From Pseudoxanthomonas sp. X-1 (GTDB taxonomy: Bacteria > Pseudomonadota > Gammaproteobacteria > Xanthomonadales > Xanthomonadaceae): a DNA stretch of 64,000 nucleotides. Each line of letters starts with the position of its first letter. Position 1 is the first letter of the stretch. Positions 1-64,000 of this stretch are shown here, piece by piece. The DNA lies in NCBI RefSeq assembly GCF_020042665.1, contig NZ_CP083376.1, positions 842,001-906,000 on the forward strand, in the 5' to 3' direction. The position numbers were made by a program, and so were the translations under genes. The notes under the pieces are model-generated. The model saw only the letters and a list, made by a program, of their open reading frames with translations, was not told the origin of the DNA and made no database searches.

Positions 1-2022
1 GGGAGCCGTAGCGGCGGAAGCAGTGGAAGCGGCGGGCCGTGCGACAGGGGTTGGCTGTGCGACAGGGGCGGGCGGGGTCTCGTCCGCAGGGGAGGCGTCG
101 CCCACCGGCGGCAGCCAGCGCTGCAGGCACTCCTCCAGCAGGGCGCGCGAGACCGGCTTGGACAGGTAATCGTCCATGCCCGCATCCAGGCAGCGTTGAC
201 GGTCGCCGGCCATGGCGTTGGCGGTCATGGCCACGATCGGCACGCGCGGCTGGCCGCGCTCGGCCTCGCGCTCGCGCCAGCGGCGGGTGGCGGTATAGCC
301 GTCCAGCAGCGGCATCTGGCAGTCCATCAACACCAGCGGGTAGCGGGTGCGCTCCATCCGCTCCAGGGCCATCACGCCGTTCTGGGCGTGGTCGGCGCGG
401 AAGCCCAGCGATTCGAGCATCTTCTCGGCCACCGCCAGGTTGACCGGGTTGTCCTCGACCAGCAGCACGCGTCGCCCGTCCGGGGCGAGCGGCAAGGCGT
501 CAGCATCGGGCGCGGCCGCGGGCGGCGCTGCCGTGGCGTCGGCCGCGGCCTCCGGTTCTGGCAGCGGCAGCGGCTGCTCGACCTGGCTCGGCCCGGTCGT
601 CGCCGGGACCGGCGGCCTGGAAACGGTGGCCAGCACCGCGCGCAGGTCCGACTCATGGGCCAGGCGCGGCAGCGAAGTGGCGCCGGCGCGCAGGTCTTCG
701 GGCACCGGCTCGTCGCCGTACAGCCAGACCAACTGGGTGCCGGTGTCCTGCGCGAGGCGGCCGACCACGCGGTGCAGGGCGCGCGCGCTGCTGCGCATGC
801 TCGGGGTCAGGTCGGCGACCACGCTGTTGAAGCCGGCGGTGCTGGAGCGCAGGCGTTCCAGCGCCTCCTGCACGGTCTCCACGCACTGCAGCGAAGTATT
901 CCACTGCGGCACCAGGCCGGACAGGCGCGAGCGCAGCCGTCCGTCGGCACTGACCAGCAGCACGCGCGCCTGCTCCGGGCGGGCCGGCGCGGACAGGTCG
1001 CCCAGCGCCTTGAGCAGCGGGATCTCGAACCAGAAGGTCGAGCCGCGCCCGGGTTCGGACACCACCGCGATGCGCCCGCCCATCAGGCCGACGATGCGCT
1101 TGCAGATGGCCAAGCCCAGGCCGGTGCCGCCGAACAGTCGGGTGGTCGAGGCGTCGGCCTGGCTGAAGGGGCTGAACAGCCGCGCCTGGCCTTCGGCGTC
1201 GATGCCGATGCCGGTATCGCGCACCTCGAAGCGCAGCAGGTGCTGGGCGCCGGTCTCGCCCAGGCGTCGGGCCACCAGGGTCACCGAGCCGCGCTCGGTG
1301 AACTTGATGGCGTTGCCGATCAGGTTGGTCAGCACCTGGCGCAGGCGCAGTGGGTCGCCGCGTACCGACAGGCGCACCGTCGGGTCCAGCTGCAGGCCCA
1401 GGCGCAGGCCGCGGTTCTCGGCCGGGCGCTGCATCAGCTGCATGACCTGCTCGAGCACCTCGCGCAGGTTGAAGGCGGTGTTCTCCAGCTCGAGCTTGTT
1501 CGCCTCCAGCTTGGAGTAGTCCAGGATGTCGTCGACGATGCGCAGCAGCGTCTGCGAGGACGAGGTGGCGGTCAGCAGCAATTGGCGCTGATCCGGCGCC
1601 AGGGCCGAGCGCGAGAGCAGCTCGAGCATCGGCACGATGCCGTTGAGCGGGGTGCGGATCTCATGGCTCATGGTGGCCAGGAACTCGCCCTTGGCCAGCA
1701 CCGCCGATTCGGCCGCCTGCTTGGCCTTGATCAGCTCGCCCTCGACGCGGCCCAGGCGCTCGACCTCGCGCTGGGCCAGCTGGCGTTCGGATTCGGCGAT
1801 GGCCGCGCGTGCGTCGGCGGCCTCGGCATGGTGCGCGACCGCGTGCAGCAGGACGAGCGTGGCCACCGTCGCCAGCAGGGCCGCGATGCCCGAGGAGAAG
1901 GCCACCAGCAGCCACGGCCCGGGGACCATCGACAGGTCCAGCCACAGCGAGACCAGCAACAGCGCGGCCGCCGCCGCGGCCAGCCAGGACATCAGTGCCG
2001 CACGTCCTGGCGCGGCGACCAC
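1..2022 (-). CDS. Hybrid sensor histidine kinase, C-terminal end outside the window
   Basis: About 674 codons are visible; the 3' end runs off position 1. The N-terminus has two hydrophobic stretches (roughly residues 10-30 and 35-60), then a short coiled linker. A HisKA domain follows with the phospho-acceptor His in MSHEIRTPLNG (about residue 120), and a HATPase with N box (NLIGNAIKF), G1 (DTGIGI) and G2 (GGTGLGLAI). Next comes a poorly conserved receiver-like stretch, then a complete REC domain (LVEDN, LMDCQMP, LSKP). An Hpt domain could follow outside the window. The GTG at 2022 overlaps the TAG stop of the upstream regulator gene, suggesting coupled translation; the alternative start is ATG at 1992. 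The partner is presumably the REC-GGDEF-EAL protein upstream. No specific named kinase is recognised and the signal is unknown. Confidence 0.88.
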   Translation of the reverse strand, partial: MVAAPGRAALMSWLAAAAAALLLVSLWLDLSMVPGPWLLVAFSSGIAALLATVATLVLLHAVAHHAEAADARAAIAESERQLAQREVERLGRVEGELIKAKQAAESAVLAKGEFLATMSHEIRTPLNGIVPMLELLSRSALAPDQRQLLLTATSSSQTLLRIVDDILDYSKLEANKLELENTAFNLREVLEQVMQLMQRPAENRGLRLGLQLDPTVRLSVRGDPLRLRQVLTNLIGNAIKFTERGSVTLVARRLGETGAQHLLRFEVRDTGIGIDAEGQARLFSPFSQADASTTRLFGGTGLGLAICKRIVGLMGGRIAVVSEPGRGSTFWFEIPLLKALGDLSAPARPEQARVLLVSADGRLRSRLSGLVPQWNTSLQCVETVQEALERLRSSTAGFNSVVADLTPSMRSSARALHRVVGRLAQDTGTQLVWLYGDEPVPEDLRAGATSLPRLAHESDLRAVLATVSRPPVPATTGPSQVEQPLPLPEPEAAADATAAPPAAAPDADALPLAPDGRRVLLVEDNPVNLAVAEKMLESLGFRADHAQNGVMALERMERTRYPLVLMDCQMPLLDGYTATRRWREREAERGQPRVPIVAMTANAMAGDRQRCLDAGMDDYLSKPVSRALLEECLQRWLPPVGDASPADETPPAPVAQPTPVARPAASTASAATAP

Positions 2023-3914
2023 TACAGCACCGCGTTATGGAAGTCGAAGCCCAGGTCCTGGCCGACGCCCTGCACCAGGTTGCCCTGGATGAAGTCGACG
2101 CCCCCCATCCACATGGCCGCGGCGGCCTGCGGGTCCTCGATCTGCTGGCCGATCACCAGCAGGTTCTGGCGATGCGCCAGGTCGATGGTGGCGCGCAGCT
2201 GGCCGCGCAGCGCGGCGTCCTTGTGCGCGCCGGCGAAGCGGCTGGACACGCGCAGGTAGCTGAGCGGCAGCAGCGACAGCAGCGCCTCGGCATCGGTGCC
2301 CGGTTCGAACTGGCTGAGGCAGAACTGGACGCCGGCCTGCATCGGCGCCTGGGAGAAATCGCGCAGGGCCACGGTGTGGATCAGCGCGTCGGACAGCCGC
2401 AGGTCCACCACCAGCGCGGACGGCTCGATCCCGCGGCGGCGGATCTCGCCGATCAGCCAGTCGGCCGCGCCGGCGCGGCTCAGGGTCAGCGGCGACTGCG
2501 ACACGAACAGGCGCAGCTCGGCGCCCTCGACCTTGCGCTTGGCGATCAGGTCCAGCGCGCGGGTGATGATCTGGCGGTCCAGGTCGACGATGTCGCCGGA
2601 CAGCTCGGCCGCCGGCACGACCTGGGCGGCCGGCAGCAGCGTGCCGTCGGCCTGGCGCAGGCGCATGAGCACCTGGAACTGGGCCTGGTCGCCGCCGGCC
2701 ACCGACACGATCGGCTGGAACAGCAGCTCCAGCGTGGTATCGGCCAGCGAGGCGCGGGCCTGTTCACTGGCCGACGGCGCCGGCACGTGCGCGGCGACGT
2801 GGCCGGGCTGGCTGCGCGCGGCCACGGCGGCGTGTTCGACCGCCTCCAGGGCCGCATCGCGGTCGGCGAAGCCCAGGGCCAGCTCGGAGTAGCCGATGAT
2901 CGCGCGCAGCTGGATGGTCTCGTTGGCGCGCACGGGCAGCGATACCTTGGCCAGCTGGTCGTGCAGCGAGCGGGCGAAGCCCTCCAGCCCCTCGCGCGGC
3001 AGGCCGCGGGCCACGGCCAGGAAGCTGTTGTCGTTCAGGCGCGCCAGCGGATGCGGCGCGGCGAAGCCGGAGAGCTGGCGCGCGGCCTGCGACATCAGCT
3101 GCTCGAAGGCGGCGTAGCCATAGCGGTCGCGCAGGCCCAGGGCGCCGGCGATCTCGATGAAGAACAGGCCGCCGTCGGCGTGCTCCTCCAGCGCCGAGGT
3201 CAGCTGCTGCTGGACGTAGGCGCGGGTGTGCAGGCCGGTTTCGGGATTGACGTCCAGCGGCGTCTGGTTGATCTCGGGCGCGGCGCTGGCCAGCACCTGC
3301 ACCGGCAGGCGCTGGCGCATGCGGCGGATACGGTTGGACACCGCGGCGATCAGGTGACGCGGGCGGATCGGTTTGGTCAGGAAGTCGTCGGCGCCGCTGT
3401 CCAGGGCGTCGTACTGGCGCTCCGGATCGGGATCACCGGTGAGGAACACGATCGGCAGGTCCAGGTACTCGGGCCGTTCGCGAATGGCCACGGTCAGCGA
3501 CATGCCGTCCTGGCCGGGCATGTGCAGGTCCATCAGCAGCAGGTCCGGTACGAAGCGCTGGATGCTGTCGATGACCTTGTCGGCGTCCATCTCCACTTCG
3601 GCCAGCATGCCCGCGCCGTGCAGCACGCTCTGGGCGAACAGGGCCTGGGGGCGGTCGTCCTCGACGATCAGCACACGGTAAGGCGATTCGGCCGGGCCGC
3701 CTTCGCCGCCTGCCGCGCCCGCGGCGGGCGGCGCTCCCGGGGCCCCCGGCAGGCCGGCGCCGGCGCCGTCATCCGGGTCGCCTTCGGCGCTGGCCGACAG
3801 GGCCGGCACGTCGTCGGTCCAGCGCCGCCAGTAGTGCGGCGGCGGCATCTCGGCGCGCACCAGCGGGCGCGGCGAAGACGAGGGCGAAGACGTGGGGGAC
3901 GGCGGTGCGGGCAT
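2022..3914 (-). CDS. Response regulator with degenerate GGDEF and EAL domains
   Basis: 630 aa. A Pro/Ala/Gly-rich N-terminus (1-78) precedes a good REC domain (79-195) with VEDD, phospho-acceptor D129 (LLMDLHMPG) and K181 (LTKP). A GGDEF-like domain (225-380) has NDNSF at 294-298 in place of GGDEF. An EAL-like domain (390-628) has QVL in place of EAL at 414-416, and the usual metal- and substrate-binding motifs are also changed (SQFEPG where DDFGTG is expected, GQQIED where AEGVE is expected). Known family logic says it should neither make nor hydrolyse c-di-GMP. A phosphorylation-controlled effector or c-di-GMP sensor, in the manner of FimX-type proteins, is the likely role (inference). It overlaps the kinase gene downstream, so the two probably form one signalling unit. 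Confidence 0.88.
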   Translation of the reverse strand: MPAPPSPTSSPSSSPRPLVRAEMPPPHYWRRWTDDVPALSASAEGDPDDGAGAGLPGAPGAPPAAGAAGGEGGPAESPYRVLIVEDDRPQALFAQSVLHGAGMLAEVEMDADKVIDSIQRFVPDLLLMDLHMPGQDGMSLTVAIRERPEYLDLPIVFLTGDPDPERQYDALDSGADDFLTKPIRPRHLIAAVSNRIRRMRQRLPVQVLASAAPEINQTPLDVNPETGLHTRAYVQQQLTSALEEHADGGLFFIEIAGALGLRDRYGYAAFEQLMSQAARQLSGFAAPHPLARLNDNSFLAVARGLPREGLEGFARSLHDQLAKVSLPVRANETIQLRAIIGYSELALGFADRDAALEAVEHAAVAARSQPGHVAAHVPAPSASEQARASLADTTLELLFQPIVSVAGGDQAQFQVLMRLRQADGTLLPAAQVVPAAELSGDIVDLDRQIITRALDLIAKRKVEGAELRLFVSQSPLTLSRAGAADWLIGEIRRRGIEPSALVVDLRLSDALIHTVALRDFSQAPMQAGVQFCLSQFEPGTDAEALLSLLPLSYLRVSSRFAGAHKDAALRGQLRATIDLAHRQNLLVIGQQIEDPQAAAAMWMGGVDFIQGNLVQGVGQDLGFDFHNAVL

Positions 3915-3981
3915 CGGGCTTTCCGGCGTGACTGAGGTCCATTATGCGACGGACTGCCGTTAAAACGGGTTCTCGATGCGC

Positions 3982-4581
3982 TTACGGACGCGATGCGGCC
4001 GGAGGTGTCTGCCGGGGCCGCAGCCGCCGCCACACCGCGCGTGCGATCCAGCCCAGCACCACCGCGATGGTCACGCTCAGCACCACCGCCACCGACAGCG
4101 CCAGCCAGGGATGGGCCAGCGCCAGGGCCAGGCCGCCGGTGACCACCACGTCCTCGGCGAGCGAGGCGGTCCAGTTGCTGACCGGTTCGGGCGAGGTGTT
4201 GAGCAGCGCGCGCGAGCCGGCCTTGAGCAGGTGGCTGGTCAACGCCACGCCGGCGCCGGCCGCCAGCGCGCCGGTGCCCAGGTGGCCGTCGGGCGAGAGC
4301 GTGGCCGCCGCCAGGAAGGCGCCGGCCGGCACCCGCGCCAGGGTCTGCAGCAGGTCCCAGACCGAATCCACGCCGGGGATCTTGTCGGCGAAGAACTCGG
4401 CCAGCGCCAGCGCGCCGGAGGTGCCCAGCACCCACCACGACTGCGTGGCCTGCAGCGCCGGCGGCAGTTCGACCCAGCCCAGCAGCCCGGCCAGGCCGAT
4501 GCCGAATACCGTCAGGTAGGCGCGGATGCCGGCCATCCACGCCAGCAGGATCCCGATCACGAACAGATGCGCTTCGGTCAT
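3982..4581 (-). CDS. DUF4126 family membrane protein
   Basis: 199 aa, integral membrane. About five hydrophobic segments are visible, starting with FVIGILLAWMAGIRAYLTVF, and the pattern matches DUF4126 proteins of unknown function. ATG 4581 is chosen because GGAG lies 10 nt upstream; a GTG three codons earlier (4590) sits too close to that site. The gene reads into the REC-GGDEF-EAL gene after a 67-nt gap, so co-transcription is possible. No biochemical role can be given. Confidence 0.85.
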   Translation of the reverse strand: MTEAHLFVIGILLAWMAGIRAYLTVFGIGLAGLLGWVELPPALQATQSWWVLGTSGALALAEFFADKIPGVDSVWDLLQTLARVPAGAFLAAATLSPDGHLGTGALAAGAGVALTSHLLKAGSRALLNTSPEPVSNWTASLAEDVVVTGGLALALAHPWLALSVAVVLSVTIAVVLGWIARAVWRRLRPRQTPPAASRP

Positions 4582-4743
4582 GGCCAACACGCTCCAAAGG
4601 TCATCTAGACTGGGCGGCGACGGGAGGGGAACGCCAGGTCCCGTCGGTCAATCGCCAGTATAGGTCCCGCCGGGGCCGTGCCCGTGCAGGCGCGCGGAAC
4701 GGTGGGCGGGCCGTGCCGGCTTCCACCCGGGGCCACTTTCGCC

Positions 4744-5466
4744 ATGCATTCCAGCGCGCCGCAGTACCGCATCGTCCGGGGCCGGCCGGCTCGTCGCCTG
4801 CCGGCGCCGGTCCTGCTGGCGCTGGGGTGGTTGGCCTCGCTGGCGCTGGTCGCCGTCGCCGCGCTCTGGCTGGCGCGTCCGGCCGGCGTGGACCAGCTGC
4901 GCCAGCGCGCGGCGGGCGCCGAGGCCGCGCTGCGCCAGTCCAGCCGCGAGGCCGCCGAGCTGCGCCGCCGCGTGGTGGTGCTGGAGCAGTCCGACCGCAT
5001 CAGCCGCGCGGCCAACCTGGACCTGCAGGACACCCTGGCCCAGCGCGAGACCCAGATCAACGACCTGCGCAGCGACTTGGCCTTCTACGCGCGCTTGGCC
5101 GGGCCCACCGCCCAGCGCACCGACCTGACCGTGTTCTCCTCGAAGTTCACCGCCCAGGGCGATGGCGCGTTCGGCTACCGGATCGTGCTGACCCAGACCC
5201 TGGACCGCGACGCGATCAGCACCGGGCAGATGCGCCTGGCGGTGGAGGGCGTGCGCGCGGGCCGGCACGAGACGCTGGACTGGGCGCAGCTGCACGCCGG
5301 TGGCGAGACCGCGCCGCAGGCATTCTCCTTCCGCTACTTCCAGGAGTTGTCCGGGCGCATCGTGCTGCCGGCCGGCTTCACCCCGCAGCGCGTGCGCGTG
5401 AGCCTGCAGGCGCCCGAACGGGCGCCGGTCGAGCGCGCGTTCGACTGGTCGCCCGCCCGCGGCTGA
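4744..5466 (+). CDS. DUF6776-type single-pass membrane protein (first copy)
   Basis: 240 aa from the ATG at 4744; an upstream in-frame start at 4678 adds a composition-poor stretch and is not favoured. The N-terminus is basic and is followed by one membrane segment (LLALGWLASLALVAVAALWL). A coiled-coil region (about residues 50-105, heptads around LEQSDRISRAANLDLQ) leads into a beta-rich C-terminal domain. It is paralogous to the gene at 5984: both carry SDxIS.xAN.DLQ.TL..RE.QI..LR.D.AFY. The two copies flank a bactofilin gene, suggesting an envelope or cytoskeleton-related role (inference). Function is not established. Confidence 0.82.
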   Translation: MHSSAPQYRIVRGRPARRLPAPVLLALGWLASLALVAVAALWLARPAGVDQLRQRAAGAEAALRQSSREAAELRRRVVVLEQSDRISRAANLDLQDTLAQRETQINDLRSDLAFYARLAGPTAQRTDLTVFSSKFTAQGDGAFGYRIVLTQTLDRDAISTGQMRLAVEGVRAGRHETLDWAQLHAGGETAPQAFSFRYFQELSGRIVLPAGFTPQRVRVSLQAPERAPVERAFDWSPARG

Positions 5467-5494
5467 CCCCATCCCCTCGTCCCACGGAGCGTGC

Positions 5495-5929
5495 ATGTTG
5501 AAGAAGAAGAGCAGCTGGCACGACGGCCAGGCCGTCGACACCCTGATCGGCGCGCAGGTGGTGCTGCATGGCGACCTGCAGTTCAGCGGCGGACTGGTGG
5601 TCGAGGGCCGCATCCACGGCCGCGTCTTCGCCGCGCCCGGCCAGCCGGCCACGCTGACGCTGAGCGAGTCCGGCCTGATCGAAGGCGTGGTCGACGTGCC
5701 GGTGGTGATCGTCAATGGCCGCATCGAGGGCGATGTACGCGCGACCGAGCGGGTGGAACTGGCGCCCAGGGCACAGGTCAGCGGCAACATCCACTACAGG
5801 GTGGTGGAGATGCGCGCCGGCGCGGTGCTGGTGGGCCAGCTGATGCACCTGGCAGAGGGCGAGCCGGCGCAGGCCACAGCGCCCTTGCCGGCGCAGCTGG
5901 ACGCGCTGCCGGCCGCAGCCAACGCGTAG
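5495..5929 (+). CDS. Bactofilin (polymer-forming cytoskeletal protein)
   Basis: 144 aa, the normal size for the family. After a short basic N-terminus (MLKKKSSW), a DUF583 beta-helix core repeats short strands with Gly turns (GDLQFSGGLVVEGRIHG, VNGRIEGDVRATERVELAP). A low-complexity Ala/Pro tail follows. Bactofilins self-assemble without nucleotide into membrane-associated filaments that position cell-wall or envelope proteins. The gene lies between two paralogous coiled-coil membrane proteins and starts 28 nt after the first, so an operon is likely. The neighbours are candidate membrane anchors or clients (inference). Confidence 0.92.
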   Translation: MLKKKSSWHDGQAVDTLIGAQVVLHGDLQFSGGLVVEGRIHGRVFAAPGQPATLTLSESGLIEGVVDVPVVIVNGRIEGDVRATERVELAPRAQVSGNIHYRVVEMRAGAVLVGQLMHLAEGEPAQATAPLPAQLDALPAAANA

Positions 5930-5983
5930 GCCGCGCGGGCGCGCGCTCGGCCCTGTTCAGAAGCGGCCGACTAAGCTGGCGCC

Positions 5984-6745
5984 ATGTCCGCGAACGATCC
6001 GTCCGCCGGCGCGCCGCGTCCGGCGTCCGAAGGCCCGCATCTGCTGCCGGTGAGCCGGGGCGCGCGGCTGACGGTCTACGGGCTGCTGGCCGTGCTGGTG
6101 CTTGCGCTGGGCTTCGGCGCCTGGGGGCTTTGGACGGTGTTCGGCGCCGGCGCCCGGCAGGGGCCGACCTCGGCGCAATGGCATGCCGCACAGGTTCGCG
6201 TGCGTGAACTGGAGCAGCAGGTCGCCACGCTCTCGCGCTCGGACCAGATCAGCCGCGAGGCCAACCGCGACCTGCAGGCCACCCTCAGCGACCGCGAGGA
6301 GCAGATCGCCGGCCTGCGCGCGGACGTGGCGTTCTACGAGCGCTTCGTCGGCGCCACCGCGCAGCGGCGCGGGCTGGCGGTGCACGAGCTCAAGCTGCAG
6401 CCACAGACCGACCAGGCCTGGCACTTCACCGCCACGCTCACCCAGAACCTCAACCGTGGCGCGGTCAACCGCGGCCGCCTGCAGCTGAGCGTGGAGGGCA
6501 CGCGCGGCGGCAAGCTGGAGACGCTGGACTGGGGCCGGCTGCGCCAGCAGAGCCAGGCCGACGGCATGGCGTATTCGTTCAAGTATTTCCAGCAGATCGA
6601 GGGCGAGATCGTGCTGCCGCCGGACTTCCAGCCGCTGCGCGTCACCGCGCGCCTGCAGCCGGACAACGGCGAGCGCGTGGACCAGTCCTTCACCTGGGCG
6701 CAGGCCGCCGACGCGCAGGACGATGCGGCCCAGCGCCCGGGTTGA
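5984..6745 (+). CDS. DUF6776-type single-pass membrane protein (second copy)
   Basis: 253 aa. A Pro/Ala-rich cytoplasmic lead precedes one membrane helix ([25 protein letters not shown]), a coiled coil (about 65-125) and a beta-rich C-terminal domain ending [12 protein letters not shown]. It is homologous along most of its length to the protein encoded at 4744-5466, so the pair arose by duplication and now brackets the bactofilin gene. A TAAGCT hexamer lies 6 nt before the ATG and could be the -10 of a leaderless transcript. Function unknown. Confidence 0.83.
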
Positions 6746-6777
6746 ACTGGCCCCGTCCTGGCCCCATCCTTGCCGCC

Positions 6778-7164
6778 ATGAGCACGCTCGTTTCCCTGCC
6801 CAACGCGACCCCGGCGCCGGATTACCAGTCGCTGGAGCGGCCGCTCAACTTCACCCACGCCGCCGCGGCCAAGGTGCGCGAGCTGATCGCCGAGGAAGGC
6901 AACGCCGACCTGGCGCTGCGCGTCTACATCGAGGGCGGCGGCTGCTCGGGCTTCCAGTACGGCTTCGAGTTCGACGAGAACCGCGCCGAGGACGACGTGG
7001 CCGTGCGCACCGACGAGGTCACCCTGCTGGTCGATCCGCTCAGCCTGCAGTATCTGATGGGCGCCGAGGTGGACTACACCGAGAGCCTGACCGGCGCGCA
7101 GTTCGTGATCCGCAACCCCAACGCCAAGACCACCTGCGGCTGCGGCAGCAGCTTCAGCATGTGA
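6778..7164 (+). CDS. erpA: Iron-sulfur cluster insertion protein ErpA
   Basis: 128 aa A-type Fe-S carrier. The three cluster-ligating cysteines are in place: C in [11 protein letters not shown] and the C-terminal CGCGSSFSM pair. ErpA delivers Fe-S clusters to apo-enzymes, including those needed for isoprenoid synthesis and respiration. The start is ATG 6778; an in-frame start at 6742 would overlap the previous gene and lacks family similarity. The stop overlaps the nudC start (TGATG at 7162-7166), so the two are probably translated together. Confidence 0.95.
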
Positions 7165-8087
7165 TGCCGTCCGACGCGGGCGGCGCACGCACGCCGTTGC
7201 CTCTGCAGACCGGACCCTTGTCCGGTTTTTCGTTCGTGGCCGAGCCGCTCGACCGCGCCGACGCGCTGCGCGACGACCCGCGCGCGCTGGCCGCGCTGTG
7301 GCCGCAGGCGCGGGTGCTGGTGATCGACCCGGACGGGCTGGCCTACGCCGATCGCCACGGCGAGCTGCTGGCGCCCACCGGCGAGCAGCTGGGCGGCGGG
7401 CCGGGGCTGGCGACGTTCCTGGGCCTGCGCGGGGAGGTGGCGTGGTTCGCGATCTCTTCCGACGTGGTCGCCTTCCAGGCGCCGGGGCGGATGGAGCTGC
7501 GCCAGGCCGCCAGCGACTGGGCGCACGCCGATTCGACCGCCTTCGCCCAGGCGCGCGCGCTGCTGCACTGGCAGCGGCGCACGCGCTTCTGCAACGTCTG
7601 CGGCGGCCGGCTGGAACTGCGTCGCGCCGGCTATATCGCGCGCTGCCTGCAGTGCCGCGCCGAGCACTACCCGCGCGTGGACCCGGCGGTGATCGTGGCC
7701 GTCAGCGACGGCACGCGGCTGCTGCTGGGGCGCCAGGCGGCGTGGCCGGCGCAGCGCTATTCGGTGGTGGCCGGTTTCGTCGAGCCGGGCGAGAGCCTGG
7801 AGCAGACCGTGACCCGCGAGGTGCTGGAGGAGACCCAGGTGCGGGTGCGCGCGGCGCGCTATCTGGGGTCGCAGCCGTGGCCGTTCCCTGGCGCGCTGAT
7901 GCTGGGCTTCGAGGCCGATGCCGAGCCCGACGCACCGCGCGTCAACGGCGAACTGGAAGATGCGCGCTGGTGCAGCGTGGAGGAAGTCGGCGCCGCGCTG
8001 CGCGGCGAGGGCGAGCTGCTGCTGTCGCCGCCGCTGTCCATCGCCCGCGCGCTCATCGCCCACTGGCACCGCAAGATGACGGCGTGA
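7164..8087 (+). CDS. nudC: NAD(+) diphosphatase / RNA deNADding enzyme NudC
   Basis: 307 aa. An N-terminal NUDIX-like domain precedes a four-cysteine zinc ribbon (FCNVCGG...ARCLQCRAE, near residues 143-163). The catalytic Nudix box follows (GFVEPGES...REVLEETQV). The NudC-specific SQPWPFP motif is present but is followed by GA where the family usually has a polar residue then S. The enzyme hydrolyses NAD(H) to NMN and AMP and removes NAD caps from RNA. Its ATG overlaps the erpA stop. Confidence 0.94.
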   Translation: MPSDAGGARTPLPLQTGPLSGFSFVAEPLDRADALRDDPRALAALWPQARVLVIDPDGLAYADRHGELLAPTGEQLGGGPGLATFLGLRGEVAWFAISSDVVAFQAPGRMELRQAASDWAHADSTAFAQARALLHWQRRTRFCNVCGGRLELRRAGYIARCLQCRAEHYPRVDPAVIVAVSDGTRLLLGRQAAWPAQRYSVVAGFVEPGESLEQTVTREVLEETQVRVRAARYLGSQPWPFPGALMLGFEADAEPDAPRVNGELEDARWCSVEEVGAALRGEGELLLSPPLSIARALIAHWHRKMTA

Positions 8088-8110
8088 GCCCGTCGGCGGC
8101 GATGGCGATC

Positions 8111-8116
8111 TAGAAT
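8111..8116 (+). promoter_or_regulatory. Candidate -10 element (TAGAAT) of the ampE-like gene
   Basis: TAGAAT lies 26 nt before the ATG, with AAGGGAG as ribosome binding site between them. The same hexamer sits before lipA and the response-regulator gene at 54285. No clear -35 hexamer is visible. Confidence 0.4.
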
Positions 8117-8142
8117 CCCCGCCACGCAAGGGAGCCTTCGAA

Positions 8143-9030
8143 ATGTCGATCACGCTGGTGGCGATCGTGGTGACGGTGGTGCTGGGCCAGCTGGCGCCGC
8201 ACGCGGTGGCCGCGTGGCGGCGCCACGACCTGTACGCGCGCTGGTTGCGCTGGCTGCAGGCGCGGCTGGGCGGCAGCGGGGTGTGGACCGGGCCGGCCGG
8301 GGTCGCGGTGGCGATCGCGCCGTGGCTGGTGCTGGTGATCGTGGTGCAGGCCTTGCTGCATGCGCCGCTCCTGGGCCTGCTGGGCCTGGTCTTCGGCGTG
8401 GCGGTGATGGTCTGGGCCTGGGGCCCGGGCGACCTGGATGCCGACGTGCATGCGGTGCTCGATGCGCAGGACGTGGCCAGCCAGCGCGTGGCGATGGCCC
8501 GGCTGGGGCCCGACAGCGACGACGCACCGGGCCTGGTCGAGGCGGTGTTCCGCGCTGCGCTGACGCGCTGGTTCTCGGTGGTGTTCTGGTTCGCGCTGCT
8601 CGGGCCCGCCGGCGCGGTGCTGTACCGGCTGTGCGCCTTGTCCGCGCGCGGCCCGGCGGCCGATGCCCTGCCCGAGGCGCACCGCGCCGGCGCGGCGCGG
8701 CTGCTGACCCTGCTGGACTGGCCGGTGGCGCAGCTGATGACGCTGTCGATGGCGCTGATGGGCAACTTCGACACGGTGTTCCGCGCCTGGCTCGGCGCCG
8801 GCGGCAACCGCTGGCGGCTGGATACCGGCTTCCTCGGCGCGGCCGCGCGTGCCGACGTCAGCGCCGAAGTCGCCGAGGAAGTGCAGGACTACCTCGACGA
8901 CGGCCTGCCCCCGCCGCCGCAGCTGCTGGACATGCCCGACCTGCGCGACGCGATGAGCCTGGTCTGGCGCATCCTGCTGCTGTGGCTGGCGGTGATGGCG
9001 CTGCTGGTGATTGCGGGGTGGGTGAGCTGA
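8143..9030 (+). CDS. ampE: AmpE-like inner-membrane regulatory protein
   Basis: 295 aa. It begins with a membrane segment, carries the family motif GDLDADVHAVLDAQ (about residue 96) and has further hydrophobic stretches (about 55-92, 143-170, 275-293). AmpE proteins resemble the CobD/CbiB fold and are called regulatory signalling modulators because E. coli ampE lies with ampD. Here there is no ampD or beta-lactamase gene beside it, so a link to beta-lactamase control is not shown. An AAGGGAG ribosome binding site supports the start. Confidence 0.85.
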   Translation: MSITLVAIVVTVVLGQLAPHAVAAWRRHDLYARWLRWLQARLGGSGVWTGPAGVAVAIAPWLVLVIVVQALLHAPLLGLLGLVFGVAVMVWAWGPGDLDADVHAVLDAQDVASQRVAMARLGPDSDDAPGLVEAVFRAALTRWFSVVFWFALLGPAGAVLYRLCALSARGPAADALPEAHRAGAARLLTLLDWPVAQLMTLSMALMGNFDTVFRAWLGAGGNRWRLDTGFLGAAARADVSAEVAEEVQDYLDDGLPPPPQLLDMPDLRDAMSLVWRILLLWLAVMALLVIAGWVS

Positions 9031-9444
9031 CGCGCTTGCGCGGCACTGCCGCGCGCGTCAGCGAACGCCCGGCCATGGATGGCCGGGCCGGTCGATCCGC
9101 CAGCCAGCGAGTCTCGCGCCATGGAGGGCGGTGAAGTAGGTGATCGAAGCGAGATCGCGGGCATGCCGCGCTCCGTCGAACGCCTGGCCGCTGCGACACG
9201 TCTGCCGCTCGAACCCGCGTTCCGGCTTCAGATAGATCACAAAGACTCGTCACTCCCGCGAAAGCGCGAGCCCATGGACGTTGGCGATCCGAGCGAACGT
9301 CCCTGGATCCCCACGTTCGCGGGTTGGCGAGAAGAAAGATTTCCGCGAACGGCGCAGGCGCCCGAACGCGACGAGCGTTTGCCCGCGCTGACGTCAGGCG
9401 GCGGCTGCCCTCACGCCCTGTCAGCGCTCACGCCGTGCGAGCAC
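9031..9444. other. Intergenic region with hairpins and a dispersed repeat; no gene seen
   Basis: 414 bp. Just after ampE lies an imperfect hairpin (9 bp, CTGACGCGC / GCGCGTCAG, about 9027-9062). A second has GGCCATGGATGGCC at its apex (about 9068-9089). Neither has a T tract. A dispersed CCCGCGAAAGCG...CGTTCGCGGG repeat lies at about 9248-9334. Open frames here show no family similarity. Confidence 0.6.
9248..9334. repeat. Dispersed CCCGCGAAAGCG / TTCGCGGG inverted-end repeat
   Basis: The left end has ACTCCCGCGAAAGCG and the right end CCCCACGTTCGCGGG, with GGATCC inside. A related copy lies downstream of prc at about 41066-41150. This resembles the REP-like intergenic repeats common in Xanthomonadaceae. 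Confidence 0.5.
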
Positions 9445-9861
9445 TCAAGCCGGCGGCGCCAGCAGCGTGAAGGGAAACCACGGCAGGTTGCGCAGCAGCC
9501 AGTAGGCCGGGATCACCACCAGCCATACCCGCGGGTCCATCGCCCAGCGCATGAAGGGCCGCAGCACGCGCGGCTGCCAGCCCCACGACCAGAACAGCAT
9601 CATCGGCAGCAGCGGCAGCATCGCCATGCCCAGCGGATTCATGTGCAGCGCGGTGGGCAGATCGCCCTGCAGCAGCGCGTGCAGGGCGCGGGTCATGCCG
9701 CAGCCCGGGCACCACAGCCCGGTCAGGCCGTGGAAGAGGCAGCGCGGCAGCAGATTGCCCGGCTGGTTGGGATCGACCACCCGCAGCAGCATCGCGCCGG
9801 CGGCGACCACCGGAACGGTCGCCGCCAGCAGGAGCACGCGCGGGCGCGTCAGCGCGATCAC
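9445..9861 (-). CDS. DUF2752 domain membrane protein
   Basis: 138 aa. The DUF2752 signature CLFHGLTGLWCPGCGMTRA is plain (about residues 41-59), with membrane segments at both ends (LLLAATVPVVAAGAMLL near the N-terminus and VWLVVIPAYWLL near the C-terminus). The GTG start at 9861 overlaps the TGA stop of the dispanin-type gene upstream (GTGA), so the two are translationally coupled. Biochemical function is unknown. DUF2752 genes often sit beside small CD225/dispanin or DUF4870-type membrane proteins, as here. Confidence 0.87.
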   Translation of the reverse strand: MIALTRPRVLLLAATVPVVAAGAMLLRVVDPNQPGNLLPRCLFHGLTGLWCPGCGMTRALHALLQGDLPTALHMNPLGMAMLPLLPMMLFWSWGWQPRVLRPFMRWAMDPRVWLVVIPAYWLLRNLPWFPFTLLAPPA

Positions 9862-10271
9862 TGTCCGGCCTGGGCCCGGATCTGCTGCATCATCAGCTCG
9901 TAGTTGGCCATCGCGTGGCCGCTGGCGAAGTTGTAGATCATCACCGCGATGCCGATGACGGCGAACACCGTGGTCACGATGCACCAGGTCTTGGCGGTGC
10001 GCGAGGCGCGCTGCGCTCCGGCGAAGTCGCCGGCGGCCAGCAGGCTGTTGACCTTGGCGGCGAACACGATCGCCACGATGCCGGTGATCAGGCCGGGAAT
10101 GCCGCAGCACAGGCACAGGCTGAACACCGTGGCCAGGATCGCCCACACCAGATGATTGGGCACCGGGCCCGGCGCGGCGGCCTGCGACGGCGGAGTGTAG
10201 GGCGGCGGCGTGTACGGCGGCGGATCGGACGGCGGCATCGGCGGGCCGGGTGGTGGCGGAATCGTGCTCAT
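9858..10271 (-). CDS. CD225/dispanin family membrane protein
   Basis: 137 aa. A proline-rich cytoplasmic N-terminus (PPPYTPP repeated, residues 5-35) leads into two membrane helices: one around AILATVFSLCLCCGIPGLITGI, the other around IVTTVFAVIGIAVMIYNF. The loop between them is charged (NSLLAAGDFAGAQRASRTAKTW). The arrangement matches bacterial CD225/dispanin proteins, relatives of animal interferon-induced transmembrane proteins; their bacterial role is unsettled. It forms a two-gene operon with the DUF2752 gene through a GTGA overlap. Confidence 0.85.
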   Translation of the reverse strand: MSTIPPPPGPPMPPSDPPPYTPPPYTPPSQAAAPGPVPNHLVWAILATVFSLCLCCGIPGLITGIVAIVFAAKVNSLLAAGDFAGAQRASRTAKTWCIVTTVFAVIGIAVMIYNFASGHAMANYELMMQQIRAQAGQ

Positions 10272-10342
10272 CTACTCATCTCCCCAGGGGTTGGTGGCTG
10301 GAGTCTAGTCCAGCGTCGTGATCCTGCGAACTGCGCGGCGCT

Positions 10343-12232
10343 TCAGGCAGCATCGCCGCGCAATGCGCGCACGCGGGCTTCGAGCTGCTCGGCGCTGCTG
10401 TCGGCGGGCATCGGTGCGCCGGCGACGACCTCGATGCGCGCGCGGGAGCGACGCGGCAGGCGCATGCGGTGCAGGCGCGAGTCACGGTGCGACCACATGC
10501 TGGCCCACATGCCGCGCAGCGCCATCGGCACCACCGGCACCGGCCGGCGTTCGAGGATCTTCTCCACGCCGGACTTGAACGCGGCCATCTGTCCGTCCTT
10601 GGTCAGCGCGCCCTCGGGGAAGATGCCCACCAGCTGGCCGTCGGCCAGCGCCGCGTCGATCTGTTCGAAGGCCTCCTGCATCAGCGCCGGGTTCTCGCGC
10701 GCGCCGGCGATCGGAATGGCCTTGGCGTTGCGGAAGATCCAGCGCATCACCGGGATGTTGAAGATCCTGTAGTACATGACGAAGCGCACCGGGCGCGGGA
10801 TCGCGGCCGACAGGATCAGCGCGTCCATGTAGCTGACGTGGTTGCACACGATCAGCGCGGGGCCCTCGTCGGGGATGCTGCGCTCGATGCCGTGCAGGCG
10901 CAGCCGGTACAGCGCGCGCACCATCACCCAGCTCAGGAAGCGCATCAGGAACTCGGGCACGATCGAGAAGATCCAGATCGCCACCACCGCGTTGGCGATG
11001 GCCAACGCCAGGAACACCTGCGGGATCGACCAGCCCAGGAAGCGCTGCACCGCGATGCCCAGCACCGCGGCGATGACGATGAACAGCGAGTTCTGGATGT
11101 TGACCCCGGCGATCACGCGCGAGAGTTCGCTGCGCGGGGTGCGGCTCTGGATCAGCGCGAACAGCGGCACCACGAAGAAGCCGGTGAACAGGCCGATGCC
11201 GACCAGGTCCATGCAGATGCGCCAGCCGCCGTGCGCCTGCAGGAACTGCATCACGCTCAGCCCGCTGTGCGCGGCCGCGCCCGGGCGGGCGAAATACAGG
11301 TCGAGCATGAAGGCGGTGATGCCGAACGCGCCCAGCGGCACCAGGCCGATCTCCACCACGCGCCCGGAGAGCTTCTCGCACAGCAGCGAGCCGGTGCCGG
11401 TGCCGATGGAGAACAGCGCCAGGGCGAAGATGTACAGCGAGGGCGTGCCGCCCAGGTTGACCTCGGCATAGGTGGGCAGCTGCGCGGTCAGCACGGTGCC
11501 GATGAACCAGAACCAGGACACGCCCAGGATCGCGTTGCGCACCGCCAGCTGCTTGCGCGCCAGGCGCATGATGGCCAGCGATTCGGAGAGCAGGTTCCAG
11601 TTGAGCTTGAGGTCCGGCGCGCCGGCCTCCACCCGCGGCACCATCCGCGCGACCAGGTTGCCGGCCACCGCGAACGCGATCACCGCCGTGGCCGCGGTGA
11701 TCGGGCCGTGCGTGCCGGCGATCTGGAAGATCAGGCCGCCGAAGATCATGCCCACCAGGATCGACAGCGAGGTGCCCATCTCCACCAGGCCGTTGCCGCC
11801 GGTGAGTTCCTCCGGCTTGAGCACCGAGGGCAGGATCGAATACTTGACCGGGCCGAACAGGGTGGACTGGGTGCCGGTGCAGAACAGCGCCACCAGCAGT
11901 ACGGGCAGGTTCTGCGTCATGAAGCCGACCGCGGCCAGCGTCATGATGCAGATCTCCATCGTGGTGGTGATCACGATCAGCCGCTGCTTCTCCAGCTTCT
12001 CGGCGATCTGCCCGGCGATGGAGGAGAACAGGAAGTAGGGCAGGATGAACAGCGCTGGCGCCAGGTTGGTGTACAGCGTGCGCTGCTGCGCGTCGATGCC
12101 CAGGTAGAACAGCAGGCCGATGATGGCCTGGCGGTACACGTTGTCGTTGAAGGCGCCGAAGCACTGGACGGCGAAGAACGGCAGGAAGCGGCGCTGCCTG
12201 AGCAGCTCGAACTGGTTGTGGCCCGAGGACAT
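10343..12232 (-). CDS. LplT-like MFS transporter fused to 1-acyl-glycerol-3-phosphate acyltransferase
   Basis: 629 aa fusion. Residues 1 to about 420 form an MFS-type transporter resembling LplT (FNDNVYRQA near the start, then about 12 helices). The C-terminal third is a PlsC-type acyltransferase with NHVSYMD, giving the catalytic H465-x4-D470, and FPEG further on. LplT flips lysophospholipids inward and Aas re-acylates them. Here the AMP-binding acyl-ACP synthetase part of the three-domain fusions is absent. ATG 12232 is chosen because longer frames run into the intergenic tandem repeat. It probably remodels phospholipids at the inner membrane. Confidence 0.87.
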   Translation of the reverse strand: MSSGHNQFELLRQRRFLPFFAVQCFGAFNDNVYRQAIIGLLFYLGIDAQQRTLYTNLAPALFILPYFLFSSIAGQIAEKLEKQRLIVITTTMEICIMTLAAVGFMTQNLPVLLVALFCTGTQSTLFGPVKYSILPSVLKPEELTGGNGLVEMGTSLSILVGMIFGGLIFQIAGTHGPITAATAVIAFAVAGNLVARMVPRVEAGAPDLKLNWNLLSESLAIMRLARKQLAVRNAILGVSWFWFIGTVLTAQLPTYAEVNLGGTPSLYIFALALFSIGTGTGSLLCEKLSGRVVEIGLVPLGAFGITAFMLDLYFARPGAAAHSGLSVMQFLQAHGGWRICMDLVGIGLFTGFFVVPLFALIQSRTPRSELSRVIAGVNIQNSLFIVIAAVLGIAVQRFLGWSIPQVFLALAIANAVVAIWIFSIVPEFLMRFLSWVMVRALYRLRLHGIERSIPDEGPALIVCNHVSYMDALILSAAIPRPVRFVMYYRIFNIPVMRWIFRNAKAIPIAGARENPALMQEAFEQIDAALADGQLVGIFPEGALTKDGQMAAFKSGVEKILERRPVPVVPMALRGMWASMWSHRDSRLHRMRLPRRSRARIEVVAGAPMPADSSAEQLEARVRALRGDAA

Positions 12233-12295
12233 GCGCGATTCCGTGCGAGAGCTGGGGCGCAGCCTAGGCCATCGCGGGTGGGTTGGGGAAGCGGG

Positions 12296-12360
12296 GATTG
12301 GGGGAGCGGGGATTCGGGATTGGGGATTCGGGATTGGGGATTCGGGATTGGGGATTCGGG
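12296..12360. repeat. Tandem GGGATTGGGGATTC repeat array
   Basis: About four to five near-perfect units of a 14-bp repeat (GGATTCGGGATTGG). The same unit recurs in this window at 16399-16433, 16490-16521 (opposite strand), 24769-24800 and 25181-25213. Confidence 0.85.
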
Positions 12361-12437
12361 ATGTGTGCGCTGCAGGGTGGCGCGGCGGGGTCGAGCGCGG
12401 AGCGCGGGGTGAACGGGCCTTATCGTTGACGCGCTCT

Positions 12438-12504
12438 GTGGGAGCCGCCAAGGCGGCGATGAGGCTTTCCCGGTAAAGCCCGTCGCCGCCTTGGCGGCTC
12501 CCAC
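12438..12504. repeat. REP-like palindrome (GTGGGAGCCGCC family)
   Basis: The left arm GTGGGAGCCGCCAAGGCGGC and its inverse at the right end form a near-perfect long hairpin with an inner GATGAGGCTTTC/GGTAAAGCC part. Related copies occur at 37472, 44808, 54166, 56775 and 56953. Confidence 0.85.
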
Positions 12505-12560
12505 CAAGCTCTGCCCCCTCTCTTTCGCGAAGCGAAGGGAGGGATGGGGAGAGGTTGCTC

Positions 12561-14789
12561 TTAGGCTGGCGCCGCGCTGGCGCCGGATGTGCCGGGCTCG
12601 GAGACGGGGCCGCGGATCACCTCGTCGGCGGCGGCGCGCAGCTTCGGCAGCAGGCGCAGGATCAGGGCCAGCTGGGTGCGCAGCAGGCGCTGCTTGTCCT
12701 CGATGTCCTCGGGCATCTGTTCGAGCGTGTCTGCCAGCTCGGCCACGCCGGCATCCAGGTCGGCCGGCGGCGGCTGGCGCGCGGACAGCGCGCTCGCGGC
12801 CTGGCTCAGCGCGTCGTGCAGGCGCTGGCCGGCCTGGTCGATGAGCGCGTCGTCGGCATGCGGTGGCAGCGTGGCGCGGTGCGCGCCCAGCGCCGAGAGA
12901 TAGCCCAGCAGCGTGTTGGACAGCGCCAGGAAGCGGAAGCCCGCATCCAGGTTGCGGCGCAGGTAGCCCGGCTCGCGCACCATGTTGGCCAGCGCCGCCG
13001 ACAGCGCCGCGTCGGCGTTGTGCATGTCGCGCCGGGCGATGCGATAGGCCAGATCGTCGCTGCCGCGGCCGCGATACTGCGCCAGCACCTCGTCCAGGTA
13101 GCGGGTGCAGGCCTGCACCACCGCGGCCATCACCAGGTGCAGGCGCCGGCCCTGCCAGTCGGGCAGGATCAGGAACGAGGCCGCCGCGGCGATCGCGCAG
13201 CCGATCACCGTATCCAGCAGGCGCGGCCAGATCAGCAGGAAGCCGTCGCCCAGCAGGTTGAAGCACAGCAGCGCCATCACCGTGATCGCCGCGGTGGCGA
13301 TCATGTAGCGGTCGGTGCGGGTGACGAAGAACACCAGCGCGCCGGCCAGCGCGATCAGCAGCTGCAGCTCGGTGCCAGGGAACAGCTGCATCAGCGCCCA
13401 GGTGGCGCCCAAGCCCACCAGCGTGCCGGCGATGCGCTGCACCAGCCGCAGGCGCGTGGCACCGTAGCTGGGCCGGCAGACGAAGGCGGTGGTCAGCAGG
13501 ATCCAGAAGCCGTGATCGGGATGGATCACGCGCATCACCCCGTAGCCCACCGCCAGCGCGATGGCCATGCGCAGCCCATGGCGGAACAGCAGCGACTTGG
13601 GCGTCAGCTGCGCCACCAGGCGCGCGCCCATCTCGCGCAGCGTATGCGGCGAGGCGTCGCGCAGGCGCGTGTCGATGCCCTCGCTGGTGGTGTCCGACAG
13701 GGCGGTTTCCGCCAGCCGCCGTTCGATGGTCTGCAGGTTGGTGCCCAGCAGCTCCAGCGAGCCGAGCAGGCGGTTCCAGCGCGGGTTGTGCTGGTCGCGC
13801 AGGAAGGCCAGCGACTCGCGCAGGTCCGCGGTGGCGATGCGCGTCTGTTCGCCGTACTCGAACGGCGTGCGCATGCGGATCGCCACGCCCAGCGCGGCGC
13901 AGGCCTTGCCCTGCAGCGCCAGCAGGCGCTGGCAGCGGTACAGCACGTCGCTGTGGAAGAAGGCCTCGGTCAGGGCCTCGTAGGGGTAGTGCGAGGAACT
14001 GGCGCGTTCGTGGAAGTCCTGCGCCATGTAGTACAGGCGGAAGTACAGGCCCGACTGCACGCCGGGCCGGCCCGAGCGTCCGAAGCGCGCCAGGATCGCG
14101 GTCTTGGCGCCGTTGAGCGCCTCGACCACGCGCGCGTTCTGCTGGGCCAGCGCCAGCCGGCGCGCGTGCCCGTCGACCTCGCGCACCGGCTCGAACAGGT
14201 CGGCCTTCAGGCGCAGGAAGCGGCCCAGCTCCCAGAACAGGCGCGCGAGCCGCTCGCGCACCGGACGGTTGGCGAACAGCACCGTCCACAGGATCGACAG
14301 CAGTCCGTACCAGGCCGCGCCGAGCAGCAGCAGGCCGGTGCCCTGCCAACTGGCGGCGGTGTGCGCCGGCGCGGGGCTGATGCCGTGGTCCATGCCGATC
14401 ATCGCGTAGATCGACAGGCTGACCGTGCCGGTGGCGATCGAGGCATAGCGTTCGCCCAGCGCGCCGAGCAGGGTCAGGGCGAAGGTCGCCAGCGCCAGGT
14501 TGTTCACGAACAGCAGCGGATGCGGGAACAGCAGCTTGACCGCGCCGGCGGCCAGCACGAAGCACAGCAGCGACAGCAGCACCGACTTGGTCCGGCCCAG
14601 CCAGTTGTCGTCGGTCTCGGCCAGCGCGCTGGCGATGATCCCCAGGAACAGCGGCGGGATCCACAGCAGCCGGTCGTGGTACCAGCACAGGCCCATGGCC
14701 ACCGACAGCGCGATGAACACCCGCAGCCCGTAGCTGGCCTTCTCGTGGGCCCAGAGGCGGCCGAGGCGGGATTCGAAGGACGTGGACAT
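12561..14789 (-). CDS. yccS: YccS/YhfK-type FUSC family membrane protein
   Basis: 742 aa. It has two membrane blocks, about residues 20-170 (SYGLRVFIALSVAMGL onward) and about 395-540 (FRHGLRMAIALAVGYGVMRV onward), each followed by a soluble helical domain. This is the YccS/FUSC layout, related to aromatic acid exporters and the fusaric acid resistance family. The start at 14789 (MSTSFESRLG) is preferred over a longer Ser/Cys-rich lead with no similarity. The substrate is unknown; efflux of small acids is the family-based guess. Confidence 0.87.
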   Translation of the reverse strand: MSTSFESRLGRLWAHEKASYGLRVFIALSVAMGLCWYHDRLLWIPPLFLGIIASALAETDDNWLGRTKSVLLSLLCFVLAAGAVKLLFPHPLLFVNNLALATFALTLLGALGERYASIATGTVSLSIYAMIGMDHGISPAPAHTAASWQGTGLLLLGAAWYGLLSILWTVLFANRPVRERLARLFWELGRFLRLKADLFEPVREVDGHARRLALAQQNARVVEALNGAKTAILARFGRSGRPGVQSGLYFRLYYMAQDFHERASSSHYPYEALTEAFFHSDVLYRCQRLLALQGKACAALGVAIRMRTPFEYGEQTRIATADLRESLAFLRDQHNPRWNRLLGSLELLGTNLQTIERRLAETALSDTTSEGIDTRLRDASPHTLREMGARLVAQLTPKSLLFRHGLRMAIALAVGYGVMRVIHPDHGFWILLTTAFVCRPSYGATRLRLVQRIAGTLVGLGATWALMQLFPGTELQLLIALAGALVFFVTRTDRYMIATAAITVMALLCFNLLGDGFLLIWPRLLDTVIGCAIAAAASFLILPDWQGRRLHLVMAAVVQACTRYLDEVLAQYRGRGSDDLAYRIARRDMHNADAALSAALANMVREPGYLRRNLDAGFRFLALSNTLLGYLSALGAHRATLPPHADDALIDQAGQRLHDALSQAASALSARQPPPADLDAGVAELADTLEQMPEDIEDKQRLLRTQLALILRLLPKLRAAADEVIRGPVSEPGTSGASAAPA

Positions 14790-15048
14790 GCTTGAGGAGC
14801 AGGGCACCGGGGCGGACGAGGTCCCAGTGTGCCGCAAGCCGACGCAATGCAACGTGGCTGGCGCGCGCCCGCCACGCGGCCTGCCGTGTCCGTGTGAGGC
14901 CCAGGCGCAGCACCGCCTCGGTGCGGGCGCGCCGGGGCCCGCGTGGGCCGCTCAGCCGTGTGGGTCGGAGGATCGGGGCGCGGGCGCCAGATCAGCGCAT
15001 GCCGCCTTCGAGCCGGTGCGGCGGCGGCCGCCGGCGTTGGCGAGGCGC

Positions 15049-15075
15049 AAAAAGAAGCGCGCCCGGCGGGGCGCG
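15049..15075 (-). terminator. Rho-independent terminator of the purH-purD unit
   Basis: On the minus strand a perfect 7-bp stem (CGCGCCC / GGGCGCG) with a 4-nt loop is followed by CTTCTTTTTG. It lies just downstream of the purD stop. Confidence 0.85.
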
Positions 15076-15081
15076 TTCCGG

Positions 15082-16395
15082 TCAGCCTGTCGTGCCGAAG
15101 ACGCGCGCGGTCAGCCCTGCGCGCGCGATCGCGCGCCAGCCGATGTCGCGGCGATGGAAGGCGTGCTCGAAGTGGATCTTTGCCACGCCGGCATAGGCGT
15201 TGGCCTGTGCCTGCGCGACGTCCTCGCCCAGCGCGGCCACGCACAGCACGCGGCCGCCGGCGCTGACCACGCCACCGTCCGCGTCCAGCGCGGTGCCGGC
15301 GTGGAAGACCTTGGCGCTGGCCGGCACGGCGTCCAGGCCTCCGATGACCTCGCCGGTGACCGGCGTGTCCGGATACGGGCGGGCGGCGATCACCACGCCC
15401 AGCGAGGGCCGCGGGTCCCACTGCGCCTGGACCGCATCGAGCCGGCCGTCGATCGCCGCCTCGACCAGCTCCACCAGGTCCGACTGCAGGCGCAGCATCA
15501 CCGGCTGGGTCTCCGGGTCGCCGAAGCGCACGTTGAACTCGATCACCTTCGGCGCGCCGCTGGCGTCGATCATCAGCCCGGCATAGAGGAAGCCGGTGAA
15601 CGGCACGCCGTCGGCGATCATGCCCTGCACGGTGGGCTCGACCACCTCGCGCATCACCCGGTCATGCACCTGCGGCGTCACCACCGGCGCGGGCGAGTAG
15701 GCGCCCATGCCGCCAGTGTTGGGGCCGGTGTCGCCGTCGCCCACGCGCTTGTGGTCCTGGCTGGTGGCCATCGGCAGCGCGGTGCGCCCGTCGACCATCG
15801 AGATGAAGCTGGCTTCCTCGCCGTCCAGGAACTCCTCGATCACCACCCGTGCGCCGGCCTGCCCGAAGGCGTTGCCGCTGAGCATGTCGCGCACCGCGGC
15901 CTCGGCCTCCTCCAGCGTCATCGCCACGATCACGCCCTTGCCCGCGGCCAGGCCGTCGGCCTTGATCACGATCGGCGCGCCCTTCTCGCGCACATAGGCC
16001 AGCGCCGCGTCCACGTCGGTATGCACTTGGTAGAACGCGGTCGGGATGCCGTGGCGGGCGAGGAAGTCCTTGGCGAAGGCCTTGCTGCCTTCCAGCTGCG
16101 CGGCGGCGGCGCTCGGTCCGAAGATGCGCAGACCCGCGGCGCGGAACGCATCGACCACGCCGAGCACCAGCGGCACCTCCGGCCCGACCACGGTCAGCGC
16201 CACGCCTTCGTCCTGGGCGAGCTTGAGCAGCCCTTGGATGTCGGTGACCTTGACCGGCACGTTGCGGCAGCCGCCCTCGGTCGCGGTGCCGGCATTGCCC
16301 GGTGCGACCAGGACCTCACTGACACGGGCGGACTGGGCCAGCTTCCAGGCCAGGGCGTGTTCGCGGCCGCCGGAGCCGATGACGAGGATTTTCAT
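15082..16395 (-). CDS. purD: Phosphoribosylamine-glycine ligase (GARS)
   Basis: 437 aa, full family length. The N-terminal Rossmann-like domain starts MKILVIGSGGREHALAWKL, and the ATP-grasp domain contains IKADGLAAGKGV and the late EFNVRFGDPETQ motif. It joins glycine to 5-phosphoribosylamine in de novo purine synthesis. It lies 131 nt downstream of purH, the two being separated by GGGATTCG repeats, and a terminator follows directly. Confidence 0.97.
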   Translation of the reverse strand: MKILVIGSGGREHALAWKLAQSARVSEVLVAPGNAGTATEGGCRNVPVKVTDIQGLLKLAQDEGVALTVVGPEVPLVLGVVDAFRAAGLRIFGPSAAAAQLEGSKAFAKDFLARHGIPTAFYQVHTDVDAALAYVREKGAPIVIKADGLAAGKGVIVAMTLEEAEAAVRDMLSGNAFGQAGARVVIEEFLDGEEASFISMVDGRTALPMATSQDHKRVGDGDTGPNTGGMGAYSPAPVVTPQVHDRVMREVVEPTVQGMIADGVPFTGFLYAGLMIDASGAPKVIEFNVRFGDPETQPVMLRLQSDLVELVEAAIDGRLDAVQAQWDPRPSLGVVIAARPYPDTPVTGEVIGGLDAVPASAKVFHAGTALDADGGVVSAGGRVLCVAALGEDVAQAQANAYAGVAKIHFEHAFHRRDIGWRAIARAGLTARVFGTTG

Positions 16396-16526
16396 TGGGG
16401 GGCCGGGATTGGGGATTCGGGATTGGGGATTCGTTAGAAGCAGAAGCAGAAGCAGAAGCGGGATCGTGGGTCGGGAGGGAGATCGCGCTTACGAATCCCC
16501 AATCCCGAATCCCCAATCCCGGCTCC
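16396..16526. repeat. GGGATTCG-type repeats in the purH-purD gap
   Basis: The gap holds forward units (about 16399-16433), an AGAAGCAGAAGCAGA hexamer run (about 16437-16456) and inverted units (about 16490-16521). The inverted arms could form a long hairpin inside the purH-purD transcript. Confidence 0.8.
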
Positions 16527-18149
16527 TCAGTGCCGGAAGTGGCGAACGCCGGTGAAGACCATCGCGATGCCGTGCTCGTCGGCGGCTGCGATCACCTCGC
16601 CGTCGCGCATCGAGCCGCCCGGCTGGATCACCGCCTTGATGCCGGCCTGCGCGGCGGCGTCGATGCCGTCGCGGAACGGGAAGAACGCATCGCTGGCCAT
16701 CACCGAGCCTTCCACCACCAGGCCGGCGTCCTGGGCCTTGATGCCGGCGATGCGCGCCGAATACACCCGGCTCATCTGCCCGGCGCCGACGCCGATCGTG
16801 CGGTGGTCCCTGGCGTAGACGATGGCGTTGGACTTGACGAACTTGGCCACCTTCCACGCGAACAGCAGGTCCTCGAACTGCGCCTCGGTCGGCGCCAGCT
16901 GGGTCACCACCTTCAGCTCGTCGCGGGTCACCACGCGGTCGTCGGCGGTCTGCATCAGCATGCCCGAGCCGATGCGCTTGGTGTCGATGAAATGCGGCGA
17001 GGGCGGCGCCAGCGGGATGCGCAGCACGCGCACGTTGGCCTTCTTGGTGGCGTAGTCCAGCGCGCCCTGCTCGTAGTCCGGCGCGATCAGCACCTCGACG
17101 AACTGGCGGTCCAGGATCACCTTGGCCGTGGCCGCATCCAGCGTGCGGTTGAAGGCGATGATGCCGCCGAAGGCGCTGGTCGGGTCGGTGGCGTAGGCCA
17201 GCTCGTAGGCATCGCCGCAGGCCGCGCCCACGGCCACGCCGCAGGGATTGGCGTGCTTGACGATGACGCAGGCCGGCGCGTCGAACTGGCGCACGCATTC
17301 CCAGGCCGCGTCGCTGTCGGCGATGTTGTTGTAGCTCAGCTCCTTGCCCTGCAGCTGGGCGAAGGTGGCCAGCGAGCCGGGCGCCGGATACAGGTCGCGG
17401 TAGAAGGCAGCGCGCTGGTGCGGGTTCTCGCCGTAGCGCAGGTCCATCACCTTGACGAAGTTGCCGTTGGCCTGCGCGGAGAACAGCGAGCGCTCCGGCG
17501 CGGTCTCCATGGCCTGTCCGCGTGCGCCACTGCCGGCGTCCGCGGAAGGCTCCACGCACGAGGACAGGTAGTTGCTGATCGCCGCGTCGTACTGCGCCAC
17601 GCGGTTGAACGCGGCCACCGACAGCGCGAAGCGCTTGGCGGCCGAGAGTTGGCCGTCGTGGGCCTCCAGCTCGGCCAGCAGCTCGGCGTACTGGTCCGGC
17701 GAGGTCGCCACCGCCACGCGCGCGAAGTTCTTGGCCGCGCTGCGCAGCATCGCCGGGCCGCCGATGTCGATGTTCTCCACCGCGTCGGCCAGCGTGCAGT
17801 CGGCCTTGGCGGTGACCGCTTCGAACGGATAGAGGTTGAGTACCAGCAGGTCGATCGGGGCGATGCCGTGCTGGGCCATCACCGCATCGTCGATACCGGC
17901 GCGGCCCAGCAGGCCGCCGTGCACCAGCGGGTGCAGCGTCTTGACCCGGCCGTCCATCATCTCGGGGAAGCCGGTGACCTCGGACACGTCCTTGACCGGC
18001 AGGCCGGCGTCGCGGATCGCCTTGGCGGTGCCGCCGGTGGAGAGCAGTTCGACGCCGCGCGCGGCCAGCGCGCGGGCCAGCTCGAGCAGGCCGGTCTTGT
18101 CGGAAACGGACAACAGGGCCCGGCGCACGGGCAGCAGATCGGAAGACAT
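16527..18149 (-). CDS. purH: Bifunctional AICAR formyltransferase / IMP cyclohydrolase
   Basis: 540 aa. The N-terminal MGS-like IMP cyclohydrolase domain (about 1-150) includes [10 protein letters not shown] and STGGTAKAI; the AICAR transformylase domain follows, with the conserved [20 protein letters not shown] and FFPFRDG motifs. It carries out the last two steps of IMP synthesis. ATG 18149 is preferred over a TTG two codons upstream. Gene order with fis and purD matches other Xanthomonadaceae. Confidence 0.97.
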
Positions 18150-18498
18150 GGGCAAGGACGTGGGAAGCGACGCGGGGGCGATATTGTAGAGCCCCGCGGC
18201 GCGGCGGCGGGCCGGGCCGCCGCGTAGGCCGGCCGAAGGCGGATTCCCGCCGGATGCGGCGGGAATCCGCGCACCCCGGTCGGCGCGAACGGATGCGGCG
18301 AAGACCGCGCGTGACGCAGGCCCGCTGCCGGGATCGTCAACAGGACGGCGGTCGCCGTCCTTCAGGGAGATCCGCAGGAAGACCCGAAGCAGGCCAGGCC
18401 GTCCCCGGTCGGCAGGAAGGGCCCCCGATGACGCGGATCAGAGCCTTGCCCAAGGCGCCGAGCACGTCCCGCGGGGGAGACATCGCAGGTCCTGGCGA
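18150..18498. other. Intergenic region upstream of purH with two strong hairpins
   Basis: About 350 bp without a gene. A perfect 13-bp stem with a 6-nt loop lies at 18239-18270 (arm GCGGATTCCCGCC), about 90-120 nt upstream of purH. A second perfect 8-bp stem lies at 18342-18361 (AGGACGGC / GCCGTCCT). Neither has a convincing T tract. They could be weak terminators for the upstream gene or leader structures for purH. Confidence 0.5.
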
Positions 18499-18886
18499 TC
18501 ACGCGGGGGCGTGGCACACCGCTTCGATGTTGTGGCCGTCCGGGTCGCGCACGAAGGCCGCGTAGTAGTGGGGGTGGTAGTGCGGCCGCACGCCCGGCGC
18601 CCCGTTGTCGGTGCCGCCTGCCGCCAGCGCCGCGGCATGGAAGGCGTCGACCGCCGTGCGGTCGGCGGCCCGGAACGCGATGTGGACGGCCGGACGGTTG
18701 GGGCCGCCGCTGCTGATCCAGAAGTCGGTCTTGGGCGGCTCGCCGAAAGCCGGCCATGTCGTGGCTGCCCGTCAGTTCCGCGCTCACTTCCATGAGCAGG
18801 CGATAGCCCAGGGGCGCGAGCGCCCGGGTGTAGAACGCCTTGCTCTTCTCATAGTCGGTCACGGCGATACCGGTGTGGTCGATCAT
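18499..18886 (-). pseudogene. VOC family (glyoxalase-like) protein, frameshifted
   Basis: The first 48 residues (MIDHTGIAVTDYEKSKAFYT... to SHDMAGF) read as a VOC superfamily protein. The rest of the domain continues in another frame (GEPPKTDFWISSGG ... DPDGHNIEAVCHAPA, stop at 18499). The shift maps to a three-A run at 18746-18748: removing one base restores a continuous 128-residue protein. It is a recent pseudogene or a sequencing error. VOC proteins are small metal-dependent enzymes or resistance proteins; the substrate is unknown. It interrupts the usual fis-purH neighbourhood. Confidence 0.8.
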
Positions 18887-19154
18887 GTCGGATGCCTCTG
18901 CCTTTCTCGGGTTCGGGAACGCCTGCCCGAGCGAAGTCTATGCCTCCGGCTCTCCTGGCCCCACATGCGGCATGGCGACGATCCGCGCGTCCGCTTCGTG
19001 GCTGACCGCTTCGCAGTGCCGATGTGACGTGTTTGGTGCTAGCGCGCAGCGCGGTCCGCGTCGTGAGCGAGACGCGCGTCCGGAGGCGCGTGGTGTGGAT
19101 CGTCCGGCGAACGCGTGCGCGCGTCGTGCCGGATGGAAACTGGCCACCGACCGC

Positions 19155-19424
19155 TCAGGTCAGCCCGTAATCCTTGAGCTTCTTGCGCAGCGTGGCGCGG
19201 TGGATGCCCAGCAGGGCCGCGGCGCGGCTCTGGTTGCCTTCGCAATGGTTGAGCACCTCGACGAACAGCGGGATTTCCATCTCGCGCAGCACGATCTCGT
19301 ACACGTCATCGGCCTCGCAGCCGTTGAGGTCGCGCAGGTAACGGCGCACGGACTGGGCAACGTGCTCGCGCAGCGGCGACTTGGGCGTGCCACGACTGGA
19401 GTCCTGGCGGGTCGTGGCGTTCAA
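19155..19424 (-). CDS. fis: DNA-binding protein Fis
   Basis: 89 aa from a TTG at 19424 that has GGGGA 6 nt upstream; this gives the usual family length. An in-frame GTG at 19475 would give 106 aa but has no visible ribosome binding site. The C-terminal helix-turn-helix is typical ([24 protein letters not shown]), preceded by a helical dimerisation region. Fis bends DNA and controls rRNA, recombination and growth-phase genes. It follows prmA and the DUF3426 gene on the same strand. Confidence 0.93.
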
Positions 19425-19556
19425 GGCATCCCCGGAGTTTGGCGCATCGAATGAAACCCGGCCGGCGTTCGACACGCGAGGCGGAGCGCGGCGGGGGAGC
19501 GAGTCTAGCGCGGGAGTGCGGCGGGCGCACGCGCGTGGCGATGCCGCTTGCCGTAT

Positions 19557-20447
19557 TCAGCGAAATTCGAAGGCGAAGGCGACCGCGCCGCCGTCCGGTT
19601 CACGCACCGGCAGGGTCATCTGGCCGCTTTGGCCCGGAGCCAACGTGGTCCCGCGCAGGCCGGGTTCGAGGTAGTCGCCTGGCAGCAGCGCGCGCGCGCC
19701 GGTCACCCGGCCGTCGGCATCGGACAGCGACAGGACGATCGCAGGCCAGGGCTGCGGCCAGGGCGCGTCGTTGCGGAAGGTGGCGCGCACGCGCAGCATG
19801 CCCTGGGCCTCGGCCATCGGCTGCACGTCGCGGGCCAGCATCGTGTAGTCGCGCGGCTGCTGCCAGGGCGGGAGCGTGCAGCGCAGCGCGCCACACAGCC
19901 GTTCCAGCGTCGGGCGCCAGGCCGCGTTCTGCGCCAGGCGCGCGCGATCGGCCACCAGCAGCTGCAGCACCAGCAGCGCGCCCAGCGCGGCCAGCAGCGC
20001 CCACTGCCAGCGCGGCACCGCGGCGCGCGCCACCGGCGCGGCGGCGCGCAGGAAGCTGGGCGCCGCGGGGTGCACATCGACGGCGCGCTCCTCGCTGGCG
20101 GGAGGGGCGTGGCTGGGGTCGGAATCGGTCATCGAGAGGTCTTGCACGACAGCGGCCGGGCCGGACGCCGGGGGCTGCGGAGGGGTGTGTTCGGCGACGA
20201 CGCGCGGCGCTTCGGCGGCGACGGCGGCGGGTGAGGAAGAGGGGGATGGCAGGGAAGACGGCGCAGGCCGGGTGAAGTGGCCCATCTCGCGCTGCGGCGG
20301 CGCACGCAGCAGGCTGGCGATGCTGCCGGCCGCGCGCGCAGGCGCCGCTTCGCCCAGGGCGTGGCCGCAGCGCGGGCAGTGCGCCGGCCACGCGCCGGTG
20401 CCCGGGTCGACCGGCAGCGGCAGGTGACAATGCGGACAGGCGCTCAT
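19557..20447 (-). CDS. DUF3426 zinc-ribbon membrane protein
   Basis: 296 aa. An N-terminal zinc ribbon (CPHCH ... CPRCGH, residues 4-30) is followed by a long Pro/Ser/Ala linker, one membrane helix (about 146-168, WALLAALGALLVLQLLV) and the DUF3426 domain, which ends MTLPVREPDGGAVAFAFEF. Start ATG 20447 (MSACPHCH). It lies between prmA and fis, as in related genomes, and is probably co-transcribed with prmA 18 nt upstream. Function unknown. Confidence 0.88.
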   Translation of the reverse strand: MSACPHCHLPLPVDPGTGAWPAHCPRCGHALGEAAPARAAGSIASLLRAPPQREMGHFTRPAPSSLPSPSSSPAAVAAEAPRVVAEHTPPQPPASGPAAVVQDLSMTDSDPSHAPPASEERAVDVHPAAPSFLRAAAPVARAAVPRWQWALLAALGALLVLQLLVADRARLAQNAAWRPTLERLCGALRCTLPPWQQPRDYTMLARDVQPMAEAQGMLRVRATFRNDAPWPQPWPAIVLSLSDADGRVTGARALLPGDYLEPGLRGTTLAPGQSGQMTLPVREPDGGAVAFAFEFR

Positions 20448-20465
20448 CGCCCTATTCAAGCATGT

Positions 20466-21401
20466 TCAGGCCGGGGCCGACCCGGCGCGGCGCACGCCGT
20501 CGATGCGCATCCAGTCCTCCTGCCGGGTCGCGCGCAGATCGGTGAACCACGGCGCGTAGCGCACCAGCAGCTCGTCCTCCTGGCCGTGCAGGATGCCGCT
20601 CATGGCCAGGCGCCCGCCCGGCGCCACGCGCGCGGCCAGCGTGGCGGCCAGCGCGTCCAGCGCCGCGGCCAGGATGTTGGCCACCACCACAGGATAGGTG
20701 CGCACCGGCTCGTCGTCGGGCAGGAACACCTGCAGCCGGTCCTGGACCGCGTTGCGCTCGGCGTTGTCGCGGGTCGCGATCAGCGCCTGCGGGTCGTTGT
20801 CCACGCCCACCGCGCCCGCGGCGCCCAGCTTCAGCGCGGCCAGTGCCAGGATCCCCGAGCCGCAGCCGAAGTCGAGCACGGTCTGGCCCTGCAGCCGCCC
20901 TTCGCCGGCCAGCGTGTCCAGCCACTGCAGGCACAGCGCGGTGGTCGGGTGCGTGCCCGAGCCGAAGGCCAGCCCCGGGTCCAGCCGCACCACGGCCGCA
21001 TCGGCGGCCCGGGCGGCGTCGGGCAGGTCATGGTTCCACGGCACGATCCAGGTCCGCGCGCCGAAGGCCATCGGCTGGAACTGGTCCAGCCAGGCGCGTT
21101 CCCAGTCCTGGTCGGCGACGGTGCGGAAGCTCGCCTGGCTCCAGTCCAGCCCAGGATCGAAGGCCTCCAGTGCCGCCAGCAGGGCCAGCGCGTCGGTTTC
21201 CTCGGGGAATAGCGCGGTCAGCACCAGCGCCTCCCACAGCGGCTGCTGGCCCACGCCTGGCTCCAGGATCGCGCGCTCGTTGCTGGTGTCGGCATCGGCA
21301 TCGACCAGGGTCACCGCCAGCGCGCCCAGGTCCTCCAGCGCGGTCTCGTAGCGCGGCTGCCGGGCCTCGCTGCAGGGGACGGAGAGTTCGAGGAACGGCA
21401 T
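20466..21401 (-). CDS. prmA: Ribosomal protein L11 methyltransferase
   Basis: 311 aa. The N-terminal substrate-recognition domain ([10 protein letters not shown]...) precedes a Rossmann methyltransferase with the SAM loop [15 protein letters not shown] (about residues 172-186) and the VVANILA motif. [15 protein letters not shown] is characteristic of PrmA. It trimethylates ribosomal protein L11. A longer in-frame reading runs into non-coding sequence; ATG 21401 is the family start. Confidence 0.96.
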
Positions 21402-21607
21402 GGGCGTGGCCAGGGGCGGGCGATGGGCCGGGCATGCTAGACCATCGCCCCGGCGCAGGCCCAGAACCGGGACGCAGGTCCGCGCCGGCGCCGGCACGGG
21501 CGGCGATGCTGCGGGGCATCGGCTAGACTGCCGGCCGCCGTAATCTCGCCGCGCCATGCACCGGCGGCGATCTGGCATCTTTCCAGGGCTATGCGCGTGT
21601 CGTCTCG

Positions 21608-22570
21608 ATGATGAGGCATCTGGTGTTTCGCAGCACTGCAATGCGTTGCGCTGCCGGGCTGGCCCTGGCGGCGGCGCTGGCGTGGGCGATGACCGCCACG
21701 CGCGGCGCCGGGCACGCGGCGCTGGAGGCCGACGCCGATACGCGGATGCCGCTGCACAGCCTGCCGGTCGTGGCGCTGACCACGCCGGCGCATGACCGTC
21801 GCCCGACGTCCATTCCGCTGCAGGGCCTGCCGGCCGACCTGTCCGCCGCGTTCGAACAGGTCCAGGACCTGCACGACTACCGCCAGCGCCTGCAGGTCGC
21901 GGCCGAGGCCGGCGATGTGCAGGCGCGCTGGGTCGCCAGCCAGGTCGACGAATACTGCGCCGGCTATGCGCAGGACCCGCAGGCCTTCGACACCGACACC
22001 CGCGCCATCGCCGGCCTGGCCGGACAGGCCGGCACGGCGATGGCGCAGGCGCGCGCGCGCGTGGGTGAGCGCTGCGGCGGCTATTCGCAGGCCGACGGCG
22101 TCAGCCGCGCCAGCATCGTCGCCGAGCGCCGCCAGGCCGCGCGCGGCGGGCAGCTGGCGGCCGAGGCCTCGCTGCTGGCGCTGGGCGAGCCGCTGGAAGC
22201 GTCCGCCGAGTACCGGCGCGCGCTGGTCCAGCGCGTGCTGGACGCGGGCGATCCGCAGGCCTACCTGGCCCTGTCCGGCGCGCTGGGGGCCGCGGCCAGC
22301 GGCGACGATGCCTACGGCGACCTGGTGGCCGGCACCTCGTTCGCCGAACTGGCCTGGCAGCTGGCGGCCTGCAAGCTGGGGCTGGCGTGCGGTCCCGACA
22401 GCGTGCTGATGACGCGCTACTGCGCCAACGGCGGCATCTGTTCGCGCGATCCCAATCAGGATTTTCCGGCGTTCGTGATGGACGCGGCCGTGCCGCGCCA
22501 GGGCGCCGACACGATCGACACGATGGTCAATCGTCTGGTGCAGTCGACCAGGCAAGGAGAGGCAAGATGA
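21608..22570 (+). CDS. Secreted helical protein of unknown function
   Basis: 320 aa, no family recognised. The N-terminus resembles a signal peptide (hydrophobic run [12 protein letters not shown], residues 16-27). The mature part is rich in Ala, Gln and Asp and predicted helical, with scattered cysteines ([33 protein letters not shown]) that could form disulfides in the periplasm. The last codons overlap the next gene (ATGA), so the two are an operon. A TAGACT at 21524-21529 is a possible -10 element. Confidence 0.75.
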
Positions 22571-22935
22571 AGCAGCGGCGTTTTCTCAAAGGCGTGCGCA
22601 CCTGGGGCTGGGCCGTGCTGTTCGTGGCCTACACCGTTGGCGCGGTCGGGATCGTGATCCTCGACACGGCGGAAGAACGCTACCGCGGGCTGTCCAAGGT
22701 CCAGCTGACGTCGGTGAGCTCCGAGCGCGACACGCGCCGCGCCGGCGCCGCCGAGATCGCCGCCCTGTACCGCGCGCAGAGCGGCATGCCGTTCTCTTCG
22801 CTGCAGCCGGGTTCGACCTTCCAGATCGTCTGGCCGGACGGATCGACCGAGACGGTGATGGTAGTGAGCCCCAGCTCGGCGCTGGGCACCGAGCCGCTGC
22901 AGGGGACAGCGCAGCCGGCGCCGGCCAAGCACTGA
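22567..22935 (+). CDS. Small membrane-anchored protein of unknown function
   Basis: 122 aa. One N-terminal membrane helix (WGWAVLFVAYTVGAVGIVIL, about 13-32) is followed by a periplasmic domain of about 90 residues ending in a Pro/Ala-rich tail. No family recognised. ATG 22567 overlaps the stop of the preceding gene, and a strong terminator lies 43 nt after its stop, closing a two-gene operon. Confidence 0.75.
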   Translation: MKQRRFLKGVRTWGWAVLFVAYTVGAVGIVILDTAEERYRGLSKVQLTSVSSERDTRRAGAAEIAALYRAQSGMPFSSLQPGSTFQIVWPDGSTETVMVVSPSSALGTEPLQGTAQPAPAKH

Positions 22936-22977
22936 AGGTCCCTGGCGCCGCACTTGCCGCGGCAGTGGCGGGAAATG

Positions 22978-23006
22978 AAAAGGCCGGCGCAATGCCGGCC
23001 TTTTTT
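22978..23006 (+). terminator. Rho-independent terminator
   Basis: AAAAGGCCGGC, loop GCAAT, GCCGGCC then six T. The A tract before the stem makes it usable on both strands. Confidence 0.93.
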
Positions 23007-23401
23007 GTAGCTCTCTCAGAAGCGATGGATCTGGGCATTGGGGGGTTCTGGCTTCGAAAGGGCGGCGGTCCGGCGGGCAGGAGCCGCTGATCCCTCACTC
23101 CGGGCATCCTGCCCTGATTCGGGCGCTCGGCGTCTTGCCTCGTAGGCGGCCCCCGCCCGCCAGACCGCTGCCTCGCGCATCAGGCACAGGGCTTCGGTTT
23201 GGCCCCCCCCTTCCGCGCAGCGCGGCGAGGGATGGAAGGGTCGGAGTTTCCCGATCAAGCCGCCGAAAGCGAAGAGCAAAAGCCCCCCACCCTGGCCCTC
23301 CCTTCGCCTGCGGCGAAAGGGAGGGGGCGAAGCTAGTGGGAGACGTGCGCTCGCTGGCCGAGCGTTGCGGTGGAGACTTCTTGCGCGATGCGCTGACCCG
23401 A
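23007..23401. other. Intergenic region holding hairpin repeats; no gene seen
   Basis: About 395 bp downstream of both flanking genes. It contains copy A of a two-copy hairpin element (23050-23200) and a perfect-arm hairpin CCCTCCCTTCGCC / GGCGAAAGGGAGGG (about 23297-23326). No supported ORF. Confidence 0.65.
23050..23200. repeat. Two-copy hairpin element, copy A
   Basis: About 150 bp matching 37032-37188. Imperfect 19-bp arms at 23060-23078 and 23155-23173 pair at 18 of 19 positions when G-U pairs are allowed. The inner part GGGCATCCTGCCC and GGCGCTCGGCGTC are shared with copy B. Confidence 0.75.
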
Positions 23402-24758
<1,357 letters not shown>

Positions 24759-24769
<11 letters not shown>

Positions 24770-25193
24770 GGGATTCGGGATTCGGGATTGGGGATTCGTA
24801 AGCGGCGGGGTCCTCGCGCGTGGAGCGCGGAGTGTCCAACGAACGAATCAGGGCATTGAGTCGGGAAAAGACGCGGTCGAGCAATGCGGCCAGAGACGCC
24901 TCGGCATCACTGAATCCGAGCCTTGCGGCGAGTTGGAGTTGGGTGTCCAGTTCCGAGAGCGAACCGCGGGCCATCGACAGGAAGCGCAGGTACTCGGCCG
25001 TGGAGCGGCGCGCCGCGCCTTCGGCGATGTTGGAAGGAACGCTGACGGCGGCTCTGCGCATCTGCGAGGTGAGTCCGAAACGCTCAGCGTCGGGAAAGTG
25101 CTCCGTGATCCGATAGACCGATTCGGCCAACGCCATCGCGTCGCGCCAGACATCAAGGCGCTCATGCGGTCGCGGTTGCGAATCCCGGATCAC
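24759..25193 (-). CDS. Four-helix-bundle protein (23S rRNA IVS / S23-like family)
   Basis: 144 aa from a GTG start. The core ([17 protein letters not shown] ... [24 protein letters not shown] ... [21 protein letters not shown]) matches the four-helix-bundle family first found as ORFs in 23S rRNA intervening sequences and related to diversity-generating retroelement accessory proteins. The last residues ([10 protein letters not shown]) are the translated GGGATTCG repeat, and a repeat also lies at the 5' end. The gene therefore looks like a repeat-bracketed insertion between accB and accC. No function is proven. Confidence 0.88.
24769..24800. repeat. GGGATTCG-type repeat at the accC side of the inserted gene
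   Basis: About two units (GGGATTCGGGATTCGGGATT, then GGGGATTCG). Same family as 12296-12360 and 25181-25213. It encodes the C-terminal residues of the four-helix-bundle protein and ends at the accC start. Confidence 0.8.
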
Positions 25194-25213
25194 GAATCCC
25201 CAATCCCGACTCG
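25181..25213. repeat. GGGATTCG-type repeat at the accB side of the inserted gene
   Basis: Units read AATCCCGGAT, ACGAATCCCCAATCCCGA on the plus strand. Together with 24769-24800 it brackets the four-helix-bundle gene. Confidence 0.8.
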
Positions 25214-25214
25214 A

Positions 25215-25700
25215 TCAGCCGATCACAAACAGCGGCTGATCGAACTCCACCGGCTGGCCGCTCTCGCACATGACCGCGACGATGGTGCCGGACTGGTCGG
25301 CCTCGATCGGGTTGAACATCTTCATCGCCTCGATGATGGCCAGCGTCTCGCCGGCCTTGACCTGCTGGCCGACGGTGACGAAGGCCGGCTTGTCCGGCGC
25401 CGGGGAGGCGTAGAAGGTGCCGACCATCGGCGAGCGCAGCACGTGGCCCTCGGGCAGGCCGCTGGCGGGCTTGGCCGCACCGCCCGTGGAGGCCTCGGTG
25501 GGCGAGCTCATCGGCATGGCCTTGGCCTCGGCCGCGGCGGGCGCGGCGGCATAGGCCACCGGCGCGGCCGCGGGCGCGGCGTAGCCGCCCTTGGGCACGC
25601 GCGCCAGCCGGACGGACTCCTCGCCTTCCTTGATCTCGATTTCGGCGAGATTGGATTCTTCCAGCAGGTCGATGAGTTTCTTGATCTTGCGCAGGTCCAT
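25215..25700 (-). CDS. accB: Acetyl-CoA carboxylase biotin carboxyl carrier protein
   Basis: 161 aa. The N-terminal helix region [18 protein letters not shown] is followed by an Ala/Pro-rich linker and a biotinyl domain with the biotinylation motif EAMKM (lysine about residue 127). It carries biotin between AccC and the carboxyltransferase. ATG 25700 matches family starts; the longer frame upstream is not conserved. accC would normally follow directly, but a four-helix-bundle gene intervenes. Confidence 0.97.
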
Positions 25701-25946
25701 GAAAGGCCTCGGTGGTTGAACGCGATAAGGAGGAGGGGGCGGGCCCGGCTTGGTCGCCGGGTCGCGCGCGGAATCAGGGGCGGCGGGCGCGCGCCTGGAG
25801 GGCCGTCGCCATTGGCGCACAGGCGCCGGGCTGGGCTGCGCGGCAAGGGGATCGATGCTGCTGGTCGGCCATGGTGCGCTCCGCGAGGAGGCGGCAGTCT
25901 GGGGGAAGCCGGCAATGCTGTCCAGTTCGCCGAACTTTGCGGTGAT

Positions 25947-26552
25947 TTAATCGCGCGTTTGAATTTGGCCGGGCGCCGGCGCCATCTCGCCGATCCAGCG
26001 CTCGATCTCGCCGTCGGCGAACGGCCCGATCTTCTGCCGCAGCAGGCGGCCGTCCGCGCCGATGAGCACGCTGTAGGGCAGCACGCCGGCACGGTTGCCC
26101 AGCCGGACGCTGGCGTCGGCCGGGCCGGGCGTGTCGAGCACCAGCGTGTAGCGCACCGGGACGCGCTGCAGGAACTGCTGCACGTTCTGCGCGCTGTCCA
26201 GCGCCAGGCCGACCACCTGCACGCCGCGCGCGCCCTGCGCGGCGGCGAAGCGGTCCAGCTCCGGCATCTCCTTCACGCACGGCGCGCACCAGCTGGCCCA
26301 GGCGTTGATCAGCAGCGGCCGGCCGGCGGCCAGCCGCGCCAGGTCGATGGACTTGCCCTGCGGATCGGGCAGCACGATGGCCGGCATCGCCTCGCCGAGT
26401 GCGGCCACCGGAACCGTGGCGGAGGCGGATGGCGATGCGGGACGTGTGGCATCGGGCGTCTGGCGCCGCGCGCCGCCGCCCTGCCACCACCACCCGGCGG
26501 CGACGCCGAGGACGCCGGCGGCCAGCGCCACCAGCACCAGCCGGGTGCTCAC
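25947..26552 (-). CDS. TlpA-family thioredoxin-like protein
   Basis: 201 aa. An N-terminal anchor or signal (LVLVALAAGVLGVAAGWWW) precedes a thioredoxin fold with active site WCAPC (about residue 92) and the later cis-Pro segment (GVLPYSVLIGADG). It probably acts in the periplasm in thiol reduction, fed by DsbD. The GTG start at 26552 overlaps the dsbD stop (GTGA), showing tight coupling to dsbD. Confidence 0.9.
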   Translation of the reverse strand: MSTRLVLVALAAGVLGVAAGWWWQGGGARRQTPDATRPASPSASATVPVAALGEAMPAIVLPDPQGKSIDLARLAAGRPLLINAWASWCAPCVKEMPELDRFAAAQGARGVQVVGLALDSAQNVQQFLQRVPVRYTLVLDTPGPADASVRLGNRAGVLPYSVLIGADGRLLRQKIGPFADGEIERWIGEMAPAPGQIQTRD

Positions 26553-28843
26553 CGTGCCGAGGCCCGCTGCAGGGCGTCGCGCACCATCGGCGTGGTCAGC
26601 ACGGTGGGCAGCACTTCGCCCTCGCCACCGCTCTTGGGAAACACGACGTACAGCGGCACGCCAACGGCCTTGTGCGCCTGCAGGAAGGCGGTGATCTGCG
26701 GATCGACATTGGTCCAGTCGCCGCGCATCAGCACCGCGCCGGCCGACTGCATCGCTTGCTTGAACTCATCCCCCGACAGCACGGCCTTCTCGTTGGCCTT
26801 GCAGGTCACGCACCAGTCGGCGGTCATGTCGACGAACACCACCTTGCCCTGCTTGCGCAGCGCGTCCAGCCGCTGCGGCGAGTAGGTCTCCACGCCGTCG
26901 GCCGCCGCGGTGGTGGCGGGCGCGCTCGCGGCCGGCAGCCGATGCAGCAGTACCAGCGGCACCAGCGAGGCGATCAGCACCACCACCGCCACGCCGCGTC
27001 GCAGCGGCGCGGTCTGGAAGCGCACGCGCTGGAATGCCCACAGCCCCAGCGCCAGCACCACCAGCCCGACCAGGGCCAGGCCGACCGCGTCGATGCCGCG
27101 CTGCTTGCCCAGCACCCACAGCATCCACACCGCGGTCAGGTACATCGGGAAGGCCAGCACCTGCTTGAGCGTGTCCATCCACGCGCCGGGACGCGGCAGG
27201 CGTGCGGCCAGCGCCGGCACCAGCCCGATCAGCAGGAACGGCAGCGCCAGGCCCAGGCCCAGCAGCGCGAACACCGCCAGCGCCACCGGCACCGGCGCGG
27301 CGAAGGCGAAGGTCAGCGCCGAGCCCATGAACGGTGCCGTGCACGGGCTGGCCACCACCACTGCCAGCACGCCGGTGAAGAAGTCGCCGGACAGCCCGCC
27401 GCGCTCGCTCAGCCCGCGGCCGACCCCGGCCAGCCCGTAGCCGACGGCGAACACGCCCGACAGGCTCAGGCCCACGGCGAACATCAGGTAGGCCAGCGCC
27501 CCGGTCACCAGCGGCTGCTGCAGCTGGAAGCCCCAGCCCAGCGCCTGGCCCGTGGCGCGCAGGGCCAGCGCCACGCCGCCGACCAGCAGGAAGCTGAGCA
27601 GTACGCCAGCGGTATAGGCCAGGGCGCCGGCGCGCGCCCGGCCGCGCCCGCTCTCGGCCAGGGACAAGGCCTTGAGCGAGAGCACCGGCAGCACGCAGGG
27701 CATCACGTTGAGGATCAGCCCGCCCAGCAGCGCGGCGACCAGGGCCAGCAGCCAGCCGGACATGCCGCCGGCGCCCTGGTCGGCGCGCGCCAGCACGTCC
27801 GGCGGCGGCGTCGAGCGCGGCACCTCGGCCGGGGCCGGCGCGGTCGGCGCGGGGTTGGGTGTGCCAGCCTCCAGGGCCACCGGCGCGGCCAGGGCCACGG
27901 CGCGCGCTTCAGGCGGCGTCACCGTGCCGGCCGGCAGCGCAAGCGCGACCTGGCGCGTCATCGGCGGATAGCAGATGCCGTCGGTCTGGCAGCCCTGGAA
28001 GGTGACCTCCAGCGTGGCCTTGGCCGCCTCGGCGCGGTCGCGGATCACCGGCACCGGCACCTCGACCTGGTCGAAGTACACCGTGACCTCGCCGAAGTGC
28101 TCGTCGCGATGCGCCTTGCCCGGCGGCCAGCGCGGCGCGCCCAGCGACAGCCCCTCGGCGCCGTGCAGCGCCAGCTGAGTGCGGTCGCGGTACAGGTAAT
28201 AGCCCTTGGCCGGGGTGAAACGCAGCAGCAGCTGGTTGCCGCCGTCGGCGATGGCCTCGAAGGCGAAGGCCTGCGCCTCCGGCAGGGGCGCCGCATCGGT
28301 GGCCCCCGGCACGGCGGCCGGCGTCCCAAGCAGCGACGAGCCGCTACCGGCGGTGGCACCGCCGAGCGGCAGGCCCAGCCCCGTGCCGGCGCCCGGCGTG
28401 GCGGCGGCCGGCACCGCCACCTGCACGGTGCGGGTCTGCGGCGGATAGCAGAGTCCGGCGTCGGCGCAGCCCTGGTAACGCACCTTCAGCGTGACCTGGC
28501 CGGCGGTCGAGGCCTTGCCCGGCAGGAGCGCATCGAGCTGCTTGCGGTAGGTCTCCACCGGCCCGAAGAACTCGTCGACGTGCTTGTCGCCGTCCGGCAG
28601 CTGCAGCGTGCCGGCGGCGAACCCGCCGCCCTGCGCCTCCACCGAGATCCGATGCCGGTACAGGTAGTAGCCGTCGGCGATCTTCCAGTGCAGGCCGATG
28701 CCGTCGGGTTTGGCCTGCGCGTCCAGCACGAAGGCCTGCTCGACCGGCAACAGGTCGGACGGGTCGGCCGCCGTGGCCGGCAGGGTGGGAACGAGCAGGG
28801 CGAGCAGGGCCAGCGGACGGGCCAGACGGGAGATCAGCGACAT
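26549..28843 (-). CDS. dsbD: Thiol:disulfide interchange protein DsbD with duplicated alpha domain
   Basis: 764 aa, much longer than E. coli DsbD (about 565). After a signal peptide (MSLISRLARPLALLALL...) there are two tandem DsbD-alpha-like domains. Each has a YYLYR strand and a terminal QGCxxxGxCYPP cysteine pair: RYQGCADAGLCYPP in the first, TFQGCQTDGICYPP in the second. A membrane domain of about eight helices follows, with NVMPCVLPVL and SPCTAPF, and then a thioredoxin-like gamma domain with WCVTC. DsbD moves electrons from cytoplasmic thioredoxin to periplasmic partners, here probably including the coupled TlpA-like protein. ATG 28843 is chosen; a longer frame adds no family sequence. 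Confidence 0.95.
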   Translation of the reverse strand: MSLISRLARPLALLALLVPTLPATAADPSDLLPVEQAFVLDAQAKPDGIGLHWKIADGYYLYRHRISVEAQGGGFAAGTLQLPDGDKHVDEFFGPVETYRKQLDALLPGKASTAGQVTLKVRYQGCADAGLCYPPQTRTVQVAVPAAATPGAGTGLGLPLGGATAGSGSSLLGTPAAVPGATDAAPLPEAQAFAFEAIADGGNQLLLRFTPAKGYYLYRDRTQLALHGAEGLSLGAPRWPPGKAHRDEHFGEVTVYFDQVEVPVPVIRDRAEAAKATLEVTFQGCQTDGICYPPMTRQVALALPAGTVTPPEARAVALAAPVALEAGTPNPAPTAPAPAEVPRSTPPPDVLARADQGAGGMSGWLLALVAALLGGLILNVMPCVLPVLSLKALSLAESGRGRARAGALAYTAGVLLSFLLVGGVALALRATGQALGWGFQLQQPLVTGALAYLMFAVGLSLSGVFAVGYGLAGVGRGLSERGGLSGDFFTGVLAVVVASPCTAPFMGSALTFAFAAPVPVALAVFALLGLGLALPFLLIGLVPALAARLPRPGAWMDTLKQVLAFPMYLTAVWMLWVLGKQRGIDAVGLALVGLVVLALGLWAFQRVRFQTAPLRRGVAVVVLIASLVPLVLLHRLPAASAPATTAAADGVETYSPQRLDALRKQGKVVFVDMTADWCVTCKANEKAVLSGDEFKQAMQSAGAVLMRGDWTNVDPQITAFLQAHKAVGVPLYVVFPKSGGEGEVLPTVLTTPMVRDALQRASAR

Positions 28844-28999
28844 GCGGCCAAGCTTAGCGGAGCGGCCGGTCCCGCAGCCGTCTCCACTGTGTTGCAAGGG
28901 GCTTCGCCTTTGCCGGGCGCGGAGCGGACGTCGGTCCGGCCTGGGGCCTATACGCCGTGACCAGGCGAGCCGAGCCGGTCCGGCGCGATCGGATCGCGC

Positions 29000-29425
29000 T
29001 CAGCCGCCGCGCGCGTCGCCGCCCGGGCGGCCGGGCGCGCGCGTGCGCGGACGCCCGGTGCGCTGCAGGGCCAGGGTCTCCATCACTTCCAGCAGCGACA
29101 GGCGCGCCTTCAGCGGCGCCTCGCGGAAGGCGCGGACCAGGCGGAACTCCAGGGGATCCTCGACCAGGATGGCCTCGGCGGTGGCGATCGAATCCAGTTC
29201 CACATCGCGCGAGAGCGTCATCGCGCCGCGGCCGGTGGCCAGCCACTCGAACTGCGTGCCGGTCGCCAGCGCCACTTCGCGCAGGTGCGAGACGCTGGGA
29301 CTCTTGCCCTTGGGGGACTCCCAATGGCTCACGGCGCTACGCTGCACCCCGACCGATTCTGCCAACTGACTCTGCGAAAGACCGGCAAGGCGCCGCGCCA
29401 TGCGGACTCGCTCGGGTGCATCCAT
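29000..29425 (-). CDS. XRE-family helix-turn-helix regulator
   Basis: 141 aa. The HTH domain occupies about residues 4-62 (RRLAGLSQSQLAESVGVQRSAVSHWES). The C-terminal helical region (about 75-120, DPLEFRLVRAFREAPLKARLSLLEVMETLA) is probably for oligomerisation, and the tail is Arg/Gly-rich. The start is ATG 29425 with GGAGAGG just upstream; an in-frame start at 29485 has none. It sits where related genomes have cutA, between dsbD and groES. Targets unknown; a near-perfect palindrome at 29549-29565 could be its operator. Confidence 0.85.
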   Translation of the reverse strand: MDAPERVRMARRLAGLSQSQLAESVGVQRSAVSHWESPKGKSPSVSHLREVALATGTQFEWLATGRGAMTLSRDVELDSIATAEAILVEDPLEFRLVRAFREAPLKARLSLLEVMETLALQRTGRPRTRAPGRPGGDARGG

Positions 29426-29548
29426 CAAACCTCTCCGTGGCGATCGCCATCCAGAAACTTTTGTGACCATAGCCAAACGTTCCACGGATCGGAATGGAAA
29501 ACGATAGCAATACTAACGTAGTGACCGAAAATAGGCATACGTGGTGCG

Positions 29549-29565
29549 CTTCTGGTAACCAAAAG
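29549..29565. promoter_or_regulatory. Near-perfect palindrome CTTCTGGTAACCAAAAG, candidate operator
   Basis: The 17-bp palindrome has one mismatched pair around a central A. It lies 124 bp upstream of the XRE gene in the AT-rich part of the divergent region. Confidence 0.35.
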
Positions 29566-29778
29566 TTTTTCTCGGGCCGCCATCAAAGGGTTTTCGGGCC
29601 AGCCCGCGCCCTGCGCTCACTAGCTTTCCGCGCTTCAGGCCGGTTTCAGGCTTGGCTTCGCCCAACCGCGTTGGTATCTCTACACCTGCCGGCAGGATGC
29701 AGGCACTGACAGGACGTCGGCGGGGGGAGTTGGCGCACGTCAAGGCGCGACGGATCGGATGCCACAACCATTCCCTAT

Positions 29779-29817
29779 GAAGCGCACGCATGCCGCACAT
29801 GCGTGCGCTTCTTCTTT
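29779..29817 (+). terminator. Strong intrinsic terminator without an upstream gene
   Basis: A perfect 14-bp stem (GAAGCGCACGCATG / CATGCGTGCGCTTC) with a 5-nt loop is followed by TTCTTT. The opposite strand lacks a T tract, so it works for plus-strand transcripts. Confidence 0.85.
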
Positions 29818-29862
29818 ATGCGCGCGCCGCGCGCTCCTCCAGGAAAAATCTCGCCGGCCCGC

Positions 29863-29891
29863 CTTGAAAGGCCCGCCGGCCCGCCCCATCT
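29863..29891 (+). promoter_or_regulatory. Sigma32-type heat-shock promoter of groESL
   Basis: CTTGAA (29863-29868), 15-nt spacer, CCCCATCT (29884-29891). Both elements match the E. coli sigma32 consensus exactly. It lies 130 bp before the groES start. Confidence 0.8.
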
Positions 29892-29946
29892 GCCGTGTCA
29901 GCCCTCCCGGCCTTCACCGGCCCCGGGTCTTGGCGTTCCCGGCGCG

Positions 29947-29973
29947 CTGGCACTCGTCATGTACGAGTGCTAA
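29947..29973 (+). promoter_or_regulatory. CIRCE operator (HrcA site) upstream of groES
   Basis: CTGGCACTC-N9-GAGTGCTAA. The right arm is the perfect CIRCE half-site; the left arm differs from TTAGCACTC at two positions. HrcA itself is not in the window. Confidence 0.9.
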
Positions 29974-30020
29974 CATCGCCGGCCCTTTCCTAGTCCAATC
30001 AATCACTTAAGAGGATTGAC

Positions 30021-30311
30021 ATGAGCAACATCAAGCCGCTGTTCGACCGCGTGGTCATCAAGCGTATGGAAGAAGAAAAGCTGTCCGCGGGCGGCATCGT
30101 GATCCCCGACTCGGCCACCGAGAAGCCGATCAAGGGTGAGGTCGTCGCCGTCGGCGCCGGCAAGATCCTGGACAACGGTTCGGTGCGCGCCCCGCAGGTC
30201 AAGGTCGGCGACAAGGTCCTGTTCGGCAAGTACAGCGGCACGGAAGTGAAGCTGGACGGCACCGAGTACCTGGTGGTGAAGGAAGACGACATCTTCGCGA
30301 CCATCGGCTAA
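30021..30311 (+). CDS. groES: Co-chaperonin GroES
   Basis: 96 aa, full length. [19 protein letters not shown] at the N-terminus, the mobile loop [18 protein letters not shown], and the C-terminal [12 protein letters not shown] are typical. It caps GroEL during ATP-driven folding. First gene of the groESL operon, with a sigma32-type promoter and a CIRCE operator upstream. AAGAGGA serves as ribosome binding site. Confidence 0.98.
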
Positions 30312-30367
30312 GGCCGGCGCGACGTCCGCTTTCCCTCATCCCCATCATCCAAGAACAATCGAGGTAA

Positions 30368-32014
<1,647 letters not shown>

Positions 32015-32054
32015 GTCCCTCCGCGCAGCCTCATCGCTGCTGTCGTACAAGAAG

Positions 32055-32080
32055 GACCCCGCCGCAAGGCGGGGTCTTTT
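32055..32080 (+). terminator. groESL terminator
   Basis: Perfect 9-bp stem GACCCCGCC / GGCGGGGTC with GCAA loop, followed by TTTT. Confidence 0.92.
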
Positions 32081-32122
32081 CGTTTCAGGCTTCGACCGTG
32101 CTCCGTGCGGGCGCCTTCGACA

Positions 32123-33229
32123 TCAGCCCGCTGCGAGGAACTGCCGCATGCTCGCCAGTTCCTCGTCCAGCGCCTCGCCGAAGGCCGCGTCGCTGGGTGC
32201 CGCGCCCGCCGCATAGCCGGTTGCGGCCTGCAGCTGGCCCTCGCGCCAGGTCAGGTTCGCCCAGCCGATCACCTGCCCGCGCCAGAGCATCGGCAAGGCG
32301 TAGTAGCCGAACTGGCGCCGGGCCGCGGGGGTGTAGGCCTCGAACTTGTAGGTCCAGTCCCAGAACAGGCTGAAGCGGCGCCGGTCCCAGACTATGGGGT
32401 CGAAGGGCGCCAGCAGTCGCAGCCGCTCGTCGAGGCGATAGCGGCGCGCGAGCGGATGTTCGTCGGCCGGCCAGTACCAGTCGGTGCCGTCGATGCGCAC
32501 ATGGGCTAGGCGCTCGCGCGCCAGGCGCAGGGCGCCGCGCAGTTCGTCGCCCAGGTGCGGCGCGCCGCCGCCGAGCAGGCGCGCCAGATAGGCCAGGCTG
32601 GTGGCGGGCAGCGGCGCGTACTTGCGCACCACCAGGTCGAGCAGCGCTGCCGCGCGTTCGGCGCGGGCGGCCGGGGCATCATCGGCCGGCGCATGGTCCA
32701 CTGCCTCGTATACGCGGGTGCCGCTGTCGCGCCGCTTGACCCGCAGCAGGCCACGGTAGTGCAGGCCGTCGAGCAGCTGGGTGGTGGCATTGCTCGAGCC
32801 GCCCCAGTAGTTGCGCACGCGGCCATGGGCGAAATGCTGCTCGACCTGGCGCGGATGGACCGCGCCGCGCTCGCGGACGAACGCCAGCACGTCCGCGGCG
32901 CGTTGCCGGGTGCGCGCGTCCCAGGCCACCCGCGCCTGGCGCGGATGCAGCAGCGCCAGATGCGCGCGTGGCAGGAAGCCGTAGTTGACCAGGAAGTCTT
33001 CCTCGACCCGCAGCCGCGCGTAGCGGCGCTCCAGGTCGCCGGCGCGGTAGTCCTTGACCCGGTGGCGCAGGATCAGGTCCTGCGCGCGTGCCGGGGCGCG
33101 GATCGGGTCGGCCTGGACGAAGCCCAGCCGCGCGATCGCGCCGGTGAGCGTGGTCGGGGTGAACAGGCTGCGCGCGACCGCGTAGCGGCGCAGGTCTTCC
33201 AGTCGGGGCGGGGCGGGCATGAGCGGCAT
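32123..33229 (-). CDS. YcaQ/AlkX-type winged-helix DNA glycosylase
   Basis: 368 aa. The family catalytic-site pattern is seen in FVQADPIRAPARAQDLIL (QxD, residues about 38-55), followed by winged-helix blocks (FLPRAHLALLHPRQ, HFAHGRVRNYWGGSSNATT) and the C-terminal LLAPFDPIVWDRRR. Relatives unhook interstrand DNA crosslinks. The start is ATG 33229 or the in-frame ATG 33220. It is transcribed toward groEL and is divergent from the DAHP synthase leader. Confidence 0.9.
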   Translation of the reverse strand: MPLMPAPPRLEDLRRYAVARSLFTPTTLTGAIARLGFVQADPIRAPARAQDLILRHRVKDYRAGDLERRYARLRVEEDFLVNYGFLPRAHLALLHPRQARVAWDARTRQRAADVLAFVRERGAVHPRQVEQHFAHGRVRNYWGGSSNATTQLLDGLHYRGLLRVKRRDSGTRVYEAVDHAPADDAPAARAERAAALLDLVVRKYAPLPATSLAYLARLLGGGAPHLGDELRGALRLARERLAHVRIDGTDWYWPADEHPLARRYRLDERLRLLAPFDPIVWDRRRFSLFWDWTYKFEAYTPAARRQFGYYALPMLWRGQVIGWANLTWREGQLQAATGYAAGAAPSDAAFGEALDEELASMRQFLAAG

Positions 33230-33316
33230 TGAATCATGCGGCGGCGGGTCGGCCGATCGCGCACCGCCTGAGTTGCCGATGAAACAGTCGCATCGGCGCA
33301 AAAGCCGTGGTATCAA

Positions 33317-33400
33317 TGCTGCCCATGAACGCCGCCCGCGCCCGCTATTACTTTTGGTTTCCGAAGCCACAGGCGGAGGAAGGAGCGCGTTCACCCTGAA
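33317..33400 (+). CDS. Aromatic leader peptide of the DAHP synthase attenuator
   Basis: A 27-codon ORF from ATG 33317, or 24 codons from ATG 33326; no clear ribosome binding site separates the two. It encodes Tyr-Tyr-Phe-Trp-Phe in a row (codons at 33347-33361) and stops at TGA 33398-33400. Dense aromatic codons just before a terminator and a DAHP synthase gene are the hallmark of ribosome-mediated attenuation. When charged aromatic tRNAs are scarce, the ribosome would stall here and free the downstream RNA for an antiterminator. Inferred from sequence only. Confidence 0.8.
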
Positions 33401-33452
33401 GAAACCCTTCAGACGCATCCCGAAAGCCGCCAGCACCCCTGGCGGCTTTTTT
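33401..33452 (+). terminator. Attenuator terminator upstream of the DAHP synthase gene
   Basis: An 8-bp stem AGCCGCCA / TGGCGGCT (33425-33432 and 33440-33447) is followed by a T run to 33452. A smaller hairpin CTGAAG / CTTCAG (33397-33413) overlaps the leader stop codon. GGCGG in the leader (around 33373) could pair with CCGCC of the terminator as an antiterminator. Confidence 0.85.
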
Positions 33453-33508
33453 GTTGCCAGCACGCGCGGTCCACGCACCCCACCGATCCGACGACACGAG
33501 ACTTCAAG

Positions 33509-34582
<1,074 letters not shown>

Positions 34583-34588
34583 TCCCGC

Positions 34589-34609
34589 GCGCGGCCGCCG
34601 CGGCCGCGC
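34589..34609. other. GC-rich hairpin after the DAHP synthase gene
   Basis: An 8-bp perfect stem GCGCGGCC / GGCCGCGC with a 5-nt loop lies directly after the stop codon. No T tract; it may stabilise the 3' end rather than terminate. Confidence 0.4.
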
Positions 34610-34645
34610 CGGACCACGCATACGCCCCGAACACACGCGTCGGGC

Positions 34646-36856
34646 ATGCTTGGCCCGATGAATGCTTCCGACGCCGCGACGGCCCAGCGCCGTCCATCCC
34701 CGCTGCGCCGCTGGATGCGGCGCCTGGCCTGGCTGTTGCTGGGCTGCTATGCGGCCTACCTGGTCGCCGGCAATCTCTACCTCAACACGCCGCTGGGGCC
34801 GTGGAGCGTCAACCGCAAGCCGGAGAAGTTCGCCATGCACTGGGGGCCGGCGCTGACCTGGTGGCCGGGCGAAATCGTGCTGTGGAAGGTGTCGCTGCGC
34901 GGCCATGTCGGCCGCGTGGTGTGGACCCTGCAGGCCGATCGCGTGGCCGGCCATCTGTCGCTGCTCAACCTGGTGTACAAGGAGGTCTATGTGCCGCGCG
35001 TGCGCGTCGCCGAGGTGACCGGCCAGGTCACGCACGTCGCGCAGGAGATCCCGCCACCGCCGGTGCGCCCGGGCGGCTGGCTGCTCAACTTCCCGTCCAT
35101 CGCCAGCGACAGCGTCCGTGGCGGCACGCTCGGGCCCTTGACGCTCGAGGGGCAGGGCAGGGCCGAGGTGGGCTTCACCAAGCGCCTGCGCGGCGGCCCG
35201 GCCGAACTGCTGCCCTCCACCGCGCGCTTCGAACATCTGCGCCTGGGCTATGGACAGGTCGCGCTGCTGGAGGACGCGACCCTGGGCGGCGAGTTCGCGA
35301 TGACGCCGACCACGCGCGCCCAGGCCAAGGGCATCGAGAAGCTGCGGCGCATGCGCATCGCGCTCGAGGTGGCCGGCGGCACGCCGGCGCTGGCGGCCCG
35401 GCAGAGCGACGCCGGCAAGCTCGAGTTGACGCTGCAGCCGGGCCAGGGCCGCGTGCAGGGCACGCTGAAGCTGGTCCAGGCTGAACTGGCGCCGGGCGGC
35501 GCGCTGTCCTGGCGCATGCCGGTGGTGATCACCGACGTGCACGGGCAGGCGCATCGCAGCACGCTCACCGCGCAGCTCTCGGTCGATCGCGACCTGCATC
35601 TGAAGGCCAGCATGCCGGCGCAGGTCGATGGCGTGCTGGCGCTGGACGCGGATCTGCGCGCGGACGGCACCCGCATCCCGTTCGAGCAGCCGCGCGCGCT
35701 GCTGCCGCGCACGTCCGGGCGGCTGGCCGGGCAATGGCAGTTCAGTTCGCTCAGGTGGGTGACGGCGCTGTTCGTCAACGTGCCGTGGCTGTCGCTGGAT
35801 GGCGCCGGCCGCGTGCAGGGCGACGTCACCCTGGACCACGGTGTGCTGGCCGTGGGCAGCCATCTGGAGATCCCGCTCGTCCAGGCGCGGGCCGATGTGG
35901 TGGCTCAGCGCGTGACCGGCACCGGCAGCGCCCGGGCCCGCCTGGAGGCCGGCCAGGGCGGGCGGCCGCGCTCGCGCGTGGACGTGGCGCTGACCGACTA
36001 CAGCGTCGCGGCGATCGACGACCTCAAGCGGCCCTACATCCGCGGCAAGGACCTGAAGCTGTACACCGACAGCGACGCCGACCTGTCCAAGGCGCGCCAG
36101 TCGCTCAAGGCGCAGGCCACCTTCACCCAGGCGCAGGTGCCGGACCTGCGCGCGTACAACCGTTTCCTGCCCAACGATCACCTGCGCTTCGACGGTGGCT
36201 CGGGCACGTTGACTGGCCAGCTGGCGCTGGACGCGGCCGGCCAGGCCGGCAGCGGCCGGGTCAGCATCGCCGCGCGCGCGGCTCAGGTGCGGGCGGCGGG
36301 CCTGGCCATGCGTGGCGATGTGGACGTGGATCTGAAGCTCAAGCGCGCCGACCTGCAGCGCCAGCGCTTCGCGGTGGATGGCAGCACGGTGTCGCTGAAG
36401 AACATCAGCTTCGCCCACGCCGGGCTGAGCCGCAGCGGCTGGTGGGCCAACGTGGCGCTGCCGCGCGCGCAGATGGACGTGGCCGATGCGCGCCTGGCCG
36501 TGCAGGGTGCGGTGTCGACGCAGATGAAGGACGTGGGGTTCCTGCTGGACCTGTTCTCGCAGGATCGCGATTACCCGGGCTGGATGGTCAAGCTGGTCGA
36601 TGCCGGCACGGTGCGGGCCTCCAGCCGGGTGCGCTGGCGGCAGCACGATCTGGTGCTGGACGACATCGATGCGCGCAACGACCGCTTCGACTTGGTCGGG
36701 CGCTTCCGCCTGCAGGGCCGCGACAAGGCCCAGGGCGATCTCTACGCGCGCTGGGGGGTGCTGGGCGCGGCGGTGGAGTTGCGCAACGGGGCGCACCAGT
36801 TCCATCTGCTGGGCGCCAAGCGCTGGTACGAGGCCCAGCCGAGCTACCTGGACTGA
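34646..36856 (+). CDS. AsmA-like large envelope protein
   Basis: 736 aa (732 from the alternative ATG 34658). A basic N-terminus and one membrane helix (LAWLLLGCYAAYLVAGNLYL, about 28-47) are followed by about 690 residues of beta-rich periplasmic sequence with repeated short strands and GxL turns. This resembles AsmA/TamB-type proteins that bridge inner and outer membranes in lipid transport. The exact family is not certain. It is separate from the DAHP synthase gene, and a terminator lies about 100 nt downstream. Confidence 0.8.
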   Translation: MLGPMNASDAATAQRRPSPLRRWMRRLAWLLLGCYAAYLVAGNLYLNTPLGPWSVNRKPEKFAMHWGPALTWWPGEIVLWKVSLRGHVGRVVWTLQADRVAGHLSLLNLVYKEVYVPRVRVAEVTGQVTHVAQEIPPPPVRPGGWLLNFPSIASDSVRGGTLGPLTLEGQGRAEVGFTKRLRGGPAELLPSTARFEHLRLGYGQVALLEDATLGGEFAMTPTTRAQAKGIEKLRRMRIALEVAGGTPALAARQSDAGKLELTLQPGQGRVQGTLKLVQAELAPGGALSWRMPVVITDVHGQAHRSTLTAQLSVDRDLHLKASMPAQVDGVLALDADLRADGTRIPFEQPRALLPRTSGRLAGQWQFSSLRWVTALFVNVPWLSLDGAGRVQGDVTLDHGVLAVGSHLEIPLVQARADVVAQRVTGTGSARARLEAGQGGRPRSRVDVALTDYSVAAIDDLKRPYIRGKDLKLYTDSDADLSKARQSLKAQATFTQAQVPDLRAYNRFLPNDHLRFDGGSGTLTGQLALDAAGQAGSGRVSIAARAAQVRAAGLAMRGDVDVDLKLKRADLQRQRFAVDGSTVSLKNISFAHAGLSRSGWWANVALPRAQMDVADARLAVQGAVSTQMKDVGFLLDLFSQDRDYPGWMVKLVDAGTVRASSRVRWRQHDLVLDDIDARNDRFDLVGRFRLQGRDKAQGDLYARWGVLGAAVELRNGAHQFHLLGAKRWYEAQPSYLD

Positions 36857-36955
36857 CGTTCAGCGCGCAGCAGGCCTCCGTTTTGCACTGCAGCGTGCAA
36901 TGTCTGCGCGGGGGGCGCAGGATTGACCCGCATCCCGACGTGGGGGAGGGAGCAG

Positions 36956-36990
36956 GCCCGGAACTGGCGCAAGCTGTTTCGGGCTTTTTA
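36956..36990 (+). terminator. Intrinsic terminator downstream of the AsmA-like gene
   Basis: 9-bp stem GCCCGGAAC / GTTTCGGGC with one G-U pair and an 11-nt loop, followed by TTTTTATT. Confidence 0.75.
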
Positions 36991-37031
36991 TTGCCTGTTT
37001 TCCGGGCCGACGGCTGGGCGTGTGGGCATCG

Positions 37032-37188
37032 CGGCTTCGTTGGGGGGCGGCGGTCCAGCGGGCGGGGGCGCTTTCCCCGGTCAGGGCATCCTGCCCTGCC
37101 TGAAGGCGCTCGGCGTCCTGCCTCGCTCGTCGCGGCCCCCCGCCCGCCGGCCCGCTGCCTCGCGCGTCATGCGCTAACGCTTCGGTTC
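37032..37188. repeat. Two-copy hairpin element, copy B
   Basis: About 155 bp matching 23050-23200. Arms at 37045-37063 and 37142-37160 pair at 17 of 19 positions with G-U allowed. It shares AGGGCATCCTGCCCT and GGCGCTCGGCGTC with copy A. Confidence 0.75.
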
Positions 37189-37471
37189 GAAAGAAGTTCT
37201 GCGCGTCCCCGCAGCGCCTCGACTCCGGCGTGCGCGCGAAAGCGTGGGCCAGGGATAGCCCGCGGCGGCGAGTCCGCCGCAGATGGCGGGCCGAGCCGAG
37301 GAGCCGCGCGCGCCTGGGTCGCCGGTTTGCGAAAGTCAGCGCCCCCGGGCGCGCGCATGTCATCAGGTCCTGCGTGTCCCCTCAAACCCGCAGGAGCCCA
37401 TTGCGTGCCTCCCCGAGGAAGGGCTGTCCTAGCACCTTTTCGGGCAACGGCGGCGATGGCCATTGTTGGAG

Positions 37472-37501
37472 GAGCCTCATCGCCGCCGTGGCGGCTCCCA
37501 C
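37472..37501. repeat. REP-like repeat, partial copy
   Basis: GCCTCATCGCCGCCGTGGCG and GCTCCCAC: only the right half of the GTGGGAGCCGCC family element. Confidence 0.7.
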
Positions 37502-37583
37502 TTCCCATCTCCACCCTCACACAGCGCATTGCTGCGTTCCGCGGGGCGGGACGCGTGCGGCGGCGGGGGCGCGGGGCAGGCGA

Positions 37584-37589
37584 TAGAAT
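37584..37589 (+). promoter_or_regulatory. Candidate -10 element of lipA giving a leaderless mRNA
   Basis: TAGAAT ends 6 nt before the lipA ATG, so transcription would start at or next to the A of ATG. No ribosome binding site or clear -35 element is visible. Confidence 0.45.
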
Positions 37590-37595
37590 GACGCC

Positions 37596-38606
37596 ATGGA
37601 CACGCCCGCTCCCCGCCAGATCCCGCTGCAGGTCGTCACTGCGCCCACCGCCCCCGCGTCGCTGGAGACCGGGGCCAAGCAGCTGGGCGGCGACAAGATC
37701 GGCCGCTCGCCGGTGCAGTTCGCCGATGCGCCGGTGCTGCGCAAGCCGTCCTGGATCCGCGTGCGCATTCCTTCGGGCAACGCCGTGGCCAACCTCAAGG
37801 CCAAGCTGCGCGAGAACCGCCTGGTCACCGTCTGCGAGGAGGCCAGCTGCCCGAACATCCACGAGTGCTTCGGCCACGGCACGGCGACCTTCATGATCCT
37901 GGGCGAGGTCTGCACCCGCCGCTGCTCGTTCTGCGATGTGGCCCACGGCCGGCCCAAGCCGCCCGATGCCAACGAGCCGGCCAGCCTGGGCAACACCGTG
38001 GCCGACATGGGCCTGAAGTACGTCGTGGTCACCAGCGTGGACCGCGACGACCTGCGCGACGGCGGTGCCCAGCATTTCGTCGACTGCATCGGCGCGATCC
38101 GCGAGAAGTCGCCGGGCACGCGCATCGAGATCCTGACGCCGGACTTCCGCGGCAAGGGCCGCATGGAGCGCGCGCTGGAGATCCTGGCGACCAATCCGCC
38201 GGACGTGTTCAACCACAACATCGAGACCGTGCCGGACCTGTACCGCAACGTCCGTCCGGGTGCGGATTACCAGTGGTCGCTGACCCTGCTCAAGCAGTTC
38301 AAGGCCCAGCACCCGGACATCCCGACCAAGTCCGGCATCATGCTCGGCCTGGGCGAGACCTTCGAGCAGATCCAGGCCACCATGCGCGACCTGCGCGCGC
38401 ACGACGTGGACATGATCACCATCGGCCAGTACCTGCAGCCCACCGCGCACCACCATCCGGTGCTGCGCTACTGGACGCCGGAGGAGTACAAGGCGCTGGA
38501 GGTCTACGGCTATGAGCTGGGCTTCAGCCACGTCGCCTCCGGGCCGATGGTGCGCTCGTCCTATCACGCCGACCAGCAGGCCGCCGGCGCGGGCGTGGCG
38601 GCCTGA
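37596..38606 (+). CDS. lipA: Lipoyl synthase
   Basis: 336 aa. Both cluster-binding motifs are present: the auxiliary [12 protein letters not shown] and the radical-[11 protein letters not shown]. The C-terminal RSSY motif of the family is in [11 protein letters not shown]. LipA inserts two sulfurs into octanoyl groups on lipoyl-carrier proteins. lipB, its usual neighbour, is not beside it. The start coincides with a TAGAAT-derived likely transcription start, so it may be translated leaderless. Confidence 0.97.
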
Positions 38607-38838
38607 TCCGCGCTTCCGCCCTCAACCTGCGCAGCCTCCTGTCCCGCCGCCTGGCCTTCGCGCCTGGTGGCGGTGTCGTATGGGGACCGTGAGACCGCGT
38701 TCACATTGCGGAACCGCCTCCCCTCCGGGCACGCCTCGTGCGTGACAGCCCGCGCAACTTTCGGCACTGTGGTGCGGTCAAGGCTTCACGCATCTTCCCC
38801 ACACGCTTCCACCGGCCACGCGGCCGCGAGTCCATCGA

Positions 38839-41046
38839 ATGAAAGCCAAGCTCACCCTGACCCTGCTGGCCCTGGCCCTGACCGCCCCGGTGGCGCTGCT
38901 GGCGCGCCCCGATGTGACGCCCGGCAAGTCGGCCAGCACCAGCGTCGTGCCGATGGGCCCGACCAGCGACCAGTCCACGACCTCCAAGCTGGTCTACGGC
39001 CTGCTGTCGGACAGCCGCTACGCCTACCGCCCGCGAGCGCTGGACGACGCGCTGTCCCAGGACGTGTACAAGCGCTACCTGGATGCGCTGGACGGCGGCA
39101 AGCAGTTCTTCACCGCCAAGGACATCGAGGGCTTCATGCCACTGTCCACGCGGCTGGACGATGCGATCAAGAGCGGCCAGCTTTCGCCGGCCTATGACAT
39201 CTTCCAGGTCTATCGCAAGCGCGTGGGCGAGCGGGTGGCGTACGCGCGCAGCCTGCTGAAGAAGCCGGACTTCGACTTCACCACGCACGAGCACTGGGAG
39301 TACGACCGCGAGAAGGCGCCGTGGGCCAAGGACAGCGCCGAGCTGGACGCGATCTGGCGCAAGTCGGTGATGAACGACTGGCTGCGGCTGAAGATGGCCG
39401 GCAAGAAGCCCGACGCCATCGCCCAGACGCTGGACAAGCGCTACGCCAACATCCAGCGCAGCGTGGACGAACTGGACAGCCAGGACGTGTTCCAGACCTT
39501 CCTCAACGCCTATACCTCGGCGGTGGACCCGCATACCGATTACTTCACGCCCAAGACCGCCGAGCAGTTCAACCAGCAGATGTCGCTGTCGCTGGAAGGC
39601 ATCGGCGCGGTGCTGCAGCGCCAGGACGACACAGTGGTGATCCGCGAGATCGTCCCGGGCGGTCCGGCCGACCTGTCCAAGAAGCTGCAGCCCGGCGCGC
39701 GCATCGTTGGCGTGGCCCAGGGCAGCGATGGCGCCTTCACCGACGTGATCGGCTGGCGCACCGACGACGTGGTCGATCTGATCCGCGGCAAGAAGGGCAC
39801 GCGCGTGCGCCTGGAGTTCATCGCGCCGGAGGCCGGCATCGACGGCCCGCACAGCACGGTGACCATCGTGCGCGACAAGGTGCAGCTGGCCGAGCAGGCC
39901 GCCAAGAGCGAGATCGTGACGCTGCCGGCCTCCGGCGCCACGCCCGAGCGGCGCATCGGCGTGATCAAGCTGCCGGCGTTCTACCAGGACTTCGAAGGCC
40001 GTCGCCGCGATCCCAACAACTACACCTCGGCCACGCGTGACGTGCGCAAGCTGCTGGACGGCTTCAAGGGCCAGCACATCGACGGGGTGGTGATGGACCT
40101 GCGCAACAACGGCGGCGGTTCGCTGGATGAGGCCGTCGATCTGACCGGGCTGTTCATCGACCAGGGCCCGGTGGTGCAGGTGCGCGAATCCGGCGGCCGC
40201 GTCTCGGTCAGCGGCGACACCACCCCGGGCGTGTCCTGGGACGGGCCGCTGGCGGTGCTGATCAACCGCGGCTCGGCCTCGGCCTCGGAGATCTTCGCCG
40301 GCGCCATCCAGGACTACGGCCGCGGCCTGGTGATCGGCGAGACCAGCTTCGGCAAGGGCACGGTGCAGAACCTGGTCGACCTGGATCGCTGGCCGGCCAA
40401 CGAGGGCGGCAAGCGCTTCGGCCAGCTCAAGCTGACCATCGCCCAGTTCTTCCGTGTGGCCGGCGGCAGCACCCAGCACAAGGGCGTGGTGCCGGACATC
40501 GCCTTCCCGGCCAGCATCGATGCGACCGAGTACGGCGAGGACACCTACGACAACGCGCTGCCGTGGACCAAGATCGCGCCGGTCAGCCACACCCAGTACG
40601 GCAACTTCGCGCCGCTGCTGCCGAAGCTGGAGGCCATGCACGACGCGCGCGTCAAGACCGACCTGGAATACCAGTGGTGGTCCGAGGACGTGGCCCAGTT
40701 CCGCGCCGAGAAGGCCAAGAAGTACGTCACGCTCAACGAGGCCGAGCGCCTGGCCGAGCGCGATCGCCAGGAGGCCCAGCGCAAGTCGCGCCAGGAAGAG
40801 CGCAAGAAGCTGGGCATGCCGCTGGACCCGCTGGCCGGAGATCTGGCCGACGACGGCCTGGGCGCGAGCGAGCGCGACATCGTCAAGGACGCCGCGCGCG
40901 AGAAGCTGGCCGACAAGCGCCCGGACCCGCTGCTGCACGAATCGGCGGCGATCCTGGGCGACGCGATCGGTGTGCTGGACCAGGACAAGCAGCTCTCGGC
41001 GCAGGTGCTGCCGGTGTCGACCAAGTCGGGCAGCTGGGCGGACTGA
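38839..41046 (+). CDS. prc: Tail-specific (carboxy-terminal processing) protease Prc
   Basis: 735 aa with a signal peptide (residues 1-22). An N-terminal helical domain is followed by a PDZ domain (about 250-330) and the S41 protease domain with DLRNNGGGSLDEAV. Catalytic Ser481 lies in GSASASEIF and Lys506 in FGKGTVQ; their 25-residue spacing equals that of E. coli Ser430/Lys455. The C-terminal region is charged and helical (DUF3340-like). It degrades or trims periplasmic proteins from the C-terminus, including cell-wall hydrolases in other species. Confidence 0.95.
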   Translation: MKAKLTLTLLALALTAPVALLARPDVTPGKSASTSVVPMGPTSDQSTTSKLVYGLLSDSRYAYRPRALDDALSQDVYKRYLDALDGGKQFFTAKDIEGFMPLSTRLDDAIKSGQLSPAYDIFQVYRKRVGERVAYARSLLKKPDFDFTTHEHWEYDREKAPWAKDSAELDAIWRKSVMNDWLRLKMAGKKPDAIAQTLDKRYANIQRSVDELDSQDVFQTFLNAYTSAVDPHTDYFTPKTAEQFNQQMSLSLEGIGAVLQRQDDTVVIREIVPGGPADLSKKLQPGARIVGVAQGSDGAFTDVIGWRTDDVVDLIRGKKGTRVRLEFIAPEAGIDGPHSTVTIVRDKVQLAEQAAKSEIVTLPASGATPERRIGVIKLPAFYQDFEGRRRDPNNYTSATRDVRKLLDGFKGQHIDGVVMDLRNNGGGSLDEAVDLTGLFIDQGPVVQVRESGGRVSVSGDTTPGVSWDGPLAVLINRGSASASEIFAGAIQDYGRGLVIGETSFGKGTVQNLVDLDRWPANEGGKRFGQLKLTIAQFFRVAGGSTQHKGVVPDIAFPASIDATEYGEDTYDNALPWTKIAPVSHTQYGNFAPLLPKLEAMHDARVKTDLEYQWWSEDVAQFRAEKAKKYVTLNEAERLAERDRQEAQRKSRQEERKKLGMPLDPLAGDLADDGLGASERDIVKDAAREKLADKRPDPLLHESAAILGDAIGVLDQDKQLSAQVLPVSTKSGSWAD

Positions 41047-41065
41047 GGGGCGTTGCGACCGAAGG

Positions 41066-41150
41066 CCCTGTCGCTCCCGCGAAGGCGGAATGCGGCGGGG
41101 CTGAGGATCGAGCCAGGGCGCCGGGTTCCCGCGTTCGCGGGAACGGCGGT
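41066..41150. repeat. Dispersed CCCGCGAAGGCG / TTCGCGGGAA repeat
   Basis: CTCCCGCGAAGGCGGAAT at the left and GTTCCCGCGTTCGCGGGAAC at the right, the latter a perfect palindrome. Related to the copy at 9248-9334. Confidence 0.55.
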
Positions 41151-41299
41151 CGGGAGACTGGCGGAGGCTTTGGGTTCGAAGCCACCGGATGAGGATTGGA
41201 TGCGGGCGCCTCCGGGCGCCCGTGTCGTTTGCGGTCCGGGCGAGCGCCCGCAACATCGGATTCCATCGCTGCGGGTGTAGCCAGGCCTGGGCCAGGCTC

Positions 41300-41305
41300 T
41301 AGACT
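41300..41305 (+). promoter_or_regulatory. Candidate -10 element (TAGACT) of the EamA-rarD-xdhC-mocA operon
   Basis: TAGACT lies 28 nt before the EamA ATG, in the context GGCTCTAGACTG. A similar hexamer lies before the gene at 21608. No clear -35. Confidence 0.35.
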
Positions 41306-41333
41306 GTGCGGCCCCGCGCTGTGGTGAGCCCCC

Positions 41334-42239
41334 ATGTCTTCCCCGATGCCTGCCGCCACGTCTCCGCGCACCGGCGGCCTGGCCGTGCCGGCCGCGCTGC
41401 TGCTGGTCTATGTGGTGTGGGGGTCGACCTATCTGGGCATCCGCATCGCGCTCGAGCACGGCGTGCCGCCGTTGCTGGTGACCTCCGGGCTGCGGTTCGT
41501 CGTGGCCGGCGCGCTGCTGTTCGCGGTGCTGCGCCTGCGCGGGGTGGCCGCGCCGACGCGCGCGCAGTGGAAGAACCTGGCGATCATGGGCGCGCTGCTG
41601 CTGGGCATGGGCAATGCGCTGGTGGTGCTGGCCGAGACCACCGTGTCCTCCGGCCTGGCGGCGGTGGCGGTGGCCTCGGTGCCGGTGTGGATGGGCCTGT
41701 TCGGCCTGCTGCGCGGCCAGCGCGCCACGCGCATCGAATGGCTCGGCCTGGTGCTGGGCTTCGCCGGGGTGGTGTGGCTCAACGCCGGCGGCACGCTCAC
41801 CGCCAGCCCGCAGGGACTGGTGTGCCTGCTGCTGGCGCCGATGGCCTGGGCGTTCGGTTCGGTGTGGTCGCGCGGGCGCGACCTGCCGTCGCCGTTCATG
41901 GCCGCCGCCGGGCAGATGCTGTGCGGCGGGGCGCTGATCATGCTGGCCGGCTGGCTGCGCGGCGAACGCCTGCACGCGGTGCCGCCCATGGAGGGCGTGC
42001 TGGCGGTGGTCTACCTGGCGCTGTTCGGCTCGGTCATCGCCTTCACCGCCTATGTCTGGCTGCTGCACCACGTGCGTCCGGCGCTGGCCGGCAGCTATGC
42101 CTACGTCAATCCGGTCATCGCCGTGGCGCTGGGCGCCTGGCTGGCCAACGAGCGCTTCACCGCGCACGACCTGGGCGCGATGGCGGTGATCCTGGCCGGC
42201 GTGGTGGTGATCACCCTGGCCAAGGTGCGCGGCAAGTGA
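41334..42239 (+). CDS. EamA/DMT-family permease (YedA-like)
   Basis: 301 aa with about ten membrane helices in two EamA repeats. The first begins VYVVWGSTYLGIRIALE (about 26-42), the typical DMT start. Such proteins export small metabolites or amino acids; the substrate is unknown. First gene of a four-gene run in which each stop overlaps the next start; its TGA overlaps the GTG of rarD. Confidence 0.9.
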   Translation: MSSPMPAATSPRTGGLAVPAALLLVYVVWGSTYLGIRIALEHGVPPLLVTSGLRFVVAGALLFAVLRLRGVAAPTRAQWKNLAIMGALLLGMGNALVVLAETTVSSGLAAVAVASVPVWMGLFGLLRGQRATRIEWLGLVLGFAGVVWLNAGGTLTASPQGLVCLLLAPMAWAFGSVWSRGRDLPSPFMAAAGQMLCGGALIMLAGWLRGERLHAVPPMEGVLAVVYLALFGSVIAFTAYVWLLHHVRPALAGSYAYVNPVIAVALGAWLANERFTAHDLGAMAVILAGVVVITLAKVRGK

Positions 42240-43135
42240 GCGTGGTGGCGCCGGTGCTGGACCGGCGCGGCGTGGCCGCGACGGTCGGCGCGTTCGTGGT
42301 GTGGGGCCTGTTCCCGCTGTACTGGCGGCTACTGCAGCATGTGCCGTCGCTGCAGATCATCGCCCACCGCGTGGTCTGGAGCGCGGTGCTGGTGGTCGGG
42401 TGGCTGTGCCTGCGCGAGCGCGGCGCCTGGCTGCGGCGCATCGCCGTCCAGCCGCGCGCAAGGGTCACGCTGGCGCTGACCTCGGTCCTGATCAGCTGCA
42501 ACTGGGGGCTGTACATCTGGTCGGTCAACAACGGTCATGTGGTCGAGGCCAGCCTGGGCTATTTCATCAATCCGCTGGTCAACGTGCTGCTGGGCGTGGT
42601 GGTACTGCGCGAGCGGCTGACGCGGCCGCAGTGGATCGCGGTGGCGGTCGCGGCCGCCGGCGTGGCCTGGCTGACCTGGCAGGCCGGGCGCGCGCCATGG
42701 ATCGCGCTGGGCCTGGCCTTGAGCTTCGGCGCCTATGGCCTGCTGCGCAAGCTGGTGCAGGTCGATGCGGTGTCGGGGCTGGGCATGGAGAGCGTGTACC
42801 TGTTCGCGCCCGCCCTGGCGCTGGTGGCCTGGGGCGAGGCCGGGCATGGCGGCGCCTTCGTGCATGGCTGGAGCCTGGGCACCGACGTGCTGCTGGTGCT
42901 GGCCGGGGCGGTCACCGCGGTGCCGCTGCTGGGCTTCGCCTACGGCGTGCGGCGTATCCCGCTGTCGCTGGTCGGGCTGCTGCAGTACATCGCGCCGACG
43001 CTGCAGCTGCTGCTGGGCGTGGTGGTGTTCGGCGAGCCGTTCGGGCCCGAACGCGCGCTCGGCTTCGTCCTGATCTGGGCGGCGCTGGCGATCTTTGTCG
43101 GCGACAGCCTGTGGCGCGGGCGCCGGCGCGGCTGA
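42236..43135 (+). CDS. rarD: RarD-type EamA permease
   Basis: 299 aa from a GTG overlapping the previous stop (GTGA). The RarD signature is clear: GAFVVWGLFPLYWRLL, AHRVVWSAVLVV and NWGLYIWSVNNGHVVEASLGYFINPL. About ten helices. The family exports unknown metabolites (chloramphenicol-sensitivity annotation in other species). Its TGA overlaps the ATG of the xdhC-like gene (TGATG). Confidence 0.93.
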   Translation: MSVVAPVLDRRGVAATVGAFVVWGLFPLYWRLLQHVPSLQIIAHRVVWSAVLVVGWLCLRERGAWLRRIAVQPRARVTLALTSVLISCNWGLYIWSVNNGHVVEASLGYFINPLVNVLLGVVVLRERLTRPQWIAVAVAAAGVAWLTWQAGRAPWIALGLALSFGAYGLLRKLVQVDAVSGLGMESVYLFAPALALVAWGEAGHGGAFVHGWSLGTDVLLVLAGAVTAVPLLGFAYGVRRIPLSLVGLLQYIAPTLQLLLGVVVFGEPFGPERALGFVLIWAALAIFVGDSLWRGRRRG

Positions 43136-44178
43136 TGGCCTCACGACCCCGTCAGCCCGCACGCGCGACCATGGCCGCCATGAAGGACGACGTGGCCGCC
43201 CCGCTGAAGATCGCCGACGTGCAGCGCGCGGTCCTGGATGCCGCCGCCCGCGCCGAGCCTGCGCAGGCGGCGCTGGCGCTGGTGGTGGACACCGATGGCT
43301 CGACCTATGTGCGCGCCGGCGCGATGGCGTTGTTCGATACCGACGGCGGCCAGGTCGGCTGGCTCAGCGGCGGCTGCCTGGAGCCGGAGATCCAGCTGCG
43401 CGCGCTGGCGGCGATCGAGCGCGGCGCCGCCGACTGGCTGGAACTGGACACCCGCGAGGACGAGGACCTGCTGTCCGGCTCTGCGATCGGCTGCCGCGGC
43501 CGGCTGCAGCTGGCGCTGCTGCCGCTGGCGCAGCTGCCGGGGCTGGAGAGGGCGATCGCCGCCTGGCGCGGCGGCGAGGATCAGACGCTGCGGCTGCAGA
43601 CGCACAGGCCCGACCAGCTGACCATCACCCTGGGGGCGCAGCGTTGGAGGCTGCCCTGCGCGCCTGCGCCGGCCGGGCTGGCCGCCGGCATCGGGCTGCT
43701 GTTCCAGGCGCCGCCGCAGGTGCTGGTGCTGGGCGCCGGTCCGGAGACGCCGCTGCTGCTGCCGCTGCTGCGCGAGATCGGCTGGACCACGACCCTGATC
43801 GAACGCCGCCCGCGCTGGCAGCCGGGCGACGCGCAGACGGTCGGCGCCGATGCGCTGCAGCCCCTGGCGCCGGCGCAGGCGTTGACGCTGCCGGCTTCGG
43901 CCGGGGCCGATGCCGCGCTGGTCATGCACCACAACTTCGAACTGGATCGCGAAGCGCTGGAGGCGCTGGCCGCGACCGATATCCCCTTCGTCGGCCTGCT
44001 CGGACCGGTGCGGCGGCAGCAGGACCTGTTCCGCCTGCTGGCGCCGGTCGCGCGCCAGGCACTGGCGCCGCGGCTACGTTCGCCGGTGGGACTGGACCTG
44101 GGCGGGCGCGGCGCGCAGGCCATCGCGCTGAGCATCGCCGCGCAGCTGCAGGCCTGGCATCACGGCCGCACGGCGTGA
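43135..44178 (+). CDS. XdhC/CoxI-family molybdoenzyme maturation protein
   Basis: 347 aa from ATG 43135 (TGATG overlap); in-frame ATGs at 43171 and 43180 are also possible. The N-terminal XdhC_CoxI domain has STYVRAGAMALF and WLSGGCLEPEIQLRA; the C-terminal Rossmann domain has VLVLGAGPETPLLLPLL. XdhC proteins bind molybdenum cofactor, aid its sulfuration and insert it into xanthine dehydrogenase-type enzymes. No such enzyme is in the window, so the client is elsewhere. Coupled to the MocA-like gene downstream. Confidence 0.9.
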   Translation: MASRPRQPARATMAAMKDDVAAPLKIADVQRAVLDAAARAEPAQAALALVVDTDGSTYVRAGAMALFDTDGGQVGWLSGGCLEPEIQLRALAAIERGAADWLELDTREDEDLLSGSAIGCRGRLQLALLPLAQLPGLERAIAAWRGGEDQTLRLQTHRPDQLTITLGAQRWRLPCAPAPAGLAAGIGLLFQAPPQVLVLGAGPETPLLLPLLREIGWTTTLIERRPRWQPGDAQTVGADALQPLAPAQALTLPASAGADAALVMHHNFELDREALEALAATDIPFVGLLGPVRRQQDLFRLLAPVARQALAPRLRSPVGLDLGGRGAQAIALSIAAQLQAWHHGRTA

Positions 44179-44798
44179 GCGACCACATCGCCGTGGTGCT
44201 GGCCGCCGGCGGCAGCCGCCGCCTGGGTCGCGCCAAGCAGCTGCTGCCGCGCGCGGGCGAGCCGCTGGTCTGCCGCGCCGTGCGCCTGGCCCGTGCCACC
44301 GCGCCCCTGCGACTGCTGGTGGTGGTCGGCGCGCGCGCGACCCAGGTCAGCGCAGCGGTGCGCGCCGCCGACGTGGAGACCGTGATGAACCGCCAGTGGC
44401 GCGAAGGGCTGGCCGCCAGCGTGCGCGCCGCGCGCGACGCGCTGACGGCCGACGCCCGCGGCGCCACGCGCGTGCTGCTGCTGGCCTGCGATCAGCCGGC
44501 GCTGGAGGCCGCGCATCTCCAGGCGCTGCTCGAGGCCGCCGCGCAGGCTGACTCGGGCTGCGCCGGCACCGTGCACGGCGCGCGCATCGGCATCCCCGCC
44601 GTGGTCACGCTGGCGCGCCTGGCGCAGGCGCAGCCGCAGGGCGACGCCGGCCTGCGCGAGGTGCTCAACGCGCTGACGCCCGATACCGTCGGCCGGCTTG
44701 CGGCGCCAGAACTGGAGCTGGACCTGGATACGCCGGCGGACCTGGCCACGGCGACCGCGCGCGGTTTGATCGATCCGCTGCCGTCTACGAGCGAGTAG
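44175..44798 (+). CDS. MocA-like nucleotidyltransferase (molybdenum cofactor cytidylyltransferase type)
   Basis: 207 aa from a GTG overlapping the xdhC stop (GTGA). The nucleotidyltransferase start motif VVLAAGGSRRLGRAKQLL and the metal-binding LLACDQPAL are plain, and the C-terminal DLDTPADL matches the family. With XdhC it would prepare Moco (MCD form) for a xanthine dehydrogenase or aldehyde oxidase-type enzyme. The four-gene operon ends here, followed by a REP hairpin. Confidence 0.9.
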   Translation: MSDHIAVVLAAGGSRRLGRAKQLLPRAGEPLVCRAVRLARATAPLRLLVVVGARATQVSAAVRAADVETVMNRQWREGLAASVRAARDALTADARGATRVLLLACDQPALEAAHLQALLEAAAQADSGCAGTVHGARIGIPAVVTLARLAQAQPQGDAGLREVLNALTPDTVGRLAAPELELDLDTPADLATATARGLIDPLPSTSE

Positions 44799-44807
44799 AC
44801 GTTTCTT

Positions 44808-44873
44808 GTGGGAGCCGCCATGGCGGCGAAGGGCTTCACTGAGAAAGCCCTTCGCCGTCATGGCGGCTCCCAC
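44808..44873. repeat. REP-like palindrome (GTGGGAGCCGCC family)
   Basis: A near-perfect long hairpin: GTGGGAGCCGCCATGGCGGC with its inverse ending in CTCCCAC, inner GAAGGGCTT / AAGCCCTTC. It lies just after the MocA-like gene and may act as a 3' transcript stabiliser. Confidence 0.88.
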
Positions 44874-44963
44874 GAAGCAGGGGCCTCAGCTTTGCACCAC
44901 ACGCCGATGCGGCGTGATCGGGAAGGCCTCATCGCCGCTGCGGCGGCATTCGACTTGTCGCCT

Positions 44964-46076
44964 TCAGCGCTGCGCCGTCAGCGTGCCGCTCGGCAGCGGC
45001 GGCGTCAGTGCCTCGGGCACGGCGCAGCGCGAGGCGGGCGTGGCGGTGGCGGCGAACCAGGCGTCCACCGTCGGCGCCAGCCGGTCCAGTCGCATCGGCA
45101 GGCTCAGATGGGTCTCGCCGGGCACCTCGAGATAACGGTCGCGCGGCGCGGCGGCGGCGAGCATGCGGCCATGCGCGACCGGGATGTGGTGGTCGTTGGC
45201 GCCATGGACGATCAGCACGCAGGCCGGCGTGGCGCGCAGCGCGGCGGCGACGTCGACCTCGTCCAGATTGAGTCCCAGCTGCGCGTCGGCCGCGGCGATC
45301 ACCGCATCGAGGTTCTGCCGGCCGTAGGTGGCCTGAGCGATCAGCGTGGTCGCGGCGGACTTCCACGTGTCCGGCCGCGCGGCCAGCATGTGCGGGACCA
45401 TGTCGCGGATGCCGCGGCCGGCGTTGGCGAAGGATTCCATCGCCACCACGCCGGCCACCTGGGGGCCCAGGTCGTGCGCGGCGAAGATCGCCGTGGCCGC
45501 GCCGTAGGACACGCCGAACAGGTACAGCGGGCCGGCGATCTCGCCGCGCTGGCGCAGCTGGCCGACCACGCGCGCCACGTCCTGCCCTTCGCGCGTGCCA
45601 TAGCCGGCCGGGCCACTGCCGGAGCGGCCATGGTTGCGCAGGTCCAGGGTGATGGTGCGGTAGCCGGCCTGGGCCAGCTGCAGCGCCCAGGGCATCAGCG
45701 AGTCGCCGTCCATCATCCATCCGTGCAGCAGCACCACGGTGCCGCGCGGGGCGGCCGGCGCCTGCGGCCGCACGAAGTCCACGTCGAAGGCCACCTGCCG
45801 CAGCGCGCTGCCGTCCGGGTCGCCGGTGTAGCGGTAGTCCAGCCTGTAGTCGCCGGGGTCCAGCGCACGCCAGTAGATCGGCACACCGCCTTGCCCCGGC
45901 AGTTTGCCGCTGCGGGTGGGCAGGCGCGCCATCAGGCCCTCGATGCGCGGGGCATCCAGCAACGGCGACACGCCACCGGGCGCGACGATGCGGGTGCTGA
46001 GCGAGGTCGAGTTGGGCGGGATGCAGGCGACCAGCCAGACGCAGCAGGCGAGCATCAGCACAAGCAGGCGGGACAT
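44964..46076 (-). CDS. Lipoprotein alpha/beta hydrolase
   Basis: 370 aa. A lipoprotein signal ends in the lipobox LVAC (Cys about residue 18). The alpha/beta hydrolase fold starts at VVLLHGWMMDGDS (about 115). The nucleophile is in GVSYGAA, the acid in HGANDHH and the histidine in GETHLS, so the catalytic triad is complete. The likely location is a membrane-anchored periplasmic face. Substrate unknown. A palindrome TGACAGCTGTCG lies 83 bp upstream and a 10-bp stem at 46097-46122 in the 5' region. Confidence 0.88.
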   Translation of the reverse strand: MSRLLVLMLACCVWLVACIPPNSTSLSTRIVAPGGVSPLLDAPRIEGLMARLPTRSGKLPGQGGVPIYWRALDPGDYRLDYRYTGDPDGSALRQVAFDVDFVRPQAPAAPRGTVVLLHGWMMDGDSLMPWALQLAQAGYRTITLDLRNHGRSGSGPAGYGTREGQDVARVVGQLRQRGEIAGPLYLFGVSYGAATAIFAAHDLGPQVAGVVAMESFANAGRGIRDMVPHMLAARPDTWKSAATTLIAQATYGRQNLDAVIAAADAQLGLNLDEVDVAAALRATPACVLIVHGANDHHIPVAHGRMLAAAAPRDRYLEVPGETHLSLPMRLDRLAPTVDAWFAATATPASRCAVPEALTPPLPSGTLTAQR

Positions 46077-46096
46077 CGGCGTGGGGAGGACAGCGA

Positions 46097-46122
46097 ACGG
46101 CGGCGCAGCCTAGCGCCGCCGT
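46097..46122. other. 10-bp perfect hairpin in the 5' region of the hydrolase gene
   Basis: ACGGCGGCGC / GCGCCGCCGT with a 6-nt loop, 21 bp before the start codon. It could affect translation or be a weak terminator for opposite transcription. Confidence 0.45.
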
Positions 46123-46158
46123 CGGCCGGCGCGCTATCGCACCGGCGTGACATTCGCA

Positions 46159-46170
46159 TGACAGCTGTCG
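46159..46170. promoter_or_regulatory. Palindrome TGACAGCTGTCG, candidate operator (copy 1)
   Basis: Eleven of twelve bases match the perfect palindrome at 51193-51204. It lies 83-94 bp upstream of the hydrolase start. Confidence 0.4.
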
Positions 46171-46349
46171 TGGGTTCAGACAGGCGGCTTGCGTGCGGTT
46201 AGGCGGTCACCGCGACGACGATGCGCGGTGAACGCCGTGTCTGATTGACTGCAGGCGTCGATGGCCAGACCGTCGGCGACGCCACGCCACCCCTTCCGCC
46301 GCGCCGGCGATGGCCTCACCGCATCCAGCGCTCATGACGGAATCAGCCA

Positions 46350-47663
46350 TCAGACCTCGCGCAGCGCCTGGGTGATCGGCAGGCGTGCCGCGCGCAGGGC
46401 CGGGAACAGCCCGCCCACCAGCCCGATCGCCAGCGCCCACTTCAGCCCGCTCCACAGCAGCGGCGCGGAGACCTTGAACTGGAACACCACCTGGCTGAAG
46501 TTCTGCCCCAGCGTGGACACGCTGTAGTTGTTGAACAGCAGCCATGCCAGCGCGCCGCCCAGCAGCCCGCCCAGCAGCGCCAGCAGCATGGTTTCCAGCA
46601 TCACCGCGGTCACCACCGGCAGGCCGCGGAACCCGATCGCGCGCATGGTGGCGATCTCGCGGGCACGGGCGGCCACCGCCGCATACATCGTGTTGAGCGC
46701 GCCGAACACCGCGCCCACCGCCATGATCGCGCCGATCACCGTGCCCAGGATGGTCAGCAGCGTGTTGAGGCCGCCGCCCTGCTTGGCGTAGTAGGCGCGC
46801 GTGGTTTCCACGTCCAGCTTCAGGCGCGGATCGCCGGCCATGGCGGCCCTGAACTGCTCGAAGCCGGCCTTGCCCTCGGTCCTGACGGTCACGGACTGGT
46901 AGGCGCGGCGGTTGTAGGCGCTGGCGAGGGTCTCCGCATCGGCCCACAGCTCCGAATCGTGCGCATCGCCGGAGGCGAACACGCCGACCACCTGCCACTG
47001 CTGGTTGCCCAGCTTCAGCGGCTGGCCGACCGACAGTCCGCCAAACTGATGCAGCGCGCCCTGGCCGACCACCAGCTCGCGCATGCCCGGCTTGAAGCGA
47101 CGGCCCTGGATGATCCGCATGCGCTCGTGCACGGCCCAGGCTTCCTCGCCCACGCCGCGCACCTGCACGTTGGTGTCGGAGCCATCGGACTTGGACGGCA
47201 GCGCCACCACCTGCGACAGCTCGGCCGAGACCAGCGGCCGGCCGTTGGCATCGCGCGCGATGCCGGGCAGGCGGCCGATCAGCGGCAGCTGGTCGCGGGT
47301 GATGACCGAGTTGGACTCGGCCTGCGAGCCGCCGCGCAGCACGATGGCGCTGGTCTCGTCGCCCGTGCCGTTGAGCTGGGCCTGGAAGCCGTTGCCCATC
47401 GCCAGCATCGCCACCAGCACCGCGACCACGCCGGCGATGCCGACCACGATCACCGAGGCCGCGCCCCAGCGTCGGGGCAGGCTGGCCACGCCGATGCGCG
47501 TGGCCTGCAGCGCCAGCCGGCCGGTGCGGGTCAGCGCCAGCCACAGCCCCAGCAGCGCCGCGAGCGCCAACACGAGAAACCACGGCAGCACCACCCAGAC
47601 GCCGATGGCCACCGCCAGTGCGCCGATGGTCAGCGCATTCCACAACCCTTGCTTGCGTTTCAT
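46350..47663 (-). CDS. MacB/FtsX-type ABC transporter permease
   Basis: 437 aa. N-terminal membrane segments, a large periplasmic domain (about 95-320, MacB-PCD type) and a C-terminal FtsX domain with three helices (LGTVIGAIMAVGAVFGALNTMYAAVAARAREI and after). The last gene of an adaptor, ATPase, permease, permease run on the minus strand. It would pair with the second permease at 47676 in a MacAB-like mechanotransmission exporter. Substrate unknown. Confidence 0.9.
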   Translation of the reverse strand: MKRKQGLWNALTIGALAVAIGVWVVLPWFLVLALAALLGLWLALTRTGRLALQATRIGVASLPRRWGAASVIVVGIAGVVAVLVAMLAMGNGFQAQLNGTGDETSAIVLRGGSQAESNSVITRDQLPLIGRLPGIARDANGRPLVSAELSQVVALPSKSDGSDTNVQVRGVGEEAWAVHERMRIIQGRRFKPGMRELVVGQGALHQFGGLSVGQPLKLGNQQWQVVGVFASGDAHDSELWADAETLASAYNRRAYQSVTVRTEGKAGFEQFRAAMAGDPRLKLDVETTRAYYAKQGGGLNTLLTILGTVIGAIMAVGAVFGALNTMYAAVAARAREIATMRAIGFRGLPVVTAVMLETMLLALLGGLLGGALAWLLFNNYSVSTLGQNFSQVVFQFKVSAPLLWSGLKWALAIGLVGGLFPALRAARLPITQALREV

Positions 47664-47675
47664 GCGTGCGCTCCT

Positions 47676-48833
47676 TCAGCGGCCGGCCAGTGCATCGACG
47701 ATCTTCAGGCGGCTGGCGCGCAGCGCCGGCAGCACGCCCACCACCAGCCCGATCACCACCACCAGGCCCGCGCCGATGGCCCAGGTCTGGCCGGGGACAC
47801 GCGCCGGCAGCATGCCGCCGGCCTTGGCCGCCAGCGCCGGCAGGATGCCCGCCGCCAGCCCCAGGCCGATCGCCCCGCCCAGGCCGATCAGCAGCAGCGA
47901 TTCGACCAGCACCAGCCACAGCATCGTGCGGTCCTGGAAGCCCAGCGTCTTGAGCGTGGCCAGTTCCGGCACGCGCTCGCGCACGGCCTGGGCCATGGTG
48001 TTGCCGGTCAGCAGCAGCAGGGTGAAGAACACCGCGCCCATGATCGAGGTGACGATCAGGCCGATGTCGGCGAACTGCTTGACGAAGGCCTGCTGCCAGG
48101 ACGATTCGGTCTGCGACTTGGTCTCGTGGTCGGAGTTCATCGACAGCGCGTCGATGGCCTGGGCCACGCGCGAGGCATCGTCGGGGTTGTTGAGCGTGAC
48201 CGTGTACCAGCTGACCTGGCTCTTGATGTAGTCGTTGGACTCATCGAAGTACTTCCAGTTCATCACCAGCTGGTTCTCCTCGTTGGCCGCCGTGCTGCGG
48301 TCCTTCGAGCGGAAGATGCCGACCAGCTGCAGCGGCCAGTCGTTGCTGCCACCGCGCGGGAAGATGGTGGCCTGAAGCGGGATGGTGTCGCCGAGCTTCC
48401 AGCCGAACTTGTTGGCCAGCGTCTCGCCCACCACCGCGCCGGTGCGCGTGGTCTGGAAGGCCTTGAGCTGCTCGGGCGGCAGCTGCAGGTTGGGGTAGAG
48501 GTCGAAGTAGTTGGGCGCGACCGAGAAGTTGGGGAAGAAGTCCTTCGGGTCGCGGTAGATGCCGCCGAACCACATCGCGTAGGTCACGTCCTTGACCCCC
48601 TGGACCTGCTTGATCTTCTGCTCCAGGTTCAGCGGCAGGGTCTGGGTGATGGACAGGCGCGAGGCGACGACCAGGCGGTTGGCGCCATCGACCGAACCGC
48701 CGGAATTGAACGCCACGCGCACCGAGTCGAGCATTCCGTACAGCAGGAACGCGGCGACCACGCTGAGCAGGGTCAGGAAGGTGCGCGTCTTGCTGCGGAA
48801 CAGCTGCGCCCAGACCAGGGAGAGATATTTCAT
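47676..48833 (-). CDS. MacB/FtsX-type ABC transporter permease
   Basis: 385 aa from ATG 48833 (MKYLSLVWAQLFRSKTRT). An N-terminal helix, periplasmic domain (about 45-255) and FtsX domain (helices near 265-290, 315-340, 350-375). A longer in-frame start lacks similarity. It lies 12 nt upstream of the second permease gene and 112 nt after the ATPase gene. It probably heterodimerises with its neighbour. Confidence 0.9.
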   Translation of the reverse strand: MKYLSLVWAQLFRSKTRTFLTLLSVVAAFLLYGMLDSVRVAFNSGGSVDGANRLVVASRLSITQTLPLNLEQKIKQVQGVKDVTYAMWFGGIYRDPKDFFPNFSVAPNYFDLYPNLQLPPEQLKAFQTTRTGAVVGETLANKFGWKLGDTIPLQATIFPRGGSNDWPLQLVGIFRSKDRSTAANEENQLVMNWKYFDESNDYIKSQVSWYTVTLNNPDDASRVAQAIDALSMNSDHETKSQTESSWQQAFVKQFADIGLIVTSIMGAVFFTLLLLTGNTMAQAVRERVPELATLKTLGFQDRTMLWLVLVESLLLIGLGGAIGLGLAAGILPALAAKAGGMLPARVPGQTWAIGAGLVVVIGLVVGVLPALRASRLKIVDALAGR

Positions 48834-48945
48834 GACGGACCTCGTGAGGCGAGGAGGGCTAAGGGAGAAGCGGGTGGAGGCGTCGCGCGGCGCGGCCCCG
48901 CGCGCGCGATGGCCCGCGCGCACGGCCTGCGCCGGAGTTCATCGC

Positions 48946-49632
<687 letters not shown>

Positions 49633-49800
49633 GGCGGTGCCTCGTGTGGATGCGGGCCAAGGCCCGGGCAGAAGGGAACGGGCGCAAGGGGCGTGCGCCC
49701 TTCGCGTCGGGTCCGGCGCCCAGCGCGCCGGTCTTGCTCGATTGCAACGACGATCGTGCGCGGCGGGTTTCGACATCGCCCGCCGCCTGGAACGGAAACC

Positions 49801-51066
49801 TCAGGACGCCGGTGCGCCGTCGCCGACCTTGACGCTGTCGCCGTCCTTGAGCGTGGCGGGCGGATCGAGCACCACCTGCTCGCCGGCGCGCAGGCCATCG
49901 AGGATCTGGCGGTCGCTGGCCAGCGTCTGGCCGGGCTTGAGCGTGCGGCGCTGGACCTTGTCGCCCTCCACGACGAAGGCCACCGTGGCCCCGTCGCGCT
50001 CGACCACCGCGGCGGCCGGCACGCGCACGCCCTGCGGCGGCGGTGCGTCGGCCTTGGACGCCTGATCCGCGGCGGCGCGTTCGAGGAAGCTCACGTTGAC
50101 GCCCATCTCCGGCACGATGCGCGGATCCTTGACCTTCAGCGCGATGCGCACCTTGACCGTGGCCTTGCCGCGGTCGGCGGTCGGGATCACCGCGATCACC
50201 TCGGCCGGGATCTTCCAGTCCGGATAGGCGTTGAGCGTGGCCACCACCGGCATCTTCGGCTGCACGCGGCCGATGTAGGCCTCGCCCACGTCCACTTCGA
50301 CCTCCAGCGAATCCATGTCGACGATGGTGCCGATGCCGGTGCGGGTGAAGCCGCCGCCGGCCGACAGCGGCGAGACGATCTCGCCCGGCTGGGCCGCCTT
50401 GGCGGTGATCACGCCGGCGAAGGGCGCGCGCACCACGGTGTAGTCCTTGCCGATGCTGGTGATCTTCAGCTGGTCGCGCGCGACCTGCACGTTGCGGCGC
50501 GCGGTCTCCAGCTGCGCGCGCAGCGCGTCGCGCTCGGCCACCTGCTGGTCGTACTGCGAGCGCGAGACCAGCTGCTGCTTCACCAGCGCATCCAGGCGCC
50601 TGGCCTCGGCCTCGGCCCGGGTCAGCTGTGCCTGCACGTTCTGCACCTGGCTCTGCGAGGAGGAGAGCTGCGACTGCGCCAGGCGCTGCTCGGCATCGGC
50701 GTTGATCGGATCCAGGCGCGCCAGGATCTGGCCGGCCTCCACCCGCTGGCCTTCCTCGATCATCACCTCCTCCACGCGGCCGGTGATCTGCGCCGAGACC
50801 GTGGCCGTGCGCCGCGCGACCACATAGCCGGTGGCATCCAGCACCGAGGCCGGCGCGTCGGCGCCGCCGGCCATCGCCGTCACCGTGGCCGTGCGCACCT
50901 GCAGCGGCTTGGCCCGGCCCAGCGCGAACCACGCGCCCGCCGCGAGCACCAGCAGCACCAGCACGACCAGCGCGGCGATCCACGGCCCCTTGCGGGACGG
51001 CGCGGGCGGCGGGGTCTTGCTGCGGTCGATGCGCAGCTCCTTGAGCAGTTCGGCGGAGGCGTTCAT
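49801..51066 (-). CDS. MacA/HlyD-type periplasmic adaptor protein
   Basis: 421 aa. One N-terminal membrane anchor (WIAALVVLVLLVLAAGAWFAL, about 29-49), a biotinyl-lipoyl half (RVEEVMIEEGQRVEAGQIL), a coiled-coil hairpin (about 115-190) and the second half (VRAPFAGVITAKAAQPGEIV), then beta-barrel and membrane-proximal domains. First gene of the minus-strand exporter operon. It links the inner-membrane pump to an outer-membrane channel that is not encoded here. Confidence 0.92.
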   Translation of the reverse strand: MNASAELLKELRIDRSKTPPPAPSRKGPWIAALVVLVLLVLAAGAWFALGRAKPLQVRTATVTAMAGGADAPASVLDATGYVVARRTATVSAQITGRVEEVMIEEGQRVEAGQILARLDPINADAEQRLAQSQLSSSQSQVQNVQAQLTRAEAEARRLDALVKQQLVSRSQYDQQVAERDALRAQLETARRNVQVARDQLKITSIGKDYTVVRAPFAGVITAKAAQPGEIVSPLSAGGGFTRTGIGTIVDMDSLEVEVDVGEAYIGRVQPKMPVVATLNAYPDWKIPAEVIAVIPTADRGKATVKVRIALKVKDPRIVPEMGVNVSFLERAAADQASKADAPPPQGVRVPAAAVVERDGATVAFVVEGDKVQRRTLKPGQTLASDRQILDGLRAGEQVVLDPPATLKDGDSVKVGDGAPAS

Positions 51067-51192
51067 GGGTCCATCGATGACGTCGTTGAGGCGGGAGTGT
51101 GACCAGACGGGTGGTTCGCACCAAGCTGCCGGAAGTCACAACCTTCCGGCGACCGGGGCGCAGCATGCGCGGTGCGCCACGTCCGCGGCCAG

Positions 51193-51204
51193 TGACAGCT
51201 GTCA
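51193..51204. promoter_or_regulatory. Perfect palindrome TGACAGCTGTCA, candidate operator (copy 2)
   Basis: A 12-bp perfect palindrome in the divergent region between the adaptor gene (127 bp away) and the ABC ATPase gene (87 bp away). A near copy lies at 46159-46170. Confidence 0.45.
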
Positions 51205-51291
51205 TCCGCGATGGCTGATCGCCGCCACTGCCGGGACCCCATCCCGACGGCGCAGGCTAACCGCACCTTCCGGTAATGGCTGATACGTCCC

Positions 51292-52209
51292 ATGCCCGTC
51301 ATTCCTCTCGATCCGGCTTCACCGGCGCCCGCCGCCCTGGTCGGCGCGCACGCACGCTATGGCGCGCTGGTCGCGCTCGACGGCGTCGACCTGGCGCTGC
51401 GGCCCGGCCAGGTGCTGGCGCTGCTGGGCCCCAACGGCGCCGGCAAGAGCACCAGCGTGGCGCTGTTGCTGGGCCTGCAGCGTCCCGACGCCGGGCAGGC
51501 CTTGCTGTTCGGCCGCAGCCCCGACGACCTGGCCGCGCGGCGCCGGGTCGGCGTGATGCTGCAGAGCACCACCCTGCCGGACACGCTCACCGTCGCTGAG
51601 CTGATCGCGCAGGTGCGCGGCTACTACCCGCGTCCGCTGAGCGTGGCCGACTGCGTGGCGCTGGCGGGCCTGGACGGGCTGCTGCCGCGCCGCTACGGCC
51701 GGCTCTCGGGCGGGCAGCAGCGACGCGTGCAGTTCGCCCTGGCCGTCTGCGGGCGGCCGGAGGTGCTGTTCCTGGACGAGCCCACCACCGGCCTGGATAT
51801 CCAGGCGCGGCGCCAGCTGTGGGCGGCGATCCGCGCCCGTGCCGCCGCCGGCTGCGCGGTGCTGCTGACCACCCATTACCTGGAGGAGGCCGAGGCCCTG
51901 GCCGACGAGGTCGCGGTGCTGCAGGCCGGGCACATCGTCGCGCGCGGCAGCGTGGCCGAGCTGCGCGGCCGCGTGCTGCAGCGCTGCATCCGCGCCCGTA
52001 CCCGCGTGCCCGCAGAAGAGATCGCCCGCTGGCCCGGCGTGCACGCGGTGCGTCACGACGGGCAGGCGCTGGAGATCCAGGCCGAACCGGCCGAACCCAT
52101 CGTCGCGCGCCTGCTCGCCGCCGATCCGCAGCTGGACGAACTGGAAGTGCGCCGCGCCGGCCTGGCCGACGCCTTCCTCGCCATCACCCAGGGCCGGGAG
52201 GCCGCATGA
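51292..52209 (+). CDS. ABC-2 type transporter ATP-binding protein
   Basis: 305 aa. Walker A GPNGAGKSTS (about 43-52), signature LSGGQQRRVQFA, Walker B VLFLDEPTTGLD and H loop TTHYLEEAE, with a C-terminal extension of about 90 residues of the drug/antibiotic-exporter (CcmA/DrrA) type. Its TGA overlaps the ATG of the permease gene. It forms an exporter with that permease, probably controlled by the two-component pair downstream. Confidence 0.93.
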   Translation: MPVIPLDPASPAPAALVGAHARYGALVALDGVDLALRPGQVLALLGPNGAGKSTSVALLLGLQRPDAGQALLFGRSPDDLAARRRVGVMLQSTTLPDTLTVAELIAQVRGYYPRPLSVADCVALAGLDGLLPRRYGRLSGGQQRRVQFALAVCGRPEVLFLDEPTTGLDIQARRQLWAAIRARAAAGCAVLLTTHYLEEAEALADEVAVLQAGHIVARGSVAELRGRVLQRCIRARTRVPAEEIARWPGVHAVRHDGQALEIQAEPAEPIVARLLAADPQLDELEVRRAGLADAFLAITQGREAA

Positions 52210-52964
52210 ACGCCATCACCGCAACCGCGCCGTCCACGCTGCGGCTGTATGTCCACGAGGCGCGCTTCGAGGCGCTGCGGCTGCTGCGCACGCGCTCGTT
52301 CGTGCTGCCCACGCTGCTGTTCCCGCTGATGTTCTATCTGCTGTTCGGCGTGCTGCTCAACCACGGCAACGCCGAGGCCAAGCGCTATCTGATGGCCAGC
52401 TACAGCGTGTTCGGCGTGATGGGGCCGGGCCTGTTCGGCTTCGGCGTGAGCCTGGCGCTGGATCGCGAACGCGGCCTGCTCACCCTCAAGCGCGCGCTGC
52501 CGGTGCCGCCGGGCGCGCCGCTGGCCGCGCGCATGCTGATGGCCATGGGCTTCGCGCTGTGCGTCGGCGTGCTGCTGCTGATCGCCGGCACCGTGCTGGG
52601 CGGCGTGCAGGTGACGCCCGCGCAGGTGGCCGCCCTGCTGACGGTGGACGTGCTGGGCGTGCTGCCGTTCTGCGCGCTGGGCCTGCTGGTCGGCGCCCTG
52701 GTCGGCGGCAGCGGCGCGCCGGCGGTGGTCAACATGATCTATCTGCCGATGTCGCTGCTGTCCGGGCTGTGGCTGCCGCTGTCGATGCTGCCGGACTTCT
52801 TCGGCAAGCTCGCGCCGCTGTGGCCGGCCTGGCACCTGGGCCAGCTGGCGCTGGGGGTGATGTGGCAGGAGGCCGGCGGCGCGGTGCTGGTCCACGTGGG
52901 CGTGCTGGCCGCGTTCATGGCAGTGTGTTTCGCACTCGCCCGGCGCCGGCTACGTCGCGCATGA
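52206..52964 (+). CDS. ABC-2 type transporter permease
   Basis: 252 aa, six membrane helices (about 30-50, 65-85, 105-130, 140-160, 170-190, 222-243). Start ATG overlaps the ATPase stop (ATGA). It pairs with the ATPase at 51292. The substrate may be a lipid, peptide or antibiotic (inference from family). Confidence 0.92.
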   Translation: MNAITATAPSTLRLYVHEARFEALRLLRTRSFVLPTLLFPLMFYLLFGVLLNHGNAEAKRYLMASYSVFGVMGPGLFGFGVSLALDRERGLLTLKRALPVPPGAPLAARMLMAMGFALCVGVLLLIAGTVLGGVQVTPAQVAALLTVDVLGVLPFCALGLLVGALVGGSGAPAVVNMIYLPMSLLSGLWLPLSMLPDFFGKLAPLWPAWHLGQLALGVMWQEAGGAVLVHVGVLAAFMAVCFALARRRLRRA

Positions 52965-53016
52965 AGTCCGGTCGCCTGCGATGGCAAGATCGCCGCTTCG
53001 CACAGGACCCGACGCC

Positions 53017-54213
53017 ATGACCTTTTCCGTTCCCGCATGGCTGCGGCCCGCGCCGGGCTCGCACGCCGCCGCCCAGATCGCGCAGGGCAAGTCGCCGTGG
53101 ACCGAGGCGGTCCACCTGATCTGGTCAGCCTGGGTCTTCGTGGTGCCGGTGTTCGAGCCCAACGGCTTCACCGCGACGTGGTGGCTGTGCACGCTGGTGT
53201 CGTATCCGCTGTTCCTGCTGCTGTACACGCTGACGATGGTCTCGGCGCGCCGCCGGGCGAACATCGCCGCGCTGGGCATGGTGGCGATGGCCTCGGCGCT
53301 GTGCGCGGTGTATCCCTCGGCCATCAGCTATTTCATCTTCGGCTGTCTGACGCTGCGGGTGGAGGGACGGCACGCGTTCGTGCGCTACCTGGGGATCATG
53401 CTGGTGCTCAACGCCGCGTTCCTGACGTGCGCGCTGCTGGTCGGCTACCCCTGGCAGATCCTGCTGTGGCTGCCGATCTCCACCATCGGCACCGGGCTGG
53501 TGATCGCGGTGCAGCAGATCAACCAGCGCAAGGATTCGGCCCTGCGCCTGAGCCACGAGGAGGTCCGCCGCCTGGCCGCCGTGGCCGAGCGCGAACGCAT
53601 CGGCCGCGACCTGCACGACCTACTCGGCCACACGCTGTCGCTGGTGGCGCTGAAGTCCGACCTGGCCGCGCGCCTGGTCGAGCGCGATCCGCGATCCGCG
53701 CGCGTGGAGATGGACGAGGTCAGCCGCGTCGCGCGCGACGCGCTGGCGCAGGTGCGGCGCGCGGTCAGCGGCATCCGCTCGGCGCAGCTGGCCGCCGAGC
53801 TCGCCTCGGCCAAGCTGCTGCTGGAGACCGACGGTATCACGATGGACTACCGGGTCGACGGCACGCCGCTGCCGCCGGCCGTGGAGACCGCCTTCGCCAT
53901 GGTCCTGCGCGAGGCGGTGACCAACGTGCAGCGTCACGCGCAGGCGCGCGCGGTGCACATCGCGGTGACCGCGCAGGACCGGGCGCTCACGCTGCGCATC
54001 GACGACGATGGCCGTGGCGGCGCGCTGGTGCCCGGCAACGGCGTGGACGGCATGCGCGCCCGCATGCAGGCGCTGGGCGGCACGCTGCAGGTGGACAGCG
54101 TGCGCGGCCAAGGCACCACCGTGCTGGCCAGCGTGCCCTGCGCCTCGCCAGTCCTCGCCGAAGATCCCGCTTTCGCGGGAGCCGCCACGGCGGCGATGAG
54201 GCTTTCCCCGTAA
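53017..54213 (+). CDS. Sensor histidine kinase, DesK/LiaS type
   Basis: 398 aa. An N-terminal sensor of about five helices (28-165) has no large extracellular domain. A HisKA_3 domain follows with the phospho-acceptor His in GRDLHDLLGHTLS (about 204) and a HATPase domain with N box EAVTNVQRH and DDDGRGG. The last 17 codons and the stop codon come from a REP-like element (54166-54214). It starts 52 nt after the ABC permease, so the kinase may sense envelope stress or the substrate and control the exporter. Confidence 0.92.
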   Translation: MTFSVPAWLRPAPGSHAAAQIAQGKSPWTEAVHLIWSAWVFVVPVFEPNGFTATWWLCTLVSYPLFLLLYTLTMVSARRRANIAALGMVAMASALCAVYPSAISYFIFGCLTLRVEGRHAFVRYLGIMLVLNAAFLTCALLVGYPWQILLWLPISTIGTGLVIAVQQINQRKDSALRLSHEEVRRLAAVAERERIGRDLHDLLGHTLSLVALKSDLAARLVERDPRSARVEMDEVSRVARDALAQVRRAVSGIRSAQLAAELASAKLLLETDGITMDYRVDGTPLPPAVETAFAMVLREAVTNVQRHAQARAVHIAVTAQDRALTLRIDDDGRGGALVPGNGVDGMRARMQALGGTLQVDSVRGQGTTVLASVPCASPVLAEDPAFAGAATAAMRLSP

Positions 54214-54214
54214 A
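54166..54214. repeat. REP-like repeat forming the 3' end of the kinase gene
   Basis: CCCGCTTTCGCGGGAGCCGCC then ACGGCGGCGATGAGGCTTTC, an element of the GTGGGAGCCGCC family. It encodes the kinase C-terminus and supplies its TAA stop. Confidence 0.75.
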
Positions 54215-54249
54215 CCCTCGCTCCGGGCTTTTCCCCAGCCGCCGCCCGC

Positions 54250-54255
54250 TAGAAT
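54250..54255 (+). promoter_or_regulatory. Candidate -10 element of the response-regulator gene
   Basis: TAGAAT in CGCTAGAATCCCGCC, six nt before an ATG (54262) that opens an 8-codon mini-ORF leading into the regulator start. Confidence 0.45.
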
Positions 54256-54261
54256 CCCGCC

Positions 54262-54288
54262 ATGCCCACCCAGCCATCTCCGCCGTGA
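54262..54288 (+). CDS. Possible 8-codon upstream ORF coupled to the response regulator
   Basis: ATG followed by CCC ACC CAG CCA TCT CCG CCG TGA. Its TGA (54286-54288) overlaps the GTG start of the regulator (54285-54287). It begins at the expected transcription start of the TAGAAT promoter, so it could be translated leaderless and deliver ribosomes to the GTG. Inference only. Confidence 0.35.
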   Translation: MPTQPSPP

Positions 54289-54887
54289 TCCGTGTCCTGC
54301 TCGCCGAAGACCAGGCGATGGTGCGCGGCGCGCTGGCCGCGCTGCTTGGGCTGGAGGACGACATCGAGGTCCTCGAAGCGGCGGCCGACGGCGAGGCCGC
54401 CTGGCGCGCGCTGCAGAAGCTCACCCCCGACGTGCTGGTCACCGACATCGAGATGCCCGGCCTGTCCGGCCTGGAGCTGGCCCAGCGCGTCCAGCGCCAT
54501 GGCCTGGCCACGCGCGTGGTGATCGTCACCACCTTCGCCCGGCCCGGCTTCCTGCGGCGCGCGCTGGATGCGGGCGTGGCCGGCTACCTGCTCAAGGACG
54601 CGCCACCCGAGCACCTGGTCGAGGCCCTGCGCAGCGTGCATCGCGGCGGCCGCGCCATCGCCCCGGAACTGGCGCTGGAAGCCTGGTCCGAACGCGATCC
54701 GCTCAACGACCGCGAGCGCCAGGTCCTGCGCCTGGCCGGCGACGGCGCCAGCGCCGCCGACATCGCACGACAGCTGCGCCTTTCGCATGGCACCGTGCGC
54801 AACTACCTGTCCGAGGCGATCAGCAAGCTCGGCGTGGGCAATCGCATCGAGGCCTTCCGCGTGGCGCGGCAGAAGGGCTGGCTCTGA
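54285..54887 (+). CDS. NarL/DesR-type response regulator
   Basis: 200 aa from GTG (MIRVLLAEDQAMVRGAL). The REC domain has the phospho-acceptor Asp in VLVTDIEMPG (about 53) and LLKD at the fourth conserved site. The C-terminal LuxR-type HTH (about 140-195) has LNDRERQVLRLAGDGASAADIA. It is the partner of the kinase directly upstream. A likely own promoter (TAGAAT, 54250) lies in the gap. Confidence 0.94.
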   Translation: MIRVLLAEDQAMVRGALAALLGLEDDIEVLEAAADGEAAWRALQKLTPDVLVTDIEMPGLSGLELAQRVQRHGLATRVVIVTTFARPGFLRRALDAGVAGYLLKDAPPEHLVEALRSVHRGGRAIAPELALEAWSERDPLNDRERQVLRLAGDGASAADIARQLRLSHGTVRNYLSEAISKLGVGNRIEAFRVARQKGWL

Positions 54888-55009
54888 TCCGGCGATCTCG
54901 GGGCGCCTGCATCCACCCGGTGTCGAAACTGCGACGCGGTTAAGGATTCTTCGCGGGATCGCGCAGCGTGCCCCGGCTACCATGGTCGAACGCTTCCACT
55001 TCGTTCCGC

Positions 55010-56701
55010 ATGTTTTCCAAACGCCGCCTCATCAACCAGATCGGCCCGCTGCTGGCGACGGTGATCTTCGTACTGATTGGCCTCGGCTTCCTGCGCGGGG
55101 CCGACCGCTTCGCCACCGACGCGCGCTGGGTCTCGCACACCCACGAGGTGATGGCGTGCGTCGATGAGATCGAGGCGCGCCTGCGCGATGCCGAATCGGC
55201 CGAGCGCGGCTATCTGCTGACCGGGCAGGTCGATGATCTGGCCGCCTACCAGACCGGCAAGAACGCGATTCCCCGGCTGTTCACCGCGCTCGGCATGCTG
55301 GTGCGCGACAACAGCGCCCAGGAGCAGCGCGTGGCCCAGCTGCGGACGCTGATCGATCAACGCCTGCGCCAGACCGACGCGGTGGTGCGGATCTACCAGG
55401 AACAGGGCCTGGTCGCCGCGCAGGCGGCTATCGACGCCGAGGCGCGCATCACCTCCGATGCCATCCGTCGCCAGGCGCGGGAGATGGTCGATGTCGAGCA
55501 GGCGCTGCTGGTCGCACGGGCCGCCTCCAGCGACGAGAGCGCCGCGCTGCTGCGGATCCTGGCGATCGCCGGCATCCCGATCGGCATCCTGGTCATCGCC
55601 ATGGTCTATGTGCTGATGGTGCGTGAGATCCGCGGCCGCGGCCGCGCCGAGCGCAGGATCCAGCAGAGCAATGCGCGCCTTGAGGCCACGGTGGCCGAGC
55701 TGGAGCACACCAGCGGGGACCTGCGCGTGCTCAGCCATTTCGCCGGCATGCTGCAGAGCTGCGTGCGCGAGGAGGAGGCGCTGGCCTTGACCCGTGAGAC
55801 GATGCAGCAGCTGATGCCGGGCACCGGCGGCATCATCTACCGCATCCGTGCCTCGCAGGACTACGCCGAGGCGATCGGCGGCTGGGGCACGCCGGCCGCG
55901 GCCAGCGCCGCGATGCTGGCGCCGGAGGACTGCTGGGCGCTGCGCCGCGGCCAGCCGCAGCTGGCGCCGGGCCCGGGCACGGTGCGCTGCCGCCATATCG
56001 AAGGCGGGCACGGCGCCACCGCCTGCATTCCGCTGCTGGCCCAGGGCCAGCAGCTGGGGTTCCTGTATGTGTCCTGCACCGACGACGCCTTCCTGGCGCG
56101 GGTGAGGCTGATCGAGACCGCGGCCGAACAGCTGGCCATGGCGCTGTCCAACCTGCAGCTGCAGGAGCGTCTGCGCATCCAGTCCATCCGCGAGCCGCTG
56201 ACCGGGCTGTTCAACCGGCGCTACCTGGAGGAATCGCTTGCGCGCGAGCTGGCGCGCTGCACTCGCCGCGGCCTGCCGCTGGCGCTGATGATGATGGACC
56301 TGGACCACTTCAAGCGCTTCAACGACACCCATGGACATCCGGGCGGCGATGCGCTGCTGGAGGGCTTCGGCCAGCTGCTGCTGCAGCTCTCGCGCGAGGA
56401 GGACATCGCCTGTCGCTACGGCGGCGAAGAGTTCACCCTGATCCTGCCCGAGGCCACGCCGCAGGCCGCGGCCGAACGCGCCGAGCAGATCCGCGCGGCG
56501 GTCGAGACCATGCGCGTGCGGCACCTGGGCAAGGACCTGCCGGCGGTGACGGTGTCGATCGGCCTGGCGTGCTTCCCGCAGGACGGGCAGGAACCCGAGC
56601 TGCTGCTGCGCAGCGCCGACCAGGCCCTGTACCGCGCCAAGGCTCACGGCCGCAACCGCGTCGAAGGCAGCCACGATTCGCGCGCCGTGCGGTCGGCCTG
56701 A
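55010..56701 (+). CDS. Membrane diguanylate cyclase with CHASE3-like and GAF-like sensor domains
   Basis: 563 aa from ATG 55010 (MFSKRRL). Helix one (about 10-28), a periplasmic four-helix CHASE3-type domain (about 35-180) and helix two (about 185-205). A GAF-like domain (about 230-385) precedes a GGDEF domain with active-site GGEEF. The inhibitory RxxD site (REED) lies exactly five residues before it. It should make c-di-GMP and be feedback-inhibited. The GAF cysteines (RC, ACIPLL, SC) are of unknown significance. Monocistronic. Confidence 0.93.
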   Translation: MFSKRRLINQIGPLLATVIFVLIGLGFLRGADRFATDARWVSHTHEVMACVDEIEARLRDAESAERGYLLTGQVDDLAAYQTGKNAIPRLFTALGMLVRDNSAQEQRVAQLRTLIDQRLRQTDAVVRIYQEQGLVAAQAAIDAEARITSDAIRRQAREMVDVEQALLVARAASSDESAALLRILAIAGIPIGILVIAMVYVLMVREIRGRGRAERRIQQSNARLEATVAELEHTSGDLRVLSHFAGMLQSCVREEEALALTRETMQQLMPGTGGIIYRIRASQDYAEAIGGWGTPAAASAAMLAPEDCWALRRGQPQLAPGPGTVRCRHIEGGHGATACIPLLAQGQQLGFLYVSCTDDAFLARVRLIETAAEQLAMALSNLQLQERLRIQSIREPLTGLFNRRYLEESLARELARCTRRGLPLALMMMDLDHFKRFNDTHGHPGGDALLEGFGQLLLQLSREEDIACRYGGEEFTLILPEATPQAAAERAEQIRAAVETMRVRHLGKDLPAVTVSIGLACFPQDGQEPELLLRSADQALYRAKAHGRNRVEGSHDSRAVRSA

Positions 56702-56774
56702 TCCCCGCCGCGGGTAGACGCCCGCCTGGCCCTGAGCCTGCCTGGGTCCGAATCTGCCTGCGTGAGCTTGCTTG

Positions 56775-56834
56775 GTGGGAGCCGCCATGGCGGCGATGAG
56801 GCGCTACCGGGAAAGCCTCATCGCCGCCATCGGC
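56775..56834. repeat. REP-like palindrome (GTGGGAGCCGCC family)
   Basis: GTGGGAGCCGCCATGGCGGC with inverse arm GCCTCATCGCCGCCATCGGC. Confidence 0.8.
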
Positions 56835-56952
56835 CAAAAAGGCAACAAGGGTGGCCCCACGCAAGGCAACAACGCTTCCAGGCGGCCTTTGCGTCACCGA
56901 TGGCCCAGCGCGCGCGCCGCTAAAAGCAGGCGCTATCGTCAGTCAGGCCGTT

Positions 56953-56989
56953 GTGGGAGCCGCCACGGCGGCGATAGGGCTTTCCCGCC
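56953..56989. repeat. REP-like repeat, partial copy
   Basis: GTGGGAGCCGCCACGGCGGC followed by GATAGGGCTTTCCC: left half of the family element. Confidence 0.75.
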
Positions 56990-57035
56990 GAGCCGTCACC
57001 ACCATGACCAAAAGGAGCCAAGAGGCTGGCCCACG

Positions 57036-57060
57036 ATAAACGGCGCCCAGTCGGCGCCTT
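57036..57060 (-). terminator. Weak terminator after the M17 aminopeptidase gene
   Basis: On the minus strand GGCGCC, loop GACTG, GGCGCC then GTTTAT. The stem is short and the T run only three long. Confidence 0.4.
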
Positions 57061-57063
57061 GCC

Positions 57064-58437
57064 TCACCCCGCGTAGCGGCTGCGCAGCATCTCGAACGCC
57101 GCGCGCAGCGCCATCGCCTCGCCGCCGGCCGGGCGGCCCGGGCGATCGCTGTCGTTCCAGGCGTACACATCCAGGTGCGCCCACGGCGTGCCGGCCGGGA
57201 CGAAGCGCTCCAGGTACAGCGCGGCGGTGACCGCGCCGGCCATGCGCGAGCCGGCGTTGGCCAGGTCGGCCACGTGGCTGGTCAGGTAGCGCAGGTACGG
57301 CCGCCACAGCGGCAGCCGCCACAGCGGATCGCGCGTGCGCTCGCCGGCGGCCAGCCAGGCGTTGGCCAGCGTGTCGTCGTTGGAGAACAGCACCGGCAGC
57401 TCCGGCCCCAGCGCGATGCGCGCCGCGCCGGTGAGCGTGGCGAAGTCCAGCAGCACCTCGGGCTTGTCCTCGCCGGCATGGGCCAGCGCATCGCCCAGGA
57501 TCACCCGGCCTTCGGCGTCGGTATTGTCGATCTCCACACTGACGCCAGTGCGCGTGGCGATGATCTCGCCAGGACGGAAGGCGTTGGGGCCGACCGCGTT
57601 CTCCACCGCCGGCACCAGCAGGGTCAGGCGCACCGGCAGGCGCTGGCGCATCACCAGCTCGGCCAGTGCGATCGCATGCGCCGCGCCGCCCATGTCCTTC
57701 TTCATGTTGCGCATGCCGTCGGCCGGCTTGAGGTCCAGCCCGCCGGTGTCGAAGCACACGCCCTTGCCGACCAGCGACACCTTCGGCGCATCCTCGGCGC
57801 CCCAGCGCAGCGCGATCAGGCGCGGGGCGCGGTGCGAGGCGCGGCCCACCGCGTGGATCGCGGGGAAGTTGCGTTCCAGCAGCGCATCGCCGGTGACCGC
57901 CTCGACCTGCGCGCCGTGCTCGGCGCCGATCCTGCGAACCACGGCTTCCAGCTCGTCCGGACCCATGTCCTCGGTCGGCGTGTTGACCAGATCGCGCACA
58001 CGCAGGCATGCGGCCAGCAGGTCGTCGGTGCGCGCATCGGCCGCCGCGCGCAGCAGCCGCGCCGGCGCGCGCGTGGCGGTCTTGTAGCGGTCGAAACGGT
58101 AGGCGCCCAGGCCCCAACCCAGCTCCAGCGCCGCGCGTGCGTCGGCGGAGAGTTCGCTCACCACCTCCCAGGCGCTGCCGGACGGCAGGCCCATCGGCGC
58201 ATGGCCGTAGGACAGTGGATCGCCCGCATCGGCGATGCCCAGCACCGCGCCGGCCACGCCGTCATCGCCCGGCAGCAGCGCCAGTGTGCCCGGCGCGGCA
58301 CCGAAGCCCTGCGCCTGCAACCAAGCGGCCACCGCCGGCGCCTGCTGCGCGCACCAGGCGCCGAACTGCTCGCGCTGCAGCACGTGCAGCGGGCGCACCT
58401 GGTCGGTGCGGGCATCGAGAAAGGCGGGCGCGGTCAT
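57064..58437 (-). CDS. M17 leucyl aminopeptidase family protein
   Basis: 457 aa. The catalytic domain shows the metal-binding motifs in order: VGKGVCFDTGGLDLKP (about 250), KKDMGGAA and the family signature NTDAEGRVILGDAL (about 316). The N-terminal domain is shorter and divergent relative to PepA, so PepB-like or generic M17 naming is safer. It cleaves N-terminal residues from peptides in the cytoplasm. ATG 58437 overlaps the stop of the upstream HAD gene (ATGA). Confidence 0.93.
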   Translation of the reverse strand: MTAPAFLDARTDQVRPLHVLQREQFGAWCAQQAPAVAAWLQAQGFGAAPGTLALLPGDDGVAGAVLGIADAGDPLSYGHAPMGLPSGSAWEVVSELSADARAALELGWGLGAYRFDRYKTATRAPARLLRAAADARTDDLLAACLRVRDLVNTPTEDMGPDELEAVVRRIGAEHGAQVEAVTGDALLERNFPAIHAVGRASHRAPRLIALRWGAEDAPKVSLVGKGVCFDTGGLDLKPADGMRNMKKDMGGAAHAIALAELVMRQRLPVRLTLLVPAVENAVGPNAFRPGEIIATRTGVSVEIDNTDAEGRVILGDALAHAGEDKPEVLLDFATLTGAARIALGPELPVLFSNDDTLANAWLAAGERTRDPLWRLPLWRPYLRYLTSHVADLANAGSRMAGAVTAALYLERFVPAGTPWAHLDVYAWNDSDRPGRPAGGEAMALRAAFEMLRSRYAG

Positions 58438-59153
58438 GCGGCGGCGGAGTCCTTGTCGTCCAGGTGCGCGTCGAGCCAGTCGGCCAGCGCGGTGAGCGTG
58501 GAAAATTCCAGGTCGGGCCGCGGCTCGTCCAGCGGCCAGTCGGCGCCCTCGCGGTTGAGCCAGGCCGCGCGCAGCCCCGCGCGCATCGCGCCGGCCGCGT
58601 CCATCACCGCGTGGTCGCCCACGTGCAGCACCTGTTCGGGCGGCAGGTCCAGGCGCACGCACGCGGCATGGAAGATGCTGGCTTCCGGCTTGGCCGCGCC
58701 GTGCTCGCGCGCGCCCAGCTGGAACACGAAATGCTCGGCCAGCCCGCAGCGCGCCAGGTCGGCATTGCCGTTGGTCAGCGCCGCCACCGGCACGCGCGCG
58801 GCCATGCGCTTCAGGGCGTCGATGGCGTCGGGATAGCATTCGACCTTGTTGCGTTCGGCGTAGAAGATCTCGAACGCGGGCTCAAGCAGCGCCATGTCGG
58901 CCTGGCTATCGCGCAGCGCCTGTTCCAGGGTCAGCTTGCGCAGCGTGGACAGGTCGTGGATCAGGTGCGGGTTGTCGGCGAAGACCTGGGTACGCAGCTC
59001 GCGCATCGCCTCGATGGGGAACTGGCGCGCGGTGGCGGGGCTGTGGACTACCAGCCAGTCATGCATCCTGCGTTCGATGCGCTCACCGATCGGCGCGAAC
59101 GGCCACAGGGTGTCGTCCAAGTCGAGGGTGACGGCGCGGATGTCGAAGGTCAT
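58434..59153 (-). CDS. HAD-superfamily hydrolase, YigB-like
   Basis: 239 aa. HAD motif I DLDDTLWP (about 11-18), motif II LTNGNADL, motif III AAKPEASIF and motif IV HVGDHAVMDAAGA are all present, with a helical cap between I and II. E. coli YigB dephosphorylates FMN among others, but the substrate here is unproven. Translationally coupled to the aminopeptidase. Confidence 0.92.
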   Translation of the reverse strand: MTFDIRAVTLDLDDTLWPFAPIGERIERRMHDWLVVHSPATARQFPIEAMRELRTQVFADNPHLIHDLSTLRKLTLEQALRDSQADMALLEPAFEIFYAERNKVECYPDAIDALKRMAARVPVAALTNGNADLARCGLAEHFVFQLGAREHGAAKPEASIFHAACVRLDLPPEQVLHVGDHAVMDAAGAMRAGLRAAWLNREGADWPLDEPRPDLEFSTLTALADWLDAHLDDKDSAAA

Positions 59154-59204
59154 GGGGACATTTTAGCCTGTGGGCTGTGGCGCCTGCCTTGAGGGGCGCA
59201 GCCG

Positions 59205-59300
<96 letters not shown>

Positions 59301-59310
<10 letters not shown>

Positions 59311-59541
59311 CTGTCTGAGCCGTAAAGCACGCCGAGCACCGCAGCAAAGTAGGGCCGAAGAGGGGCCCCTGTTTGAGCGAAGCGAGTTTGGGCCCCGTGC
59401 CCTGCTTTGCGAGGAGCGCAGGGGACCGACGCGCAGCGTCGGCGTGCGTTTTACCCCCTCTTCGGGGCCCGGCGAGAAGCGGTTTTGCTTCCTTTTGACA
59501 AGACAAAAGGAAGTCGCGCCTGCAAGGCGCGAAAGCTTTGC
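59301..59541 (+). ncRNA. Structured intergenic element, left copy (candidate structured RNA)
   Basis: About 241 bp. Predicted helices: H1 59344-59355 with 59399-59410 (12 bp); H2 59362-59368 with 59390-59396 (7 bp, loop containing GAGCGAAGCGAG); H3 59426-59432 with 59436-59442 (7 bp); H4 59488-59497 with 59504-59513 (10 bp, loop ACAAGA). Each helix is also formed in the right copy despite base differences, through compensatory changes. Its ends are fully conserved between copies. Whether it is transcribed is not known. Confidence 0.55.
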
Positions 59542-59656
59542 ACTGGGGCGCGCTGTAGGCGCGTTGCCTTTGCTCTGCTAGTGCTGGTGTTGGTCTGTAG
59601 GGAAACTTGAATCTAATTTGCAAGCATTACTTGAGCGCCAGTCCGCACTTCTCAAA

Positions 59657-59881
59657 GCAAAGCTTTCGCACGGCTTCGCCGCGCGAGCTACTTTTGTCTT
59701 GTCAAAAGTAGCCAAAACCGCTTCTCGCCGGGACGCGAGCCGCCGCTACGCGGCGGTCCCCTGCGCTTCTCGGAAGTCAGGGCACGTCGCCCAAACTCGC
59801 TTCGCTCAAACAGGGGCGACTCTTCGGCCCTGACTTCCTGCGATGCTCGGCTCGCTTTACGGCTCAGACAGGTAGAGCAAC
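59657..59881 (-). ncRNA. Structured intergenic element, right copy (candidate structured RNA)
   Basis: About 225 bp, reverse orientation. Read on the minus strand it matches the left copy, with identical outer 28 bp and inner 13 bp. H1 is GGAAGTCAGGGC / GCCCTGACTTCC, H2 GTCGCCC / GGGCGAC, H3 CCGCCGC / GCGGCGG, and H4 GCTACTTTTG / CAAAAGTAGC. All are fully paired, with different bases from the left copy at nine pair positions. Confidence 0.55.
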
Positions 59882-60015
59882 AGCCAAGGCACAGCAACAG
59901 CCAAAGCACAGCAACAGCCAAAGCACGGCAAAAGCAGCAGCAAGAACCACGGCAGGTGCAACAGCGACAGCAACAACAGCAGGCAACGGCAACCGCAACG
60001 GCAAGCAACAGCAAC
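59876..60015. repeat. CAACAGCCAAAGCACAG tandem repeat and AACGGC run
   Basis: Three 17-bp units (AGCAACAGCCAAAGCAC) followed by CAACAGCGACAGCAACAAC and GGCAACGGCAACC runs, down to the end of the AI-2E transporter gene. Confidence 0.8.
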
Positions 60016-60017
60016 GG

Positions 60018-61118
60018 CTATTCCATCAGCCGCGCCCACCCCTCCATCCCCTGCACCCGCGCGAGCACCAGCTTGATGCACACCAGCATCGGCACCGCCA
60101 GCAGCAGCCCCACGATCCCCCACAGCGAGCCGAACACCATCAGCGACAGGATCAGGATCAGCGGCGAGAGCCGCATCTGCCGGCCCAGCACGATCGGCGT
60201 GATCACCTGGCCTTCCAGCGTGTGCAGGCCCAGGTAGATCGCCGCCGGCAGCAGCGAGGGCCAGGCCTCGTCGAAGGTGGTCAGGCCCACCACCAGCATC
60301 ATCACCATGCCGATCAGCGGGCCGACGTAGGGCGCGAAGTTGAGGATCGCCACCATCGTGCCCCACAGCAGCGCGTCGGCCAGCGGAAACTTCAGCAGCA
60401 TCAGCGCGCCGGCGAACAGCACGCCCACCACGAAATTGATCAGGCTGATGGTCAGCACATAGCGCGAGACCGCGCGTTCGATCGATTGCAGGATGCCCAC
60501 GGTCAGCTTCTGCTGCTGGCGCCTGGGCAGCAGCGCGACGGCGTGGCGCTGCAGCGGCTGGCCGTAGACCATGAAGAAGAACGTCAGCAGCACCACCGCC
60601 AGCACCGAGGCGATCATGCGCGGGGTGGCGGTCAGCGTGCGATACGGATCGTCCACCGTGCGCATCACCTGCGGCCGGCGGCCGGTGTCGCCGGCGGCGG
60701 CGCGGGCGAAGTTCTCGGCCGCCTGGTTGGCGTCGTAGACCGGCTTGGTCAGCGCATGCAGCTTGGGCGCGAGCTGGCGCAGTTCGCGCGGGGCCGCCTT
60801 GGCCCAGGCCGCGGCCGGCGGCACCATCTGGTAGGCCAGCGCGCCGGCGGCGGCCAGGCCGAGCAGCAGCACCAGCAGCGCGCCCAGGAAGCGCGGCACA
60901 TAGATCCGCTGCAGGCCGCGCAGCAGCGGGTTGCCGACCAGCGCCAGGAACACGGCCAGCAGCACCGGCAGGATCACCGCCTGGGCCAGCCACAGCGTGT
61001 AGCCGCAGGCCAGGAAGGCCAGGATCACCAGCGACAGCGGCCCGCGCGGGCGCGGCGCCACCGGCTTGACGGGCAGGGGCGTCTGGGCCGGCGTCAGATC
61101 GGCTTCGGTCGTGGACAT
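60018..61118 (-). CDS. AI-2E family transporter
   Basis: 366 aa with about eight membrane helices; the C-terminal block holds NFAPYVGPLIGMV (about 270-282) and the family segment LHTLEGQVITPIVLGRQMRLSP. Members are permeases of the PerM/TqsA type; substrates include autoinducer-2 in E. coli but also Na+/H+ exchange elsewhere, so no substrate is claimed. Downstream lies the repeat region, with no clear terminator. Confidence 0.92.
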   Translation of the reverse strand: MSTTEADLTPAQTPLPVKPVAPRPRGPLSLVILAFLACGYTLWLAQAVILPVLLAVFLALVGNPLLRGLQRIYVPRFLGALLVLLLGLAAAGALAYQMVPPAAAWAKAAPRELRQLAPKLHALTKPVYDANQAAENFARAAAGDTGRRPQVMRTVDDPYRTLTATPRMIASVLAVVLLTFFFMVYGQPLQRHAVALLPRRQQQKLTVGILQSIERAVSRYVLTISLINFVVGVLFAGALMLLKFPLADALLWGTMVAILNFAPYVGPLIGMVMMLVVGLTTFDEAWPSLLPAAIYLGLHTLEGQVITPIVLGRQMRLSPLILILSLMVFGSLWGIVGLLLAVPMLVCIKLVLARVQGMEGWARLME

Positions 61119-61130
61119 GCGGCGGGTGGC

Positions 61131-61712
61131 TCAGCGTTCGGAGACGTCGGTGGCCGCTTCGGCCGGCCGCGGCGCCTGCGGCGCGCGGGCATCGGTCCGG
61201 CCGCGCGCCTGGGCGGTGCCGCCATAGGATGACACGCCGCGCGCGGGCGCCTGTCCGCCGTCGGCCGTGGCCAGGCCGGCAGCGTGGATGGTGGCGTTCT
61301 GCTGCGCCAGCTGCGCGGCGGCGTCCGCATCGCCGGTGGCGGCGGCGGTCCCGGCCGCGGCGGCGGCCTGGTGCGTGGCCACGGCCGCCGACTGCGCGCT
61401 GCCGGCCGCGTCGTGGGCCTTGTCCGCCGCCTGGTCGGCCTGCCACGCGGCCATGGCCGCCTGCAGCGAGGTGAACATCCCCGACACCGCGCTCACCGAG
61501 CGCAGCCACTTGGTTGCCCCGACCGCGCGCATCGGCCGCGTCTGCCCGATCACGAAGCCCAGCCCCAGCCCGGCCAGCACGATGCGCCACGGCGTCCAGC
61601 CGCGCTTCCAGTGCCCGAGCAGGGCATCGGCATCGGCCAGCGTCTGCGCGCGGCGGTGTTCGACCAGGGCCTCGGCGCGATCAACGCGATGGCGTAGATG
61701 GGCGAAGCTCAT
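61131..61712 (-). CDS. Hypothetical Ala-rich protein of the yqjD-yqjE cluster
   Basis: 193 aa, no domain recognised with confidence. A basic helical N-terminus (MSFAHLRHRVDRAEALVEHRR) and a hydrophobic stretch (IVLAGLGLGFVIG, about 44-56) are followed by an Ala/Gln/Asp-rich, probably helical part. Its position after the yqjE-like gene matches the small yqjK-type proteins of related clusters. The ATG overlaps the upstream stop (ATGA). Confidence 0.72.
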   Translation of the reverse strand: MSFAHLRHRVDRAEALVEHRRAQTLADADALLGHWKRGWTPWRIVLAGLGLGFVIGQTRPMRAVGATKWLRSVSAVSGMFTSLQAAMAAWQADQAADKAHDAAGSAQSAAVATHQAAAAAGTAAATGDADAAAQLAQQNATIHAAGLATADGGQAPARGVSSYGGTAQARGRTDARAPQAPRPAEAATDVSER

Positions 61713-62209
61713 GGCGTGCCTCCTCCGGACTGTGCGCGCAGCTGCTCGGCCGCCGAGCGCGCCTCGGGGCCGGCCTCTTCCTCCTCGTCGTCGTCGCCCA
61801 GGCCCATGGCCTTGAGCTGACGCCGCGTGGCGTCCATCCGGCTGAAGCCGAAGTAGCGCAGCGTCTGCCACACGCCCAGCGCGGTGATCGCCAGGCTCAG
61901 CCCGGCGGCCACCGACAGCGCGCCGAGCCAGGACAGCCCCATGCGTTGCAGCAGCGCGATCAGTGCGCCCATCAGCAGCAGCCAGCTGGACACGCCGAAC
62001 GCAGCCGCGACCGACATCCACACCATCGCCCGCGCCAGGGAGGCGCGGGCGAGGGCGAAGTCGGCCAGGACCAGCCGGCGCAGTGACCTGGCGGTGGCCA
62101 CCGCCGAGGACAGGCTGTCCTTGCCGGCCTTGCCGACGCGGCGCAGGCTCTCGTCCAGCGAGGGCGTTGCGTCGTCGCCGGGGGCGGCGTCGTGGTCGGG
62201 CGCGCTCAC
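61709..62209 (-). CDS. YqjE / phage-holin-superfamily III membrane protein
   Basis: 166 aa from a GTG start. Two membrane helices (about 60-80 and 85-110) in the DUF1469/YqjE pattern, with a charged tail (GDDDEEEEAGPE). In related bacteria yqjD-yqjE-yqjK encode ribosome- and membrane-associated stationary-phase proteins; the role of YqjE is unknown. Coupled to the next gene. Confidence 0.85.
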   Translation of the reverse strand: MSAPDHDAAPGDDATPSLDESLRRVGKAGKDSLSSAVATARSLRRLVLADFALARASLARAMVWMSVAAAFGVSSWLLLMGALIALLQRMGLSWLGALSVAAGLSLAITALGVWQTLRYFGFSRMDATRRQLKAMGLGDDDEEEEAGPEARSAAEQLRAQSGGGTP

Positions 62210-62240
62210 GCCGGCTCCGCTGTCACGGTCGCGCGGGCGA

Positions 62241-62597
62241 TCAATCGCTGCTGCGTCCCAGCTTGGCGATGACCCAGCCGGCGGCCAGGGCGATGCCGAA
62301 GGAGGCCAGCGGGCGCTCGCGGATCAGTTCGGCGGCGCTGTCGATCAGGTCGCGGCCCTTTTCCACCAGCGCATCGACCTGCTCGCGCGCAGCTTCGCCA
62401 CCGAACTCGGCGGCGCTCAGGCCGGCCAGCGCGCCGTCGGACAGCTCGGCCTTGGCCGTGGCCTTGCCCAGGCGCAGTTCGTCGCCGGCGACCGAAGCGG
62501 CGCCCTTGACCGCATCGCTGGCGGCGGAGGCGGCGGACTTGAGGTGTTCCCCGGCCTCACCGAGGGAGGACTTCATCTTGTTGGCGGCGTCGGACAT
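62241..62597 (-). CDS. YqjD/ElaB-like DUF883 protein
   Basis: 118 aa from ATG 62597 (MSDAANKMKSSLGEAGEH); an in-frame start at 62627 is less likely. A long amphipathic helical region ends in the DUF883 signature ELIRERPLASFGIALAAGWVIAKL (about 89-113), a C-terminal membrane anchor. E. coli YqjD and ElaB bind ribosomes at the membrane in stationary phase. First gene of the yqj-like cluster. Confidence 0.87.
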   Translation of the reverse strand: MSDAANKMKSSLGEAGEHLKSAASAASDAVKGAASVAGDELRLGKATAKAELSDGALAGLSAAEFGGEAAREQVDALVEKGRDLIDSAAELIRERPLASFGIALAAGWVIAKLGRSSD

Positions 62598-62706
62598 GGC
62601 ATTGGCTCCTGGATCGGGGTAGGACAACGAAGGTCGAGCCTACCCCAGGGCCGCATGAATGCCCTGTCAGCGCGACGCATGCGGCCCGTGACGGGACGGC
62701 CAGCAT

Positions 62707-64000
62707 TCAGCGCATCAGCAGCGTGCCGTCCTCGCCGTCACGCAGCACGCGCAGCACCAGCTGCTGCGGCGGCTTGGCGAAGCTGCCGCGGAAGCTGGGC
62801 AGGTCGGCGAAGCGGCCGTTACTGCCTTCGATGATCACATCGCCGCTGCGCAGGCCATTGCTCCAGGCGCGGCTGCGCGGCTGCACCTGACCGACCTGCA
62901 CGCCGCCGCTGACACCGTTGGCGCGCAGGGTCTGGCGCAGGGCCTCGTCGACCTCGTTGAAGGTCGCGCCCGACAGGCGCGGGTCCAGCTGCGCGCCGGG
63001 CAGATCGCGCTGCTGTTCCTTCAGGCCCACGCGCAGGCTCAGCGGCTTGCCGTCGCGGCGGATGTCCAGGGTGACCTGGCTGCCCACGCCCTGCAGGCCT
63101 TCGAAGTTGTGCAGCGCCGCGCTGTTGTCGATGCGCTGGCTGTTGGCCTGCAGCACCACGTCACCGGGCTTGAGCCCTGCGGCGGCCGCGCCCGAACCGG
63201 GGTAGACGCCCGTCACCAGCGCGCCGCGCGGCGTGTCCAGGCCCAGCGCGGTGGCCAGGCGCTGATCGACGTCCTGGGTGGTCACGCCCAGCGTGCCGCG
63301 CTTGACCACGCCCTTGTTGGTATAGAGCTGCTCGGCGATGTTGCGCGCCAGGTCGATCGGGATGGCGAAGCCCAGCCCGATGTTGCCGGCCATCGAGCCG
63401 GACGGATTGAAGCTGGCGGTGTTGATGCCCACCAGCTGGCCCTGCAGGTTGACCAGCGCGCCGCCCGAGTTGCCCGGGTTGATCGAGGCGTCGGTCTGGA
63501 TGAAGTTCTGGTAGCCGGCCACCGGGATGCCGCTGCGGCCCACCGCCGAGACGATGCCCGAGGTCACCGTCTGGCCCAGGCCGTAGGGGTTGCCGACCGC
63601 CACGACGAAGTCGCCGACCTGCAGCCGGTCGCTGTCGCCCAGCGGGATCTGGGTCAGGTCCTTGGGCGGGATGCGGATCAGGGCCACGTCGGTGTCCGGG
63701 TCCGAACCGAGGAACTCGGCCTCCACCGTGCGCCCGTCGCTCAGCGTCACCGACACGCCGTCGGCGTTCTCCACCACGTGGTGGTTGGTGAGCACCAGGC
63801 CGCGCTGCGCATCGATGATCACGCCCGAGCCGAGCGCGCGCTGCACCCGTTCCTGCGGCATGTTGGGGATGCCGAACAGCCGGCGGAAGATCGGATCGTT
63901 GGCGAACGGCCCCAGCGGGCTGGCCACGCGCACGGTCTGGCGGCTGTAGACGCTCACCACCGCCGGGGTGACGCGCTTGAGCATCGGCGCCAGCGAGGGC
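62707..64000 (-). CDS. degP: DegP/DegQ-type periplasmic serine protease, N-terminus outside the window
   Basis: About 431 codons are visible; the 5' end runs past position 64000. Trypsin-like domain with catalytic His in LTNHHVVENA, Asp in DPDTDVALIRI and Ser in GNSGGALVN. Two PDZ domains follow; the first has GVYPGSGAAAAGLKPGDVVLQ, the second is shorter and ends LRDGEDGTLLMR. The family degrades or refolds misfolded envelope proteins. The segment before LKRVTPAVVSVYS fits the usual conserved start of the mature protein, so only the signal region is missing. Confidence 0.93.
   Translation of the reverse strand, partial: PSLAPMLKRVTPAVVSVYSRQTVRVASPLGPFANDPIFRRLFGIPNMPQERVQRALGSGVIIDAQRGLVLTNHHVVENADGVSVTLSDGRTVEAEFLGSDPDTDVALIRIPPKDLTQIPLGDSDRLQVGDFVVAVGNPYGLGQTVTSGIVSAVGRSGIPVAGYQNFIQTDASINPGNSGGALVNLQGQLVGINTASFNPSGSMAGNIGLGFAIPIDLARNIAEQLYTNKGVVKRGTLGVTTQDVDQRLATALGLDTPRGALVTGVYPGSGAAAAGLKPGDVVLQANSQRIDNSAALHNFEGLQGVGSQVTLDIRRDGKPLSLRVGLKEQQRDLPGAQLDPRLSGATFNEVDEALRQTLRANGVSGGVQVGQVQPRSRAWSNGLRSGDVIIEGSNGRFADLPSFRGSFAKPPQQLVLRVLRDGEDGTLLMR

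Follow-up and report, generated by a model that had tools for sequence, protein, structure and literature searches.

The stretch of DNA analyzed here (the window, 64,000 nucleotides from Pseudoxanthomonas sp. X-1) carries, between two putative genes, a pair of similar elements that face each other, and raises the question of what these elements are and whether selection acts on a folded form of them, as RNA or as DNA. The initial annotation had described an inverted pair of about 230-bp elements at 59301..59881 with identical ends and four helices that keep pairing although the bases differ, had matched them to no named family, and had pointed to selection on folded RNA or single-stranded DNA. 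We found the pair as described (Table 1): copies of 241 and 225 nt share 28 bases at their outer and 13 at their inner ends. The four helices also held up. The first, our H1a, forms 12 pairs in both copies, with three double changes (C-G/G-C, A-T/G-C, G-C/T-A) plus a T-G/C-G change, and in the other three, which we take to be our H1b, H2 and H3, we found two, one and three double changes, respectively. Beyond these helices lie a further hairpin (H4), a closing stem (P1), mismatches in the basal part of H1, and arrays on both outer sides. Between 59150 and 60014 of the window, several reading frames run open through the element and its arrays (134, 157 and 108 codons), and spurious protein annotation may therefore arise here.

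Table 1. Features of the inverted pair and its flanks, in window coordinates
Feature	Position	Strand	Remark
Copy A, 241 nt	59301-59541	+	ends same as copy B: first 28, last 13 nt
Copy B, 225 nt	59657-59881	-	faces copy A
Spacer, 115 nt, parting A from B	59542-59656	.	resembles spacers elsewhere in own and a related genome
Left hexamer microsatellite, GCCGTT/GCCGTC then GTTGCT-like units	59204-59300	+	touches outer (5') end of copy A
Right hexamer-like array, AGCAACAGCCAAAGCAC... and GGCAAC units	59882-60016	-	touches outer end of copy B
Copy A P1 stem	59327-59332 with 59442-59447	+	closes H1-H2 domain
Copy A H1 basal helix, GAGCACCGC with GAGGAGCGC	59334-59342 with 59411-59419	+	conserved mismatches; one covarying Y-R pair (C-G in A)
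Copy A H1a stem	59344-59355 with 59399-59410	+	
Copy A H1b stem	59362-59368 with 59390-59396	+	
Copy A H1 tip GCGAAGC, GNA triloop mini-hairpin within GAGCGAAGCGAG	59377-59383	+	
Copy A H2 hairpin, GCA triloop	59426-59432 with 59436-59442	+	
Copy A H3 hairpin, CTTCCTTTTG/CAAAAGGAAG	59488-59513	+	other taxa: T-rich motif or hairpin downstream
Copy A H4 hairpin, TCGCGCCT/AGGCGCGA, GCA triloop	59514-59532	+	
Copy B P1	59855-59850/59740-59735	-	
Copy B basal helix	59848-59840/59771-59763	-	Y-R pair is T-A
Copy B H1a	59838-59827/59783-59772	-	
Copy B H1b	59820-59814/59792-59786	-	
Copy B apical GCGAAGC	59805-59799	-	
Copy B H2	59756-59750/59746-59740	-	
Copy B H3	59712-59703/59696-59687	-	
Copy B H4	59685-59678/59674-59667	-	
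Putative HAD-type hydrolase gene, flanking the A/B pair	58434-59153	-	named from protein reading
Putative AI-2E-type transporter gene, other flank of the pair	60018-61118	-	named from protein reading

The pair belongs to a larger family. The same genome holds 12 copies, arranged as four facing pairs and four singles, and a DNA search of 61 genomes returned copies in 8, all of them Pseudoxanthomonas (8 of its 37 genomes). With an exact core pattern we obtained at least 116 matching stretches in genome contigs; those listed come from Luteimonas, Stenotrophomonas, Lysobacter, Xanthomonas and Pseudoxanthomonas; further ones lie in Silvimonas, Methylophaga and Desulfobacterota such as Desulfosarcina. 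A viral match (L215) and a Leucobacter match (L141) were rejected as members, having the appearance of chance matches. A covariance model (R1) detected the core in at least 48 of the 198 genomes scanned from the bacterial family, spread over 20 of 54 genera, and in at least 6 of 299 genomes of a phylum sample; these counts are lower bounds, since the scans used strict filters and scored at most 21 (family) or 13 (phylum) candidates per genome. Copy A had no match among plasmids and phages. Rfam release 15, scanned with the window stretch and 18 loci, gave nothing at curated score, the best weak match (E 0.025) lying in the right array, and the literature, consulted mostly outside subscription papers, held no description that we recognized as this repeat. 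Thus the checks that the initial annotation had proposed, a covariance model and an Rfam scan, extended the family to further genomes and likewise gave no match to a named family: this multi-hairpin repeat family, found in several bacterial groups, is apparently without a name in print.

Other repeats were seen along the way. One is a sister-like family, an inverted pair with TTTCTTTGC...GCAAAGAAA hairpins that resemble H3 and a different 5' module (G000:C1:1793075-1793688, L312); it also occupies the HAD/AI-2E gap at L266, L269 and L271-L275, that is, the same intergenic places as the element in related genomes. A short repeat, CGTCATTCCCGCGAA.GCGGGAATCCAG, has 34 further matches in the same genome as the window (e.g., at 3786084, 1924061 and 745005), and starts with CGTC, as do published CGTC-tagged REPs. 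In some copies (L040, L043, L047, L048, L049, L087) the 3' side carries, between H1b and H1a, an 18-nt insert like TCCCTAAAAGGGGATAAA, which could itself form a small hairpin.

To assess covariation across the family we used two alignments. A1 comprises 60 diverse cores from 70 chosen of 226 found, ten being left out as incomplete (six) or odd in shape (L112, L131, L176, L181). A2 comprises 50 full-length Pseudoxanthomonas copies obtained by profile search, from 68 without long inserts among 95. Because the pattern that retrieved every A1 core fixed GCCGAGCAYCG and TGAGCGNAGCGAG, the invariance of those letters in A1 (GNA in 60/60) is by construction. Cells in which both sides of a pair had changed numbered 322 in A1 and 358 in A2, compared to 123 and 112 in shuffles. 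Under a tree-based null that preserves the tree and, for each column, its count of changes (our own script, not R-scape; 60 replicates; E < 0.05), eight column pairs were significant in A2 (four in H1a, two in H2, one each in H3 and H4) and six in A1 (five in H1a, one in the basal helix), corresponding to 8 of 30 and 6 of 19 pairs in which both sides vary; no significant column pair fell outside the proposed helices in either alignment. H1b and P1 had no significant pair in A1 or A2, and P1 was 79.7% Watson-Crick in A2, with some copies mismatched. An outermost AAAG/CTTT stem closing the whole element was rejected (37 A.C compared to 1 G.T cells). The initial annotation had compared just the two copies, and had named an absence of covariation beyond phylogeny as one outcome that would speak against its proposal. 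Instead, the many-copy covariation exceeded both the shuffles and, by our script, the tree-based null, and it was strand-specific in the better alignment, which supports selection on folded RNA or single-stranded DNA.

The fold has several conserved features. In the basal helix of H1, two mismatches whose partner letters were free in A1 were A.A in 48/60 and G.A in 52/60 cores, and a third was either A.G (40 cores) or A.A (19 cores). Between the mismatches, the Y-R pair was C-G or T-A in 56/60. In one family of the same class (f16) the two basal strands are swapped, and the R/Y pair is G-C in five and A-T in one of six distinct motif-fitting sequences. At the H1 tip, GCGNAGC, only N varied across the 50 profile-found copies of A2; N was A in 110, C in 107, T in 33 and G in one of 251 motif hits, in which the other letters were required. 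The H2 loop in A2 was GNA on a C-G pair in 40/50 copies, and 33/50 copies had, by our count, a GNA triloop closed by a Watson-Crick pair in H4. A T-rich motif, loosely defined, was present downstream of the core in 89/89 Pseudoxanthomonas, 22/25 Desulfobacterota, 7/7 Silvimonas and 3/7 Methylophaga copies. By inspection, no T run of the kind that marks an intrinsic terminator directly followed H3 or H4 in A2.

Both copies folded better as RNA than dinucleotide shuffles (z = -3.57 and -5.09), and the complementary strand of copy B did so as DNA (z = -4.31); thus, folding alone cannot choose the strand. The tolerated mismatches can. In A2, G.T was far more frequent than A.C, both in cells (80 G.T, 12 A.C and 71 other mismatches) and as events (54, 11 and 42), and the strand as written is therefore what folds. 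In A1 the two were similar in cells (41 G.T, 46 A.C; 35 and 16 as events); in our judgment this missing signal reflects misaligned stems, and we relied on A2 instead.

The same excess of G.T over A.C would be expected if the element were a structured RNA, transcribed alone or within an mRNA and selected in its folded form, and the strand-specific covariation and the strong RNA folding of both copies fit this explanation as well. We nevertheless regard it as unlikely. Besides the Rfam result, the upstream flanks are microsatellites or are unrelated between taxa, so that no common promoter is evident by eye, and among single copies between codirectional genes, 20 lay on the gene strand and 20 on the opposite strand. 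The apical loops are mostly GNA triloops, and, according to the accessible text of one study, a GNA loop closed by two or more G-C pairs gives DNA mini-hairpins of extraordinary stability (PMC4686876). Moreover, changes in the element ended in G.T in 54 events compared to 165 ending in Watson-Crick pairs, whereas RNase P RNA of the same genus (28 of 30 loci used), a far less diverged set, gave 18 and 15; fewer G.T endings in the element favor DNA, a contrast that is suggestive only. Taken together, these indirect points (the triloops, the lack of a transcription-linked orientation and the changes ending in Watson-Crick pairs) lean toward single-stranded DNA over RNA, and we infer that the selected molecule is probably DNA. 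Among the RNase P RNA genes, that of one Pseudoxanthomonas (G035 contig 9, L345) carries an insert of about 360 nt with tandem repeats of about 67 nt (by eye), and two more (L346, L347) have shorter inserts near the same place; all three still score as RNase P.

We then considered what surrounds the copies. By inspection, most Pseudoxanthomonas copies have hexamer arrays such as GTTGCN on their outer side, in one orientation. The eight element-bearing Pseudoxanthomonas genomes have 7 to 60 array matches, compared to at most 14 in the others, of which 10/29 have any; in the genome of the window, 7/8 array clusters adjoin an element. Arrays also occur, with up to 27 matches, in 5/24 genomes of other genera in which the DNA search found no element, which speaks against a strict link between array and element. 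The upstream period-6 signal is strong in Lysobacteraceae and Silvimonas and absent or weak in Methylophaga and Desulfobacterota; thus, the arrays are not part of the core. One long GTTGCY hexamer array (G000:C1:3642469-3642665, L276) has no element match beside it. With crude gene calling, tail-to-tail gaps were enriched among element-bearing gaps (59/131, compared to 100/555) and head-to-head gaps, which hold promoters, were depleted (9/131, compared to 110/555). A recurrent neighbor gene was sought by ORF clustering over 117 loci and rejected: the example of the one cluster of 63 loci is an ORF through the repeats, and other clusters cover at most five loci each and are, by eye, repeat-run ORFs or common host genes.

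The two arms of a pair tend to differ in type. Using the Y base of the basal helix we typed 51 of 61 pairs, leaving 10 untyped, after skipping L141 and 11 loci of genomes already counted; 38 were unlike, nine A+A and four B+B (P = 0.0004 relative to random pairing, with kinship left in). Facing Pseudoxanthomonas pairs have spacers of just 35-127 nt, on which ground a gene between the arms was rejected, and these spacers are alike between loci. Their A-to-B orientation is kept in eight of nine pairs of G000 and G004, the sole exception being a chimeric pair (L050), and over all genomes 49 alignable comparisons agreed and 19 disagreed. In Stenotrophomonas and Methylophaga the pairs are divergent, with tip-to-tip distances of roughly 190-230 nt. 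The order in which A and B follow each other between the flanking genes differs, by reading, between G000 and G004 at all four matchable loci; at the HAD locus, A adjoins the HAD gene in G000 and G009, B does so in G004, G010 and G011, and G007 has two A arms by the Y base. There are signs that the arms have recombined with each other. At two loci (L039, L045), ORFs between successive copies resemble host genes by eye.

Comparisons between genomes bear on movement. A single A copy at G004 C4:78368 corresponds to an orthologous gap of 70 bp without an array in G000, and a B copy at G004 C17:126548 stands opposite a different inverted pair in G000. At least six element loci are common to the two genomes, judging from the flanks by reading, and recent movement has therefore been slow. 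No target duplication or precise junction was readable in the locus comparisons. We infer that the unit is or was mobile. A RAYT or other Y1 transposase as resident mobilizer was not supported in the sampled genomes: at 1e-6, no Y1-like transposase match occurred at 205 element loci (1.28 Mb, some overlapping; control 29/30), no significant element match occurred within about 1.5 kb on each side of 58 Y1 loci (the best model E being 0.098), and 14 Y1 loci in four element-bearing genomes of one genus (g22, possibly Stenotrophomonas) had no element. PF01797 was absent from 6 of 23 element-bearing genomes searched, including that of the window, and present in 17.

The reading we favor, to which we give an even chance, is that of a non-autonomous extragenic element resembling REPs and REPINs and acting as folded single-stranded DNA. 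Copy A, the spacer and the inverted copy B would form one element of about 580 bp, with A and B as its arms. The selected form would be single-stranded, the written strand of each arm folding into a chain of hairpins that would begin with the long H1, with its basal mismatches and its GCGNAGC mini-hairpin tip, and continue through H2, H3 and H4. Where this folded DNA becomes exposed, for example at replication forks, an enzyme provided in trans would recognize it and would spread the unit, now or formerly. More tentatively, the repeats could constitute an undescribed superfamily of folded single-stranded DNA in several proteobacterial groups and Desulfobacterota, with an architecture of its own (mismatched basal helix, GCGNAGC tips, T-rich H3), unlike arms that serve as left and right ends, and an enzyme other than an IS200-like Y1 transposase; this is possible, and we hold it with less than even confidence.

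Two explanations dispense with mobility or with selection on the fold. The element could be an extragenic site used by the host in the manner of functional BIMEs, with a protein-binding or topological role for the double-stranded or extruded form. The loci shared between G000 and G004 and the depletion of head-to-head gaps would suit such a site, whereas its patchy spread in genus, family and phylum sample (the latter two under strict filters) would not, and the strand-specific excess of G.T is at odds with a symmetric double-stranded function; we consider a host site improbable. Alternatively, quasipalindrome correction and gene conversion could maintain complementarity without any selection on the fold, and stalled replication could generate the flanking microsatellites. 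Copies do swap blocks, as in the chimeric L050 pair, and slippage-type arrays do lie beside them. Such repair should also pair the mismatches, yet A.A and G.A persist across phyla around a covarying Y-R pair; moreover, the basal strands are swapped in one family with pairing retained, and the H1 loop letters in A2 are fixed except for N. We therefore view purely mutational upkeep as very unlikely.

If an element acting as folded single-stranded DNA is indeed what these copies represent, extragenic repeats recognized in that form are not bound to RAYT transposases. The family would be large and widespread, with its mismatches, GNA tips and swapped basal strands laid out as recognition features for testing. 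In genomes of this bacterial family it would also help to account for odd ORFs and hexamer microsatellites, and the covariance model would serve their annotation.

The element shares features with several known systems and differs from each. Like enterobacterial REPs and BIMEs, it consists of extragenic hairpins in opposite orientations and of different types, as with y and z in Escherichia coli. The E. coli enzyme is described, in the part of the report available, as requiring conserved mismatches in the REP stem (PMC8266576), and the element too has conserved stem mismatches; four REP sequences from three enterobacterial species, as given in the accessible text of PMC2817692, have a tip, AAGCGNAGCGC, that resembles GAGCGNAGCGAG of the element. 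GTAG REPs are 20-40 nt long, in contrast to the 225-241 nt and four hairpins found here with a core that reaches Desulfobacterota, and by inspection no hairpin foot in the aligned copies bears a GTAG (or GTGG) head. CGTC REPs, also 20-40 bp palindromes and thus unlike our copies, are said in the available portion of PMC3733652 to be without a dedicated transposase; a preference for unlike dimers is given there for many families. The outer ends of the element carry no CGTC; in A2, some 35 of the 50 rows have CGT, usually as CGTC, after the 3' strand of P1. The same portion mentions, among the TIR repeats of Stenotrophomonas maltophilia K279a, a family that is self-complementary and closely spaced; the element differs from TIRtrons in that no Y1 gene flanked by it was found at the loci searched. 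Streptomyces telomeres and parvovirus ends, as far as the accessible text of PMC4513846 goes, are folded single-stranded DNA with GCA loops, sheared G-A closure and a hairpin-preferring protein; these are terminal and replicative, whereas the element is interspersed between genes, and the likeness is one of fold only.

The closest anatomical parallels are BIMEs, with which the element shares differing repeat types in opposite orientation outside genes, and REPINs, with which it shares an inverted doublet and common spacer as the unit, singles occurring as well. REPINs are presented in the accessible part of PMC3116915 as inverted doublets with a spacer and compensatory changes, singlets being read as remnants. 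The arms of the element are several times longer, its spacer in Pseudoxanthomonas is 35-127 nt, and it has outer hexamer arrays and no RAYT that we found; likewise, no rayt gene between two inverted copies was found at the 205 element loci or the 58 Y1 loci. Since the anatomy is that of REPINs and BIMEs but hallmarks of a RAYT system, namely the GTAG head and a rayt gene between inverted copies, did not appear when looked for, we do not class the element as a REP doublet and instead describe it as working like one.
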